From assembly GCA_026745465.1 (NCBI GenBank), contig JACYXH010000826.1, positions 7,694,224 through 7,758,223 of the forward strand: a DNA stretch of 64,000 bases, given 5' to 3'. Position numbers and translations under genes: made by a program. Positions 1-64,000 of the stretch are shown in pieces (the first letter of the stretch is position 1; each line of letters begins with the position of its first letter). The notes below the pieces were generated by a model that was given only the letters and a program-made list of their open reading frames with translations, did no database searches and had not been told where the DNA came from. Source of the stretch: Lota lota (lineage: Eukaryota; Chordata; Actinopteri; Gadiformes; Lotidae).

Positions 1-419
1 CATTCACCAGCCAGGCACGGAGGCCCACGGCTCCGCTTACCCCGATACGGGGGGCCTAGGCCTGGGCTGGGTGGCCAGCGAGGAGCCCCTCGCTGAAATC
101 AAGGTGGGGGATTTAGGCCGGGTTAGTTTTTCAATTGTGTTTTCAATTGTGTGTGTGTGTGTGTGTGTGTGTGTATACATTTATATGTGTATGTTTGTGT
201 GCATTTGTGCTTGTGTGTGAGTCCTACATCCGTCTGGGAGTAGGTGACACCAAGAGTAACTCCCCATTCTTTAACCACTCCAGAGCGAGCACATTTTCTG
301 AATAGGTGTACAGTAGACAACAAAGGAGTGAGAGAAGCAGTTTGAAATGGCTAATCTGCGGACTAATCTTTCATAGTCCGCAGCACAGTGGCAAGCACAT
401 GGACAGGGATCTAGGGGGC

Positions 420-546
420 GAGAGAGATATAGCGGGAAAAAGATAGAGAGAGGATAGAGAGAGAATAGAGAAAGAGAGGATAGAGAGAGAGAGCACGAGC
501 GAGAGAGCACGAGCGAGAGAGAGAGACAGAGAGAGAGACAGAGAGC

Positions 547-582
<36 letters not shown>

Positions 583-596
583 GAGAGATCTAGAGC
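420..596. repeat. GA-rich purine block
   Basis: Imperfect GAGA repeats interrupted by GATA, GAGC and GACA variants on the plus strand. In the vps13b transcript (minus strand) this reads as a CU-rich pyrimidine tract. The interruptions point to an old, decaying microsatellite. Confidence 0.9.
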
Positions 597-1105
597 GAAT
601 GGGGTGGTGGAGGAAGAGCCAAGGAGGCCTGCCCGGGTGTGCAGCAGGAGGGAAAAGGATGGGGCGGGATCACAGCTCCCTGACACCGGCTCCTTCCTAG
701 CCTGGAAGCAGCCGCTGTGACGAGGACAGATCCTGTCAGCGGACCTGGGGAGCAGGAATTTCCTCGGCAAAACCTCAGGAAGCCCGCCCAGAACTGCTGC
801 CGGATCCGCAACTACTGCAATTCAACCCTCACCCTTCCCATTCCAACACCGCCCTCCTCCCACCCTCTCACCCAGTCCATTCACTTGCGAGTGTGATCAC
901 TCACAAGCGTGAACAGGGAACTTCACAAATGGAGGCAGTCACAACTGCTTGCGTACGGCCGGCGGGTATTCAAAACGGAGAACCATCGAGGACAGAGAAG
1001 CATGGATTTGACCACCCCACAACCTCATCGGTGTGTTGGACTACATGTTTATTAAGTAGTTTGTTTGGATGTGGGAGATCATAGGGAGTCAGGGGACCTG
1101 ACTCT

Positions 1106-1367
1106 GGGTGGCAGTGGCTCAGGAGGTTGAGTAGGTTGACTGGCAACCAGAAGGTTGCTAGTTCGATCCCGGCTACTCCTAGCTGAGTGTCGAGGTGTCC
1201 CTGAGCAAGACACCTAACCCTAACTGCTCCCGACAAGCTGACTGTTGCCTTGCATGGTTGATAACGCCGTGAAAGTGTGTATGAATGGGTGAATGGTATG
1301 CAATAATTGTAAAGCGCTTTGAGTGGCCACTGGTTAGAAAGGTGTTATATAAATGCAGTCCATTTCC
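1106..1367 (+). mobile_element. tRNA-derived SINE (teleost type)
   Basis: The head looks like a tRNA promoter: an A-box-like TGGCTCAGGAGG at about 1114-1125 and a B-box-like AGTTCGATCCC at about 1160-1170. The body includes GAGCAAGACACCTAACCC, a block seen in many fish SINEs. The 3' part, with AAAGCGCTTTGAGTGG followed by TATATAAATGCAGTCC, resembles the conserved tail of a common teleost SINE group. Its exact family (V-SINE-like or another) cannot be fixed by eye. No clear target-site duplication was found. It lies in sense orientation on the plus strand, opposite to vps13b. Confidence 0.8.
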
Positions 1368-1863
1368 CTGATCAGACAAAAGATGATTTGTTGGATGCTT
1401 ACGGTCAGCTGGGTCTCCTGAGTTCAAAGGTAGGTAGGGCAGCAGCAAGAATAACCCTGCCATTCTGAAGCATACACATACTCTGTCTAGCACTGACATT
1501 TGTACATTTGTTAGTGAAGAATGGGAAGAACCGGTCATTCTGAGTGTAGACGAATGGGTTCTCCGGCCCTGGGAACCGTTTTAGCGAGTCACATAATGGT
1601 CAGAAAACGTAATAAAAACACCAAAACCTAAAAAAAACCTGCAGCAGTAAAGGCTTTTGGTCTAGATCGACAGGTCAATCCTTTAGGAATCCATCATAGA
1701 GCCAACAGATAAATACAAATCCAGACACAACCATATCTGGAGATAGTGAAGTTTTCTCAAAATACCGTTTTACATCTTAAAGAATGGCTTCCGCATGAGC
1801 CAATAGTCTCACTTCATTGACCTTTCAGTAACAGGCCCTGGAAGCCTGGAAATACAGTGAGCA

Positions 1864-1882
1864 GGGGGGGGGGGGGGGGGGG

Positions 1883-1943
<61 letters not shown>
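1864..1943. repeat. Poly-G run joined to GA microsatellite
   Basis: About 22 consecutive G pass directly into about 29 GA units on the plus strand. The G run could form a G-quadruplex and the purine mirror could form triplex DNA. It is an intronic simple repeat. Confidence 0.95.
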
Positions 1944-1946
<3 letters not shown>

Positions 1947-3082
1947 AAATTGTTAAAGAAAAAATAAAGAAAGACAGGCCAACAGAACAACAACAGAAGA
2001 AAGAAAATATAGACAGAGATAGCCAGAAACAGGGAGGAAAAAAGGAGCCATTTCTGTCTGACTGACATAAACCAGGGAGAAGGGGAACATAATGTGGGAA
2101 CCCCAGGCCCCGGTTGCTTCAGCAGAGACCCTGAAGCATACTGGATCATACTGCAAGAATCCAGAGCAGGTCCTAGTCTGCTACTAAAAAGCTGTGCTGT
2201 ACTGAAGAACCGGGCAGTCCTGGCTGAATGTAGAGAGGTAAACAAGGGGAGAAGAGGAGAGCATTATCCAATAGCAACAACAAAAACAGAGAGGCTTCAT
2301 AGACCAAAACCCCAAAGCCATCAAGGTAAGGGCCAATGAGAAAGGGCGGAGCGAGGAGCCCTAGTGAGCGATGTTGAGATCGCATGGGAGCAGGATCTCC
2401 AGTTTAATGAGGCCTGAATGCTTTTAATAATAACGGGTCTTAAATCAGGACTGAAGGACCTCCTGAGACTCCTCCAGAAGCAGGAGCAAGGCTCCACAGG
2501 CTGATCACACTGTGGAGAGAATGTCTCTCTGTGAGGCAGCCATGACCTCACTACAAGGCCAGGTTGGATTCGATTTTTTTTGTGCAAGGATGAATGTGAA
2601 TGTGACATTTATTTTTTACAGCTCCAAGTGTTTGGTCTCAATCGGGCCGCCGTTGACTTTGCTCGGAGCGCTAGTCTTCCACAGGCTTCTTTCTTACTTC
2701 TTAGAATACGGGGAGCCGATCTGGACCACTAGGCTGTGATTGTGTGAGTGTTGGGCCTGATCCTCTCCAAACATGAGAAGAAGCTAGGCAGTGGGGCCAA
2801 ACGGGCCGTTACACTCCTGCTTGTTTTAGCTCCCGGCACTATAAAAAAAATGACAGGGTTGGTAATTACGACCGTGTATGTAGAGGAGGCTTCATGAGAA
2901 CGAAGGAAAATAACTGCACGCTGCTGATCCTACAGCAAGACGAGCTGACCCGCTCAGCTGCATAAAGGAAATACATTAAATGATACGGGTACCTACTCTG
3001 CAGAACCTGCCATGGTACAACTTAAAAAAGAAAACATGTATTATACCATGCCCTATGGGTTGTCATGGTGCCTGGTCCTCAC

Positions 3083-3286
3083 CTGCTGGCCATGTTCCAC
3101 TCCAGCGCGGGGTTTTGGGAGTTCCTCTCCGTCTCGGCGGGCACCCCGCTCTTTGTGCCTTCCTTCTCCGGCTTGAGCTGCTCCCACTGGGCCGTGCCGA
3201 TGTTGATGGACTGGAGGTCCAGCTGGTACTGGCGGTCCTCCACCTCTGAGCCCGGGTCTCGCAGGATGCCCAGGTTCAACGCCAGC
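3083..3286 (-). CDS. vps13b: vps13b exon, last of the block in this window (204 nt)
   Basis: This is an internal coding exon of vps13b, a VPS13-family bridge-like lipid transfer protein of the Golgi. On the minus strand the acceptor reads CCGCAG before GCTGGCG, and the donor GT follows ATGGCCAGCAG. It begins with one base that completes Gln with the CA ending the exon at 26611-26497. The translation then includes LALNLGILRDPGS, DLQSINIGTAQWEQL and RNSQNPALEWNMAS, near-identical to the human VPS13B segment I remember. The exon ends in phase 2. The segment belongs to the long repeating beta-groove rod, not to the conserved N-terminal chorein motif. The acceptor's pyrimidine tract is almost pure C, 22 in a row, and a branch-point-like CCCTAAC lies just beyond it. 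No stop or frameshift is seen. Confidence 0.95.
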
Positions 3287-3290
3287 CTGC

Positions 3291-3319
3291 GGGGGGAGGG
3301 GGGGGGGGGGGGGGGGGGG
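3291..3319. repeat. Poly-G tract abutting a splice acceptor
   Basis: Six G, one A and 22 G on the plus strand lie directly beside the acceptor of the exon ending at 3286. In the pre-mRNA this is a run of C that serves as the polypyrimidine tract. Homopolymers of this length are prone to length mutation and sequencing error. Confidence 0.95.
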
Positions 3320-6300
3320 TAGAAGGGAAGGTTGGGGTTAGGGAGTGTTGGAACATATTGTTTAACCGTTACTCTCGCCACTAGAAAACACTCACCAGGG
3401 TTCACGACTACAAAGACAAAGAAGGGGTGATCACACACGAACGATGATCAAGCAAATGAAGCCAGAACAATCGTTTCAATTATCTTGGACGGGAATGTCA
3501 AATCCGAGGCCAAATCCAGTGGAAGTTGATTCATTGTAAGTAGCGTCATTTGGTGACATAAGGAAAGGCGTGTTGCTGTAAATACACTTCTCCCAATGGA
3601 AAGAAAACTGTTTCCATTTGCTTGGTGGCAATGGCTAGTGTGTGTCTGTGTGTGCGTGCAAGAGCTCGTGCTTGGCAGATCAACTGGGGGGTGGCGGGGG
3701 AAACCGATTCCTTAGCCACATCGAACATGCAGTTAACAATGTCTTTAAAACATGTCCAATAATAATAACGACGACCCGGCTGTATAAAACCCGATACGTG
3801 TTCTTGATTTGAACAAGACTATGGGTCAAGACTATCCTTATTAGAGCCTGTTACAGATTCCTGCGCTACGGTCCCAACAGTAGACCAGGAAGTCTGTTAG
3901 AGAGAACCAGGGGAGAGTCCCTGGCAGCCGGCCTCGGTCATTTCAGCTTCCTTTCCGGTCTCAGGCCGGTTTGATGCCTGATCATGGTAGCTGTGCGCAT
4001 GTTATCCAGAACGGGAAATAGGGCTAAATTTAACCCCTAGGGATACACTCACATATCCAGAGCACACTCACAAATAGCCCATAGCTGGACTGACCTAGTG
4101 GAGCGAGAACTTTCAAACAGGCCTAATCGAGAGCATGCCAGCTTATCATTAGCAGCCGACATTGTTTGAACCTCTGGCTGGACAGCGCTGAGGTCCGGAG
4201 GCCCGGGGGAAACGCAGGGGCCCTGTGCAGGGCGCGCAGGGCCGTAACGCGGTGGAAGAGATGGAGAGATACGTCCGCAGCCCCCGCAGGCGCGTTCCTC
4301 TGCAGTCGAAGAGCTACGGCAAAGCGAGCAAACGTTGGCCACGTCCATGCCAAGAAACAATGATGTCATCTATTTTGCCTTGAGAGACAAGAACCTGACG
4401 AAATTTACAAAGAAAATGAAAAAAAGAATAGTAATCAAAATTCGACATCTGCATATGACATCAGGGGCCTTCGCTTCATTATGATATGTTTATTTGTGCT
4501 AGTGAATTCAAATGAGAGCTTAAACGGCATAAATAAAGGCTTAAAATGGCTACAGATGTACTGACAGCATGAGTGGTTTTATTTGTTTCGGCAACGTCAA
4601 TGGCAATTTTCACAGAGCGATCTCGCGCGCTTCAGCTACACTGGGAAGGCCTCAACCAGAGCCTGATGTTATGACAATGAGCGCAAACTACCAAAACAAC
4701 GGCAATGGGAGATCTGAGGTGCATAACTGAGCTGAGCTGGCTTTGTTGACATACAAACAAGTGAAACAGATCCTTAATCAAAATTTGGAACCACATTTAT
4801 CAACAGAACACGATCCCACGTCAAGCGGCCGACCCTGTAACGTTTGGGTGGGATGTGTCAGTCATTAGGGCCTCTTGTAACACTACCTCCATCACTGTTT
4901 CTTTTTCGCATTAAACAAACCGCAGTTACCTCATGCACTTTTCCCAAATTATCTCTTAACCTCAGCTTATTTAGGGGGACGCGCTCAGTCATAATCAACA
5001 TGGCGCGGGGGTGCACGGGCTAAAGTCGCCGGGTGGCTGCATGTTGGGGGTGGGGGTCGAGGGGGGAGCTCCAGTGACATAAATAACTACGATAAACATT
5101 TGTCTTGGTCATGCAGCCAGTGGAAACTGCTGTGATTTAATATCAAAAGACATACTTCAGCCAATCGCAGGAAACAGGGGGAGCTTCATTTCTCACAAAT
5201 GAGGAATTCTGGACGTTCCCCTTGGGGTGAATAATAATTGGAACCAGATTCTGTTGTACATGTGGGGCAGGCAAAGAAGGGAAAAAAGGAAAAATGCTGT
5301 TGGTTTGGAGATTTTGGATTGGTCGTGTGAGGACCACACCGCTCGAGCCGGGGGGAATCGGGAGAGCGGCTTGGGAACGACTGCTCTACCGAACCGGCTA
5401 ACAGTACACAGAACCGGGCAGGTGGAGAACACCCCTCTGCTATGTCTCAGGTGCCATTTTCAGACGGCCTTGTGGGACATATGGGGGGGAAAAGGAACAA
5501 CTCATGAATTACATATGCTCTCACAGATTGGGGGGGGGGGGGGGAGAATACTTTTTCTCGAACATTAGTTGTTAGTTTTGTCCTTGTTCCTCAGCCAAGT
5601 CTTATTTTAATTGCAGGAAAAGACCACAAAAACAGTATTTTTACGAGCAAATTCTGCAATTTATGGATAAAAAATGTATCAAACAGCCCAGCCATAAGAA
5701 AATTCTGTTTCATGGTATTCATGGCTATTATTTCAAAACACATTCGGAATTCTCCTTCTGACAAAGTTGAAACTCAGTCCGAGTTGTGAAAAACCACTGG
5801 GACAATTTTTGCATACTATCGACTCTCAAAGCGTTAATCTAATTTTAAACTTTGAGTTGGAGAATGCAGAACAAAATAATATTGAAATTGCCAAGGGGAT
5901 GGTTGTCTGCAGAATGTAGGAGCTGGAAGGAGAGCTGTTAGTGGATGCTATATCATGGGAGAAAACTATATTTCTAATTCGGTCAAACATTCTTGTCTCA
6001 GCCTAGTACTTCTTCAGTGTTTGCATGCACGGGACAAAGCAAGAAATGTTCATACGCATATTGAATTATTATTATTATTAAATATTGAATCAATTGGAAA
6101 TATGAACAGTTAAAAAATCAATGAACCATCATCTTCTTGGACATACTGTCTATATAAATATACACACAGACGCACGCACATACAAACACACACACGTGCA
6201 GAGTGGATATTAAAGGCCTGTTGCACAGAAGGAAAGAGTAAATAACTAAGCGTGCTTGCAGAAAGTTAAAAAGGGGGATTTTTCGAAGGCTTTCATTTCC

Positions 6301-6457
6301 ACACAGAGCTTTTCAAGGTTAACTGTGGTTCAAGGTCATAAAACGAACCGCAGCGGGATCCGGAGCAGAGCTAAGGGGCTGGGAGAGCTGCTGGGTTCAG
6401 CCCCCTCCCGAGGTGCTTCTGTGGGGCAGGGTGCAGTATCGTGGCCCCTGGCTCTAG

Positions 6458-6459
<2 letters not shown>

Positions 6460-6515
<56 letters not shown>
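6460..6515. repeat. CT microsatellite
   Basis: About 27 perfect CT units on the plus strand. This is the only long GA/CT tract in the window whose purine strand is in the vps13b transcript. Confidence 0.95.
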
Positions 6516-6518
<3 letters not shown>

Positions 6519-9080
6519 CCCCACTCAGCCTCCCGCTGCCCCCGCCTCTGGGCCACAGGGGCAGGAAGCACCGGGGCAATACCAAGCCTGCGGCTTCTGG
6601 ATCTCGTCACTCTGAAATCCGCAACCTGAACCCGCAACCTCGGACCCCTGTTTTTCACTCCGTTTCCACAACAATCACATGCAATTCACGTCTGCTTACA
6701 TGCTCCACAGCGACCCACGTGTTGGTGGACGTGTGTGTGTTTATATGTGTGTGTATACGTGAGCCAGGGCTCTCTGTTTCTGCTCTTCTGTTGGAACATA
6801 CATACTAGTAGAGTAGAAATTTCATTGTGATCTCAGGCCTAATTCGAGCGAGTCAAGCTAAATTAGCTTTGTACACAGATGTGCTGTATATCGCGGGCGT
6901 GCTGCGCTCTCTGCTCGAAGCGGAGCCCAACTACTGTATATTTAAATGGAAGGAACACAAACTCTGTGAAATGCTAACGGTGCACGTCTTTTTTCTTTCT
7001 GCTGTGTCATTTTTGGCACCGGCGTTTTTATGTATCCACTAAAGCTGAAATGGTAAAAAATAAAGAGCAAAGCTCCCCTACTGGGGTCTCGTACCCACAC
7101 TGTGAACTATGCAAAATGTCATATTCTACTGAGGTCGGAGGAGCATTTCTCTCTCCAAATTAGCACCCCGCAGCTCCATTTGTGTTTTGGAGACTATCAA
7201 CCCTGATGGATTTAATCAGTCCCAGGAGTCTTGTGTGCATGCGTGCGTATGTGCGTGCGTGCACGCGTGTGCGGGGGGATTCGTACGCATTATGATTCAT
7301 GAAAAGTGCAATTACTTAGTAAGTTAAGCGGCCCTACTGACGGTGGTCCAGCCCGAATTGCCAAAATAACTCGGCAACTTCTGAGGGGTGGATTTATGAC
7401 CCCAGTCAAGTCCAATTGCTCCTAATTTGCATCTTCCAATTACAGCAATTAGGGCTTGGAATTAGAATGCTGAGCAGCCCTCCGAGCGTGAGGAGGGAAA
7501 TGATGTCGTGGAACATGGCAGATCAGCAAAAAAAGAAAAAAGAAAAAAAAGTTAAGTCACTCAAGAGATTTTTTCTTTTCAGGCAGCTGCTACTAAAATG
7601 ACTTCTGATGATGGAAGCATTTCAACACAAGCCGCAAGTGAATCAGGCAAAAACTGAAAAAAAGCCACAACAAATTTCTATATTTATGACACAAAGAGGA
7701 ACAGGGAGTACAGTTGTAAAAGTAAAGTACCGTTGCTTTTCTGTGCAGCTATGTTTATGGAGAGTGTGCAGTGTGCCTGGGTAGTTACCCATGGCCACGA
7801 TGTAAGGTGTACATTACAAAGAAACATAACAAAACAATATATACATCTACAACTACTGCGATCACTTCCTGCTGCTGCCAACAGATGCGTACCTCGCTTG
7901 CTTAACGTATTCAAATACGAGCGTCGTAGCTCGTATTTTCCCCTCAAACAGGCCTGGATGGGAACGACCCCTGGACGCAGATGTCAAACCGGCCGGCCCT
8001 CTGGTTCCATCCCATACCACCCACCGGATGACAGCGGTGCGAGAAGCAGCGGTGCCGGTGAAGAAAGGGGCCCACTGTTTACAGTGACGCGGTGTATATA
8101 CTAAAAGTCAGTGTTTGCACTTAGATTTCAACATCTTAATTGCAGGAGTCATTTATCTCTCCCCTGCAGTTTACATGTCAAGGGAAGCTACGCTGTTATA
8201 AACACCGCCGGTACGATGCGGCCGTCGGCAACGTAGAGGAAGCTGGCTAACGTGTGTGTGTGTGTGTCTGCGTGTGTGTGCTACCACGCAGAAGACGTCA
8301 GCCGTGCCTGGTTGCAGTTGATGGGCTCATCCTGGTGGGGCCTGCAACAGCAATGCTGGCAACGCGTCTTCCTGTTTGTAAAGCTGCCATCGTACACATC
8401 GAGAAAATGATAGATGGAACACCGTCGTGGGGTTTATTTTAATTGGATGTTTTGTGGTATTTTGGTATCACCTCACACAATGTCGGCATAGAAAACAAAC
8501 CAAGAATCCTAAATTACTATGCTGAATAACTAAATACAATGAATTGCATATTGATGATGTTCGTCTTAAGCATTTCATTGTGCAGAATGGCCACGTTTTG
8601 CACTGCAAAGTTGATAAGAAAACAAACACCCAGGTATGAATTAAACTCTAATACTCATACTAACCATTAAAGGGTCTGCAATATGTTTCTCAGCTTTGAC
8701 CGGAAGTTGATGGGATGTATTTCAGCTCAATCCATTTGTATGTCGTTTACACAAACACCTTCAACTAAATCCCTTAAGAAACACCACTTGTACAGAACTG
8801 TATGAGTCTGTTTAGCTTGGACTAAACATACCCTAAAACATCACTACCATGGAAAAGCACACACACACAAATACACACACAATCACACACACACACACAC
8901 ACTATTCTATCTGGCTGCTGTTTGCAGGTAGCTCTAAACACAGAGCATTCCTGGCTAATGGGGACAGTATTTCATCCTTTAAAAAGACACTAACGTGGAG
9001 CTGGTTCCCCAGGATCTGGAGGTCCATCTGCTGTGGATCCAGCAGGAAATGTGCCTTGGATTCCCCACCAAGCTAGATGG

Positions 9081-9310
9081 ACCCACACACACACACACAC
9101 AAACAAACACGCAGCGGCAGCTGTGCGCTTGTGTGTGTGAGTGCGGGTGTGTGTGTGTTGTGGTGCCACACATACGTATGTGCGTATGTACGTGTGAGTG
9201 TGTGTTGTGGTTGCACACGTACATATGGGCGTATGTATGTTTGTGTGTGTGTGTTGCTGTTACACGCGTATGTACGTGTGTGTGTGTGTGTGTGTGTGTG
9301 TGTAACAGCA
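9081..9310. repeat. Compound CA/TG microsatellite with ACGT-type interruptions
   Basis: A CA tract is followed by three similar TG-rich blocks broken by near-palindromic GTATGTACGTG-type segments and GTTGTGG spacers, at about 9130-9170, 9175-9215 and 9220-9305. The repeated spacers suggest duplication of a unit larger than the dinucleotide. Open frames across it are produced by the repeat. Confidence 0.85.
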
Positions 9311-10450
9311 CTAAACAATGCTACACTCTTTCTCCTCTGAACCGAGTGGGCCGGCGCTTGTGAAATCACTTCCTCTGTTAACACTAACATGTTGGACATG
9401 CTTCCTCCCTGCCCTGAGAGGCAACATAGAGCTGCTTTTATAAAACACGTCAGCTGGGTGTTTTAGGAGCCCGTCTCTGATGCCGAGGTGCTAAGGGAAT
9501 GCTTGGTTGACTTCCTCCGACCTTGATTCAAACCAGATCCACGTCCCAACCCGGGTAATTCTGCAATGATGTAATGCCTGCGCCATTTTAATTTGAGCGG
9601 CCTTATCTTTAATTAATCGCTAAACACATGCATGGAAGAGATTATTCATAACTGGCTGCAGTTGGGAATGTGGCAGGGATGGCCAGCTCTGATCTGGCCT
9701 TCATATACAATCCCTCCCATCACACTAAAGTACAACAGACACATGCCTCAATGCTACTTTAACACTAATTAAAGGAAAATAATCGTTCTTTTCCCTCAAA
9801 AAAAGTGTAGATCAAAAAGCTATCGGCTGGTCTCTGGCTTACGCACAAGGCCTTCTCAATGGTCCGACTGAAAACATCACAAGCTGGGCTAGAAAATAAT
9901 AATAAAAAACACTTGGGAATATTTTTTGTTGTTGTACAGCTGATGCAGTTTAAAGTGGATTGACGCATGTTATCAGAGAAAACAGTAATTGCACAGCTGG
10001 GTTTCACATGTTGCTGGGCTATTGCCGTCCAGATTGCCACCATATAAAGCGATGCCTGGATCCCAAGCAAAGTGGTCGGATGTACCTCCGTTCAGCACTA
10101 CAGTTTAGTTCACTAAAAGCAAAAGCACAACTTTCATGTGGGAGGGTCTTGACACGGGTTTAGAATCTGGAGCACCTAGTGTTTATGGTGAGCAGGCACA
10201 CACATGCTGCACACAGGTTCTGATATGAGTTGGATCAGGATGAGCACATCATATACCTCGTGATTTACTCAGCCCACAAAAACCAGTACTTCAGTACATG
10301 CTCCGGCAGGGAGGGTGTTTTATGGCGCTGTAAAATTAGACTCGCTTTTATGGATCCAACAGAACAGCATGAGCCACTACTGTTTTTTCCACTTGAAATT
10401 GATTAAGCGCTTCAGTGTTGCCAAGCTGGTTTGCATTAGTACATATGCAT

Positions 10451-10452
<2 letters not shown>

Positions 10453-10496
<44 letters not shown>

Positions 10497-10500
10497 GCAG
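10453..10500. repeat. CA microsatellite capped by CGCG at both ends
   Basis: A run of about 20 CA units with GCGCGC on the left and CGCGC on the right. It is alternating purine-pyrimidine throughout and therefore a candidate Z-DNA segment. Confidence 0.9.
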
Positions 10501-12245
10501 ACGCGTTTGTATGCATTTCTGAAGATGCTCATTTTTATCTGTGAAAATGAGGGTGCTTGGCAGTGGACTTTGAAGTTGATTACAAATTGTTTACAGCAAT
10601 TATTGAATTCTGACAAATGTTTAAAGCAGACAGATTACATATCAAGGCCACAGCCATCTTGGGATAGAGCATGGAAATTTTCCTAAACAAAGTCAGGGAA
10701 ATGATGGCCATATTTGATTAGCTTAACGTGGGCTACAGGTTTAGAAGACAGGCTGAACAAACATGTAACCGGATAGCTAAAACAGTAGGGTCTCTCTCCT
10801 TGACGTTTGTCTTGACCTTAAACAACATTTTGTTCTAATTTAAATTTGCTTCAAACAAACAAAAGGCACAGAGAGAAACGTAATACACGGGCCTGCTGCT
10901 GGAAGCTCCCACATAATGGAATTAAAAACGTATGTCCAAATCACAAGTCTTTGAACGGGGAGGGGGGAGAGGTCGGTTTGGGGAGGATAACAGAGCCACT
11001 TAGACGACCCAGAACCACCCAAGACATCGGGACTACAAACACGTTCTCATGAGATAGTGTCCAAAAACGTGGTCTGCAAAGGGTAACATCATCAAATAAT
11101 TAGAATAATCCGGTGTACGCATGCTTCCTACATCGGCTAATTCTTCCTCCTAGCCAAACGGCCGTGTTTATAATACCGAATTTCAGCTTGATTCAACCCG
11201 CCCGATGTATTTACACTAAATGACATGTCTATATGGGGCTTTCCCCCTTATTTCCATCTTTATTTATGGAGGAACTCAAACAGAAGGAGTGAAGACGTAG
11301 GCATATTAAACCCAGACCAGCATGGTTCTGGACGGTCGGGTAGGAGGTGGAGGGAGCAGGCAAAGATAGACAAGAAAGAAAGAAGGAAAAAGGTTGAAAT
11401 AAATAACATTGAAGCATTGAGATGATGAGAGTGTAAGTAGAACTGAGATCTGCAGAGGGCGAGTAATCTCAGACATTTGAAATGCGTCACTAAACACGCA
11501 AGTAGCTAAAAGAAACCAGTGCAGACTGGAATTCAAGGATTAACATACTTTTGAGACGTACTAAGGAGTGCTATGAAAACCTACATGACAGTATTTCACG
11601 ATACTGGTTCCAACTACCCTCGTCTGGAGGCCTTCACAGTGGGTCTGGGAGACCAATGTGTCCATGGTTCCTGTGTTCTGGTTGGCATGTCATCTTGTTC
11701 CAATATGCAACCGGGAACAATGCAGAGTGTGTGAACCTTCCCATTGTTTTTCTTTTAGAGAAGAAAAAGAAATCCTAGAAATTAGATTTCAAAAGAACAT
11801 TTACGTTTGTAGGGTAGTCAACGAATGGCCGTCAACGTGGCATTGATGCAAAGACCACCAGTCCAGCTAGATTAAGTTGGTCGTTTATGATTACGCGAAG
11901 AAGCCATGACCGTACACTTTAATTAATTGGCCAAGACTCTGATTTCAAACAAACAAACCATGACCTGTCCCAAGTAAAGCAGCTCACCAACTTTCTCGAC
12001 CTTCCAAACTTTAATGCCAAACCTTTCCCTATACCCCTACTGACCCCCTTGTAGCCCTCTCTCCTGTCCATGTCCCATTGTGTGCCAACCTACACAGAGC
12101 CACACTAATCCGACTTTGGGAAGAGTGGGGAAGATGAGGAAGATGAGGAGGAGGGGGACGAAGGCCCCTTCAGGCAGGGCTTCTAACAGACCACAGCTCC
12201 ATGCAGGCAACGCTGGGAAAACATGGCATGCCAGCATACAACCCC

Positions 12246-12250
12246 GCCCC

Positions 12251-12281
<31 letters not shown>

Positions 12282-12282
12282 C
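12246..12282. repeat. Poly-C run followed by CA repeat
   Basis: About 21 consecutive C run directly into about seven CA units on the plus strand. It is an intronic simple repeat. Confidence 0.9.
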
Positions 12283-13656
12283 CCTGCCATACCACCCCCA
12301 GCGGGCGCTTGTGTGCAAATGGGAAAAAAAGGATATAAATGAAAACCGATACAAAAGCAAAACCATGAAGGAACAGCAGGGGCAAAGTCTGACGGGGACA
12401 ATAAGAGAGGTCTGTGTTTGACTGAGAATGGGAGTGGACCTTATTGGTTCTATTACAACACGCCCACAGGATGATGTGAGTTAGCTTTTTGCCACATGCA
12501 CGCAAACAGACACACACACACAATCTGCTTCTGAGGGATTCTATAACCCACACATGCTTTTAAACTAACGAAAATCCTGGGGGCAGGTTTTTAGCGGAGG
12601 CAGGGGCTCCAGTGCTTCTGTTGAGCAGAAATGCCGTGCAGCGCAGTGGCCCAGGTGTAAATCATTACGGAAGGGGGGGGGGGGGGGGGGCACACATCAA
12701 ACCCGGCTGTGTTCGGCCAAATCATTTGCCATAGCCATGGCAGGAGGGAGGAGCGGAGGAAAGATGGAGGTAAAAAAAAAAGGCAGCACAAAGCAGATTG
12801 CTCAATATGTTCCCACAGCAAGGATAACGGGTAAAGAGAGGAGAGTGAGAGAGTCATACTGTTGGAGACAGCGGAGAGGAAAATGAGACTAGATGCTGAT
12901 GATCATTGATAAACATCAGTAGGACAAGGTAGAATTAAAGGTGTCTTGCATCCTCTAGGCCGACTGAACTGAGTGAGATGAGTCACGATGACATAAATAA
13001 AGGACGACGCTAGGAAGCTGAAAAACAAGCGCTTCTGGGCTGGCACAATTATTTTAGGCAGATATCCAGGGTTATCTCGAAAATAACATTATGTCCCAAA
13101 TGTCTTAAACACACCACATGCCTTGTGGCCTTGTGTGCTCGGGCGTGCATTTGTGAACGCGTCCATAGTTATGCGTCACTCCAATTGATGTATATCTTGG
13201 CATGTGTTCAGTATAATCTGTGTGTGTGTGTCTGTGTCTTGTGTGCGCGTGCGTGTGTGTGTCTGTGTGTCAGTGTGCTAGTGTGTGTGTCCGTGCGTGC
13301 GTGCATGTGTGTGCGTGAGTGTGTGTGGGTGTGTGTGTGCGCATCACAGTGTGACTGTGACAGTGTAGCAGACGTCAGTGGTTCAACATGTGTCTGTCAG
13401 CTGGATCTTTCCCCCAGCCGTGAGAACGAACGTCAGGGCCATGCCCCCGCCCCCCCGGTGGCCCGCTCTGAGAGGTACTTTCAACGGACGCCAATAGTAT
13501 CAATTCATTACCGAGCTAGCACAATCCTTACACCCTCTTTTCAAGACGCAGCCTCGACTTTGAAAGAGCTGCGAATGCCACGGGTCGTACGTTAGTGGAG
13601 GAGATGGAAAGAATATCAAGGGCAGGGTCTGTGTGTGTGTATTTGTGTATGTGGCG

Positions 13657-13701
<45 letters not shown>

Positions 13702-13879
13702 GGGTGAGAAGATGATGGTGCTCCGTCATTACTGAGGAATGGAAGCCTCGTATCTTGCCAGGGCCTGGGCATTTGGTCTCAGCTTTAAACACAGTGAGGG
13801 TGGGTTTTTGTGTATGTGCTTGTGTTGATCGGTTCCTGCGCTGATTGAATGTGTGTAACCGGAGCTATGCAATGAGAGC

Positions 13880-13954
13880 ATAGAGAGTGTGTGTGTGTAT
13901 TTACATTTATACGACAGGGATGATTGTGTGAGTGTCTCTGTGTATATGTGTATG

Positions 13955-13985
<31 letters not shown>

Positions 13986-14135
13986 GTCTGTGCGTGTGTG
14001 TGTGTGTGTGTGTGCGTGTGTGTGTGTGTATGTGTGTGTCTGTCTCTGTGTACTTGTGTGTCTCTGTGTTTGTTGTGTGTGTGTGTGTGTTTGTGTGTCT
14101 CTCTCCGTGTCTGTGTGTGTGGAGGAGAGAATAAA
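13880..14135. repeat. TG-rich compound microsatellite
   Basis: TG runs are interspersed with TCTG, TATG and TGCG variants over about 250 bp. Several Cys/Val-rich or His/Thr-rich open frames cross it on both strands. They arise because TG/CA repeats lack stop codons and are not genes. Confidence 0.9.
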
Positions 14136-14459
14136 GGGGACCACCACAGTAGAGTTGTCTCCATCAGGGCTTCACATTCCCCCCTAAGGTTCACGCCAAC
14201 CTGCTGCTGAGGCAACGTGACTGAGACGCATTCTGGAACACGTGCACACATATGATCACACACACACACACACACAGACACAAGCTCACACATGCACACA
14301 TCTGATCGCACACATACACACAAGCTCACACATGCACATATGAGATTCTGGCAAGGTCACAAATGTGTGTGTGCACAGAGAGAGGCATTAAGCACAGCCG
14401 TCCTGCTTTTTTGCTCTTGAAAACAGTGTTAATGCAGGCATGTCGGAGCAGATGTATGA

Positions 14460-14500
<41 letters not shown>

Positions 14501-15889
14501 ACACGTGTCCATCCTCATACTGAACATAAATGACGCCCTCCCGGCCCAACGTTTGGGCACAGAGACATGTCGACAAAGTCAATGGTTCACACACACACAG
14601 ACAAGCACACAAGCATGTACGCACTCAAGCACACACATCGAATAAATACAGGAATTCTACTAAAATGCTATATCAATGAAGCACTAATGAATTAAACTGA
14701 TTGCAAAGCATAGAAGCAGGCATTCTAAAGAGTTGCATGCATGCAGTCAGCGGTGCGGAGCCTTAGATCAAGAGCCACGACTCACTGGGTAGGCTGCCGA
14801 AGACAGGGAGGAGGAAGTGTGAGTGCTGGAGGAATCCAGTCCCGTGCCAACCACTGGCTCTTTCATGTCTGCTTCTCCCTTCCTCCGTGCTATAACACGC
14901 CCCTTATTACAGACACGCATTTAGCAATCATCCCATTGGGTTTCCGCTGGCACTGGCCAGTCGCAATAAGAGGGCTTGTGGCTTCACACATGGACATCTG
15001 AGAGCATCTGCACACTCCTTCCTTCTCCTGAGGTCTTCTTCCCCTCAATTATTATATTCCTTTCTTCCTATTTGATCATCTCTGTTATTCTGCTCTTCTT
15101 TGAAGGAGTGCAACTCCTTCCACCAAATGCCAATTAGCTGTAGAACGCTGACCACCAAGAACACAAATCGGTGCATGTGTACGCGCGCGCACGCACAGCG
15201 GCACCTGCCAGCGCTCACACACAGTTCCTGACACACACACACACACACACACACACAGTTGCTCAGGTAAAATATGTGTTCATACAAAAGCATCCAACTA
15301 ATTAAAATGTTTGTCGCGTAGATTAGTTATAGAAAAGCGAATAGAATTCGATTAGATTTCATCTAACTGCATTAGCAAGCCCTGCTTCCCCCATGCCTCG
15401 CTGTTGGCGAAGACATTCAGCATTTACCAAGGAGACAACCATCCTTGGAACACAAACATCCAACACTACCGTACACACATCTTGACCCGTAGCGTACGTC
15501 ATCTTCCACTTGAGCCCTGACCGAACAAACCCAATACAGCCCCAGTACTGTCAGTAACTACGAGGCCATAACCATCAGCATTTCCTTGTTGTGTCCAATG
15601 TCTGGCCCACCATGCTGCGATATGACTGGCTAGTCAGAGCATCCCTGACAGCCCAGTGAGGGTCTGAAACACAGCACTACCCCAGGATGCTAAACTGTCA
15701 ACATGTCACGGAGATGGAGGTCAAAAACACTGGAGCGGGCCAGGATGGTGTCAGAGATACAAATACACTTTACTTATGACACATTGTTGACACACCCAAC
15801 AGTTAACACAGACATGCACAGTTTTAATTGCGCGCACACACACACACACACATTGAATTCCACCATCTGTAGTTATGAATGAAAATATG

Positions 15890-15937
<48 letters not shown>

Positions 15938-16023
15938 GGCAGGGACACCTGTAGAATGTGTGAATTGAAAGCTTCAGCAGACTGGGCAGCCATTCATAGA
16001 ACACCCACATCCTGCATCAGGAT

Positions 16024-16067
<44 letters not shown>

Positions 16068-17586
16068 AAAACACACTCCCACACATACAGATCCCCCCTA
16101 CACATACACACAGCCCGGTCCTGTGGTTCAGGAGGTCTTCCCGGGTTCAGGGTCTTTGTTTGAGGCAGGACAGCTGAGGGGTGATCCTGCTCTCCTCTGT
16201 CAGTGCTCGGCCCGGCACTGACGGACAGCCGGATGCCCGGCCACAAGGACAAAGTTCCGGGAAGCTGCGGTAGAAGGTCCGTCACCCCTGGGTGCCACCA
16301 CCGCATGGCACGGCATGCCGGTGCTCGCACGCTGCTGGAGGCTTTGTGGGCGGATGGAGGTTTGCTGGGATACGTCAGTAACCGAAATAGGAGATGACAC
16401 CGTGAACGGCCTTCTGACAGCTCGGTTTGTCACGCTGGGTTGAACACAAACAAGTGCATAGGAATATGTTGAGAGCTGACGAGGACTGACTGACTCCCTC
16501 ACCCAGTCCTTAAGATTACAAACAGGGTTAACCAGTGTCTGGGTGGTGGTGTACGTAAAGACCGTTTCTCGTTTTAAAAGGAGACACCAAACAACAGCAG
16601 TTTATGTGAATGCTGCCCCCTGTGGTCCCATGACAGCCTAACTAGCCTCCAACTCCTCTCCCGCGTACTTTCTACGTTTCTCACATGCAGAAAATTGTCC
16701 CTAAATGGGGCTGCCCTCCCCTTTAAATCCTAAATCCCCCCTTTCCCCTCACAAACCTCTAAGTGCAGCCTGATGAATACAAGTGTTGCGGTGTGGCTTC
16801 TCGTAGAGGAGTAGCCCTGAGAATAACATCAGAGAGGCCACAGATATTTATGGAATGAACCGCAGGCTGTATACACAGAAGTCGGCAGACACCACAACAC
16901 AGTACAAGATGCAGCGCACGGGCTGCACGGCTCCCTTGCTCACGGGTACACTGTGTGCACGCACAGACACACATACACACAGACACACACACACACACAC
17001 ACACGCGGGATGTATCAGATGATTTTCCAGATAGCCGTACGGTGACTCGCCAAGTGAGTCAGGTCAAATGTAAGAAGACAGTGTAAGCAGGATGCATACA
17101 ATGATTGTCATACTAAATCCAATAATGATAATGTGTTTTATTTAATGGATTAATAGTTTCTGTGGCTCAACGTTTTCAATTGAAACACCATACGTGCCTC
17201 GTCTATTAGGCAAGCAAGGCAAATTATAAAACCAAATCACAGTTTTTCTGTAGGGACTGTGAATCTGTTCTAAGGCATTCAGTCAAGGATGCGATGTCTG
17301 TAGTGTGGCCTGCAGTTAATACTGTAGTCAGAAACAGACCCTCGGAGAGAAGAACCCAACGCTCTCTCTCTACCCAGTGGTCCGGCTCTCTGGTGAACAG
17401 ATCAAAGATAACAGTCATCTGCTGTTCAGGACCGCCACTCAACACAACTCAGAGCTAGCAGCTCACTGCACGCCACTTGTGGTGGCATTGCTGTATGGGT
17501 GAAAATAATATCTCTACCTTTCATGTTTCAAGACACGTCTGCTGAATAATTTGGGACCAAGAGTAATCCAGCTCTTAACCAGGTAA

Positions 17587-17617
17587 CCCCCCCCCCCCCC
17601 CCCCCCCCCCAAAAAAA
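17587..17617. repeat. Poly-C run followed by poly-A
   Basis: About 24 C followed by seven A on the plus strand. It is a simple intronic homopolymer with no insertion signature. Confidence 0.9.
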
Positions 17618-20600
17618 GAATGGCAAATATCACACCCATATTTGGGTCAAATAAAGGTAAATGTGGAAAAAATTCTTGAATTCCATCCACGTGGAAAGGG
17701 AAAGTCCGAGGCTACATATATGGCTGACGTTCTGATATTTCCTCTGCGCTTTTCTAGATGAACTCTGATCTGGAGCTCTCTACAACCCATACTACACGTT
17801 CTTAATGTCCAGCTCCCCCCGCACAGGTCAGAACATAAGTCCTTTGGCAAACTTTAATGAAAAAAAAAACATAATAAGGACATATTTACTCAGGATAGTG
17901 GCTGTCCACCTCCAGATATTCTAAAACAATTATGATTAGGCATTAATCCTGAGTGTTAGAGTGAGGAGAACTATCTCTTTGGGGTTTGAAAAAAACAATG
18001 TTTGTTCTGGTTGACCCTCCCTTCTTGCTCATTCTCGCTCTGTCTCGCCTGTCTTTGTGTCAACCCGGGGTACACTTGGCTTGTAGACTGCAATGTGTGG
18101 GAGTTACAACAAGAAAGTAAAGCTACAGGGTTGATTTAGCGTTGAACAGCCGATATAATCGCCCTAGGACAGCTTTTGTCCGAGCCTCGGGGTCCACACA
18201 TAACCACAACGACCCAGAATGCATTACGGTAAAGGTGACCATAGCCTGTGGGCGTGCCATCACTCTTAATGCTGTAGGAAATCTTTAGCATTACTAACCC
18301 AAGTTTACCTCTGCCTGACTGCCCCTAGAATCTGCTTTCTGGGCCTCAGCTCGGCTGGAAGAGGTCCAGCAAATGTCTCGTGGCACAGTGCCATTTCCAT
18401 TTAAGAGGCATGCAAAGCCCCTTTCCCTGCCCCCCCAAAACTAAAGTACCCTGATGGACTACTGAGTTACATTATGGTGATTGAAACATTTGCCTTTAAT
18501 ATGCTATAACTGCACAGAATTTATGGCAATCATGTACTGCACAGCGGAATCAGATGGGATTTTTTTTTTATATGAAGAAAACCTCTGTTTTTAGATTTGG
18601 AGTCATTAAAAAAAGGCTCTTAAATGCTGTACCAGTGCGGCACGCAGACCAACTCAAAGATCAAAACATCTATTTAGCCAAAGAAGGAGCAGTGCAATTA
18701 GAGAGATTTAGTAAGTTGGTTTCTCCCACAGTTAAGTTTTAATGACATGCTGGGATTTTTTTCACTAAAGCACAAGATAAATCATTAAGGGTGTTGGACA
18801 GTAAACTGAACCGTTTTTGGTAGATTTTTCTTTTTTCAGATCAAAATACCAAGGTAGAGAAAGCGATCCTTGGTTTGAACAGACTAAATTAAATCAAATA
18901 AATCAGGATAGAGCCACCCAAACAACCATTTGGATCTAAAACGCCTCATTGGCAAAGTCACAGCTACTACACACAGAATAGCAGTGTACACATTTTACAA
19001 CTCTATTTCTTCCTAGACTATAGTTAAAAGCACCCATTTGCGGTGCGCAACAATTATCACCTATAAACGAGTTTGATGGGTACGGTAGGCCTGGCGATGC
19101 ATACTACAGGCGTGGCAACTCGGGAAGCTCTCTGCTCCTTAACCCAGCGCTCCGCGATGCTCTCCGCCAGACAGATGCTACGCAGACGAGGAACCAGCGG
19201 CCATCAGTGCCTAAGAAAACAGTTTACTGTTGTAGCTTCTAGGCGGCCGTGAGCAGTTCAAAAGAAGCTCCTAAATCACCTTATTATAAGTGCAGGTGCA
19301 GGGTGTCACCGTGTGTGGCCTGGCTAGCTCCATCGTCGTCCCGCCACCCATCTCTGTTCCCCTCAGCGGCGGGGGCAGTAGAGCGAGGCGGCTGCTCCTC
19401 GCAGGGGTAAACAAACGGGGAAATGGGGCACTTGGCTGCCGACTAAAGTGAGCGATGAGGCAAGTGTGCAGCGAAGCTTCTAATGAATCATTTGCTGGGA
19501 AACCGGTGTGCTTTCTTCATTATGAGGGGGAAGGGGGTAAAAAACATGCAGAGGGGAATTATTGTTAAAAAAAGAGAGAGGGTCAAGAAAAACAAAATGA
19601 AGAGGGGCATTTTTAAAGGGGATGTGAACACAAAATATATAGTCTTTCCCTTCAATGTTCAGGAACATTTCCTGTGTAGGGTCATGGGAGCAGGGGTCGA
19701 AATTCCGGGAAATCTGCACCGCCAATTTGCGCGCTCAAGACCTAGGGACATATCCGGATGACTGCCGGTAAGGCCATGTTGTGAATGAAAGCTCTTACGT
19801 TGCCGGGAGAGGCACGTAAAGGTTTACGTCTGTCTGACGTAAGAAACTTTTAAATGGAGCGAGCAGATTCCGAAATTAGGGAGCTCCTGTCTGTTCGCGA
19901 GTTTTATGGCAGCTGGCATCCATAAGTGTTGCATTACCGCCATCTGTTGGACTGTCCCTTGGCCCATCTATTCCGGCATTGTTATGCCATGTTTGAAAGA
20001 GCGCAAGACGGAAATGTTCCAGAACGTAGCTGAATTTGTGAATAGAGTGTTTGCACCTAGGTCTGGGTCAGTAACCCAGAAGCACTGCCACTACGGAGAT
20101 ACTGGGATGTAACCAACCAAATTGATTGCATGCTGAATGTTCAATTTAGGCAGATTCTGGGATGTCTTCACTACAGAAAAGTTCAGGAAAACGTGTGGAA
20201 GCTGCTAAAGCATACAGAAAAGGACTTAGTCAACAGGAACGTTTGAAGTATTTTGAGAAACGATGGTTACAATGACCTGATTTCTTGGAATCATTTTCAT
20301 TGATTGTTTTTATCATTTGATCAATGGTGCCTGAAAGGTTATCCATTTTGTCACTGTCACTAAAATAAGACAGTCATTTAGACACACTAATACAGAACAA
20401 CGGTACTAGCTTAAAGCTCCTTCTTCCTAGAACTCTCAGCCCAAAATTCAAATTATATTTATAATGAATGGGGCTAGGATAGGTCACCCTCCATATCAAT
20501 GCACAGGGTTGGGGAGAGAGAGAGAGGGATACATAGAGAGATGGATACAAAGATAGAGAAGGATACATAGAGAGAGATATATTCAGTGAGAGGGCTGATA

Positions 20601-21552
20601 TCCCGCAGGCCTTGGCGTGGTCCATTTCCTGCGCGGCGTGAGTACAAGAGATTAGTCCACACAAGAAGCAGCAGGACCACCTAATCCCACTACCGGAGCC
20701 GCCGTTACTAACTGCACCAGTAGAGCCGGCCGGGGACTGTGTTACCGAGGAGACTGGTGGTGACGTGACTGCTCTAAAGCTTTGAGCAGCGACGGCTGCA
20801 TCATCACCTCTCCTAGCCGCCCAGTCTTCACTCCCACCCAGCTTCTGCAGAATGGAAACTAGGAGCAAGGAACTCCACCGACCAGATAGTTCCATTTAAC
20901 AGTAGAATTGAGGACACTCCAAGTGCCATGTTTGTTGACAAACTATTTACTGCGGTTTGCCCAATTGCAGTTGGTTTTAAACCAGTGGGTGTATCCTGGT
21001 GTTAAAGTAGTGAGCTGCCTGGCAGACTATGATATTATGATTGGTCCGAATAGCGATCTCCGTCAATTTCTCACCATCTCTATTTATAGAACTTTAGAGA
21101 AGGCAAACAAAAATACAATCAAGGTCAAAGTATGTGTAATGGACGCTAATAAGCACATCCATTTCCCAGCCACGCGTTTATGCACACACACACACACACA
21201 CACGCACACACCACACACAGATTTAACTATTTCCAAAAATCCCAAACAGTCAGAAATGCGATTTATGTTCACAGTCTTACTATTTTCTTTGTCTCTCTTT
21301 CATTGACCTTTTTTTGGAAGCCCATGCGGCCATAGGAACGGACCTCCCTCTCTACCCAGCTCCTCTAGCCCGCAGCGGTATCGCAGCGTGGCATGCGATG
21401 GGACGCTGCAGTGTGCCAACATCTGATTAGTGACGAGCCGGGCCATGGCCAGGCGGAGCTGTGTTTATCTGCCGACAGGGGGATCCCCGTCACAGCCTCT
21501 TATGATGATATGTGTGCGGGCCAAGCCAGGCAGCCTTTCAACGGTAATGGAG

Positions 21553-21592
21553 GGGTTGGTTGGCTGGCTGGCTGGCTGGCTGGTTGGGTCGC
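21553..21592. repeat. GGCT tetranucleotide repeat
   Basis: Short tandem array of GGCT with flanking GGTT variants on the plus strand, about nine units. It would translate as a Gly/Trp/Leu/Ala repeat, but it lies in an intron. Confidence 0.85.
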
Positions 21593-22097
21593 TGGCCACA
21601 GCACAACAGTGTGGAAACGGCACAGACGGCGGGAAGCTGTCACAGTCGACGATGTCGTGTATAAAGAGAGAAAATACATTTTTAAAAGGGACGGTTATAG
21701 AAAAAGTGTCTTTGGGTGGGGCAGGTGGGAAGAAGTATTGAAAGAGCATTATGCTGAGATACAGATGTCATTCCTTACTCATAGCTTTGCAACTGACTAC
21801 CGCTCGGCTAATTTCCATGGAAACCATGAGACACGTGCAGATCAAAATCCAGACCGAGCCCAACCAAAAAAAAAACGCTGTGTTTTGCGGCAAAGGGATG
21901 CTCCCCCGATCCCAAATGAAAGAGACGATGAGGTAACGGCGTGATGGAATCTAAGACTGTTCCATCTCGGTGCGGGATTCTGGAAAATGACACGCATCTG
22001 TACACAAACAGCCACAGGAAAACACACGTGCACATGGTGAAATATGTTCGGACAAGAGAAGGTGAGCCACAGAGACAAATAGACACCTATGTACGTG

Positions 22098-22128
<31 letters not shown>

Positions 22129-23016
22129 ACACACACACAGACACACACACACACTTTTCAACTGTCATACTTCTCTTAAGTGGCTTAAAGTGTTCTTGGA
22201 GGATTTGAAACCGTTACACATGTGGAAGCCTTCTTCCCCTAAAAGGTATTTAAAAGGTCTTGCGTGGATCGTCTTAAGAGGGACCACTCAACGTTAATTT
22301 AAACTATTAACATAGAGGGGGCTTCATTTGACCAGATGCCTGTGACTATGAGTAAATTGTTCCATGAACAAATAAAACAAAACAAAATTAAATTAAATGA
22401 ATAAATAATAAAAACTTGATATTAGTGAGACATGTGTAGGCACAAATTAAGTTATTAAGTTAAGTATTAAGTGCATGAACTCTTTCAGACATTCAGTCTT
22501 AGCTCTAATACATTAAGCATTAGCTAGAGAGTGAAAAGGAGAGAGAGCGAGAGAGACAGAGGGGTGGGTGGGAGCGATCTGTGAGGTTTTACTCAAACCA
22601 CAAGAAAGTCAAGAGGCTGAAGGCATGCTGGACATTTCCCCGGGTATCTGCTTTTCCAAGTCCGGAAAATGATTTCAGCTGTGTCAATTGACAGAGACCT
22701 TATATGGCGCGCGAATGGAGGAGGAGGTGAGGAGACAGGAGGAAGGGGTACATGTGTGTGTGTGTATGTGTGTGTGTGTATGTGAGGAAGCCACAGGGGA
22801 GCAGGTCCTCTCAGGGAGCAACACGTTCAACACCACATGATCAAATAAGCGCGGTGCTTGGTATCCACTTTACCTCACAAACCTTACAGCTCAACACGTT
22901 TATTTGAGCTTCTTAGGGGAGGAGGGGCTGGGGGGTCCATCCACTCTACATGATAAATACACAGAGGACCCCCAAAATGTTCAGCATGAAAGGGAAGCTG
23001 AGACGTATGTGTGTTT

Positions 23017-23071
<55 letters not shown>

Positions 23072-23747
23072 CGTGTGGAAGGGAGGGCTGCAGGAACACA
23101 CAGAAAATACATTGGGTTTCACACAGAGTGGCACCCTGATAGGCCCAGCATGTCAGGATGTTTATGCTGCGTATACACGCTGGCCACTCCACCCCAGTTT
23201 AGTCTAAACGCGGCGCGAGGGGAAATCGAATTCCCCGCCGCACTCTTCCAGGGTGGCATTAAATCCTGAGGTAATCATTTGATCTATGGTAGACACTAAC
23301 ATCACGGCTGCGTGCTCGTAGATCACTCGTCCGATTATGACGTTGGATGTAATTAGCGGTGCGCTTTCTAAAAGACGCAGCTGTAGCGAATGGCTACCGG
23401 CGCGCGGAGGCATATTTCTTCCTTGCATGATTACAGATTGTCAATATAGGTTTTTCTACGCTGCGCGGGCGAGCGTACTCAGCCGACAGTGACTGGTATG
23501 AACACAGAGTGCTGCTAAGTGCTCTGCCACGGCACAGAGGACTCTAAACACAGGAGCATCAATCAGGGCAGCTAGGAGCAGTGGAGGCTGTGAACAGGGG
23601 AGGTGGTAAGGGATAATTCCCGGTGGGAGGGAAGATTAAACACAGAAAGCGGCTGAAAATTATTCCTGGGTGGAAGTGTGTGTGTGTCTGTGTGTGTGCA
23701 TAAGACTATGATAAAGAAGCTTTGCAAGAAACTGTGCCTCTAGAGAG

Positions 23748-23985
23748 TGTGTGTGTGTATATGTATGTGTGTATTTACGTATATGCATATATGTTTGTAT
23801 GCATGCATGCATGCATGTATGCATGTATGTATGTTTATATGCATGCATGTATGTATGTACTGTATGTATGTCTGTATGTATGTATGTATGTATGTATGTG
23901 TGTAAGTGTGTATGTGTGCATGTTTGTATGTATGTATACGTGTATCAATATAAGTATGCATGCATGTATTTACGTATATGCATGC

Positions 23986-24016
<31 letters not shown>

Positions 24017-24141
24017 TGTATGTATGTATGTATGTATGTATGTATGTATGTATGTATGTATGTGTGTGTGTAAGTGTGTATGTGTGCATGTTTGTATGTA
24101 TGTCTGTGTGTATCAATATATGTATTTACGTATATGCATGC

Positions 24142-24172
<31 letters not shown>

Positions 24173-24215
24173 TGTATGTATGTATGTATGTATGTATGTA
24201 TGCATGAATGCATAT
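23748..24215. repeat. TATG/TGCA tetranucleotide array with higher-order duplication
   Basis: Over 450 bp of TATG units mixed with TGCA and TGTG variants. Distinctive spacers recur: TGTAAGTGTG begins at 23901 and again at 24069, and a TATTTACGTATATGCATG segment begins at 23967 and again at 24123. A block of about 160 bp has therefore been duplicated inside the array. The Cys/Met/Tyr/Val-rich open frames of up to about 214 codons here come from the repeat. Confidence 0.92.
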
Positions 24216-24926
24216 GAGTTTGTGCATGTATGCATGGGGCTGTGTTTGGGCCTGGGCGGAGCCTCCTGCCAGGCCTCTGCATGGGAGCTATGTGGGTAAC
24301 AGAGCCACAGAGCTGCCATTCCTCTCCGTACCAAAGGAAGAACAGCTTGAGCCAATGTGGGGGGAAATTGCAAAGTGGGTCCAACTTATTTTCAGGGTCA
24401 AAGAACTTCTATGATTATTTTCCATGCCCACAAGGTCATCACTCAGCGTGCCTGTATGACACGTGTCAACAAAACAGATGCTGCTGCAGTTTCCATGGAG
24501 ACGCGGCGAGTAAAACTCCCTTGAGCGGCACTAGTCCGCCTCAATCAAACAAACAACAACACACTCCGTACACGGTCCAGATGGATGAAAAACAATGAGA
24601 TGAAAAAACTAAAAACAAAGAACAGAAATCACCCATGTGGATGGAAAACAGTAGCTATGGTTACTGATCAATAACATCATTGCCTCATACATCAAACGGG
24701 CAAACAGGGCTCTCTGGAAGAGATTTAGGCCCTGTTGAGCCGAGCGCAGCACTTCTCTCCATCTCTCCCCATGATGGCTTTGGTGCTGTCAGACGGGCCC
24801 CCCACGGACCCCCCCCGGACCCCCTGCACGCCCCTGTGCTGCATGCAATCTCTATCACGCTGACACTTCACCCAACTGAAGGCAGCAATAAAGACTGGAG
24901 TGGCCTCACCTCGTCACCTATTTCTT

Positions 24927-24970
24927 TTTGGGGGGGGGGGGAGCTATGTGGGGGGGGGGGGGGGGGTTGT
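24927..24970. repeat. Twin poly-G runs
   Basis: Two long G runs (about 12 and about 18) are separated by AGCTATGT and followed by further GGG clusters to about 24990. This is a strong G-quadruplex candidate on the plus strand, which is the non-template side of the minus-strand gene's complement and so reads as C in the transcript. Confidence 0.88.
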
Positions 24971-25217
24971 GGTTTGGGGGTTGGTGGTAGGTTTTTTGGT
25001 CCACCTTTCTTTCTTCTTTCCAAGGTTTTTTTCCCCCTTCTTTCCCTCTGCTCTCGGCTCCCTTTGTCAGCTCACCGCTCACCAGCAGCTGTACAAGGCA
25101 TTAGGCATCACTTTTATCTCGCTCATTACATATGTTTGCCAGCTCCAGCTCTGCCCCCCCCACCCCACCTCCTCCTCCCTTCTCTACACTGCACACACAC
25201 ACTTTATACACACACTC

Positions 25218-25228
25218 TATGCACACAC

Positions 25229-25309
<81 letters not shown>
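25218..25309. repeat. Long CA microsatellite
   Basis: About 40 nearly perfect CA units, one of the longest dinucleotide runs in the window. It is likely to be highly polymorphic. Confidence 0.95.
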
Positions 25310-25818
25310 GCATGTGGACACACATGGTGGGGCCTGCGGTTTTCAGGCAGCTATGACACAATCCAGACGCTCTGGGCTGCCTATGGCGGGAAAATGTGTT
25401 TTGTGCTGAGCTATTTCCGTCAGAAGTCCGGCTCTCTCCGCGGCTCCTAGCTTTGATCCACATGGCACGGGGGGGGGGGTTGTATCAACAGTCTTGTGTT
25501 ACAGTTGGAGAGGCCGATGGACCCCCTAGGTGTCACTCAGGCCTTTTCTTTAATCGCTGAGGGGTGAGGAAGGAGGGGGGGGGGGGGGCAGACACTCCAC
25601 CCCCTTAAGCATCATAGTCGCCCCGCTCACACGTGATGTGTGCACGTACATGCAAGCGCACACACATAGTGACAAGACGGATAGTTGGCCACACACCCTG
25701 ATCCAAAGGACCTGCTCATCTCATCGTGGCTCTGATGGAGTGATGAAATGAGGTCAATCGGCTTAAATGAAGGCGAGAAAGCATATGTGTGTGTGTGTGT
25801 GTGTGTGTGTGTTAGCCC

Positions 25819-25850
<32 letters not shown>

Positions 25851-26496
25851 CATAGCGGGAGAGTGTGCATGCGAGTGTATGCTTGGTTCTGAATGAGCTG
25901 TGCGTGTGTATGGGCATTTGGCTATTATGATAAAACTGGGAGTGAGTGTTAGGGGATGTTTTACTAGTATGGGGGGGGGTTGTGTGTCAGAGACAACAGT
26001 TGAACTGTAGAAGAGAGCAGGTGATACAGATTCAGTGCTGCGCGTCCCACACCTAATCCTTTTTCGGATCACAGGATTATTTTATCAGTCCAATGGGATC
26101 GTTTTCACCTTACATTGGAATAGGATGACATAACCCCACCGCTAAAATGATCCACTCTTAAACCTAATGCATAGTCACCGTGTGTTAATTGCGCAAGTTA
26201 GTGTGACCATAAATGCCATCATCACGGCCCTAGCGCAGGGTTCATGCAGCGAATTGTCGCCTGTTGCACAACTCTGAAATGTTTAAGCTCCGTAATCAGA
26301 GTACGCAAACGGCACGTCCACAGCAACGTTATTGCAAAACAGCGACTATAAATGTCATGGCCGTGCGTGGACTGTCCGTGCGCCATTTATGAACGCCGCA
26401 TCACTGCGACTTTGAATTCCGCCTTAAAAGGGTGGCTAGCACATGTCGGTCCCCAGGGGGCGTTGAGAAGCCTTGTGGAAGGGGGGCGGGACTTAC

Positions 26497-26611
26497 TGGT
26501 AGATGTCTTTGCGCAGCACGGTGCGGGAGAGTGGGTTATCTGCCTGGGGGGCCATGCTGACAGAGCCCAGCTTCAGCACCAGGGTGTCTTCCTTGCTCTG
26601 GTGGGACTCTG
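26497..26611 (-). CDS. vps13b: vps13b exon (115 nt, or 112 nt with an alternative acceptor)
   Basis: This is an internal vps13b coding exon. On the minus strand the donor is TACCA before GTAAGT. The translation includes SHQSKEDTLVLKLGSVS, MAPQADNPLSRTVLRKDIYQ, the last Gln being completed by the first base of the exon at 3286. ADNPL-x-R-x-VLRKDIYQ is a hallmark of VPS13B. The acceptor is the tandem CAGCAG, so the exon can start at 26611 or 26608. Both choices keep the phase and differ by one Ala. I chose 26611 because it is the first AG. A UG-rich microsatellite lies immediately upstream of the acceptor in the RNA, and no ordinary pyrimidine tract is present. The reading frame is intact. Confidence 0.93.
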
Positions 26612-26650
26612 CTGGATCACACACACACACACGTGCACACACGCGCAGAC

Positions 26651-26696
<46 letters not shown>

Positions 26697-27242
26697 TTTA
26701 GTTGGTGGTTCACTTTGCAGTGCAGATGGTGTGTAAAAATATAGACACAAAAATAAAACGTAGACACACACACACACACACACACACACAAAGCGAAGAC
26801 AGTTTTAAGTTGTATTTATAGTTGTAAATGTAGAGACATGAGTGTTTGTGTGACAAACCCAGTCACAACAGAGCATATAACCTTACCATTGCGCAATAAA
26901 ACCAGCAGACACAACAAGCATTGATCAATGACTCTCCGAACAATAGTGGCACTGTAACACAGCCATGTACGCATCCACTGTGGGTTCCTGCAGTACCACA
27001 GCTATTCTTCTTAGGGAATGTCTCTCCATGCTAATGTGGTGGCTTTGCTGTGTCTGGATGGCCGTGACAAGGGCTTTTATCGAGACACAGCCGCAGCCCA
27101 GGACAAAGCGCTTCAATAGAGTAATGCTCTCTGGAAACGCACCCGTTTTCCACATGTTGTACGGCGCGCCCTGGTCTCTCTGAAGGGACCGCTAATGCAT
27201 TTCCTAGAGAAGCCTAGTGCGTAGACGGACTTGTCCCCCAAC
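26612..27242 (-). other. vps13b: vps13b intron of about 630 nt
   Basis: The left half is two CA tracts (about 26618-26692 and 26765-26790, UG in the transcript). The remainder, 26800-27242, is single-copy-looking sequence with no exon. The donor GTTGGG after the upstream exon is weak. Confidence 0.85.
26618..26692. repeat. CA-rich microsatellite next to a splice acceptor
   Basis: About 75 bp of CA units with CGTG and CGCA interruptions. In the transcript it reads as a UG-rich tract ending only a few bases before the acceptor of the exon at 26611. UG repeats are known binding sites for TDP-43 and CELF proteins. Confidence 0.93.
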
Positions 27243-27399
27243 CTGTTGCGGTGTGTTTGTCCTGCGCTCCGGGGCAGAACACTCGGATGGTGCTGGTGTT
27301 GATGTAGATGAGGGGCAGGCAGCGGGAGGTCAAGGCGTGGCTCCTCATTGGCTGGCCCGATGACTTCCCCCGCTCGCGGTAACGCCTCGGTACGGTTGC
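27243..27399 (-). CDS. vps13b: vps13b exon (157 nt)
   Basis: This internal vps13b coding exon is identified by its frame, which is not the longest open frame at this place. The acceptor is TTCCAG before GCAACC (phase 0), and the donor follows CGCAACAG (phase 1). The translation begins ATVPRRYRERGKSSGQPMRS and continues with LTSRCPLIYINTSTIRVF, matching the human pattern SGQPMRTH..LTSR..LPLIY-NTS-IR-F. The basic, Ser-rich first third is probably a loop or linker, and the second part returns to beta-strand-type sequence. One codon is fewer between LTSR and PLIY than I remember in human. The next exon completes the last codon. Confidence 0.93.
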
Positions 27400-27664
27400 C
27401 TGGAATAAGGGTTGAGTTTTGAATTTGCACAGAACATGTCAGCGTTGACCGTGGTTTGTAAATGTTTCAAAAAAACAATAAATGTCATACAAAGCTGTTC
27501 ATTTTTTAAAGAGTGTCTATTTACACATTTTAATATAACATTTAAAGCAACTTTTTGTTTATTAAAGGATATATTTTAAACAATTCAATAACACTTCTTA
27601 TGCACGCAAGACGTCATTCATGATTTCATAAAAAAAGAAGGCCACTCATCCACAGGACTCCTAC
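27400..27664 (-). other. vps13b: vps13b intron (265 nt)
   Basis: Short AT-rich intron with donor GTAGGA and acceptor TTCCAG. No repeats and nothing else were seen. Confidence 0.9.
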
Positions 27665-27937
27665 CTGGAAGAGGCCCATGACGGTGGCCAGTAAGGGACA
27701 GGAGAGCACCACGTCGAAGGGCTGGGCGGTCAGCAGGATCTCCCGTAGGTACTGGGGCGAGCCGTCTGCCAGGGGGTCTGCCACCCCCCGCTGGCCCCCG
27801 GCCATGCTGCAGCCGCGCTGGGGGCGCTCGGGCCGCGTGGTCAACTTGTGACGGACGTTTTTGGTGACGGCCTGGGTGTAGGTGATGGAGAGGAAGCCAT
27901 GTTGCTGGTGCGACCCCTCCAGGACCCGTGCTGCCGT
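27665..27937 (-). CDS. vps13b: vps13b exon (273 nt)
   Basis: This internal vps13b coding exon is the largest in the window, 91 codons, phase 0 at both ends. The acceptor is CGGCCAG before ACGGCAG and the donor is TTCCAG before GTAGGA. The translation has HQQHGFLSITYTQAVTKNVR, followed by HKLTTRPER, then a Gly/Ala-rich stretch, then DGSPQYLREILLTAQPFDVV. QHGFLS-TYT-AVTKNVRHKLT and DGSP--L-EILL-AQ-FD are diagnostic of VPS13B. The stretch between RPER and DGSP is about 19 residues compared with about 11 that I remember in human, so it is probably a fish-specific expansion of a surface loop. The exon is joined directly to whichever of the two alternative exons upstream is used. Confidence 0.95.
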
Positions 27938-29228
27938 CTGGCCGGTGACGAGAAGAAAACTCCCTTTAATGCAATGCTGAGGCCCACAAACTGGAGCACT
28001 CTCAAAGAACAAGGTGGGATTATAATGGGGAATAATGGTGCGGTGCCTAATTTCCCTGAGGGAACTGACTTCCTGGATAGAGAGATGGACATACGTATAG
28101 CCTAAAGGAGGTAAGATCTTATAGAGATCATATGCAACTTTTCATGAAATTATAACATTTTCATAATCTTATTTGGTCGATATAGGCCTATATAGCAGAG
28201 TCATTGTGTCTGTAAAAAACGTTGGAAGCCACTGTGTTAGGGAATTATCACGTGTAGTAAAGTAGGTACACTGTGAATCCCCTGCAGTCCAAACAAGACT
28301 AATGTCCCACCAGGAAGTCAGCCCTCAGCAGTGTGGTCCATTGATCTAACAGAGCAAGCAAAACTAAATCTACTGCTCGAAGGGGAACGTGATAACAGTA
28401 CATTTACCTAGATGCTGTGCTTTAAAGTTAAAGACTGGAGCTGTAAGTCAGCCTCCTCTATGAGACGTCATACGTCAAACCTGTGACTACAGCTAGCAAA
28501 GCGCTGTAGTCTGAATTAGTGGCAATGTTTCTTGCTCACCACAAAGGCCAAATCTCCGGCCTAATGAATGATTTGCAAACTTAATTACAGCACAGAATTT
28601 ATTGAAACAAGGCAATAAGCAAAGAAAATAAACTCCAAGTGGACCATGATTAAATGGAATATATCACAGAAGGGAGCAGTACCGTTTGTTACCCTGAGAC
28701 GAAGTTTGCTGGAACTTCCATTAACAGTGCCGCTTATTTATTAGCCGTTAGCCAAACAGGCATCCAATTAATCAAAATTAAGTATAAGTGAAGTCAACTC
28801 TGCGAGTCAGAATTTGGGGAGTGATAAAGTAAATATATACCATATTAATATCTTTGTAGAAACAAAGTACGACTTGAACAAAGTAAATCAAGAAGGCGGC
28901 CTGGATGGCTACAGTCTGGCATAGTGCAAACACATGAAACAGAAACACTGATGGCAGATTCAATTTCACTGCTTTCAGACTGAGTCCCCCTCAGGCCTCT
29001 AGAAAATATGTTGCGACAACTACCTGAAGTGGTTACTTACACAACAATGTGTAGCCACCACCTCGGAGCACAATACTTCAATAGGAAAGTTCAAAATAAC
29101 TCTTATAAGAACCATATCAAAGCATTGCACTCATAAAAAATCTACCTGAGGGCTGCTCTGGAACCATGAATACAATTTAAAACAAATGATGGCACTGTTG
29201 ATGGAAGCTGAGCAGAATCAACCAAACC

Positions 29229-29320
<92 letters not shown>

Positions 29321-29477
29321 GTAGAGAGAGCGAGAGAGAGTGGTATAGCGAGGTAGATGTAGAGAGAGAGAGGTAGAGAGAGAGAGAGGGAGGGAGGGAG
29401 GGAGGGAGGGAGGGAGGGAGGGAGGGAGGGGAGGGAGGGAGGGAGGGAGGGAGAACGAGGAAGAACTTGGTTCTTAC
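27938..29477 (-). other. vps13b: vps13b intron of 1.54 kb
   Basis: It begins, in transcript order, at a strong GTAAGA donor, runs about 20 nt later into a CU-rich tract (29228-29458), and then is repeat-poor. The segment 28550-28640 is dense in homeodomain- and POU-type motifs (ATTTGCAAAC, TTAATTA). No further exon was found. Confidence 0.85.
29228..29458. repeat. GA and GGGA purine tract
   Basis: About 43 GA units (29232-29314), an interrupted GA/GGTA part (29315-29387), and a GGGA array (29388-29454) on the plus strand. In the transcript this is CCCU repeats followed by CU repeats, starting about 20 nt after the donor of the exon at 29478. It is a candidate PTB-binding region, triplex former and G-quadruplex former. 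Confidence 0.95.
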
Positions 29478-29619
29478 AGGGGGGAAAAAGCCAGAGAAGT
29501 GGCTGAAAGAGTCCTGCTTGCTGACGGGTCGAACCAGCACCGTGCGTCTGTTCAGCTTGTCAGTGCAGGATAAGATCACTCCTCCACAGCCGCCCACGCT
29601 CTGCACACCCTCCGCCGGA
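29478..29619 (-). CDS. vps13b: vps13b alternative exon, long form (142 nt)
   Basis: This is one of two exons that can follow the exon at 33243. The acceptor is CACCCACCAG before TCCGGCG and the donor is CCCCCT before GTAAGA. It accepts phase 2, so AG plus T makes Ser, and leaves phase 0. The translation includes PAEGVQSVGGCGGVILSCTD, KLNRRTVLVRPVSKQ and FSGFFPP. VILSCTDKLNRRT-LVRP-SKQD matches the longer human VPS13B isoform as I remember it. It is 75 nt longer than the exon at 30513-30579, equal to the 25-residue difference between human isoforms of 4022 and 3997 residues. Using both exons together would break the phase. A CU-rich tract follows its donor. Confidence 0.92.
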
Positions 29620-30512
29620 CTGGTGGGTGAGGAGCATAGAGGAGAGGGGAGGACCAACATGATGGACGAAGGAGATGGAGGAAAGCCACAGATGGGAGAG
29701 AAGAAGGGGATAAAGCCAAAGGGGAACATAGTAGATTAAGTGAGGAGAAGAAGATAAGAAGGGACGGACATAAGATGGGAGATAGAGACCGATCAGGAGG
29801 AGAGGATGGGGGGTGGGGGGCACAAGGGATTGGGGAAGAGGAGAGCAGAAATGAGCTTGGAACTGGGAGATTATTTCGGCAAATCAAATTAGGGAAAAGA
29901 GAACTGATTACAACCAAAAAAAAGCAATGTGGGATGAATTGGGCTGACATATCGAGGGCAAATGGTCTCATGCTATCCAAACATGCCAGGGCTCTGATAG
30001 GAACACTGTTGTATCCAATGATTAGGTGAGCATCGCTGGGCCAGGATCAGGCAAGGAGATTGTTCAACATTCAAAAGCCTGCCCTATCCAAGCGTTGGCT
30101 TCAGGTGTTTACATTACACCTGTGCCCCTGATGTCATTCAGCATGAGACCGTTTCCACACAAGCTGTGTTGTGATGTTGTCATCGAGAGACTGGAAGAGC
30201 CACATCACACAGCCCTCGTACTCCGGCCCACAGAAAAACCGCAACCACCATTTTAAAATCTTTTTTGGCTTGGACCACTCAGCCAATCGACACAGCTGGA
30301 GAGACATGGGAGAGTTTTGAATTGAATTTAGCTCTAACGTCAGGGTCATGCACAGGCTAGACTGGCTAAAGGTTTGTTTGAAAGGATTGGATCAGACCAA
30401 TCGCTGTCTCTCCCTCGTCACTCCAGCCCCACCAGCCAGGAGGCCTATCAGCAGCCGGGCGGCAGAGTGTTGGAGAAGGGTTGGTAGCACTACTGTGGGA
30501 CAGAGGCCTCAC
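29620..30512 (-). other. vps13b: Sequence between the two alternative vps13b exons
   Basis: A spacer of 893 nt that is spliced out whichever exon is used. The part at 29640-29900 is purine-rich on the plus strand, with repeated GGAGA- and GGGG-type words, and so pyrimidine-rich in the transcript just upstream of the long exon's acceptor. No other coding segment was seen. It is too long for the two exons to be incompatible by simple steric crowding. Confidence 0.8.
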
Positions 30513-30579
30513 CACAGCTGTCTCCTTGCACTGCAGAATGATTCCTTCATACTGGCCAGAAAGCCAGTTCTGCCCTTGC
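30513..30579 (-). CDS. vps13b: vps13b alternative exon, short form (67 nt)
   Basis: This is the other alternative exon, and the first of the two in transcript order. The acceptor is CTCTCTCCAG before GCAAGGG and the donor is GCTGTG before GTGAGG. It accepts phase 2 (AG plus G makes Arg) and leaves phase 0. The translation is QGQNWLSGQYEGIILQCKE then TAV, which matches the human shorter isoform pattern GWQSGHFEGVFLQCKEK. Its core G-x-x-E-G-I-I-L-Q-C-K can be aligned with GGCGGVILSCTD of the longer exon, as expected if one arose from the other. A minisatellite lies about 400 nt upstream in the transcript. Confidence 0.92.
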
Positions 30580-30975
30580 CTGGAGAGAGACACATTCTTA
30601 GCTAGGACAGCGTAATGCTAACCTAACCACTGGAGCAAGTGCTTAAGGCCTGAAGGGATGTACTGGAAATGGTAGCCTTAACAAGAGCTACTGCTTGCTT
30701 TAAAAACAGGATACAATGGATACACTGATGCTTGTGGCATTATCTTTTTTAAATCATGTCGAAAAGAAAAATAGCATTTAGTAATTTAGATAAAAGCAAG
30801 TGATATCTATTACTGAGTCCATTTCTCCAATCACACATTGCCAATGAAACAGTGCATCATCCCGTTCAGGCTGTTATTTTAAGAATCCATGTGGCAGTCA
30901 CCTGTGAATGAGAAATTAAATCAACAAATTACATCAAAAGGAACGTAATCAAAATCAGTCCAGAGTAGAGCAGAG

Positions 30976-31212
30976 CCACACATCATCACAGAGAAACACA
31001 ACCTTAAGAGGACACACCATCACAGAAAAACACAACAGTAAGAGGACACACCATCACAGAGAAACACAACCTTAAGTGGACACACCATCACAGAGAAACA
31101 CAACCTTAAGAGGACACACCATCACAGAGAACACAACCTTAAGATGACACACCATCACAGAGAAACACAACCTTAAGAGGACACACCATCACAGAGAACA
31201 CAACCTTAAGAG
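30976..31212. repeat. Minisatellite, about 34-bp unit, about 7 copies
   Basis: The tandem unit is built of ACACCATCACAGAGAAAC followed by ACAACCTTAAGAGGAC. Some copies lack one A (AGAGAACAC) and some carry AAGTGG or AAGATG variants, so unit length is 33 or 34 bp. It is an intronic VNTR candidate. Confidence 0.93.
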
Positions 31213-31214
31213 TG

Positions 31215-31345
31215 TGGAATGTGTGTGTACTGTGTACTGTGTGTGCCGTGTGTGTACTGTGTACTGTGTGCTGTGAGTGTACTGTATACTGTGTGTGCTG
31301 TGTGTGTACTGTGTAAGTACCGTGTGCATACTGTGTGCATGCAAA
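31215..31345. repeat. GTGTACTGTGT-type tandem repeat
   Basis: Irregular tandem array of GTGTACTGT and GTGTGCTGT words adjoining the minisatellite. All frames crossing it are short repeats and not coding. Confidence 0.85.
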
Positions 31346-33125
31346 CATGTTTGTAGATCTCTGTGCCTGCATACACACACACCAACCTGGTCCAACTCAA
31401 CCAGGTATACAGACAAAAACAGAGACACACACACACACACAAACAGACACATAAACAGACACACACACACAAACACACAGGTGTTATTAGGGTTATTAGA
31501 GTTGTGTAAGGAGGCCAAAACATGCACAACACATTTATGGCACAGATTTTCACATAAGGGAAATGATTTAACGATTTAACGATCTGCTCCAATTATTTTC
31601 ACAAACTCCTCTCAGCAATCAACCCCCCCCCCCCCCCCCCACACACATTGAACACACACATCCTCTCTCACATACACACAAATGTATGTCCATATGTGTT
31701 TGTGATGTGAGTGCATGTGTTTTTATCTGTTGACTGTATTACTGCATGTGTTTGGCAGTATGTTTGTATACCAATGCATTTCAAGTGTGCGTGTACATGT
31801 GTGCCTGTGTGTGTGCGCACACACACACAATTGCCACAATGTGTTTGTAATCTCCTCTCTCAACCGTGGTAGTGGAATTCTAAATGACTCATCGATGCAG
31901 ACCCCCCACAGCACCATCTATATCTCCCTCTCCCTCTCTTTATCTATCTCTGTCCTTTCCTACTGCGTCTCTCTCCACTCCTATACATCCATCTCTCGCT
32001 CCGAGCCATTTGTGAAGCAGCTGGAACACATCGGCTTCAATTATGTGTGAGCTGCTCCTTGGAGCAAATGAAGGTGAACTGTCACCAGCCGTCCTCTGGG
32101 GTCGCTGATAGAGCCACACTCTGTGTGTACGTGTGTGTGTGTGTGTGTATGTGTGCGTGTGTCTAAACAAGCAACTGAACGTGATGGCATTCCACCAAAC
32201 TTTCAAAAACCTCTACCTACGTTTCCACCAATAGAGGTTATTATCGGAGTCCTGCTGTCATCTGTACTCTCTCCCTCTACATCTCTCCCTCATTACACAC
32301 GCCTCCCCCATCACTCTTCCTGCCCTCATGCATTGTTTAACAATGAATGCTATCCTTCCTTCCCTAGGGTGCAGCGTTTATGTCCTGTCGTTCCCCTCGT
32401 CCAACTTCTTCCTGCTAGCTTTTAAATGTTTTAAATGAAATCAGGAATTATCTAAAGCACTTACCTCTTATGTCGGACGCCCCCCCCCCCCCCCCCCCCC
32501 CAGTCTCTCTTACTTTCCACTTCCATGTTCCGGCATTGAGACACTTATACTCAGAGGCCAGATGAGACGCCTCATCCCTCCTGTTAGGTCTGATTTAATC
32601 TGACCCGCCACACACACACATAACCTGGGTTGGGACGATGAAATACCTCCAAAATGATCTGTTCAGGGATGATACATAGGGACTGGAGCCCTGGCCTCAT
32701 GTGGGCCGGGATGATACAGATTATCATGGGCTCAGAGCCTGGAGGGTCTCCCACTGTTCCTGGGCAGCGCTGACTACTCTAACCTGGCTGGAGTGATGGA
32801 GTGCTCCCTGAAACTCCAGCCTTGACAGTGTGCTGGCACAGCGAACGCAGCACATACACTGAAAGCACAGATAGGGTGAGTCGTTTTGGGGCTCCAGGGA
32901 GGTCTGCTATAGTTTTATTTTGCTCGAAACTCTAAGCTGACCTAATCTGACATGTGGGTTTCTTTATTTATTTTTTGTGTATTTATTCATTTGGCCCACC
33001 AGAGCACACCACTGATTATCACATCAGCACCCATGGGGGTATATGAGGTTCATGGGCATGTTGCCATGGTCTGTACATTGGCAGTTATTCTGTATATATT
33101 CAGGTCTGTGCGTGTGTATCTGTGT

Positions 33126-33169
<44 letters not shown>

Positions 33170-33242
33170 CCTCAGATGGGACATAGTGATATAAAGAGTG
33201 CAACAAAGGCGGGTGCATGGGTGTGTCTTGAGTATACTCTAC

Positions 33243-33357
33243 CTGCATCTGTAGTGGTCGATGTTGAAGCTGACCACTTTACACTTGATCTTTGTGTAGA
33301 CATCTTGGACGTCCACCGATGCACTCAGGTCTTCCATTTCAGCAATGACACAAATCT
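33243..33357 (-). CDS. vps13b: vps13b exon (115 nt)
   Basis: This internal vps13b coding exon immediately precedes the alternative pair. The acceptor is TTTGTTAG before AGATTTG (phase 1), and the donor is GATGCAG before GTAGAG (phase 2). The translation is ICVIAEMEDLSASVDVQDVY followed by TKIKCKVVSFNIDHYRC, nearly identical to the human segment with EDLSAS-DVQDVYTKVKCK and FNIDHYRS. The pattern of alternating hydrophobic residues fits the beta-strands that line the lipid-carrying groove of VPS13 proteins. No irregularity was seen. Confidence 0.95.
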
Positions 33358-35722
33358 CTAACAAATGTACAAATAAACAGAACACATTAGGTATCGGCCA
33401 AATAGGTCTCCTTATACCCGCCCCTTTAAAAACAACACATGTTGGAGGATTACATTTAAGTTTGTACAACTTATTATTTATACAGCCACAAAAGAATAGT
33501 CAAGTTGTTTAGTTATAAATTGTGTGTATTCGTGTTTGTGTGACCGTGTGCGTGTGTGTGTGTATGTGTGTGTGTGTGTGTGTATGTGTGCGCGCGCACG
33601 CGCATGTGTGCATGGGCGTGTGCGTGTGCATATTATGTGGGTGAGGTCTTCACTGTATCTAACAGGGGCCAGGTCTGCTAATTCCAGGGCTGTGGTCAGT
33701 TCCTTCACTCCAAAGCCCCATGTGCTCATGATAAAGGTCGGTCCATGTTAGCCTGGATGAAGCAGGATCTCTACACACAGTCTAATCAGCCACAGGTCTG
33801 CCCGTAGACATGAGACCACATATAAACAAACACAAACTATGTAGTTATGCAAAAACACACTGAAAAAAACCAATGATGAGACACACACACACACAAAACG
33901 CTCTACCACCACTAAGTGTTTTGTTGTCCAACAGCTTTAGCAGATTCCCTTGTTTCGAAGAGCTTGGAGGGCCGTACTCAAACACTTAGTTTAAATAGGG
34001 AAGACTGTTTGAAACAGCTTCCTGTTTGACTGCTAAGATATCCGTCTGGCCCAGGAGCTCTGAAGCCCATCCTGATGAGCCGCCGTATGTGTGTGTTAGT
34101 GTGTTTGTGTGTCTGTCCGGGTATGATTGTGTGTATTATTTGCCTATGCGTGCCTTGGTGCACCTTGAGTTCAAAACAAAGCACCGCGCCCAAGCGAGGG
34201 AACGTGACTAAGCCAGCCTCACAGCAAGACTAATTAACTTTGCATTGAAGCAAACCTACGATCTCCACTGTTACCCTTCGCTCTCATTGTTTCCACTGAG
34301 AGGAACAGAGAGCTACAATCTGATCCCTGCGTTGGGAAACAGCAGGCTCGGAGCATGCAGAACCGTGTTGTTGTGCCGTTGCCGCAAGGTGACGAGGAGA
34401 AACAGCGAGACTCTTAATAGCGTATTCATATCCAAACACCAGGTCCACCAGCTTTATTGTGCATACGGTGGAGAAAGCACCCCTCCCAGCATCGTCAGAC
34501 TCCAACAGAAACGGAGCGTTTCCAAGTGTGGTGTTGATGTTGATTCATGAGCTTGGTAAACCCAGCCCTGGAGGAGAGCTGGAAATCCTTAGTCCCCTCG
34601 TCTGAACTGCTTTATCTGAGGAGAGGGAAAACGTCTATGGCTTGTTGCTTTATGCTGTCCAGGGAGCGTCAAATTTACTTCCCTCTCCCAACTCTATACA
34701 AACACTCCATTTAGGCCATAACCTTCCAATGTATAACAGCGGGGGAGACAAAGGGGGCTTCTGGTTCTCCTGCCAGTTAAAAAACACATGACATCACGGT
34801 AGATTTGCTGCGGCTATATCGGCCGCTTCCTTATCTCAGGGGAGGTGTTTGTGATATTACACACCATTCTTTTGATACACGATGTGTGAGTTTGTTTTCC
34901 CGCCATGAGGCTTAATGCCTTGCATGCAGTGGATTCTGGTGGTGTATTTCACCTTGGACACTCAGATGGCCCATATTACAGCCCAAATCCACCTAATGCC
35001 TATTTAGGATGTTTCTTAAGTCAAGCCATCGCTGTGAGGTCCTCCCTCAAAAGGTTCCATTTCCACCTAATAAAGCCCTTAAGCTGGCCAATCTGGTGGG
35101 CAGATGCTAAATATTACAGCCACCAATTAAAGATAAATCGAGCTTTTCATCGCCCCAGTAAATCTAAGGGGAGAAGAGGCAGCTCACTGGGGGTACATCA
35201 CACACTTATTTATTTGTCTTTTTCTCCCTTGTCTCCGCCCTCCCTTCTCCCTGTTCTTTCCTCACACTCCAGCTGACTTTCATTTAGTCTATTGAGGGAC
35301 AGAGTGGATCTCTGAACGTGTTGAAATGGACCATGGTATCCGTCAGCCTCTCTTGAAGACTTAATGAGTGATGCATACAAGGTGTTGATCAGGAGAACTT
35401 CAGGATCAGGAACGGCTTTTATGACGGACCAATTAACACTTTAAGTAATCAGATAGCTATATTTCATATTGCAAGGCTGATTATAGCATTAATATTTTCC
35501 AATGCTAGTATGGCATATCGCTTGATCATATTCTTTTTTCAGAATTCACATAATATATATAATACATAATTTATCTTGCATATCGATATTATATATTATA
35601 TTAACATAAGAATGTATATAATGAATAATAATAATTATCAACTGATAATACATATTTTGTTCATCATCAGTAGTAAACAACACAACACAAGACCTTAGAG
35701 TGGGCGTGGCGGTGACAACTAC
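33358..35722 (-). other. vps13b: vps13b intron of about 2.4 kb
   Basis: It contains a TG tract passing into alternating GCGCGCACGCGC (33551-33605, a Z-DNA candidate) and an AT-rich stretch at 35500-35665. The segment 34880-35130 is free of repeats and looks like possible conserved noncoding DNA. No exon was seen. Confidence 0.85.
33551..33606. repeat. TG microsatellite joined to CG-alternating segment
   Basis: TG units followed by GTGCGCGCGCACGCGCATG. It is alternating purine-pyrimidine throughout, which favours Z-DNA. Confidence 0.9.
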
Positions 35723-35894
35723 CTGTGTTTTTGGCGGCGGCGTCTAAGGCATACAACTTGACCGTGACCTTGGGCAGCATCCACTGCATCCAGAGGCTGA
35801 CCTTCCCGCTGGTGCCTCCGATGCTGCTGGTCTTCTGCTCCAGCGTCACCGTGTCCGAAAACGGACCGTCATCCCCGGCTGGCACCGAGTCGCC
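35723..35894 (-). CDS. vps13b: vps13b exon (172 nt)
   Basis: This internal vps13b coding exon has acceptor CACCACAG before GGCGAC (phase 0) and its donor after AAAAACACAG (phase 1). The translation contains GPFSDTVTLEQKTSSIGGTS and GKVSLWMQWMLPKVTVKLYA. The human protein has the same PFSD-VTLEQ-TS-IGGTSG and VSLWMQW-LPKITIKLF blocks. The first third is acidic and Ser/Gly-rich, probably the end of the disordered loop begun in the preceding exon. The second part is a beta-strand region. No disruption was seen. Confidence 0.95.
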
Positions 35895-36718
35895 CTGTGG
35901 TGGGAAACCCAGCGGAAACACCGCGGAACGGGGGACAGAATGACTGGGCGCGCTCTCAGAGTAAACAGACTGAGCCGACCGGAGCGCTCATCAGATTGAG
36001 TGGGTGGTAAGACAAGGAGCAGCAGAGTTTACATTTTCATCAACATGTCAACAAAGACATTATCTCTGCATTGTGTCAAATCAAGACCGCTAAAAACAAA
36101 GCCAAAATTAAAGTTGCAAAACGTCGACTGGCGACATGGCTCGTTTGGATTTCATCGTTCGAAGCACACAATTTGCCACAGTGTCATACTACAGCAACAG
36201 AAATAAAACAACTGCCTATTTATTTTTATATAATTGTTCCATGCTGCCGTGCATTATGTTTTTCCTGTCATTGTAACAAATTCCCAGCATTTCTCTTATA
36301 ACCCTTAATTAAAGTTTTTAGGGTTATAGATATTGTCAGGCCTGTGAACCCACAGTCAGCATCAACATTAACCCAGCACAAATATCACAGAAGGAAAATT
36401 ATTGAATAAACCAACTTAAAACTATATTCCTGCACGTCCCGTGCTCAGTATGTGGATGTGCCTGTATGCAAGAAGTGTGTGCATACACATTGAGTGTATC
36501 AGTGAACACGCAGCATCATATGTGAAGTGTGTGTCTTACCAAACATCAACCCAGAGCCAGGTTCTTCATGTATGGTGTATGACATCAGAGTCTGGCGAGC
36601 AGATCTGAGGGGCGGGGGTAGGTGTTTAACCCTAAGCTGTCCCACCAGCACCCCACATGGCCTGCTTTCACTCACACATGGCGGGGACACACACAGCTTC
36701 TAGCCACCGCCCGGGTAG

Positions 36719-36770
36719 AGGGTGGGAGGGAAGGGAGGGAGGGAGGGAGGGAGGGAGGGAGGGAGGGATG
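36719..36770. repeat. GGGA tetranucleotide repeat
   Basis: About 11 GGGA units on the plus strand, followed by further purine-rich sequence to about 36840. It is a G-quadruplex candidate. Confidence 0.93.
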
Positions 36771-37327
36771 GGTAGAGGAAGGAAGAGTGGTGGTGGGGCT
36801 GTGGGGGGTGAGGATGAGGAGGAGACGAGAGCATTTGGATGCGGCGGCCGCGGCTGCCTTCTGCGAGCGCTCAACTCATTACTGGGGTTTGGCAACGCGC
36901 TGGGGATGACAGCGTTTTGGACCAAAAGACGGACGGAAAAAAATAGGCGTTTCTCGCTGTCGTTTTCTTACTTTATTTATTTATTTATTTGAAGTGATAA
37001 AAAATTGCATTCTTATATTTTTCAAGGATATGACTCCAGTTGACCGCCGAGGTGAGCCTGAGGGGAGAGGACAAAATGTTGCTTGTGATACTTTGTGCTG
37101 TGCCCTCATTGGGATATCCCTGCATTCCTGCGGTTTTATTGTCGCATGGAGGTAATGACCCTGGTCGTTATCAGGGCTGCTTGTGGTTGGGGAGGAGGTT
37201 ATCTACCATCTCAATTAACATACCCCCCCACCACACACACGCACACACACACACACACAATAGCTGCTGGACTTATTACAGCAACTAAACAGAAACCAGA
37301 TGATGAAAATAGGTCCTCATACAACTG

Positions 37328-37365
<38 letters not shown>

Positions 37366-38107
37366 GGCGCATATGCCTGTGCGGGTGCGTGTGTGTGTGT
37401 CTGTCCATGTGTGTTTGTGCCTGTGTCTGCTTATAACAACTTTAGTTTAAAGGTTTTGAGGACCAACTGCCAGTGATTCTCATTAACAGTAACGGGCGTC
37501 AACCATAATAACTAAATTCCAGAACACTTGTATCATCAAATTTAGACCCCATGAACAAAAAAAAAGAGAAGTCTATGATTTGCGAAGGACAGAAAGATCT
37601 CTACCCTTGAACTTCACTTTATATATTCAGTAATTTGATTAAAAAAAGATAAACTAAATACATCCAAACTGTTGACAGGGTACGTTTCAGTCATTTGTTA
37701 TTATCATTATTTTAATTCAAAATAATTGTACATTCTTTTAAATTATAGATTCTTAGCCTGTCAGATCCACCCCAATGCAAAATTGCAGTAATGTCCGTAA
37801 AAACAAGAGCTTGCACACAACTGCAACTCTAAAAACAACACAGTGTGTAACTAGCAACAACACTCCACTCCCATCACATGTCTGAATCCAACTGTTGCCA
37901 TGGGGCCATAAAGTAAGGTAAATACTATATACGTACAACATTATTAGCCATGCGTGTGTGTGTGTCTGTGTTTGTGTAACATGAGCAACAGAGCCGTGGT
38001 CCCAACCGGGGGGCATTGAGAGATGTCCCGGTGTCAACCACCATTTGGGGACTAATCGTCGTTGAGCAGGAGTCATAACACAGAACATTGTTTGTGTTCG
38101 GGTGTAT

Positions 38108-38151
<44 letters not shown>

Positions 38152-39140
38152 TGCTCTGTGTGTATAGACAAGGGCTTTCCAAGTATTTTTGTGGTACTCT
38201 TAGCATGTGCTGTATGCGTGGTTTGGCATATGTGCATGTACATGCATTTATATATATACACGTGTGTGTGCGTGCGTCTATGTGTGTGGTTAGGACTGTT
38301 TAGTTTACAGTTCTGGTCCAGTCGCTGGGATTAGGCTCCTTAGTGTCATGTGTGGAAACGGGAGCCAGCCGCTGGTGTGTGTGGGAAGCTCTGACCACTG
38401 TGTACTGTAGCGTGGTTTCAGACTGCATCGTTGGACACTCCAGTGCTCCTGTAACCCTGCCAGACACACTGTTGTCAGCCCACATGCCTCTATCCTCCGG
38501 GCTTCAGCAGAAAGACTAAATAAAGTTTACATACTACTCGCCGAGAATTCATTCGCCGTGTTTTGTTTAGCTGTGGTTCTCCGGCCGTTTGGGTAAGAAA
38601 ACGCGATGCGTTCTTAAAATAGTTTGTGCAACAGTATGTCCAACTACACTGGACTGCAGGAGGACTTTTTTCTGTGTTTTCTTGTATAGTTCCCGAGCAG
38701 ACATAACTGTGTCGACGCTGCAATTCGTTTATTAGGTCGCCAAAAATAACTATTCTTATACATACGCTCACAATCTCCACTCTCTACGGCCCTCTCCTGC
38801 CTCCCCTCTCCCACCTCCTCCTCCCTCTACCTCCCATCAAGGTGAGGCCTTGAGGACCAGATGTGGTGCAGGCTCAAGGTGCTCCGTGCACGAGTTGCCA
38901 CGTAGAGGGCCTAACACACACACACACACACACACACACTCTCGCACCCACCAACCCATCCACACACACACACACACTACATGGACAAACACACAGGGGG
39001 TTTGGCCAGCCGTCCACACAACCCGTTGTAGAGTATAATGTTTAATTCCAGGGCCTCTGCACTGTAAACCGCCTGCGGAAGCGGGTTTATTTTCTCTGCT
39101 CAGTTTGTCTTCGCTCATCAGAGAGACCCAAACACTGGAG

Positions 39141-39264
<124 letters not shown>

Positions 39265-39653
39265 CAGGCCAGGCTGGAGGGAGAGGTGTCTCAGGGCAGG
39301 AAGAGACTGAGGAAGGGAATGATATACGGTAGGGACAGGTGGAGGGATGGAGGAGGTAAGGAGGGATAAAGAGAGATGAGAGACTCAAACAGGTTGAATC
39401 AGCATTGAGTCAGCGATTGAGAAAAACGGTTTGGCGATGGCAAGAAAGACACAAGAGATGCTGATTTGCAAAGAGACACAGGATCACTTCATAAGGGGCA
39501 GCAATGGACTGAGAGGGGTTGACTGCATGGTTCACTTGGACAGGAAGGGAGAGGAGGAGAGGGGAGAGAGTGATGGGGGGGTTGTTTTTAAGGGGGCATG
39601 GTTGACAGGTTAGGGGGAGGAAACAGGGGTCGGTGTTGGGGGATAGACCGTCG

Positions 39654-39690
39654 GTGTGTGTGTGTGTTTGGGGGGGGGGGGGGGGGGGGC
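39654..39690. repeat. TG repeat followed by poly-G
   Basis: Six TG units, TTT and about 21 G on the plus strand. It is a simple intronic repeat and a G-quadruplex candidate. Confidence 0.9.
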
Positions 39691-41639
39691 TATTGGGGAG
39701 AATGCTGCCACTGCTGCTGAGACTTATGAAAACAGCTCCCACGTTCTTGCTCAATCAGCGGGCCTCCCGGAGGACTAAACACTTCTCCCAGTGTTTGTAC
39801 TTATAGGTAAACACTGACAAGTGGGCTGTCAGGAGGCTCCCACTAGGGCTACTCTGAACCTGGAGGGGTCTCCACAGCAGAGACCACCACCTCTTCCTCC
39901 ACTTCCTCCACCACCACAACCCCCACCATCTCCACCTCCTGCACCATCTCTACCCCCACCACCCACATCCATCAGTTTTTTCACCACCTCCACCAGCATC
40001 TCCACCTTCACCATCATCTCCTCCACGATAGCTACCACCACGGCAAATACTATCTTGTGGCTTTTCACTAAGCACACACACAAAATGCATGCAAGTATTG
40101 ACACACACACACACAAACAGACCATGCCCACACACAACATGAAACGAGATTTGCATACAAAAACAGATTTGCTCAAAAATATCTGAAACAAATTATACTG
40201 GATCAATAATTACAAACTATCTGATGAGAAATAAAATACATGAATGAATTCTGAGCCTGTCCTCTATTGGCTCCCAGGGTGGTAAGCAGGGTGACATGTT
40301 AGTCTGTGTGGCCCCACGGTTATGACAGCGCCACAGAGTCCTCAGTCCTGAGGTAGCAGCCACTGACTCACACACACAAACACTCACACACATGTCACCA
40401 ACACTTCACTGCACCCCACGGCTCTTTCACATATACAACTGGAGACAAGAATGTGCACGCGCGCACACACACACACACACACGCGCACACACACACACAC
40501 ACACACACACATAAACGCACGTGCACATACACATAAACATGTACCCCGCCAGAGGTCAACCGGTTGTCCCAAGATAGTTAGTTGCTACAGCTACCGCGAG
40601 AGACACAAAGAGAAAGAGGACCTTGACCACATTGCTCTAGCACGGCCAGAACATCCACCCGGCCAGAATGGAAACAAAAGTGAAGCCTTTATGTTGTCTC
40701 TCACACATCAGCTAGAAATAAAACGGGGAAGAGAACATTTCCCTTTTGTCCGTAAGCTTTAACACAATATTTAGCAGCAGGCCATGTGCTTGAATCCTTT
40801 TCTGGGGAAACTCTATTTTATCTCCACTCACGAATGTAAATACAGGTTATTGTTGTTACCCAAATTAGGGAGCAGGTTTATACTCAATCAAGCCCCTGCT
40901 TACACATCTCAAACAGAGAGTGTGGCCTATCAGAAGCATCTGCTGTGGGTACGGCAGGGGAAGAGGAAGAAACCCAAGGCCAGGGAGAGCTTTCCAGCTC
41001 TGAAAAATGCCTCCCAAACAAAGCTGGATACTTGTATAGAGCCCAGGGCACATGGGAACACTAAGATGGCCGCCTGAAACTCTCCAAAAATCGCACAACA
41101 ATATTTGGTCTTCAAACCATAAATCAGCGGTGTAGCTGCATATACAGTGAGGGTTTAAAAAACACGTGTTTTCATGACTCACAGCACCTTGGAAAATAGG
41201 AGAGAAAAACTATCCACGCCAATCAAACCAAAACTGAGAAAAAGAAAAGAAAAACACCTATAACTAAACAAAAATTGAATAATTGGGCGTTGGTGGAAGT
41301 AATTGTTACAGTCTGGCTCTGAAACGCTCCCTTATGATACAAACAAATAGCAGCAAGAGAACACCAGAGCTGCCAATAAAATAAACGGCTTGAGGACGAG
41401 ATGGTCAGGGGCCCAGTATGCGTGAGAGGACCCTGGAGTGGAATCCAGTTTATTCAACTAACAAAACAACAGAGATAGATAAAGTGTGAGAGATTATATG
41501 ACTCACACTAACAGATTCGGATTTGGAATGCAAAGTTATTCGGAACAAAAGGGATCCATCAGGTATCAAGAGACCCAAGAGGACCAGATATATAAAAACA
41601 AACAAAAAAACACAGCAAAGAATTCATACATTGAAATGT

Positions 41640-41768
41640 GATACTCACACAGTGTACTTCATATACACACTACTGTGTGTACAATATATATATACATATA
41701 TATACACACATACATATATACACATAAATATATACACATAGAAGTATATACATACATACATATATACA

Positions 41769-41802
<34 letters not shown>

Positions 41803-42047
41803 AATAAATACATATACATATATAGATACCTATATATATTATACATGCATACATTAATAAATAAATATATATATAATAAATAAATGCATTAATTTATAAA
41901 GAAAATTATAATATATATTTATATATGTATATACTTTATATTATGCAAGTATGTATTTATTTAATTATTTAAATATATTATATTGTGAAGTAATATATAT
42001 ATATATATATATATATATCTATATAAATGAATAAAAATGTATATTTA

Positions 42048-42078
<31 letters not shown>

Positions 42079-42260
42079 AATGAATAAAAAAGTATATATT
42101 TACTATATATAGGACAACATTATTTCACACTATAATACATTTAAATAAATAAATACTTGAATGACAAGTATACACATATATATTATATATACATATGTAT
42201 ATATACACATATATACATACACATACATACATATATATAAATCTATACATATATATAATA
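41640..42260. repeat. AT-rich block of TA, TACA and TAAA repeats
   Basis: About 600 bp made almost wholly of ATATAT runs, CATA tetranucleotides and ATAAATAAATA motifs. Several long TA runs (for example 41995-42017 and 42055-42077) are self-complementary and could extrude cruciforms. It ends about 60 bp from the donor of the exon at 42323. The motif TAAATGAATAAAAA occurs twice, at about 42025 and 42077, indicating a local duplication. Confidence 0.93.
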
Positions 42261-42322
42261 CAATTTCCTTTTCCACATGACAGCTCTCTAGGTGTGAGGT
42301 GTGTCTCTGCAGGGGGCCTTAC

Positions 42323-42526
42323 CTCGGTGGGGGAGCCCAGGTCGGCGGAGGGGCTGCAGGTGCTGGCGTCCGGCAGCACAGTGCCGGCACTGCTCCGGAC
42401 CGGCGAGGTCAGGGCGGCTCCCTGGGGGGCCTCTGGCACGCCAGACGTCTGGCGCAGGACGCTGTGCTTCTGGAGACGAGCCCAGGTGGAGCTCCAGCTG
42501 AGGAAGAGCTCGTACAGCAGCTGCAC
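42323..42526 (-). CDS. vps13b: vps13b exon (204 nt)
   Basis: This internal vps13b coding exon is 68 codons, phase 0 at both ends. The acceptor is CTCCCACAG before GTGCAGC and the donor is ACCGAG before GTAAGG. The translation starts VQLLYELFLSW and later contains TSPVRSSAGT and DASTCSPSADLGSPTE. Human VPS13B has VQLFYELTD, PTSPVRSS-GT and D-STCSPSAD-G in the same order. The middle (residues about 20-40) is poorly conserved and Pro/Ala-rich, and the Ser/Thr/Pro content suggests a disordered loop projecting from the rod, with possible proline-directed phosphorylation sites (SP, TSP). It is more GC-rich than its flanks. Confidence 0.94.
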
Positions 42527-42842
42527 CTGTGGGAGGGTGAGGAAGAAGGTAGTGAGGTCTGTAGCACACGCTGGACCCTTTGATCAACACACCCTAGGGT
42601 TTGTTGGCGACCCTGATTCTGGATCCCGATTCCAAGTTGGGTATTCTTGTATATGTGATATATGAAATATACGAAATATTTGAAGTATGTCTTTAAAATT
42701 AAATATTTTTTGTAGTTTATAATTTATCTGTCAAGCCTCAACTGATTGTTTAACAATTAGATGGAGGGAACAGAGAAGAAAGAGTAAGCATGAAAACAAA
42801 CTTGATCGTTATTCTATACCGTTGCCTCACAGATCACATGTC

Positions 42843-43430
42843 ACATAGGCCAGGGTAGAGTAAAGTGAATGCAACATAGGCCAGGGTAAAGTGAATGCAA
42901 CATAGGCCAGGGTAAAGTGAATGCAACATAGGCCAGGGTAAAGTGAATGCAACATAGGCCAGGGTAAAGTGAATGCAACATAGGCCAGGGTAAAGTGAAT
43001 GCAACATAGGCCAGGGTAAAGTAAATGCAACATAGGCCAGGGTAAAGTGAATGCAACATAGACCAGGGTAAAGTAAATGCAACATAGGCCAGGGTAAAGT
43101 GAATGCAACATAGGCCAGGGTAAAGTGAATGCAACATAGGCCAGGGTAAAGTGAATGCAACATAGGCCAGGGTAAAGTGAATGCAACATAGGCCAGGGTA
43201 AAGTGAATGCAACATAGGCCAGGGTAAAGTGAATGCAACATAGGCCAGGGTAAAGTGAATGCAACATAGGCCAGGGTAAAGTGAATGCAACATAGGCCAG
43301 GGTAAAGTGAATGCAACATAGGCCAGGGTAAAGTGAATGCAACATAGGCCAGGGTAAAGTGAATGCAACATAGGCCAGGGTAAAGTGAATGCAACATAGG
43401 CCAGGGTAAAGTGAATGCAACATAGGCCAG
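42843..43430. repeat. Minisatellite, 26-bp unit, about 22 copies
   Basis: The tandem unit is ATAGGCCAGGGTAAAG followed by TGAATGCAAC on the plus strand. Nearly all copies are identical. The exceptions include one end copy with a 5-bp insertion, two copies with GTAAAT for GTGAAT and one with ATAGACC. Because 26 is not a multiple of three and the unit contains no stop in any minus frame, all three minus frames stay open for about 200 codons. This is not evidence of a gene. The last copy lies about 317 nt upstream of the acceptor of the exon at 42526. Confidence 0.97.
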
Positions 43431-43718
43431 TCCTGAGAGAAAAAGAAACAACAACAGTCAAATAGGAAAGTTAAAGTTGTGTCATAGGTTTCCCATTTAA
43501 CAAAAAAGGAGTTAAGATCTGAGCGGGGATAGGAAAAAGGCAGCGCGTCAAGCGTTCTGTACCATTTATCATGTGTTCACATTAAAGCTCAGCTTTCCAT
43601 TTAAATGACAACAAAGCCAAAAACAAGAGCGGAAAACACAAGGGGGGAGCAGGGGAATGTGAAGCGCTCTGTTATGCGGTCATTCACACGCACATATGCG
43701 CAAGAACGCACGTATGCA

Positions 43719-43723
43719 GACAC

Positions 43724-43797
<74 letters not shown>
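43719..43797. repeat. CA microsatellite
   Basis: About 37 CA units with an early CACG interruption. Confidence 0.95.
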
Positions 43798-43798
<1 letters not shown>

Positions 43799-43919
43799 TG
43801 GAGTGAATGAGGGTGAAGATGGGAGGAACAGGAGGAGGGTGGAAACAGGATTTGGAAGATATAAAGAGAGAAAGTAATGGTCGGGAGAAAGAGACCGAGA
43901 GCAAAAGACAGACTTTTAT

Positions 43920-44109
43920 TTAACGATTTATTTTTGCATTTTTATGCTATATTCATGAAGAGACAGTGGGATAGACAGGAGGGTATGGGAGAGAGAGAGG
44001 GAAGGACATACAGCAAAGGACAACGGGAAGGAATCGAACCCGGGTCGCTGCGGTAAGGACTAAACCTTTAATGGTTCGCGCTCTACCCGGTGAGCCACCG
44101 GGGCGCCCC
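43920..44109 (-). mobile_element. tRNA-derived SINE, minus strand
   Basis: Read on the minus strand it begins GGGGCGCCC, then GGTGGCTCACCGGGTAGAGC (A-box region, 44099-44080) and CCGGGTTCGATTCC (B-box region, about 44043-44030). A body with CCTTTGCTGTATGTCC, a CTCTCTCTC stretch and an A/T-rich end follows. This architecture is typical of a SINE widespread in spiny-rayed fishes, though the exact family name cannot be given from memory. It lies in sense orientation within the vps13b intron. No convincing target-site duplication was seen. Confidence 0.8.
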
Positions 44110-44651
44110 AAAAATACAGACTCTTGCGTATAATGGCGTAATACATAATACTCCATAGTTTCAATATTGTAGCATACACGGGACACAAGTGAGTCACATT
44201 AATGCATGTATCAGACACGTATAGTGTCATATACTGTCAATAATGTTGACGACCATTACCTCATTATCATGTATTACGGACTTACTTTCACACTGTATTT
44301 ACATATTCAAATTTGTATTACTTATTAGTAATATTTCCTTAATTTTGTGCCATTATTATTTTGTATATTATTATCTTGTAACTCATTTTACTTTTGGGCT
44401 TTGGCAATCTAAATGAAAAATGTCCATGCCAATAAAGCCCTAAGAATCTTGAGTCTTGACAGACAGAGAGACAAGATAGAGAGAGGGGAGGGGCAATTTT
44501 TCTGGCAGAGTTTCCCCTTGAAGCAGTTTCCCGCATCGGAAACACCACTTGGGACAGTGTTGTGGATCCAAAGACATTAATATACATAAAACCGCGCAAG
44601 TGCATTACATTGTAAATATCTCTCTCTTACAACACACACGCACACGCACAC

Positions 44652-44690
<39 letters not shown>

Positions 44691-44931
44691 AATGCACACA
44701 AATTGCAGAGGCCCTTCATAAATAAGCATAAATCAAAGTAACAGCACAACAATAAATTACAGCTGGGCTGTTTCAAACATGTCCAGGAAGCTTTGCTAAG
44801 GCCAAACCCAGCAGACGCCCAATACAGGACCAACAGCTGCCTGCCATACACCCACCGACCTGCAATGACGGACCTGGCAGGGCCCACTGCACAGTCCCCT
44901 CTCAGGGAGAGAGGGAGCAACAGAGACAGAG

Positions 44932-44986
44932 AAACATAGAGAGAGAGAGAGAGAGAGGGAGCAACAGAGACAGAGAAACAGGGAGG

Positions 44987-45048
<62 letters not shown>

Positions 45049-45120
45049 TAATCGCAAAGAGACAGACAGACACACCGAGAGACAGAGAGTGAGAGTGAGT
45101 GAGTGAGAGAGAGAGTGACT
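44932..45120. repeat. GA and GACA repeat block
   Basis: It contains a nearly exact local duplication: GAGGGAGCAACAGAGACAG occurs at about 44911 and again at about 44955. A GA run, then about 12 GACA units (about 45000-45047), and more GA-rich sequence follow. Confidence 0.9.
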
Positions 45121-47057
45121 GGAAGTCCAATCAAACACAACACAGCCTACTGCAGTCAGAAGCAGATGGGGAGGGTGAGAAAGAGAGAGAGACAGAATGA
45201 GAAGAAAGATAGAGGGACATACAATATAGAATAGAGAGAAGGGTTGAATTGTGAGTCACAGAGAAATTAGAGATTGGACCGATCTGTTGGTTGAATATTT
45301 CCACAATCACTCTAATAAGGGGATGTTTTTCCTTATTATATGTATTGTTTTTTGTTTTGTAAGTCATAGAGTATACCAAGTTCACTGATTGATCATCCCT
45401 GGCTGCCCTCAAGACACTATTTTCATTATGTCCCACTGGCCTCCTATCCATTCATTCGCCCTCCCAAACTTCTCATTTCCCTCTGTATACATGAACCATA
45501 GAGATGTACTATTGCAACTCTATCGCTGTCCATCACGTGTGCCTGCTTGATGACAAGGTGCAAGGTGTGGCGCAGTCCACTGGTATGGTGGGAAGGCTTC
45601 AAGTGAGTGACGTGATGAGGGGCTGGGCCAGCAGGGATGGGAGGCCTGCATCGGGAACACATGGCAACTGGGCAGGGACTTGTACAGCAATCAGTCGGCG
45701 GTCATTAGTGTGCTATCCCGCTCTGTTCTTAAAGAGCAGCCCCGCAACTGGAATCTGTACTAGCTATTAACCAGTATTGATGTGAGTGGTAGTGGAAATA
45801 ACTGCGGGGGAGGAAGAGAAAAAAGAAAAACAAAGGACAGGAGAGGACAACAGAAGAGAAGATAATCCTCATATAATCACAATCAGGGCTTCATGTACTC
45901 GCATCAGACACTCATCATGAATGGAGAGGAAAGACAGAGATATAGAGAAAACAGAAAGAAAGAAAGAAACGTTCCCCCCATTAATGGGCTAACCGTCCTC
46001 ATCTCTGGGAAAGCTTTCACCACTGGCAGATTAAGGCCTTTCATTTGGTCTCTGGTACCAATTCTAGTCAATATCGCCATGGCTCGTCACTGTGGTTCGC
46101 GACATTTAACAATGTGACCACTCAAAAGGTCGCCCAATTAAGTGTTTACAGAGGGGCCTAATTCAATACAGCTAATTCAATTGAGGAAAAGCAAAACATG
46201 TGTAATGGTACATGTAGATGTAATTACGGTACTGTAACAGTGCGTTGAAAAACAACGCTGAAAAGCACTAACCCGGAGACAAACATGCTCCGTTTCCAAT
46301 CTGTCCACATGCATCATGTTCTCACCGAAACACAATGAAAATCCCCTCAGAGGAAATGACAATGCGGCTTGGAATTCCCTCCTGCCTTTGCTCTGGCTTC
46401 AGACCCTGGAAGACCTTATGAGTCAGGCAGACAGGCCGACACTCACCCCTGCACCTTTCTCAATGTTGTTGTAAGATTCTGTTAGAATCGTAAAGGTTGC
46501 CATTTTCTTTTCTTTTGGACTGGAAAGCTATCGGCAAAGTACTTTATTATTGTTAATACAGTGCTTCTGGACTAAGCCCAGATTCTGGCACTTTTCCATT
46601 CAGGAACATGTTCCATAAATTTGAATTAATCTTATCATAATATATGTTACAACTCCACATCTAAAACTTCAAGTGTGCCACATTCAATCCAGAAAAAACA
46701 CTAAACACGGTCTGGGAGCAAACACTGAGCCACCCTACTCACCTATTTACCCTGACGCGAGGACAAAGCTCAAAGTACAATGCAATCAAGCTTAATGCGA
46801 CATTTCTGTGTTCACATGGACAAAATTGGCAGTTTACAAACAAAATGCTGCCAATGTGCCGTGTTGGGCTTTAGGGTGAACACGGCCATTTTGATTTTGT
46901 TTTAAGTATATCAGGGTCTTTATGCATACAAATAGATGAAGGTGATGATGATAATGATGAAACTGATAATGCACACAGTGTATTCAGGAAGGACAAGCAC
47001 ACAGCTGTACCTAGATGAGCAAAAAACAGCTACTCTCTTGGGGGACCCGTGACTGAC

Positions 47058-47272
47058 CTGTGGGTTGGAGCATTTGACCTGGACAGGCTGCAGGTCCACG
47101 TGGAGACACACCACGAAGGACTGGCGTCCCTCGCACGACTGCAGCCGGTGGGAGGTGACGGCCAGCGTGGAGGTGCAGCCCATGGGCTCCAGCAGGCTGA
47201 GACTGTGCTGCTGGCCCAGCAGGGTGTACACACTGAACTGGCTCAGGCTGATCGTCCAGGGGAATGCATCGC
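47058..47272 (-). CDS. vps13b: vps13b exon (215 nt)
   Basis: This internal vps13b coding exon has acceptor CCGACCAG before GCGATGC (phase 1) and donor AACCCACAG before GTCAGT (phase 0). The first codon is completed by G from the preceding exon, giving GDAFPWTISL. Further blocks are LEPMGCTSTLAVTS, SFVVCLHVDL and VKCSNPQ. Human VPS13B has DAFPWTISL, VEPMGCTSTLAVTS and SFVVCLHVDLE---IKCSNPQ in the same positions. The beta-rich pattern continues the lipid-binding rod. A GAGCAA repeat lies about 35 nt beyond the acceptor. Confidence 0.96.
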
Positions 47273-47304
47273 CTGGTCGGAGACAGGGAGGGATTGAGGT
47301 AGGG

Positions 47305-47410
47305 GAAGAGTGAGAGCGAGAGCGAGAGCAAGAGCAGAGCAAGAGCAGAGCAAGAGCAAGAGCAAGAGCAAGAGCAAGAGCAAGAGCAAGAGCGAGGGAG
47401 AGAGAGAGAT
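47305..47410. repeat. GAGCAA hexanucleotide repeat
   Basis: GAGCGA and GAGCAA hexamers, with two copies of a GCAGAGCAAGA variant, then perfect GAGCAA units and a GA tail. In the transcript it reads as CUUGCU repeats that extend the pyrimidine-rich region upstream of the acceptor at 47272. Confidence 0.92.
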
Positions 47411-47904
47411 GTTAATCAAAAGTGATATTAAAGGTGTTTATTCATTCACACATTCAATTCAACATTTCTGAGTATGTAAACCAGAGTAGAACTATTACAT
47501 CTTGGAAAGAAAACTAGGAAGAAAAGACACACAAGTAAACGGATTCCCAGCGGGAGGCAAAAAGAGAAAAAAGGAAGAAAATGTATTAAAGTCATGGAAA
47601 CAGCGGCGGCATCGGTCCAAAGACGAGGCGAGAACACAGAGACACAGGGCGAGATGAAGAGCAGACACTAGCAGTAGAAAAAGGACAAAGACATGGAGGG
47701 AGACACTACAGGAGTGCTGGGAGAGGAGTGAGAGGAGCCCGCCAGAATGGACACAAGAGTGGAATGTGACAGGTGAGTTGGAGGCCAACGTCGGTAACAT
47801 TCAGGGGAAGTGACACAACACAGCAAAAGACAAGGTCAAGTGCAGCTGGGGCTAAAAATAGATCACTCGCGACCGTCAACATTCTTTCCAGTGAGCTTTT
47901 ATAA

Positions 47905-47972
47905 AAAATAAATAAATAAAATAAAATAAAATAAACAAATAAAATAAAACAACAAAAATAAATAAATATAAA
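47905..47972. repeat. AATA/AAAAT-rich low-complexity segment
   Basis: Tandem AAATA and AAAAT units with AAC interruptions on the plus strand. It may be the remnant of an A-rich tail, but no element body was recognised next to it. Confidence 0.8.
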
Positions 47973-48994
47973 AGGGGCCATTGGCAGCCGGTCAGACAGC
48001 TTTATGGAAAACATGAAAGAGGATTCAGAGAAGCAGTAGCGTATCCCTCGTGTGAGCCCACGGATCAGCCAGGAAGTGTCTTCAAGGAGACACCTTGGGA
48101 CCAGCCTCACTAGCGGAGCTCTGTGTGTCAGAGCCTATCTGCCTGACTGGCCTCCTCATGATCCTCATGATGAGTGCCCACCCTGCTGGCGGTAGGGAGG
48201 GATGGAGAGAAAGAGATGAAGAGAGATGGAGAGAAAGATTGGAATGGTGGGCATATTCCCCCACCACGCTGCCATGAAAAACACATTTCTCTTGCGACGT
48301 GGGCAGCATGCTTTGATCCAGCGCATTGAACATGAGAGATGAAGGGTTTTTCAAAGTAGGGGGAATGAATTACTAAACGCATGGGTTGTTAATTTTAATG
48401 GCAACACTGACAAGACCTCGCTGATGTCAGTGTTTTCTCTGTCATTTTTCCCTTCTCACTGGAATCTGCATGCCCAACACTGATGTCATTGGAGGGTGCC
48501 CCCATTTCTCCTCCTTCATCGATGAGAAAACATTGCTGAGCAAGTGTTGGTTATGTCAACTCTAGCAGGTGTGTAGGCACTAGCAGTATGGTCAAGAACC
48601 ATCTCTCAAAGGCCCAATACTCAAAGATTGTTTGACTTTCGTCACGGTAAATGAGGAGGCTGAGGTCAAAGTGCTGCTCAACCTTCAATATGCCATAGTA
48701 GTAATAATAATAGTGTCACATGATGTAGTCTGGTATGAACACATAGTCACTTTCACTTCACACTCTGCCATAGGCGCCTTCCTCCAACTTTATTGTGTAT
48801 TTTTCGCAGCCAGAAACGTCCTGCTTGTGAACTTATGAATCTGTCAAGGTTTTAATACTTTTTCAAGAAAACGTCAAACCCCTACTAGTCCCCATTCTCT
48901 GTCAAGCCCAGCTGCATTGCTCCACTTTCTAATGCGATCTGACGTCTGTTTGCTGTTTCGGACTTCAAGTTTTGTTCAATGTGAAAGAACATAC

Positions 48995-49229
48995 CCTCCT
49001 CCAGGATCGGCTTTGACACCACAAAGGGGAGCTCCTGCAGGGGCTCCATGTACTTGTGTCCAGCACTGAGGACACTGATCTGGGGCAGGCAGGCTACCAG
49101 AGTCCCAGGCATGGAGGCCTGGTTGTGATACCAGCTGCGGACGGTGCCGGGTATGTCGCCGCAGATGATGGTGCTCGGTGAGGGCAGGCTGTCGTTGGGC
49201 AGGAACACGCAGCACGACTGGACCTCCAG
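48995..49229 (-). CDS. vps13b: vps13b exon, first of the block in this window (235 nt)
   Basis: This is the most 5' vps13b coding exon seen in the window. The acceptor is TCTCCTGCAG before CTGGAGG (phase 0) and the donor is GGAGGAGG before GTATGT (phase 1). The translation contains LEVQSCCVFLPNDSLPSPS, GDIPGTVRSWYHNQASMPGT and SAGHKYMEPLQELPFV. The human protein has LEVQSCCVFIPNDSLPSPST, DIPGTVRSWYH-QTSMPGTL and SAGHKYMEPLQEIPFV, an exceptionally high match. It should correspond to the part of human VPS13B near residue 1110 (recalled, not computed). The preceding exon, expected to end with a VK-LTLQ-like sequence, was not found to the right and probably lies outside the window. Confidence 0.96.
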
Positions 49230-49875
49230 CTGCAGGAGAAACATCAGAACAACAAGCTTAGGACAATGTTAAAGAATATCATAATGTAATAACATGATGG
49301 CACATCTTGAATCCACCTTATTAATTCAATAGGCTGGTGGATAAGATAGTGGGAAAGTGTACTTTAATTTTCATTCAACAGCGTTTGTCAAGGACCGAGC
49401 AATGCACACATTGTGGAGCTGTTCAGACACGGCCGAGTTATTATGGTTTACGCAGGTGTGTTGAACATAAATCATGCAGCAACCTATATGGAATTGAACG
49501 GCATCAATAAAAACCCAATCCAATCCCGTGCATGGTGACGAAAGATTTACACGGTATTACATTCATGTGACATTGATACGACCCAAAGCTACATTTTGGA
49601 GGAAGAACGTGCAGTATGACTAACACAGGACCCTATAGAGGGAGAATGTGCATATGCAATCAAGAGTAACACCTGGTAAAAAAAAGGAAGGGAAGCTTTA
49701 CAGAGGGTCAGCAGAAACAGCCAGTAGCCAGTAAGAATGATGAACAGTGGTGAAGCTATAGCTGTACTTTCCCTTTGTCCTTTTCCATTACACCAAGGCC
49801 GTATTGACTTTAAAAGACCAGTTAAAGAATAATAGCAGAGTGAACTTTAGAGGGCACAAAACAGAGCCTGCCAGA

Positions 49876-49879
<4 letters not shown>

Positions 49880-49923
<44 letters not shown>
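49880..49923. repeat. TG microsatellite
   Basis: About 22 perfect TG units on the plus strand. Confidence 0.95.
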
Positions 49924-49925
<2 letters not shown>

Positions 49926-50222
49926 TTAATGTGGTTGAAGTTACAATATCTTACTCTCTTTTTTACTCGGTTATTAAATGTGTAATGTTTAGTCAGCATT
50001 TATATCTGTTGTTTTTGCAAGTGCATGTGCAAAGACCCTCAAATAAAAATTGCACCTTTATGGTAAAATATGTACGGATATACACACAGATGTTGGACCA
50101 GCTTCTGACAGACCAATAAAAAGGTAGCTGATTTTTCAAGCCTTTATAGAGGCCAAAGAAAAGGCAAGACACCATTAAAGACTGAGAAAGGTAAGTGCAA
50201 GGTAGAAAGAGAGACAGATACC

Positions 50223-50258
<36 letters not shown>

Positions 50259-53204
50259 GAGAGAGGTATGATTTCACGTTCGTATCGCGCTGCTTCCGCT
50301 TCTGATCGCCCTTAAAAGTGGCGTTTGAAATCGGAACGCTTTCACACGCCGACAGGTATTATGGGCTCTTGCTCCTTTTAGGAGCCAGCACACAGGATTA
50401 CAGCCAGGCTCACGCTGCCCTTCGCAGATCTGCTGCAGATCTCAGCTGCGTTAAGCTGTAAAGAAGGTTGACACACGGAAACCTATAGGTTTAACACTGT
50501 GACTCTGGCCCTGCCGCCCCTTGAGCTCCCTGGACACACACCCATCCCCCGTTCTCTTAACACTACCGTTACACAAGCACTTCATTCTTGACTAGGTCAT
50601 GACCTCGGGAGAAGATTCAATTGTCAATACTCTTTGCATAGCTCATGAGGAGTATCTAGACCACAATTAGGACAGCATACAATCAATAAATACAATTAAT
50701 TTGTCTCTGTAGTTAAGAGATATTGGGCAGCACAGCGACAGATATAGAATTACAAGAGCCAAAAGGCTTAGGTGGTGGACACAAATAAAGAGCTGTTGAG
50801 GAGGTAGCTCAATCTGCAATACCGCTCAACCGCAACGCATGCAATGAGACCGTTCTCTTATCGTCGTCACAGATCAAGACAAATGCCCAACGCAACCACA
50901 ACAAACTGAATGTAACTATATACACACATGTTAGCCTTTTCAAACAAGTGATTTCAGAGCGCTGGCATTCTACAGTATAAACTGAAGTCACTGACAACTC
51001 ATTGCTCCTCATATAAATGCCATCAGTTACAATGTTGTAAATTATGGCTACTTAATGTGCCAGTATTTCATCAGATGTCAAGACATCATTACAGAATCAA
51101 ACTGTAATATAACATATTGAAGTTAATGGCTGCCGAGTATAATGGGGGGGGGATACAGTAAGCTGAAGAGCTGGTTAAATACTGGGCTGAAAGAGTCTTG
51201 TGTTCTGAGAAGATACAGACGAGGCCAATTACCCGACACTTCTTCCATGTTCGCTTCACTAGCATGGCACCCTGCACCTGCAAAACATATTGCACACCAG
51301 TTCTTGTCCAACTACAGCCGAATACATGAAAGGGACTCCACTGTTGCCAACCCCATATGGTGGATGCTGTGATTACGACATGTACTGTAAAATATAATAG
51401 GCAGTGCCTTTTTTGTGACTTTCTAATGCATTGTTTTTGCAATGCCCATAGCAACACACAAGCAGGGATGATGTCAGGCCTGTGCCGTTGCAGGCTTGCC
51501 ACATAACACAGTCATATATGAGCGGTAATCAGATAACATCTCACAGATGACAACAAAGGGAAAAGCTGAACAAGTGAATTCATGGGACATAGCGACCGCT
51601 GTTTTCAGATGTTTACATACTTACAAGGGGTAAAGTGATTTCAAATGTGTTAATGCCTCTAAATATGTAATGGAAAAGTAAATGACGTGTCAGACTTGTT
51701 AAATATGGGTGATAGAAAAGTAATCTCCAGTCTGGCCTATTCAATTATTGTTATTTTTACTACAGTTTTCGCCAAAGCTGATGCGGAATACAAAAACACC
51801 AAAACAAACCAGCACTAATCTACAGTGGCAACTTTATTGGTCCACCTGGAGGTGAGGCCAAATAAAGCAATATTATCATTCCTCTTGGATGTGGGAGGTC
51901 ACCAGTCTCCAGTGAAACAAGAGACCACTGGACATTCCCACACGTTGGGGGATTATGGGATGTGGAGGATGAAGGACGATCCCAAGGAGACCCAGAATCA
52001 TTTATAGAATAATTACAGAAACATATTTAATCAGAAAAACATGCAAGCCAGGAATGAATTGCAACCATGGTTAAATATGCTAAAATACATGAAGTAGTGT
52101 TTAATAACCCGGGCAGAAATAACCCACTCACACAGTGAGATGTGAGTGGGAGTGTAAGTTCACCTCCTGGTGAGGGTTCTCATGTGTTCTTCAACACACG
52201 CCTCTGATTGCAGACAGAATTACTAGTAGTTTGGTCATCTGATTGATATTCCAAATCCGGTCCAAAAATGTTATGTTCCCCACAGAACACATGTTCACCA
52301 AATAATACCCAATACCTAATATGTGGGCTTTTTTTGCCACAGAAACACAGCGTTCCTACTGAAACCACGGGTCTGTCAAAGGTCATAGCTCGTAAATTCT
52401 GTGGTGCCAGCCAGTTTACCGTTCTAGATTCCTCTACTGTACCGAGAAACCAGTTGGGGGAGAAAAGAACATAAATAACTGAATGAAAGAAAGAAGAAAG
52501 CCCTTTGGGTTGCGCTTGGAGAGAACATCAACATGCCAGCCATGGAGGACTGGCAGCTAGTGCTGCTGGCTGCTAGTCCTCTACAACCGTTCCCCCATGC
52601 CAGGGGGAAACGGTGGCTAACCAGGTAGGCTAACCTCACAGGCCTCTTGCCAAGGCTTCCCATCTGTGGCCCCATGGTCAAGCAGTGAGTCACGCCACAG
52701 ATCCACACCCTCATCAACAAGACTCACTCTCTCTCTGAAACACCACAGAGGATGGGATGGGAAGGCTGCAGTGCAGAGGGTAGCGAGGGTTCAGGACGGG
52801 CATGGGGGGAGGAGCGAGTATGCAGCGTGGGCAGGAGGTGGTGTGGGTGGATAAATGAGGTGGGTCATTTATTATTTCTATTTGATTCAGTTTCCCCTGT
52901 GTGGTTGGTTACATGTCAGGCTGAACTACGCTGACATGTCCAAGAGACAGAGACGGAGTCTGAGGTCAGCGTCTCCCCTGACATTACATTGCATCAGTGG
53001 TCATGAGGGCTGCCAAGACCACTGACAGCATCTCCTCTCTTCCCCTCCTACCCACCCAGCAGCATTCAGTCCTCCATCCCTCCATCCCCGGTCCAGAGTG
53101 TGAAGCCGGCGGTGTTTGTGTCCAGCCCGTGTACCGTGACCATGACATGAGGATGGAAAGTGTGTGCGGTCGTGTCACGGCCGGGGCACACACACACACA
53201 GCGA

Positions 53205-53216
53205 GAGGGAGAGAGG

Positions 53217-53286
<70 letters not shown>

Positions 53287-53475
53287 GAAAAGGAGACAGA
53301 GAGAGAGAGAGACAGAGCGAGTCAGAGAGAATGAGAGAGAATGAGAGAGAGAACGAGAAAGAGTGAGGGAAAGAGTGAGGGAAAGAGAGAGAACGAGACA
53401 GAGAGAGACAGAGCAAGAGAGAGAGAGATAAAGCGTGGGACCGAGAGAGACAGTGACACAGACAGAGAGAAAGAA
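53205..53475. repeat. GA microsatellite with long decayed purine-rich tail
   Basis: A perfect GA run (about 53220-53282) is followed by nearly 200 bp of GAGA mixed with GACA, GAAT and GGGA words, such as GAGAATGAGAGAGAATGAG and AGTGAGGGAAAGAGTGAGGG. The tail suggests an older and larger array. All frames across it are Glu/Arg or Ser/Leu repeats. Confidence 0.93.
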
Positions 53476-53914
53476 AAGCCATTAAAGGACGGAGTATGGA
53501 GGGGAGTGGAGAAGAATAGTACAGCATAGAAGGGAGGAGGAGATGAGGCGGTGGTGGTGCGGGGGAGGAGGTAGTGGTGGTTGTGGTGGTGGTTGGGGGT
53601 TCTGTGGGTGAGGGCTGAAGGTTAAGGGCCCACAGACACTGCACAGAGACCCAAGGTGCCCTGTAATGTGTGAAGGTCAAGCTGGAAAATGTGTGTGTGC
53701 TTGTGTCAGAGTGTGTGTTTTAGGGTGGGTGGGGGGGGTTGTGTTCAGGTTCAGCTGGAGACCGCACACACACACACACACACAGTAGGGTCTTGTTTGC
53801 TATTCTCCCCAATTGTGTTTAACAGCTCTATAACAGGCCAATAAACACGGCACTGGTAGGAGAGAGCCCGTGTGGACAATGTCCCCCTACTGAGGGCTGA
53901 CAGGTGTGCCAGGT

Positions 53915-54200
53915 TAGTGTGTGTGTGTGTGTGTGCTTGTGGGTTTGTGTGTGTGTGTGTGTGTGTGTGTGTAGTTGTGTGTGTGTGTATGGGTAGTTGT
54001 GTGTGTGAATGTGTCTGTATGTGTGTAAATGTGTGTAAGTGTGTGTGTAGGTGTGTATATATATGTGTATGGGTATGTGTGTGTATGTATGTGTGTATGT
54101 AGGTACATACATGTGTGTGTGTATGTATGTACATGAGTGTGTGTATATGAGTGTGTGTATGTACGTGTGTGTATGTATGTGTACGTGTACGGGTGTGTGT
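53915..54200. repeat. TG-rich compound microsatellite
   Basis: TG runs with TATG, TAGG and TACA variants over nearly 290 bp, on the plus strand. His/Thr-rich open frames on the minus strand and Cys/Val-rich frames on the plus strand come from the repeat. Confidence 0.92.
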
Positions 54201-54900
54201 GTTGGCCAGCAGGCATGCACAATGTCTTTGCAGCAGGAAACTGACAGGTATGCCAGGTGGACCAGAATGGGTTTGTTTCGTCACACGGTTGGGCCCGGCT
54301 CATAGCTGCAGCGTATTACTCACACGAGTCAAAGGTTCAGAGAGCTAAGCTATATTTCTGGCCCGTAACAGGATAGTGGAATGGGTCTTATTTTTCTGCT
54401 TCGGCAAACTTGTGGAAAGGCGGCAGTTCCAAAACCGGTGGGAGGAAACAAAAATACAAAATTCCCATAGTAATGGGCACAAACGCCATGTGAAAAGACC
54501 GCGGTGTGTGATTGCTGTGTGGAATATCTGTTACACAACTTTACCCTTGGTGGGACTCAGGTTAATATGGAATAAAACCAGAGAGAAACATGACAGAACG
54601 ACCGCTCTGCTGGCGAACGCCTCGGGCAGAACAAATATGGAGCAGAGTCGAATGCTGTGTGAGTGTGTGTGTGTGGGACCCGGGCTGCACCTCTCAACCT
54701 GATCGGCTCTGGAGGGGCTGTGCACCCTATGTGCCGGGGTCTTTCCAAAGGAAACTTAGTCACTTCTGGAAATAGTTTGCTAAATGATGTTAATAGAAAA
54801 GTGAGTTGTCATTTAGGTGTCATAAATAAACATGATAGAGTTTGGGCCAGTTGTGGGCCAGAACGTTCGAAGGCAAGAAGATCCTTTTTAGATCAATGGG

Positions 54901-54901
54901 G

Positions 54902-54954
<53 letters not shown>

Positions 54955-54960
54955 TGTGTG
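54901..54960. repeat. TG microsatellite
   Basis: About 27 TG units with one TCTG interruption near the right end. Confidence 0.95.
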
Positions 54961-57900
54961 TAGGGGGGTGACTTAAGAAAAGGATATTCCTCATTATTCT
55001 TCTTTGATGACATCATGTCCTGTCAAAGTGAAACCAAATCTTTTACTATAACAAATGGTGTTAACTGTCAACACACAGGCCTGGATACAGACTTTACCGC
55101 CCCTCCATGGGTAATAGATTCATGGAAGAATGGAAAATAACAGACTATACGTGTGTGTGTGTGTGTGTGTGTGTGTTCAGGGGCAGAGGGTATCATTCAT
55201 AGCACACTATAAATAAACAGAATATTTTTCAATTTCGACCAGGAAATCTCCATAAGAGAGAAAGAAAGAGTGCCATTCCGTCCTCATGAGGCAGCACGTG
55301 CCGGCTTACACTACACAAACACTCTCAAATGACACATTTGCAAAGACTCTTGCACACACACACGTGCGCGCGCACACACTCACACATACACGCACACACC
55401 TCCTTGCAATTGTACACATCGGTCACCTAGAATGAAAGTCCTTTTTGCGGCAGGATGAAAAGCAAATTCATCTAATCTGGCGCGTATCCAAGGCACCTGA
55501 ATGAACATTCCTCCCCCCCCCCCCCGACCTTCTCCTTCCTCTGGTTCAAACGAGAGCTGCGGGAGCCGCCCGGGTGTTTTAATATCCATGCAGAGAGAGG
55601 GTGCCGGAGCTTTGCACTCCTCTCTGAAGAATGGCACCTGGAACAGCAAACAAGCCCGCTGCCCTGACCAGCACCCCATGGGTGTAGCAGACCAGCGGAG
55701 AAGGACAAGTGGAACGAGGCTGTTATTGGGGCATTTAGCGTAGAACGTTTTATTTCATATTCCGTTTTGAATGTGTTTTGAAATTAAAATGGAAGCACTT
55801 ATGAAAAGGTGACGAGCGGGCCAAGTGACCATACAGAATTCCTCAGAATACATTTTGAATTTCCCAATATATTTCCCATGGTCACAGGATCAATCATTCT
55901 TCAGAAATGGTTACATGATTTTTCAAACAAAATAACACAACTAAATTCCTTTTAAGGCCCCATATAAGTAGACCTAAAGAATTATAGAAACCACTTTACA
56001 AGGACCATTAGACATTTATATGCGGTACACACCTATATATACTGTATATAAAAACACCAGAGCAAAGGGACAAAGAGCCAAACTGCTGGAGTCCACCCAG
56101 CACATTTTAAACAGAGAAGCAGATCTGCTGCATTGGCTGTAGATGGGAAAGGAAGTGTAAGGCCATAGAGGACAGCTGTCTGTTGATGTATTTGTCTCTT
56201 GTTGCATACCTGTCAGTGCCTCCACATGTGCAGCGCTACAGTGGTGTGTACAGCAGCTGGTAAAGTGTCTGGCGGTCACATTTAGGAGGCCAGGGGCCAG
56301 ATAGTCGAGCACCATACACACCGGCTTGGCTCTCTTGGGGAGGCACAAAGGGAACAGTACAGAGAGACTCATCATGGAAAATAGCGCATTGCTTCAAACT
56401 CTTTTTTTTTCTTGTTGTGGAGCTATGGCTGTGTGTCACCGCCAAAAGTTAAAAAATTATAATAATCAAATGAAAGGCAAGAAAAGAAAGGTTTGAGGAA
56501 GGGATGTTTTGAGTGGAAAGCTGGTTATTAGGCAGGTGACTGATGCTTATTCCCGGACTTAGTCCTCCGTCCCTTTCGCCTAGGAGCTGCTAATGAACAA
56601 CCATCTCGTCTTACACTTTGATCTCCTCCAGACTAACTCTGCCTGGCTGCAGCATCAGGAGCCAGCAGATGCTGTTGGGAGTAAATAAATACTACCAGAA
56701 AGAAACAGGGAGAAAAAAAGAAATATATATCTCAAAAGATCTAAAAGCTGTTCATTTGAAGTGATTTCTGATTCAACTTTTTGTCACTACTTGTTTCAGC
56801 CTTCTACTTGTGCTCCTGGCATCACTTCACAGAGACCTCAATGTGGAGCTCATTTCATTAATTTCATTTTCTTTTCTTTTAAGTGCTTTATATCCCAATC
56901 ATTGTCCGGCTCCAAAATGCAGTGCTCGAAATCTGGCCACGTGTTGATTCATGTTTCTAATCTTGCAGCCTTCATATTCCCAAAAAGCATAATTTAGCCA
57001 TCACACACACAAACACATTCACACTCACACTCAAACACACACACACCAGCAGTTGGAGCGGTGTATAATGTGTCTTCTGGACAGAGGAGATGGTTTATCT
57101 GCTTCCAGCAGAGAAGGTCCCAATAGAAGGGGAAGCTGAAGGCTTTAAAAGGCTGGGGGCCATGTGGAAATTGCCTATATAACCACAGGGGGCCCTCAGG
57201 TTCCAGTGTTATATGACAGACCAGCAAGGCAAGAGAAAGGTAGAGACCATCCACTCTGCATACGGTGGAGCGTTGGATTAATAGCATATTAGCAGGGCGG
57301 AGTAATTTTATAAAGTACGCATCATTTAGCCAAGCAATTCTTGCATTAAATGAGGGAAACTGGGGCAACTCTTAAAAAACAAATCAACATTCAACGTCTA
57401 AAGTTGCATGCAGCACAGCGTGATAACAGAAAAAACAGCCAGGCCAATAGCACTGTAGGTAATTGCAACCGCTGTAAATATTATGACATGACGTCATTGT
57501 CTAACAGCAACCTAGGCAATGGAATACGCTGCCATTAACACCATGACTGTGCAGTTAGATCCAATAGTAGTTGGCCAAGGTTTTTAAGTAACTGGAAGGA
57601 AGACAAGGGCTGCAGCTCCATGCTGAGGCATGACAACAGCAGGATCCCTGTAGTCTGAGCTCATCTCTCTTTAAAACTTCTGTAGAAAAAGTACAAAAAG
57701 ATAGTAAATGTCCATTCAGATACAGACATCCAACATGCAGGTAGAACTTGCAGGTTAATAAAAAGTGGGAGAGCAATACTACGACACATTCTAATGCTCA
57801 GTTTTACAAAGACTTGTGTGTGCACAAAAGCACAGAAGTGCACGCACGCACGAGCACACACACACACACACACAGAGAAACATACATGTGGTGTGAGTGC

Positions 57901-58361
57901 ACCATGAGACACAGGAAATCTCCTAGAGATAGGGGGGAGGGTGGAGGTGGGGGAGGAAATTAGAAACACCCTTCCCAGCATCCTTGGTGAAAACATTTGC
58001 AGCTCTGGTGCAGTAAAATCCCACTCAGAGGATTCAGCAGAAAGCGGAAGAACACATCCCTTTGTTTTTCAAAACTCAATACGGCTCCAAATGTAATCTT
58101 CCTGTCCATGTGTGGAGCCGGGTCACCCTTTCCTGCTCGCTCGGACGAACAGAAGGCCCATGGAGCCCACCTCTCACCTCCCCTCTGCCCCCCCCCCCCC
58201 CCCCCCCCCCAGCACTCCACACCCACTCACAGCCTAGGCTTCCTCCCCAGACATCCCACCCACAGCTAACCTAACGCTTGCCCCCTTCCCCCGCTGCGAT
58301 GGCCATCAACAGAGAGCACGGTGAGGTGGGCGTTCTGCAGCGGATACCACAATCATCCAGA

Positions 58362-58479
<118 letters not shown>

Positions 58480-59754
58480 GGCATTGAACAGATGTGTGTT
58501 TTCCATGGGGCATCTGGAGCTATTTGCGTTTGGAGCCTGCAATGCGTGCATGTACTCCTGGTCATCCCGGGTTGTTGATGCGGCCGCTGCTTCCTCGATG
58601 GTGAACAAAGGGCCGTGTGGTGTGAGTGGGTCTCACCCGCTCACACCACCGCAAGCAATAAGTCAGCGGCTTGGCAATGCTGCAGATCCAGGCAGCCAGC
58701 CATCCCTGTGGCCCTGCATTCCACGCTCCTAACACTGCTTACAGGAGCTGACAAGCATTGGAGGTCCTGCCGGCCGAGGTGGAAATCTGCAAAAATAAAC
58801 GCTTTGGGTGACATGAAGGCTTTGTTTGTTTCTGCTGGCCAGGCTGTTTGTGTTAGCGCGGTGGGTTAATTGTGCACTTTGATCGCCCACGTTTATTGAT
58901 CCAGCAGTGGCCTTAAAAAGTGTGACTGGCCTGCCCTTGCCTCACCCCCCCACCCACCCACCACCCCACCATCAACACAGCCACCACTGACACCCTACCA
59001 CCCAGGCACCGCTAAAGCCCTTGCAGATGCTTCTCAGAGGGCCGCGCACAACAGAAGGGCTTGTTGAGAGGTCCTGTCATGGACAGAAGCTGGTGCGCAA
59101 CTATGACAGCAAAACGGTGTATGATGCAAGGGAGGTTATTAGGCTCGGACACAGACCAGCTAGGCCAGTTGAATGCATGGGCTACGCTTGACAACTAGGA
59201 TATAGTATTTGTAGTAAAAGCTGGATTTGCATGAACAGTGATGGAGTGCAGATGAAAGAGGAGACTGTGTGCCAGCTCTGGCGTATATATACGCTGTACA
59301 AGTGATTTATGTGGAGCGTCCCACTGATATAAACTGATAGTCCAGGGCCAAGCCAGGCTCCTCTCTGAACCCAAACTGATCTGATACGACCTATGCTTGG
59401 CATGGCTCTTTCCTCTCTCCCAGGGCGGATACACGCTCGAAAATGTTAACCAGATTTAGCTTCAAATACGCCTTCCAACACACATTTAGTAAAAAAAAAA
59501 AGAAAAGAAGAGGGAGCATCTCATGTTCGTTTTATGACACTTTCTCACAACATACCAATGTTGACTGTGTGGTGACACTTTATACTCACGCGGTTCAACA
59601 GAACCATGTAGCGCTTCATTGTTTCCAGGCTAAAAGCAGAGAACGGGCTCCGTGTCTACGGGCCCCTGGGGTTCAGGAGGTTACAGACACCAGAGGATCC
59701 TGTAAGCGCTTTTCCAGCCCAGCCCAGTGGAGGAACAACAGGGTCAGTGTGCAA

Positions 59755-60220
59755 CTCTGTGTGTGTCTCTGTGTGTGTGTGTCTCCCTCTCTGTCTGTGT
59801 GTGTACGTGTGTGTGTGTCTCTCTCTCTGTAGGTGTGTCTTTATGTGTGTGTGTGTGTGTCTGTATGTGTGTGTGTATGTGTGTCTCTATATGTTTAAGT
59901 GTATGTGTGTTTGTATGTGTGTGTGTGTGTCTCTCTGTAGGTGTCTTTATTTGTGTGTGTGTCTCTCTCTGTATGGGTGTCTATGTATGTGTGTCCATGT
60001 GTATGTGTGTGTGTCTCCCTTTCTGTCTGTGTGTGTGTATGTATGTGTGTATGTGTGTGTGTGTCTCTCTCTCTCCATGTATGTATGTATGTATGTATGT
60101 ATGTATGTATGTATGTATGTATGTATGTATGTATGTATGTGTGTCTATGTGTTTGTGTGTGTGTTTCTACGTGTGTGTGTCTCTCTCTCTCTGTAGGTGT
60201 GTCTTTATGTGTGTGTGTGT

Positions 60221-60257
<37 letters not shown>

Positions 60258-60595
60258 TCTGTATGTGTGTCTCTGTATGTATGTGTGTGTGTGTGTGTGT
60301 CTCTATGTGGGTTTGTGTGTCTCCCTCTTTATGTGTGTCTCTATGTATGTGTGTCCATGTGTATGTGTTTGTGTGCGTGTGTGTCTCTCTCCATGTATGT
60401 ATGTGTGTCTCTATGTGTTTGTGTGTTTGTACGTGTGTGTGTCTCTCTCTTTGTAGGTGTGTCTTTTTGTGTGTGTGTGTCTCTCGCTGTATGTGTCTCT
60501 CGCTGTATGTGTCTCTATGTGTGTGTGTCTGTCTGTACGTGTTTCTTTATGTGTGTGTCTCTCTATGCGTGGGTCTCTGGATGTGTCACTGTGTA
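59755..60595. repeat. Long compound TG/CTCT/ATGT array with higher-order units
   Basis: About 840 bp of TG, CTCT and ATGT words. A recognisable module, CTCTCTGTAGGTGTGTCTTT or close variants, recurs at about 59820, 59930, 60185 and 60445, and a TGTGTCCATGTGTATGTGT module recurs at about 59990 and 60350. Between them is a pure ATGT array (about 60075-60140). The open frame of 298 codons here (Cys/Val-rich) and its neighbours are repeat products. Confidence 0.93.
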
Positions 60596-60943
60596 TTCTG
60601 CGTATTGCCAAAGCACCAGATAATGAAGCATAATCCCAGCCGCATCACATTAGCACAAGATCACAAACAACTTTAAAATGTGTGCAGTGTGCACAACACA
60701 CATTACATACTCTTTGTTATGGTCTTCAATGTGCTCCGTTAAGATTGGCTCACACCACAGCCAATGTCATCAGTAGAAAATGAGCACCTTTGGTCTCTCT
60801 TCCCCATGACACAACACGCAACCACAAACTATATTAAAAACCTATTCCTAGTCCTGTGCTCTCAAACATAAACATGGCATCATGTCATTTCCCATTCGAC
60901 ACCGCAAGCAGACCTGCTGCACACGCGCACACACAAGTGCAGG

Positions 60944-60974
<31 letters not shown>

Positions 60975-61365
60975 GCACATGCAAACACACACACATTCAC
61001 ATACACACACACAGACTCACACAAACACACATTTTAACAGCAGTCGGCTGTGGCTTGAACCAAAACATAGTCTGGCGTGGCTGGGCTAGAGCGGTCAACT
61101 TAGTTAGCTGTCAAGCTACACCGAAACACTCTCCATTGTTTGACAGGTAAGACTTTATTTTTAGTCGACCATTTTACTTAGGGACTAATAGGTGGCAGGC
61201 GTGCGAGTAGTGTTTGCTCTGTATGTGTATATTTTCTACATGATAAAAAAAAAGCACCAAATAATGTGAGAATCATGCAAAAAATAAAAACGACTTTCTT
61301 TAATCATTAAGTGAAGCCATTAGTGCACATGGGCCAGGCATGGAGTGTTTCAGCCGCCCGTCGCT

Positions 61366-61401
<36 letters not shown>

Positions 61402-61502
61402 TTCCTGGCTCGAGTGGTGATTTAAGTGGCGAGAAAAATAAAGCTTGTAATTGCAAATCAGTTTGAAATTCCGAGATCTGACAGAGATAGGTAGGATTTG
61501 GG

Positions 61503-61531
61503 GCGGGGGGGGGGGGGGGGGGGGGGGGGGG
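61503..61531. repeat. Poly-G run
   Basis: About 27 consecutive G on the plus strand, flanked by more G-rich sequence. It is a strong G-quadruplex candidate and a likely spot of sequencing error. Confidence 0.92.
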
Positions 61532-62174
61532 CAGGGGATCGGGAGTGATGGGGGGAGGAAGGGGCGCAGATGAAGTAATGTGCCTGTACGACGCAGCCTC
61601 TCCAGCCGGGGGTCAGATCCTGTTCATGGAAACCAGCTGGCCTGCTCCCGCCAAGCGCACACTTCCATAAGCTTTATTTCTATCCCACTCTCTCCTGCTC
61701 TGTTTGCACCACCTACCGCTTTCATTAGCTCCCCAACATAATCCCTCTCTCTCTCCCTCACCTTTATGACGCTCTACCTTTTTTTGCGCCATTGCTTCTG
61801 TCTCTCTCTCTGTCTTTTCTTTCCTTTAAAAAAAAATCCATTCATTAATGCGTGGCAGCTGCGGGGAGCGGTGTTACCTCATTTTTCCATGGCAACAGAC
61901 TCTCTGTTGCAGCATATCCCGTTTCCATGGCAACATACTCTGTTTCAGTGGATCCCCTTTCAGTTTTGGTAGCAACGCGCCGCTCTGCCAGCTCTGAACA
62001 CATTCATGTGTTAAATAGAAGGAATTATTGCAGAATTCCTGAAATAGAACCACCGTCGGGATCACTTGTAATTACTATCAGCAACCCGGCATGTGGGTGT
62101 CCCTGGGGGCGGAGGGCAGAGGAAAGGATCTTCACAGGGTCTTCATCGATGAGATCCAAGGATTGCAATGCCAG

Positions 62175-62214
<40 letters not shown>

Positions 62215-64000
62215 AATAGGTGAATACAGCTTTCGGTGACGGTGGGAACTGGCAAAGGAAACACATGAGGAAGGACAGCTGGAGCAACAGGTAAGGAGTT
62301 TGTGTGTGCATGTGTGTGTGTGCGTTTGTGTGTGCGGTTTTAGTTTATGTATGTGTGCGTTCTTAGTTTCTATGTTTGTGTGTGTGTGTTTGTGTGTGTG
62401 TGGTTGTGTGAGTGCATGCTTACGTGTGTGTGTGTCTGTCTATGTGTGTGCGTGTGTGCAGTTGTGTGAGTGCATGCTTACGTGTGTGTGTGTCTGTCTA
62501 TGTGTGTGTGTGCGCGCATATTAAATACAGTGTGTGGGCGACAGGATGGGCAGCCGTTTCGGAACTCCGAGTCGAAGGGCAAGTGGCCATTCCAACCAAC
62601 CGGCCAGACCACACTGGTCAGAGTGACGATTCCATTGGTGTTCATCAGGCCTAAGCTGAAGTGACTCGTTCAACTACTCCACCTATGCATCGTGTAGCTC
62701 AGCGTGACCACAGAACCGACTGACAACATCTCGCTCTCTCTCTCCCTCCGTCTCTCTACCGGGCCGATCATCTGTGCTGGATGTAATGAGCCAGGAGAGT
62801 GCATCGGCCTGGGCCCGAGAGCCTTACTGTGGATGGATGGTATGCCACAATTACCTCACCGCACCTCTCGCAATGGTGTGGGAAAAGCATTGGCTGCGTT
62901 CTCTCCAAGAGAGAAATTTGCTCTACTCTAGTCCTTCCAAATTCTTTTTTTCTCTCTCTCTCGCTCTGCATCTCTCTCTCACTCTCTCACTGTCTGTCGT
63001 CCATGAGAAGCCTCTGAACTGATGAACTACTGTTTAAGCGAAGCGAGGAGCCCTCCCGTCCCCCCAAGCAGTGATTCTCATAGTCCCGCGCGTAAGCCGA
63101 TCCATGTCTCTGTGAGTCGGGGCCTGCTTCATCTGGTTTCTGCATTAGCCATTCATCTGTCTTTATCATTGACAGCTTCTGGAAGGGAATCAAGAGGAGC
63201 TCTCTGACGGCTCTGGAGAGTTTCTGCAATGAATGCAAACCTCCCATTTTCATTACCGGGTGACAATTGTCTATCTTCCCTTTCAGAGGGTAATGGTAGA
63301 CGGGGGACTTGTTGGGAGAGAAGATGAAGAGAACGATGGGGAGAGAAAAAGGTTCATGAATTCACGATGGGAACTATGGCCGTATGTGGCGTTGTTTGAG
63401 GCTTTAGCATTGAGGCCGGGACAGCACTGTGAAAGACAGGAGAGAACGACACCGCTCTTACATGAAAAATCAACCATCGCCTATCTCCACATCTAGGCTG
63501 ATGGCCTTGGTGAACAGGATGCTACAGAATCAGCTGCTCTGTCTTCTCCTTTGTTTTCCAGCTGCGGTTCTAAACTCTAGTCAGTCTCTCGGTGGGGACG
63601 CAAGGGAGACATGACGCAAGACAGGAATCCAAGTGTGCGAATGAAGTCCAATGATATGCACAGTGCAGGGGAGCCCGTCGCGGTATGTTGCTGAAATCGG
63701 CGGACAACGTGAGTCCAGGTCACGCTTGTTTCTGGAGCCTCGGCTTGAGGCATGGTGATGATCATACCACATAAACATGGGCTGTCGGACGCCTCTCCCA
63801 TGATCCCCAAGTATTCCAACAGCAGTCTCAGAAAGGGGGCCCCCTCACCACGGGCTTAAGTCGATTCAACAGCCATGGTGTAATAAATACTAATGTTAGT
63901 GTCTCTCTTAACCAGCGTCCCCCCTTGTGCCCCAACCTTCCCCCTTCTCGCTCTCTGCCCTGCAAATGTCTCAAAAGAAACCCTGCGTGCCAAATTGGGC

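What the first reader, a model, noticed from the sequence alone, without database searches (positions are those of the whole stretch)
29478..30579. A pair of mutually exclusive vps13b exons, conserved from fish to human
The exon at 30579-30513 (67 nt) and the exon at 29619-29478 (142 nt) both have good splice sites, both accept phase 2 from the exon at 33243 and both leave phase 0 for the exon at 27937. Using both together would shift the frame. The difference is exactly 75 nt, or 25 codons, equal to the difference that I remember between the human isoforms of 3997 and 4022 residues, known to come from alternative exons 28 and 28b. Each translation also resembles one of the human forms. This implies that the choice between two versions of this piece of the lipid-transfer rod has been kept for over 400 million years.
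Basis: partly seen in the sequence, partly recalled or inferred. Interest (0 to 1): 0.78.

Follow-up and report, generated by a model that had tools for sequence, protein, structure and literature searches.

The report
Ancient either-or exon pair in vps13b
A fish copy of the Cohen syndrome gene carries the same two interchangeable exons as mammals; they look like very old copies of one another, and only one can be used at a time without breaking the protein.

Summary
On the minus strand, exon A (30579-30513, 67 nt) and exon B (29619-29478, 142 nt) have GT-AG sites, take phase 2 from the exon ending at 33243 and leave phase 0 for the exon at 27937. Either alone keeps the frame; both or neither give early stops. 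They match human exons 28b (67 bp, ubiquitous, 3997 aa) and 28 (142 bp, brain/retina, 4022 aa). Of 240 VPS13B proteins listed (top 120 of a fish query, top 120 of a frog query), 101 carry A, 131 B, 8 neither, none both in frame. (1) A and B are homologous over about 23 residues, each closer to its namesake across the fish-tetrapod split: a tandem exon duplication older than that split. (2) Double inclusion exists: three truncated amniote isoforms are A plus B read out of frame, so exclusion leaks and frame/decay does part of the work. (3) B's acceptor has a 234-nt AG-free pyrimidine tract. The pair is known in mammals; deep conservation and common descent are the added value. No RNA data were available.

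The parts
33243..33357 (-). constitutive exon U upstream of the pair, ends in phase 2 (..CACTACAGATGCAG|GTAGAG)
   Evidence: matches cod P0076 residues 1361-1399 at 97%
30513..30579 (-). exon A, 67 nt, orthologue of human exon 28b; peptide RQGQNWLSGQYEGIILQCKETAV (first codon split)
   Evidence: the same peptide type in 58 of 120 fish-query and 43 of 120 frog-query proteins
29620..30512 (-). intron between A and B, 893 nt, GTGAGG..CACCAG
   Evidence: length by subtraction
29622..29855 (-). 234-nt AG-free, about 80% pyrimidine stretch before the acceptor of B; suggests a distant branch point or polypyrimidine-tract regulation (inference)
29478..29619 (-). exon B, 142 nt, orthologue of human exon 28; first ~23 residues homologous to exon A, last 25 residues extra; holds the TGA (29562-29560) that ends the double-inclusion reading
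29229..29454 (-). CT/CCCT-type microsatellite just downstream of the donor of B (local to this fish as far as seen)
27665..27937 (-). constitutive exon D, 273 nt, starts in phase 0 (TAARVLEGSHQQHGF..), donor GTAGGA

Best explanation
The window holds the single vps13b gene found in a fish near cod, with an ancient pair of alternative exons. Shown: A (67 nt) and B (142 nt) are orthologous to human exons 28b and 28; both leave the frame intact only when used singly; their peptides are homologous, so one exon arose from the other by tandem duplication before fish and tetrapods parted, and the B-type copy carries 25 further residues at its 3' end (whether gained in B or lost from A is not known). 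Inferred: the ubiquitous default is A; B is chosen in neural tissue, as in human, through its long AG-free pyrimidine tract (distant branch point and/or polypyrimidine-binding repressor whose loss in neurons frees B). Exclusion is enforced mainly by reading frame plus nonsense-mediated decay of both-in and both-out transcripts, not by sterics or spliceosome type. The result is a VPS13B rod with or without a nearly invariant 25-residue insertion near residue 1400, probably a surface loop that changes a partner or control site rather than the lipid groove.
For: Frame and splice sites. Exon and isoform sizes and tissue use of the mammalian pair. 240 listed proteins: fish query 58 A, 58 B, 4 neither; frog query 43 A (5 of them truncated after A), 73 B, 4 neither; 0 with both in frame. 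Homology: five exon A peptides, searched against 126 B-form proteins longer than 2000 residues, hit exon B best in 112 to 124 of 126; shuffled peptides 4 to 9 of 260. Mean identity fishA-tetrapodA 53%, fishB-tetrapodB (N part) 58%, fishA-fishB 30%, tetrapodA-tetrapodB 42%. B's last 25 residues 81% fish-tetrapod. Both-in: tails of P0293, P0215, P0294 fit exon B read in the shifted frame with 0 mismatches of 20; shuffles 8 or more. Both-out: P0276, 0 of 25. A-to-B intron is 893 nt, with GT-AG sites on both, so close spacing or a U12 clash is not needed. AG-free zone 234 nt at B against 15 to 99 at 7 other vps13b acceptors; 5 of 3589 AG intervals on this strand are as long.
Against: No RNA reads were available, so use of A and B in this fish and its tissues is not shown; the public models are predictions at 90% clustering. 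Window A against window B alone is weakly similar (71 and 47 of 2000 shuffles reach the score); homology rests on the wider set. Counts are not independent (many close species). PTB-type motif density upstream of B is unremarkable (10 per 250 nt, reached by 9% of windows), and 3 of 11 acceptors were not placed for the AG comparison. The dog authors took the both-exon band for an artefact. AlphaFold2 models failed (mean pLDDT 36 and 41), so the loop reading has no structural support. Rodents that lost B (mouse, rat) live without it.
Confidence: 0.85

Rival explanations
1. Same pair, but exclusion is physical: competing RNA pairing, or a branch point for B placed so that A-to-B splicing is blocked, with frame only a backstop.
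For: Long AG-free tract at B; OGDH exons 4a/4b work through distant branch points close to the upstream donor (PMC7969005, passages).
Against: The AG-free zone begins about 660 nt from the donor of A, far from the ~50-nt steric limit quoted there; A-B joined models exist in 3 amniotes; the 25 longest of 66 inverted repeats found in 27900-33400 are CA/GT repeats inside the U-A intron.
Confidence: 0.15
2. The both-exon transcript is a third product with a function: a truncated protein of about 1427 residues (the N-terminal half of the lipid bridge) or a poison form that tunes VPS13B dose.
For: The same stop codon in B closes the joined frame in bat, ostrich, snake and the window; a 1427-aa isoform is listed for dog and bat P0293.
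Against: The dog RT-PCR band was weak and the authors thought it an artefact; short transcripts were barely detectable in human and mouse according to that paper. The stop overlaps the conserved Thr-Asp codons of B, so it could persist for free.
Confidence: 0.1
3. Two unrelated exons, or one dead exon in this fish, that merely share phase.
For: Unequal length (67 and 142 nt); window A against window B alone is near the shuffle tail.
Against: Both open with intact sites and orthologous in other fish; pooled homology test.
Confidence: 0.03

Closest known systems
Human and dog VPS13B exons 28b/28 (dog 27b/27)
   Same: Same gene, same place, same lengths 67 and 142 bp, same 25-codon difference
   Different: Here in a fish; tissue use unknown; the intron and flanking repeats are its own
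Tandem duplicated exon substitution events (236 curated in human, PMC9741552, passages seen)
   Same: Consecutive homologous exons used in the alternative, old, often neural; that paper puts most such events early in vertebrates
   Different: Homology covers only exon A and the first half of exon B; whether VPS13B is in their list could not be checked (not named in the main text, supplement not readable here)
Frame-enforced mutually exclusive exons (PMC5740500, passages seen)
   Same: Joint inclusion shifts the frame, which that atlas accepts as mutually exclusive
   Different: Length difference of 75 nt exceeds the 60-nt limit of its search for new exons
OGDH exons 4a/4b (PMC7969005, passages seen)
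   Same: Old vertebrate pair, long AG-free zone at the second exon
   Different: OGDH is enforced by branch points 25-41 nt from the upstream donor; here the spacing is far larger

Membership tests
VPS13B exon 28b/28 pair | Gene is VPS13B | tested here: met
   10 ordered tblastn segments to cod VPS13B; relatives score PF12624 VPS13_N above cut-off except the fragment P0002 (70.7 against 80)
VPS13B exon 28b/28 pair | 67-nt and 142-nt exons, 25-codon difference | tested here: met
VPS13B exon 28b/28 pair | Orthologous peptides in other vertebrates | tested here: met
VPS13B exon 28b/28 pair | B form enriched in brain and retina | not testable with these tools
   no RNA data; known for human only through PMC3128065 citing Seifert 2009 (not read)
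Mutually exclusive exons (strict) | Exactly one of two in productive mRNA | tested here: met
   0 of 240 listed proteins carry both in frame; but length and frame make such proteins impossible, so this is weak for RNA
Mutually exclusive exons (strict) | No transcripts with both or neither | tested here: not met
   3 both-in (P0215, P0293, P0294), 1 firm both-out (P0276) and 1 short one (P0306, shuffles also reach 0) among the 120 frog-query proteins; hence 'frame-enforced', not strict
Tandem duplicated exon substitution | Consecutive exons with homologous peptides | tested here: met
   tetrapod pair 0 of 2000 shuffles, window pair 71 and 47 of 2000
Sterically or U2/U12-enforced exons | Short intervening intron or mixed spliceosome types | tested here: not met
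   893-nt intron, GT-AG sites at both exons

The most novel reading that the evidence does not exclude
The VPS13B 28b/28 switch is an ancient tandem exon duplication, at least as old as bony vertebrates, whose neural copy adds a nearly invariant 25-residue surface loop with a conserved R-x-x-S site (130 of 131 B-form proteins) that could be a kinase-controlled docking site on the lipid bridge in neurons and retina. Its leakage product, A joined to B, explains the roughly 1427-residue isoform. Fish keep both exons and mouse does not, so fish and not mouse can test whether loss of the B form alone gives the neural part of Cohen syndrome.
Probability: 0.4. Interest if true: 0.6.

Novelty: already known. 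Interest (0 to 1): 0.36.

Why it matters
The mouse, the usual model, lacks the 142-nt exon, and the missense-variant paper annotates to the 67-nt form as the 'evolutionary conserved' one. The data here say that the 142-nt form is just as old and, in its second half, more conserved (81% against 53% for exon A). A disease gene for intellectual disability and retinal dystrophy thus has a neglected neural isoform for which fish are suitable models and for which variants in exon 28 deserve attention. The common origin of the two exons and the both-exon nature of the 1427-residue isoform tidy up the gene's annotation.

Tried and rejected
Structure: two AlphaFold2 jobs, on Ameca P0002 (A form) and frog P0001 (B form) with 37 aligned proteins, gave mean pLDDT 36.0 and 40.7; nothing is concluded from them and no fold search was run. 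No solved structure matched U+B+D at E up to 1. Polypyrimidine-tract protein: TCTT/CTCT-type motif counts upstream of B are not exceptional; the 107 motifs downstream of B come from the microsatellite and the downstream stretches of 11 unnamed fish ORFs printed do not show such a repeat by eye, so I do not claim conserved flanking sites. In those 11 ORFs (of P0048-P0061; several near-identical) the 42 to 60 codons before B are 45-70% F/L/S/P against 14-47% in 21 ORFs before exon D (of P0004-P0040): a conserved pyrimidine tract is likely, from translated sequence only. RNA pairing: the 25 longest of 66 inverted repeats are CA/GT repeats. One search tested the truncated isoforms with the reading offset by one codon and found no fit; I had misplaced the split codon, and the corrected test is, in which the window control also fits. 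P0306 as both-skipped is only 7 residues and shuffles reach the same score. P0200, P0277, P0307 and P0212 have other ends at this place and were not resolved. Sharks, lampreys and invertebrates were not sampled: the protein lists are the top 120 of 191 and of 441, so origin before bony vertebrates and the ancestral exon length are open. Seifert 2009 was not read.

Literature absence: in searches I saw no paper on the fish exons or on homology of 28 and 28b; supplements could not be read and most subscription papers are not held.

Full report
What is there. The minus strand of the window carries the middle of a vps13b gene. Ten segments of cod VPS13B (P0076, residues 1078-1672) and ten of Lepidogalaxias VPS13B (P0077) map in order from 49253 down to 3085. 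Between exon U (33357-33243) and exon D (from 27937) lie exon A (30579-30513, 67 nt) and exon B (29619-29478, 142 nt), each with GT-AG sites. Both lengths leave remainder 1 on division by 3, so A alone or B alone restores the frame of D; both together (209 nt) stop at a TGA inside B, and neither gives a shifted D that also stops. Searches of the 575-Mb genome with the peptides of B and of D found one place each, both in this gene.

Identity with the mammalian pair. [quoted passage not shown] PMC9188546 (passages) gives 3997 and 4022 residues. The fish exons have the same sizes, place and peptide type.

Conservation. A search with exon D (191 hits, best 120 listed, fish wherever a name is shown) and one with the exons before the pair in a frog (441 hits, best 120 listed, tetrapods wherever a name is shown) gave 240 proteins that were chosen without regard to A or B. 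Reading the stretch between U and D and classifying by peptide: first list 58 A, 58 B, 4 neither; second list 43 A, 73 B, 4 neither; none with both in frame. Of the 43, 38 run on into D and 5 stop soon after A. Eleven of 19 fish taxa and 9 of 20 tetrapod taxa seen more than once have both types (in the bat the A-bearing one is truncated). The two lists are capped, clustered at 90% and full of close relatives, so they show presence, not frequency. Frog, salamander, platypus, birds, gecko, alligator, rodents other than mouse and rat, bats and lemurs are among those with B; salmonid fragments show both A (Hucho P0063) and B (Salvelinus P0003).

Common descent of A and B. Exon A aligns with the first 23 or so residues of exon B (for example tetrapod RPGEGWQSGHFEGVFLQCKEK with SLGEDxWSLGQYGGVFLSCTDK). 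Five different exon A peptides, aligned to 126 B-form proteins of more than 2000 residues, find exon B as the best place in 112 to 124 of 126; shuffled peptides do so in 4 to 9 of 260. A single tetrapod pair is beyond 2000 of 2000 shuffles, whereas the window's own pair is only modestly beyond (71 and 47 of 2000 reach it). Across the fish-tetrapod split A resembles A (53%) and B resembles B (58% in the comparable part), more than A resembles B within fish (30%) or within tetrapods (42%). So the duplication is older than the split. B's further 25 residues are 81% alike between fish and tetrapods. In 131 B-form proteins the R-x-x-S before Lys/Asn-Gln is kept in 130 (columns 1-7 of that table are fixed by the search pattern).

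Leakage. Three listed proteins end shortly after A. The tails of bat P0293 (1427 aa), ostrich P0215 (1430 aa) and snake P0294 (1418 aa) can be encoded, residue for residue including the stop, by exon B in the frame that A-B joining produces (0 mismatches of 20 each; shuffles at least 8), as can the window's own joined reading. The bat test uses B from the same species; the other two use B of relatives. A frog model, P0276, fits skipping of both (0 of 25). These are predicted models. The dog paper's bands of 609, 684 and about 750 bp agree: 609 + 142 = 751 (my sum); its authors suggested both exons and thought it an artefact. Order A then B is therefore the same in amniotes and in this fish. 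The dog's listed 1427-aa isoform is probably the same product (inference from length).

How it likely works. The spacing of A and B (893 nt) and their ordinary sites leave no need for a steric or U12 block. PMC5740500 (passages) counts frame-shifting pairs as mutually exclusive and names frame shift with decay as one enforcing mechanism; this fits here. Choice is likely governed at B: its acceptor is preceded by 234 nt without AG and about 80% pyrimidine, against 15 to 99 nt at seven other vps13b acceptors (three more were not placed), and only 5 of 3589 AG intervals on this strand are as long. In OGDH such a zone goes with distant branch points (PMC7969005, passages). A repressor of the PTBP1 kind that is lost in neurons would give the human pattern; this is inference, and simple motif counts do not single B out.

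What it changes in the protein. The pair lies at the end of the Pfam VPS13_N region (profile positions about 1100-1316 of 1317), near residue 1380-1430 of 4000. The homologous part probably fills the same structural slot in both forms, and B adds a loop. Structure prediction failed, so this is inference.

Verdict. A true, well-observed and correctly interpreted feature, known in mammals and already present, form by form, in public fish gene models. New as far as I could see: the common descent of the two exons, the minimum age shown for both, and the make-up of the truncated isoform.

Noticed in passing
window 42860-43430: A 26-bp minisatellite, 22 copies at 98% identity, 300-odd bases upstream of the vps13b exon at 42526; it makes a 607-nt AG-free stretch on the minus strand.
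   Followed up: partly
window 29229-29454: A CT-rich microsatellite (TRF period 4, 56 copies at 84%) starts about 24 bases past the donor of exon B.
   Followed up: partly
P0090 (Phycodurus eques): B-form protein with only the first 30 residues of exon B before D, as if a donor inside B were used.
   Followed up: no
P0041 (Cyprinus carpio): U and a shortened B-type peptide followed by what looks like exon D in another frame; possibly a decayed copy or an assembly or model error.
   Followed up: no
P0141, P0154, P0160 (Poecilia), P0195 (Oryzias sinensis): Models with neither A nor B but other short peptides between U and D; probably prediction errors.
   Followed up: no
window 26495-3287: A vps13b intron of about 23 kb on the minus strand (from tblastn ends).
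   Followed up: no
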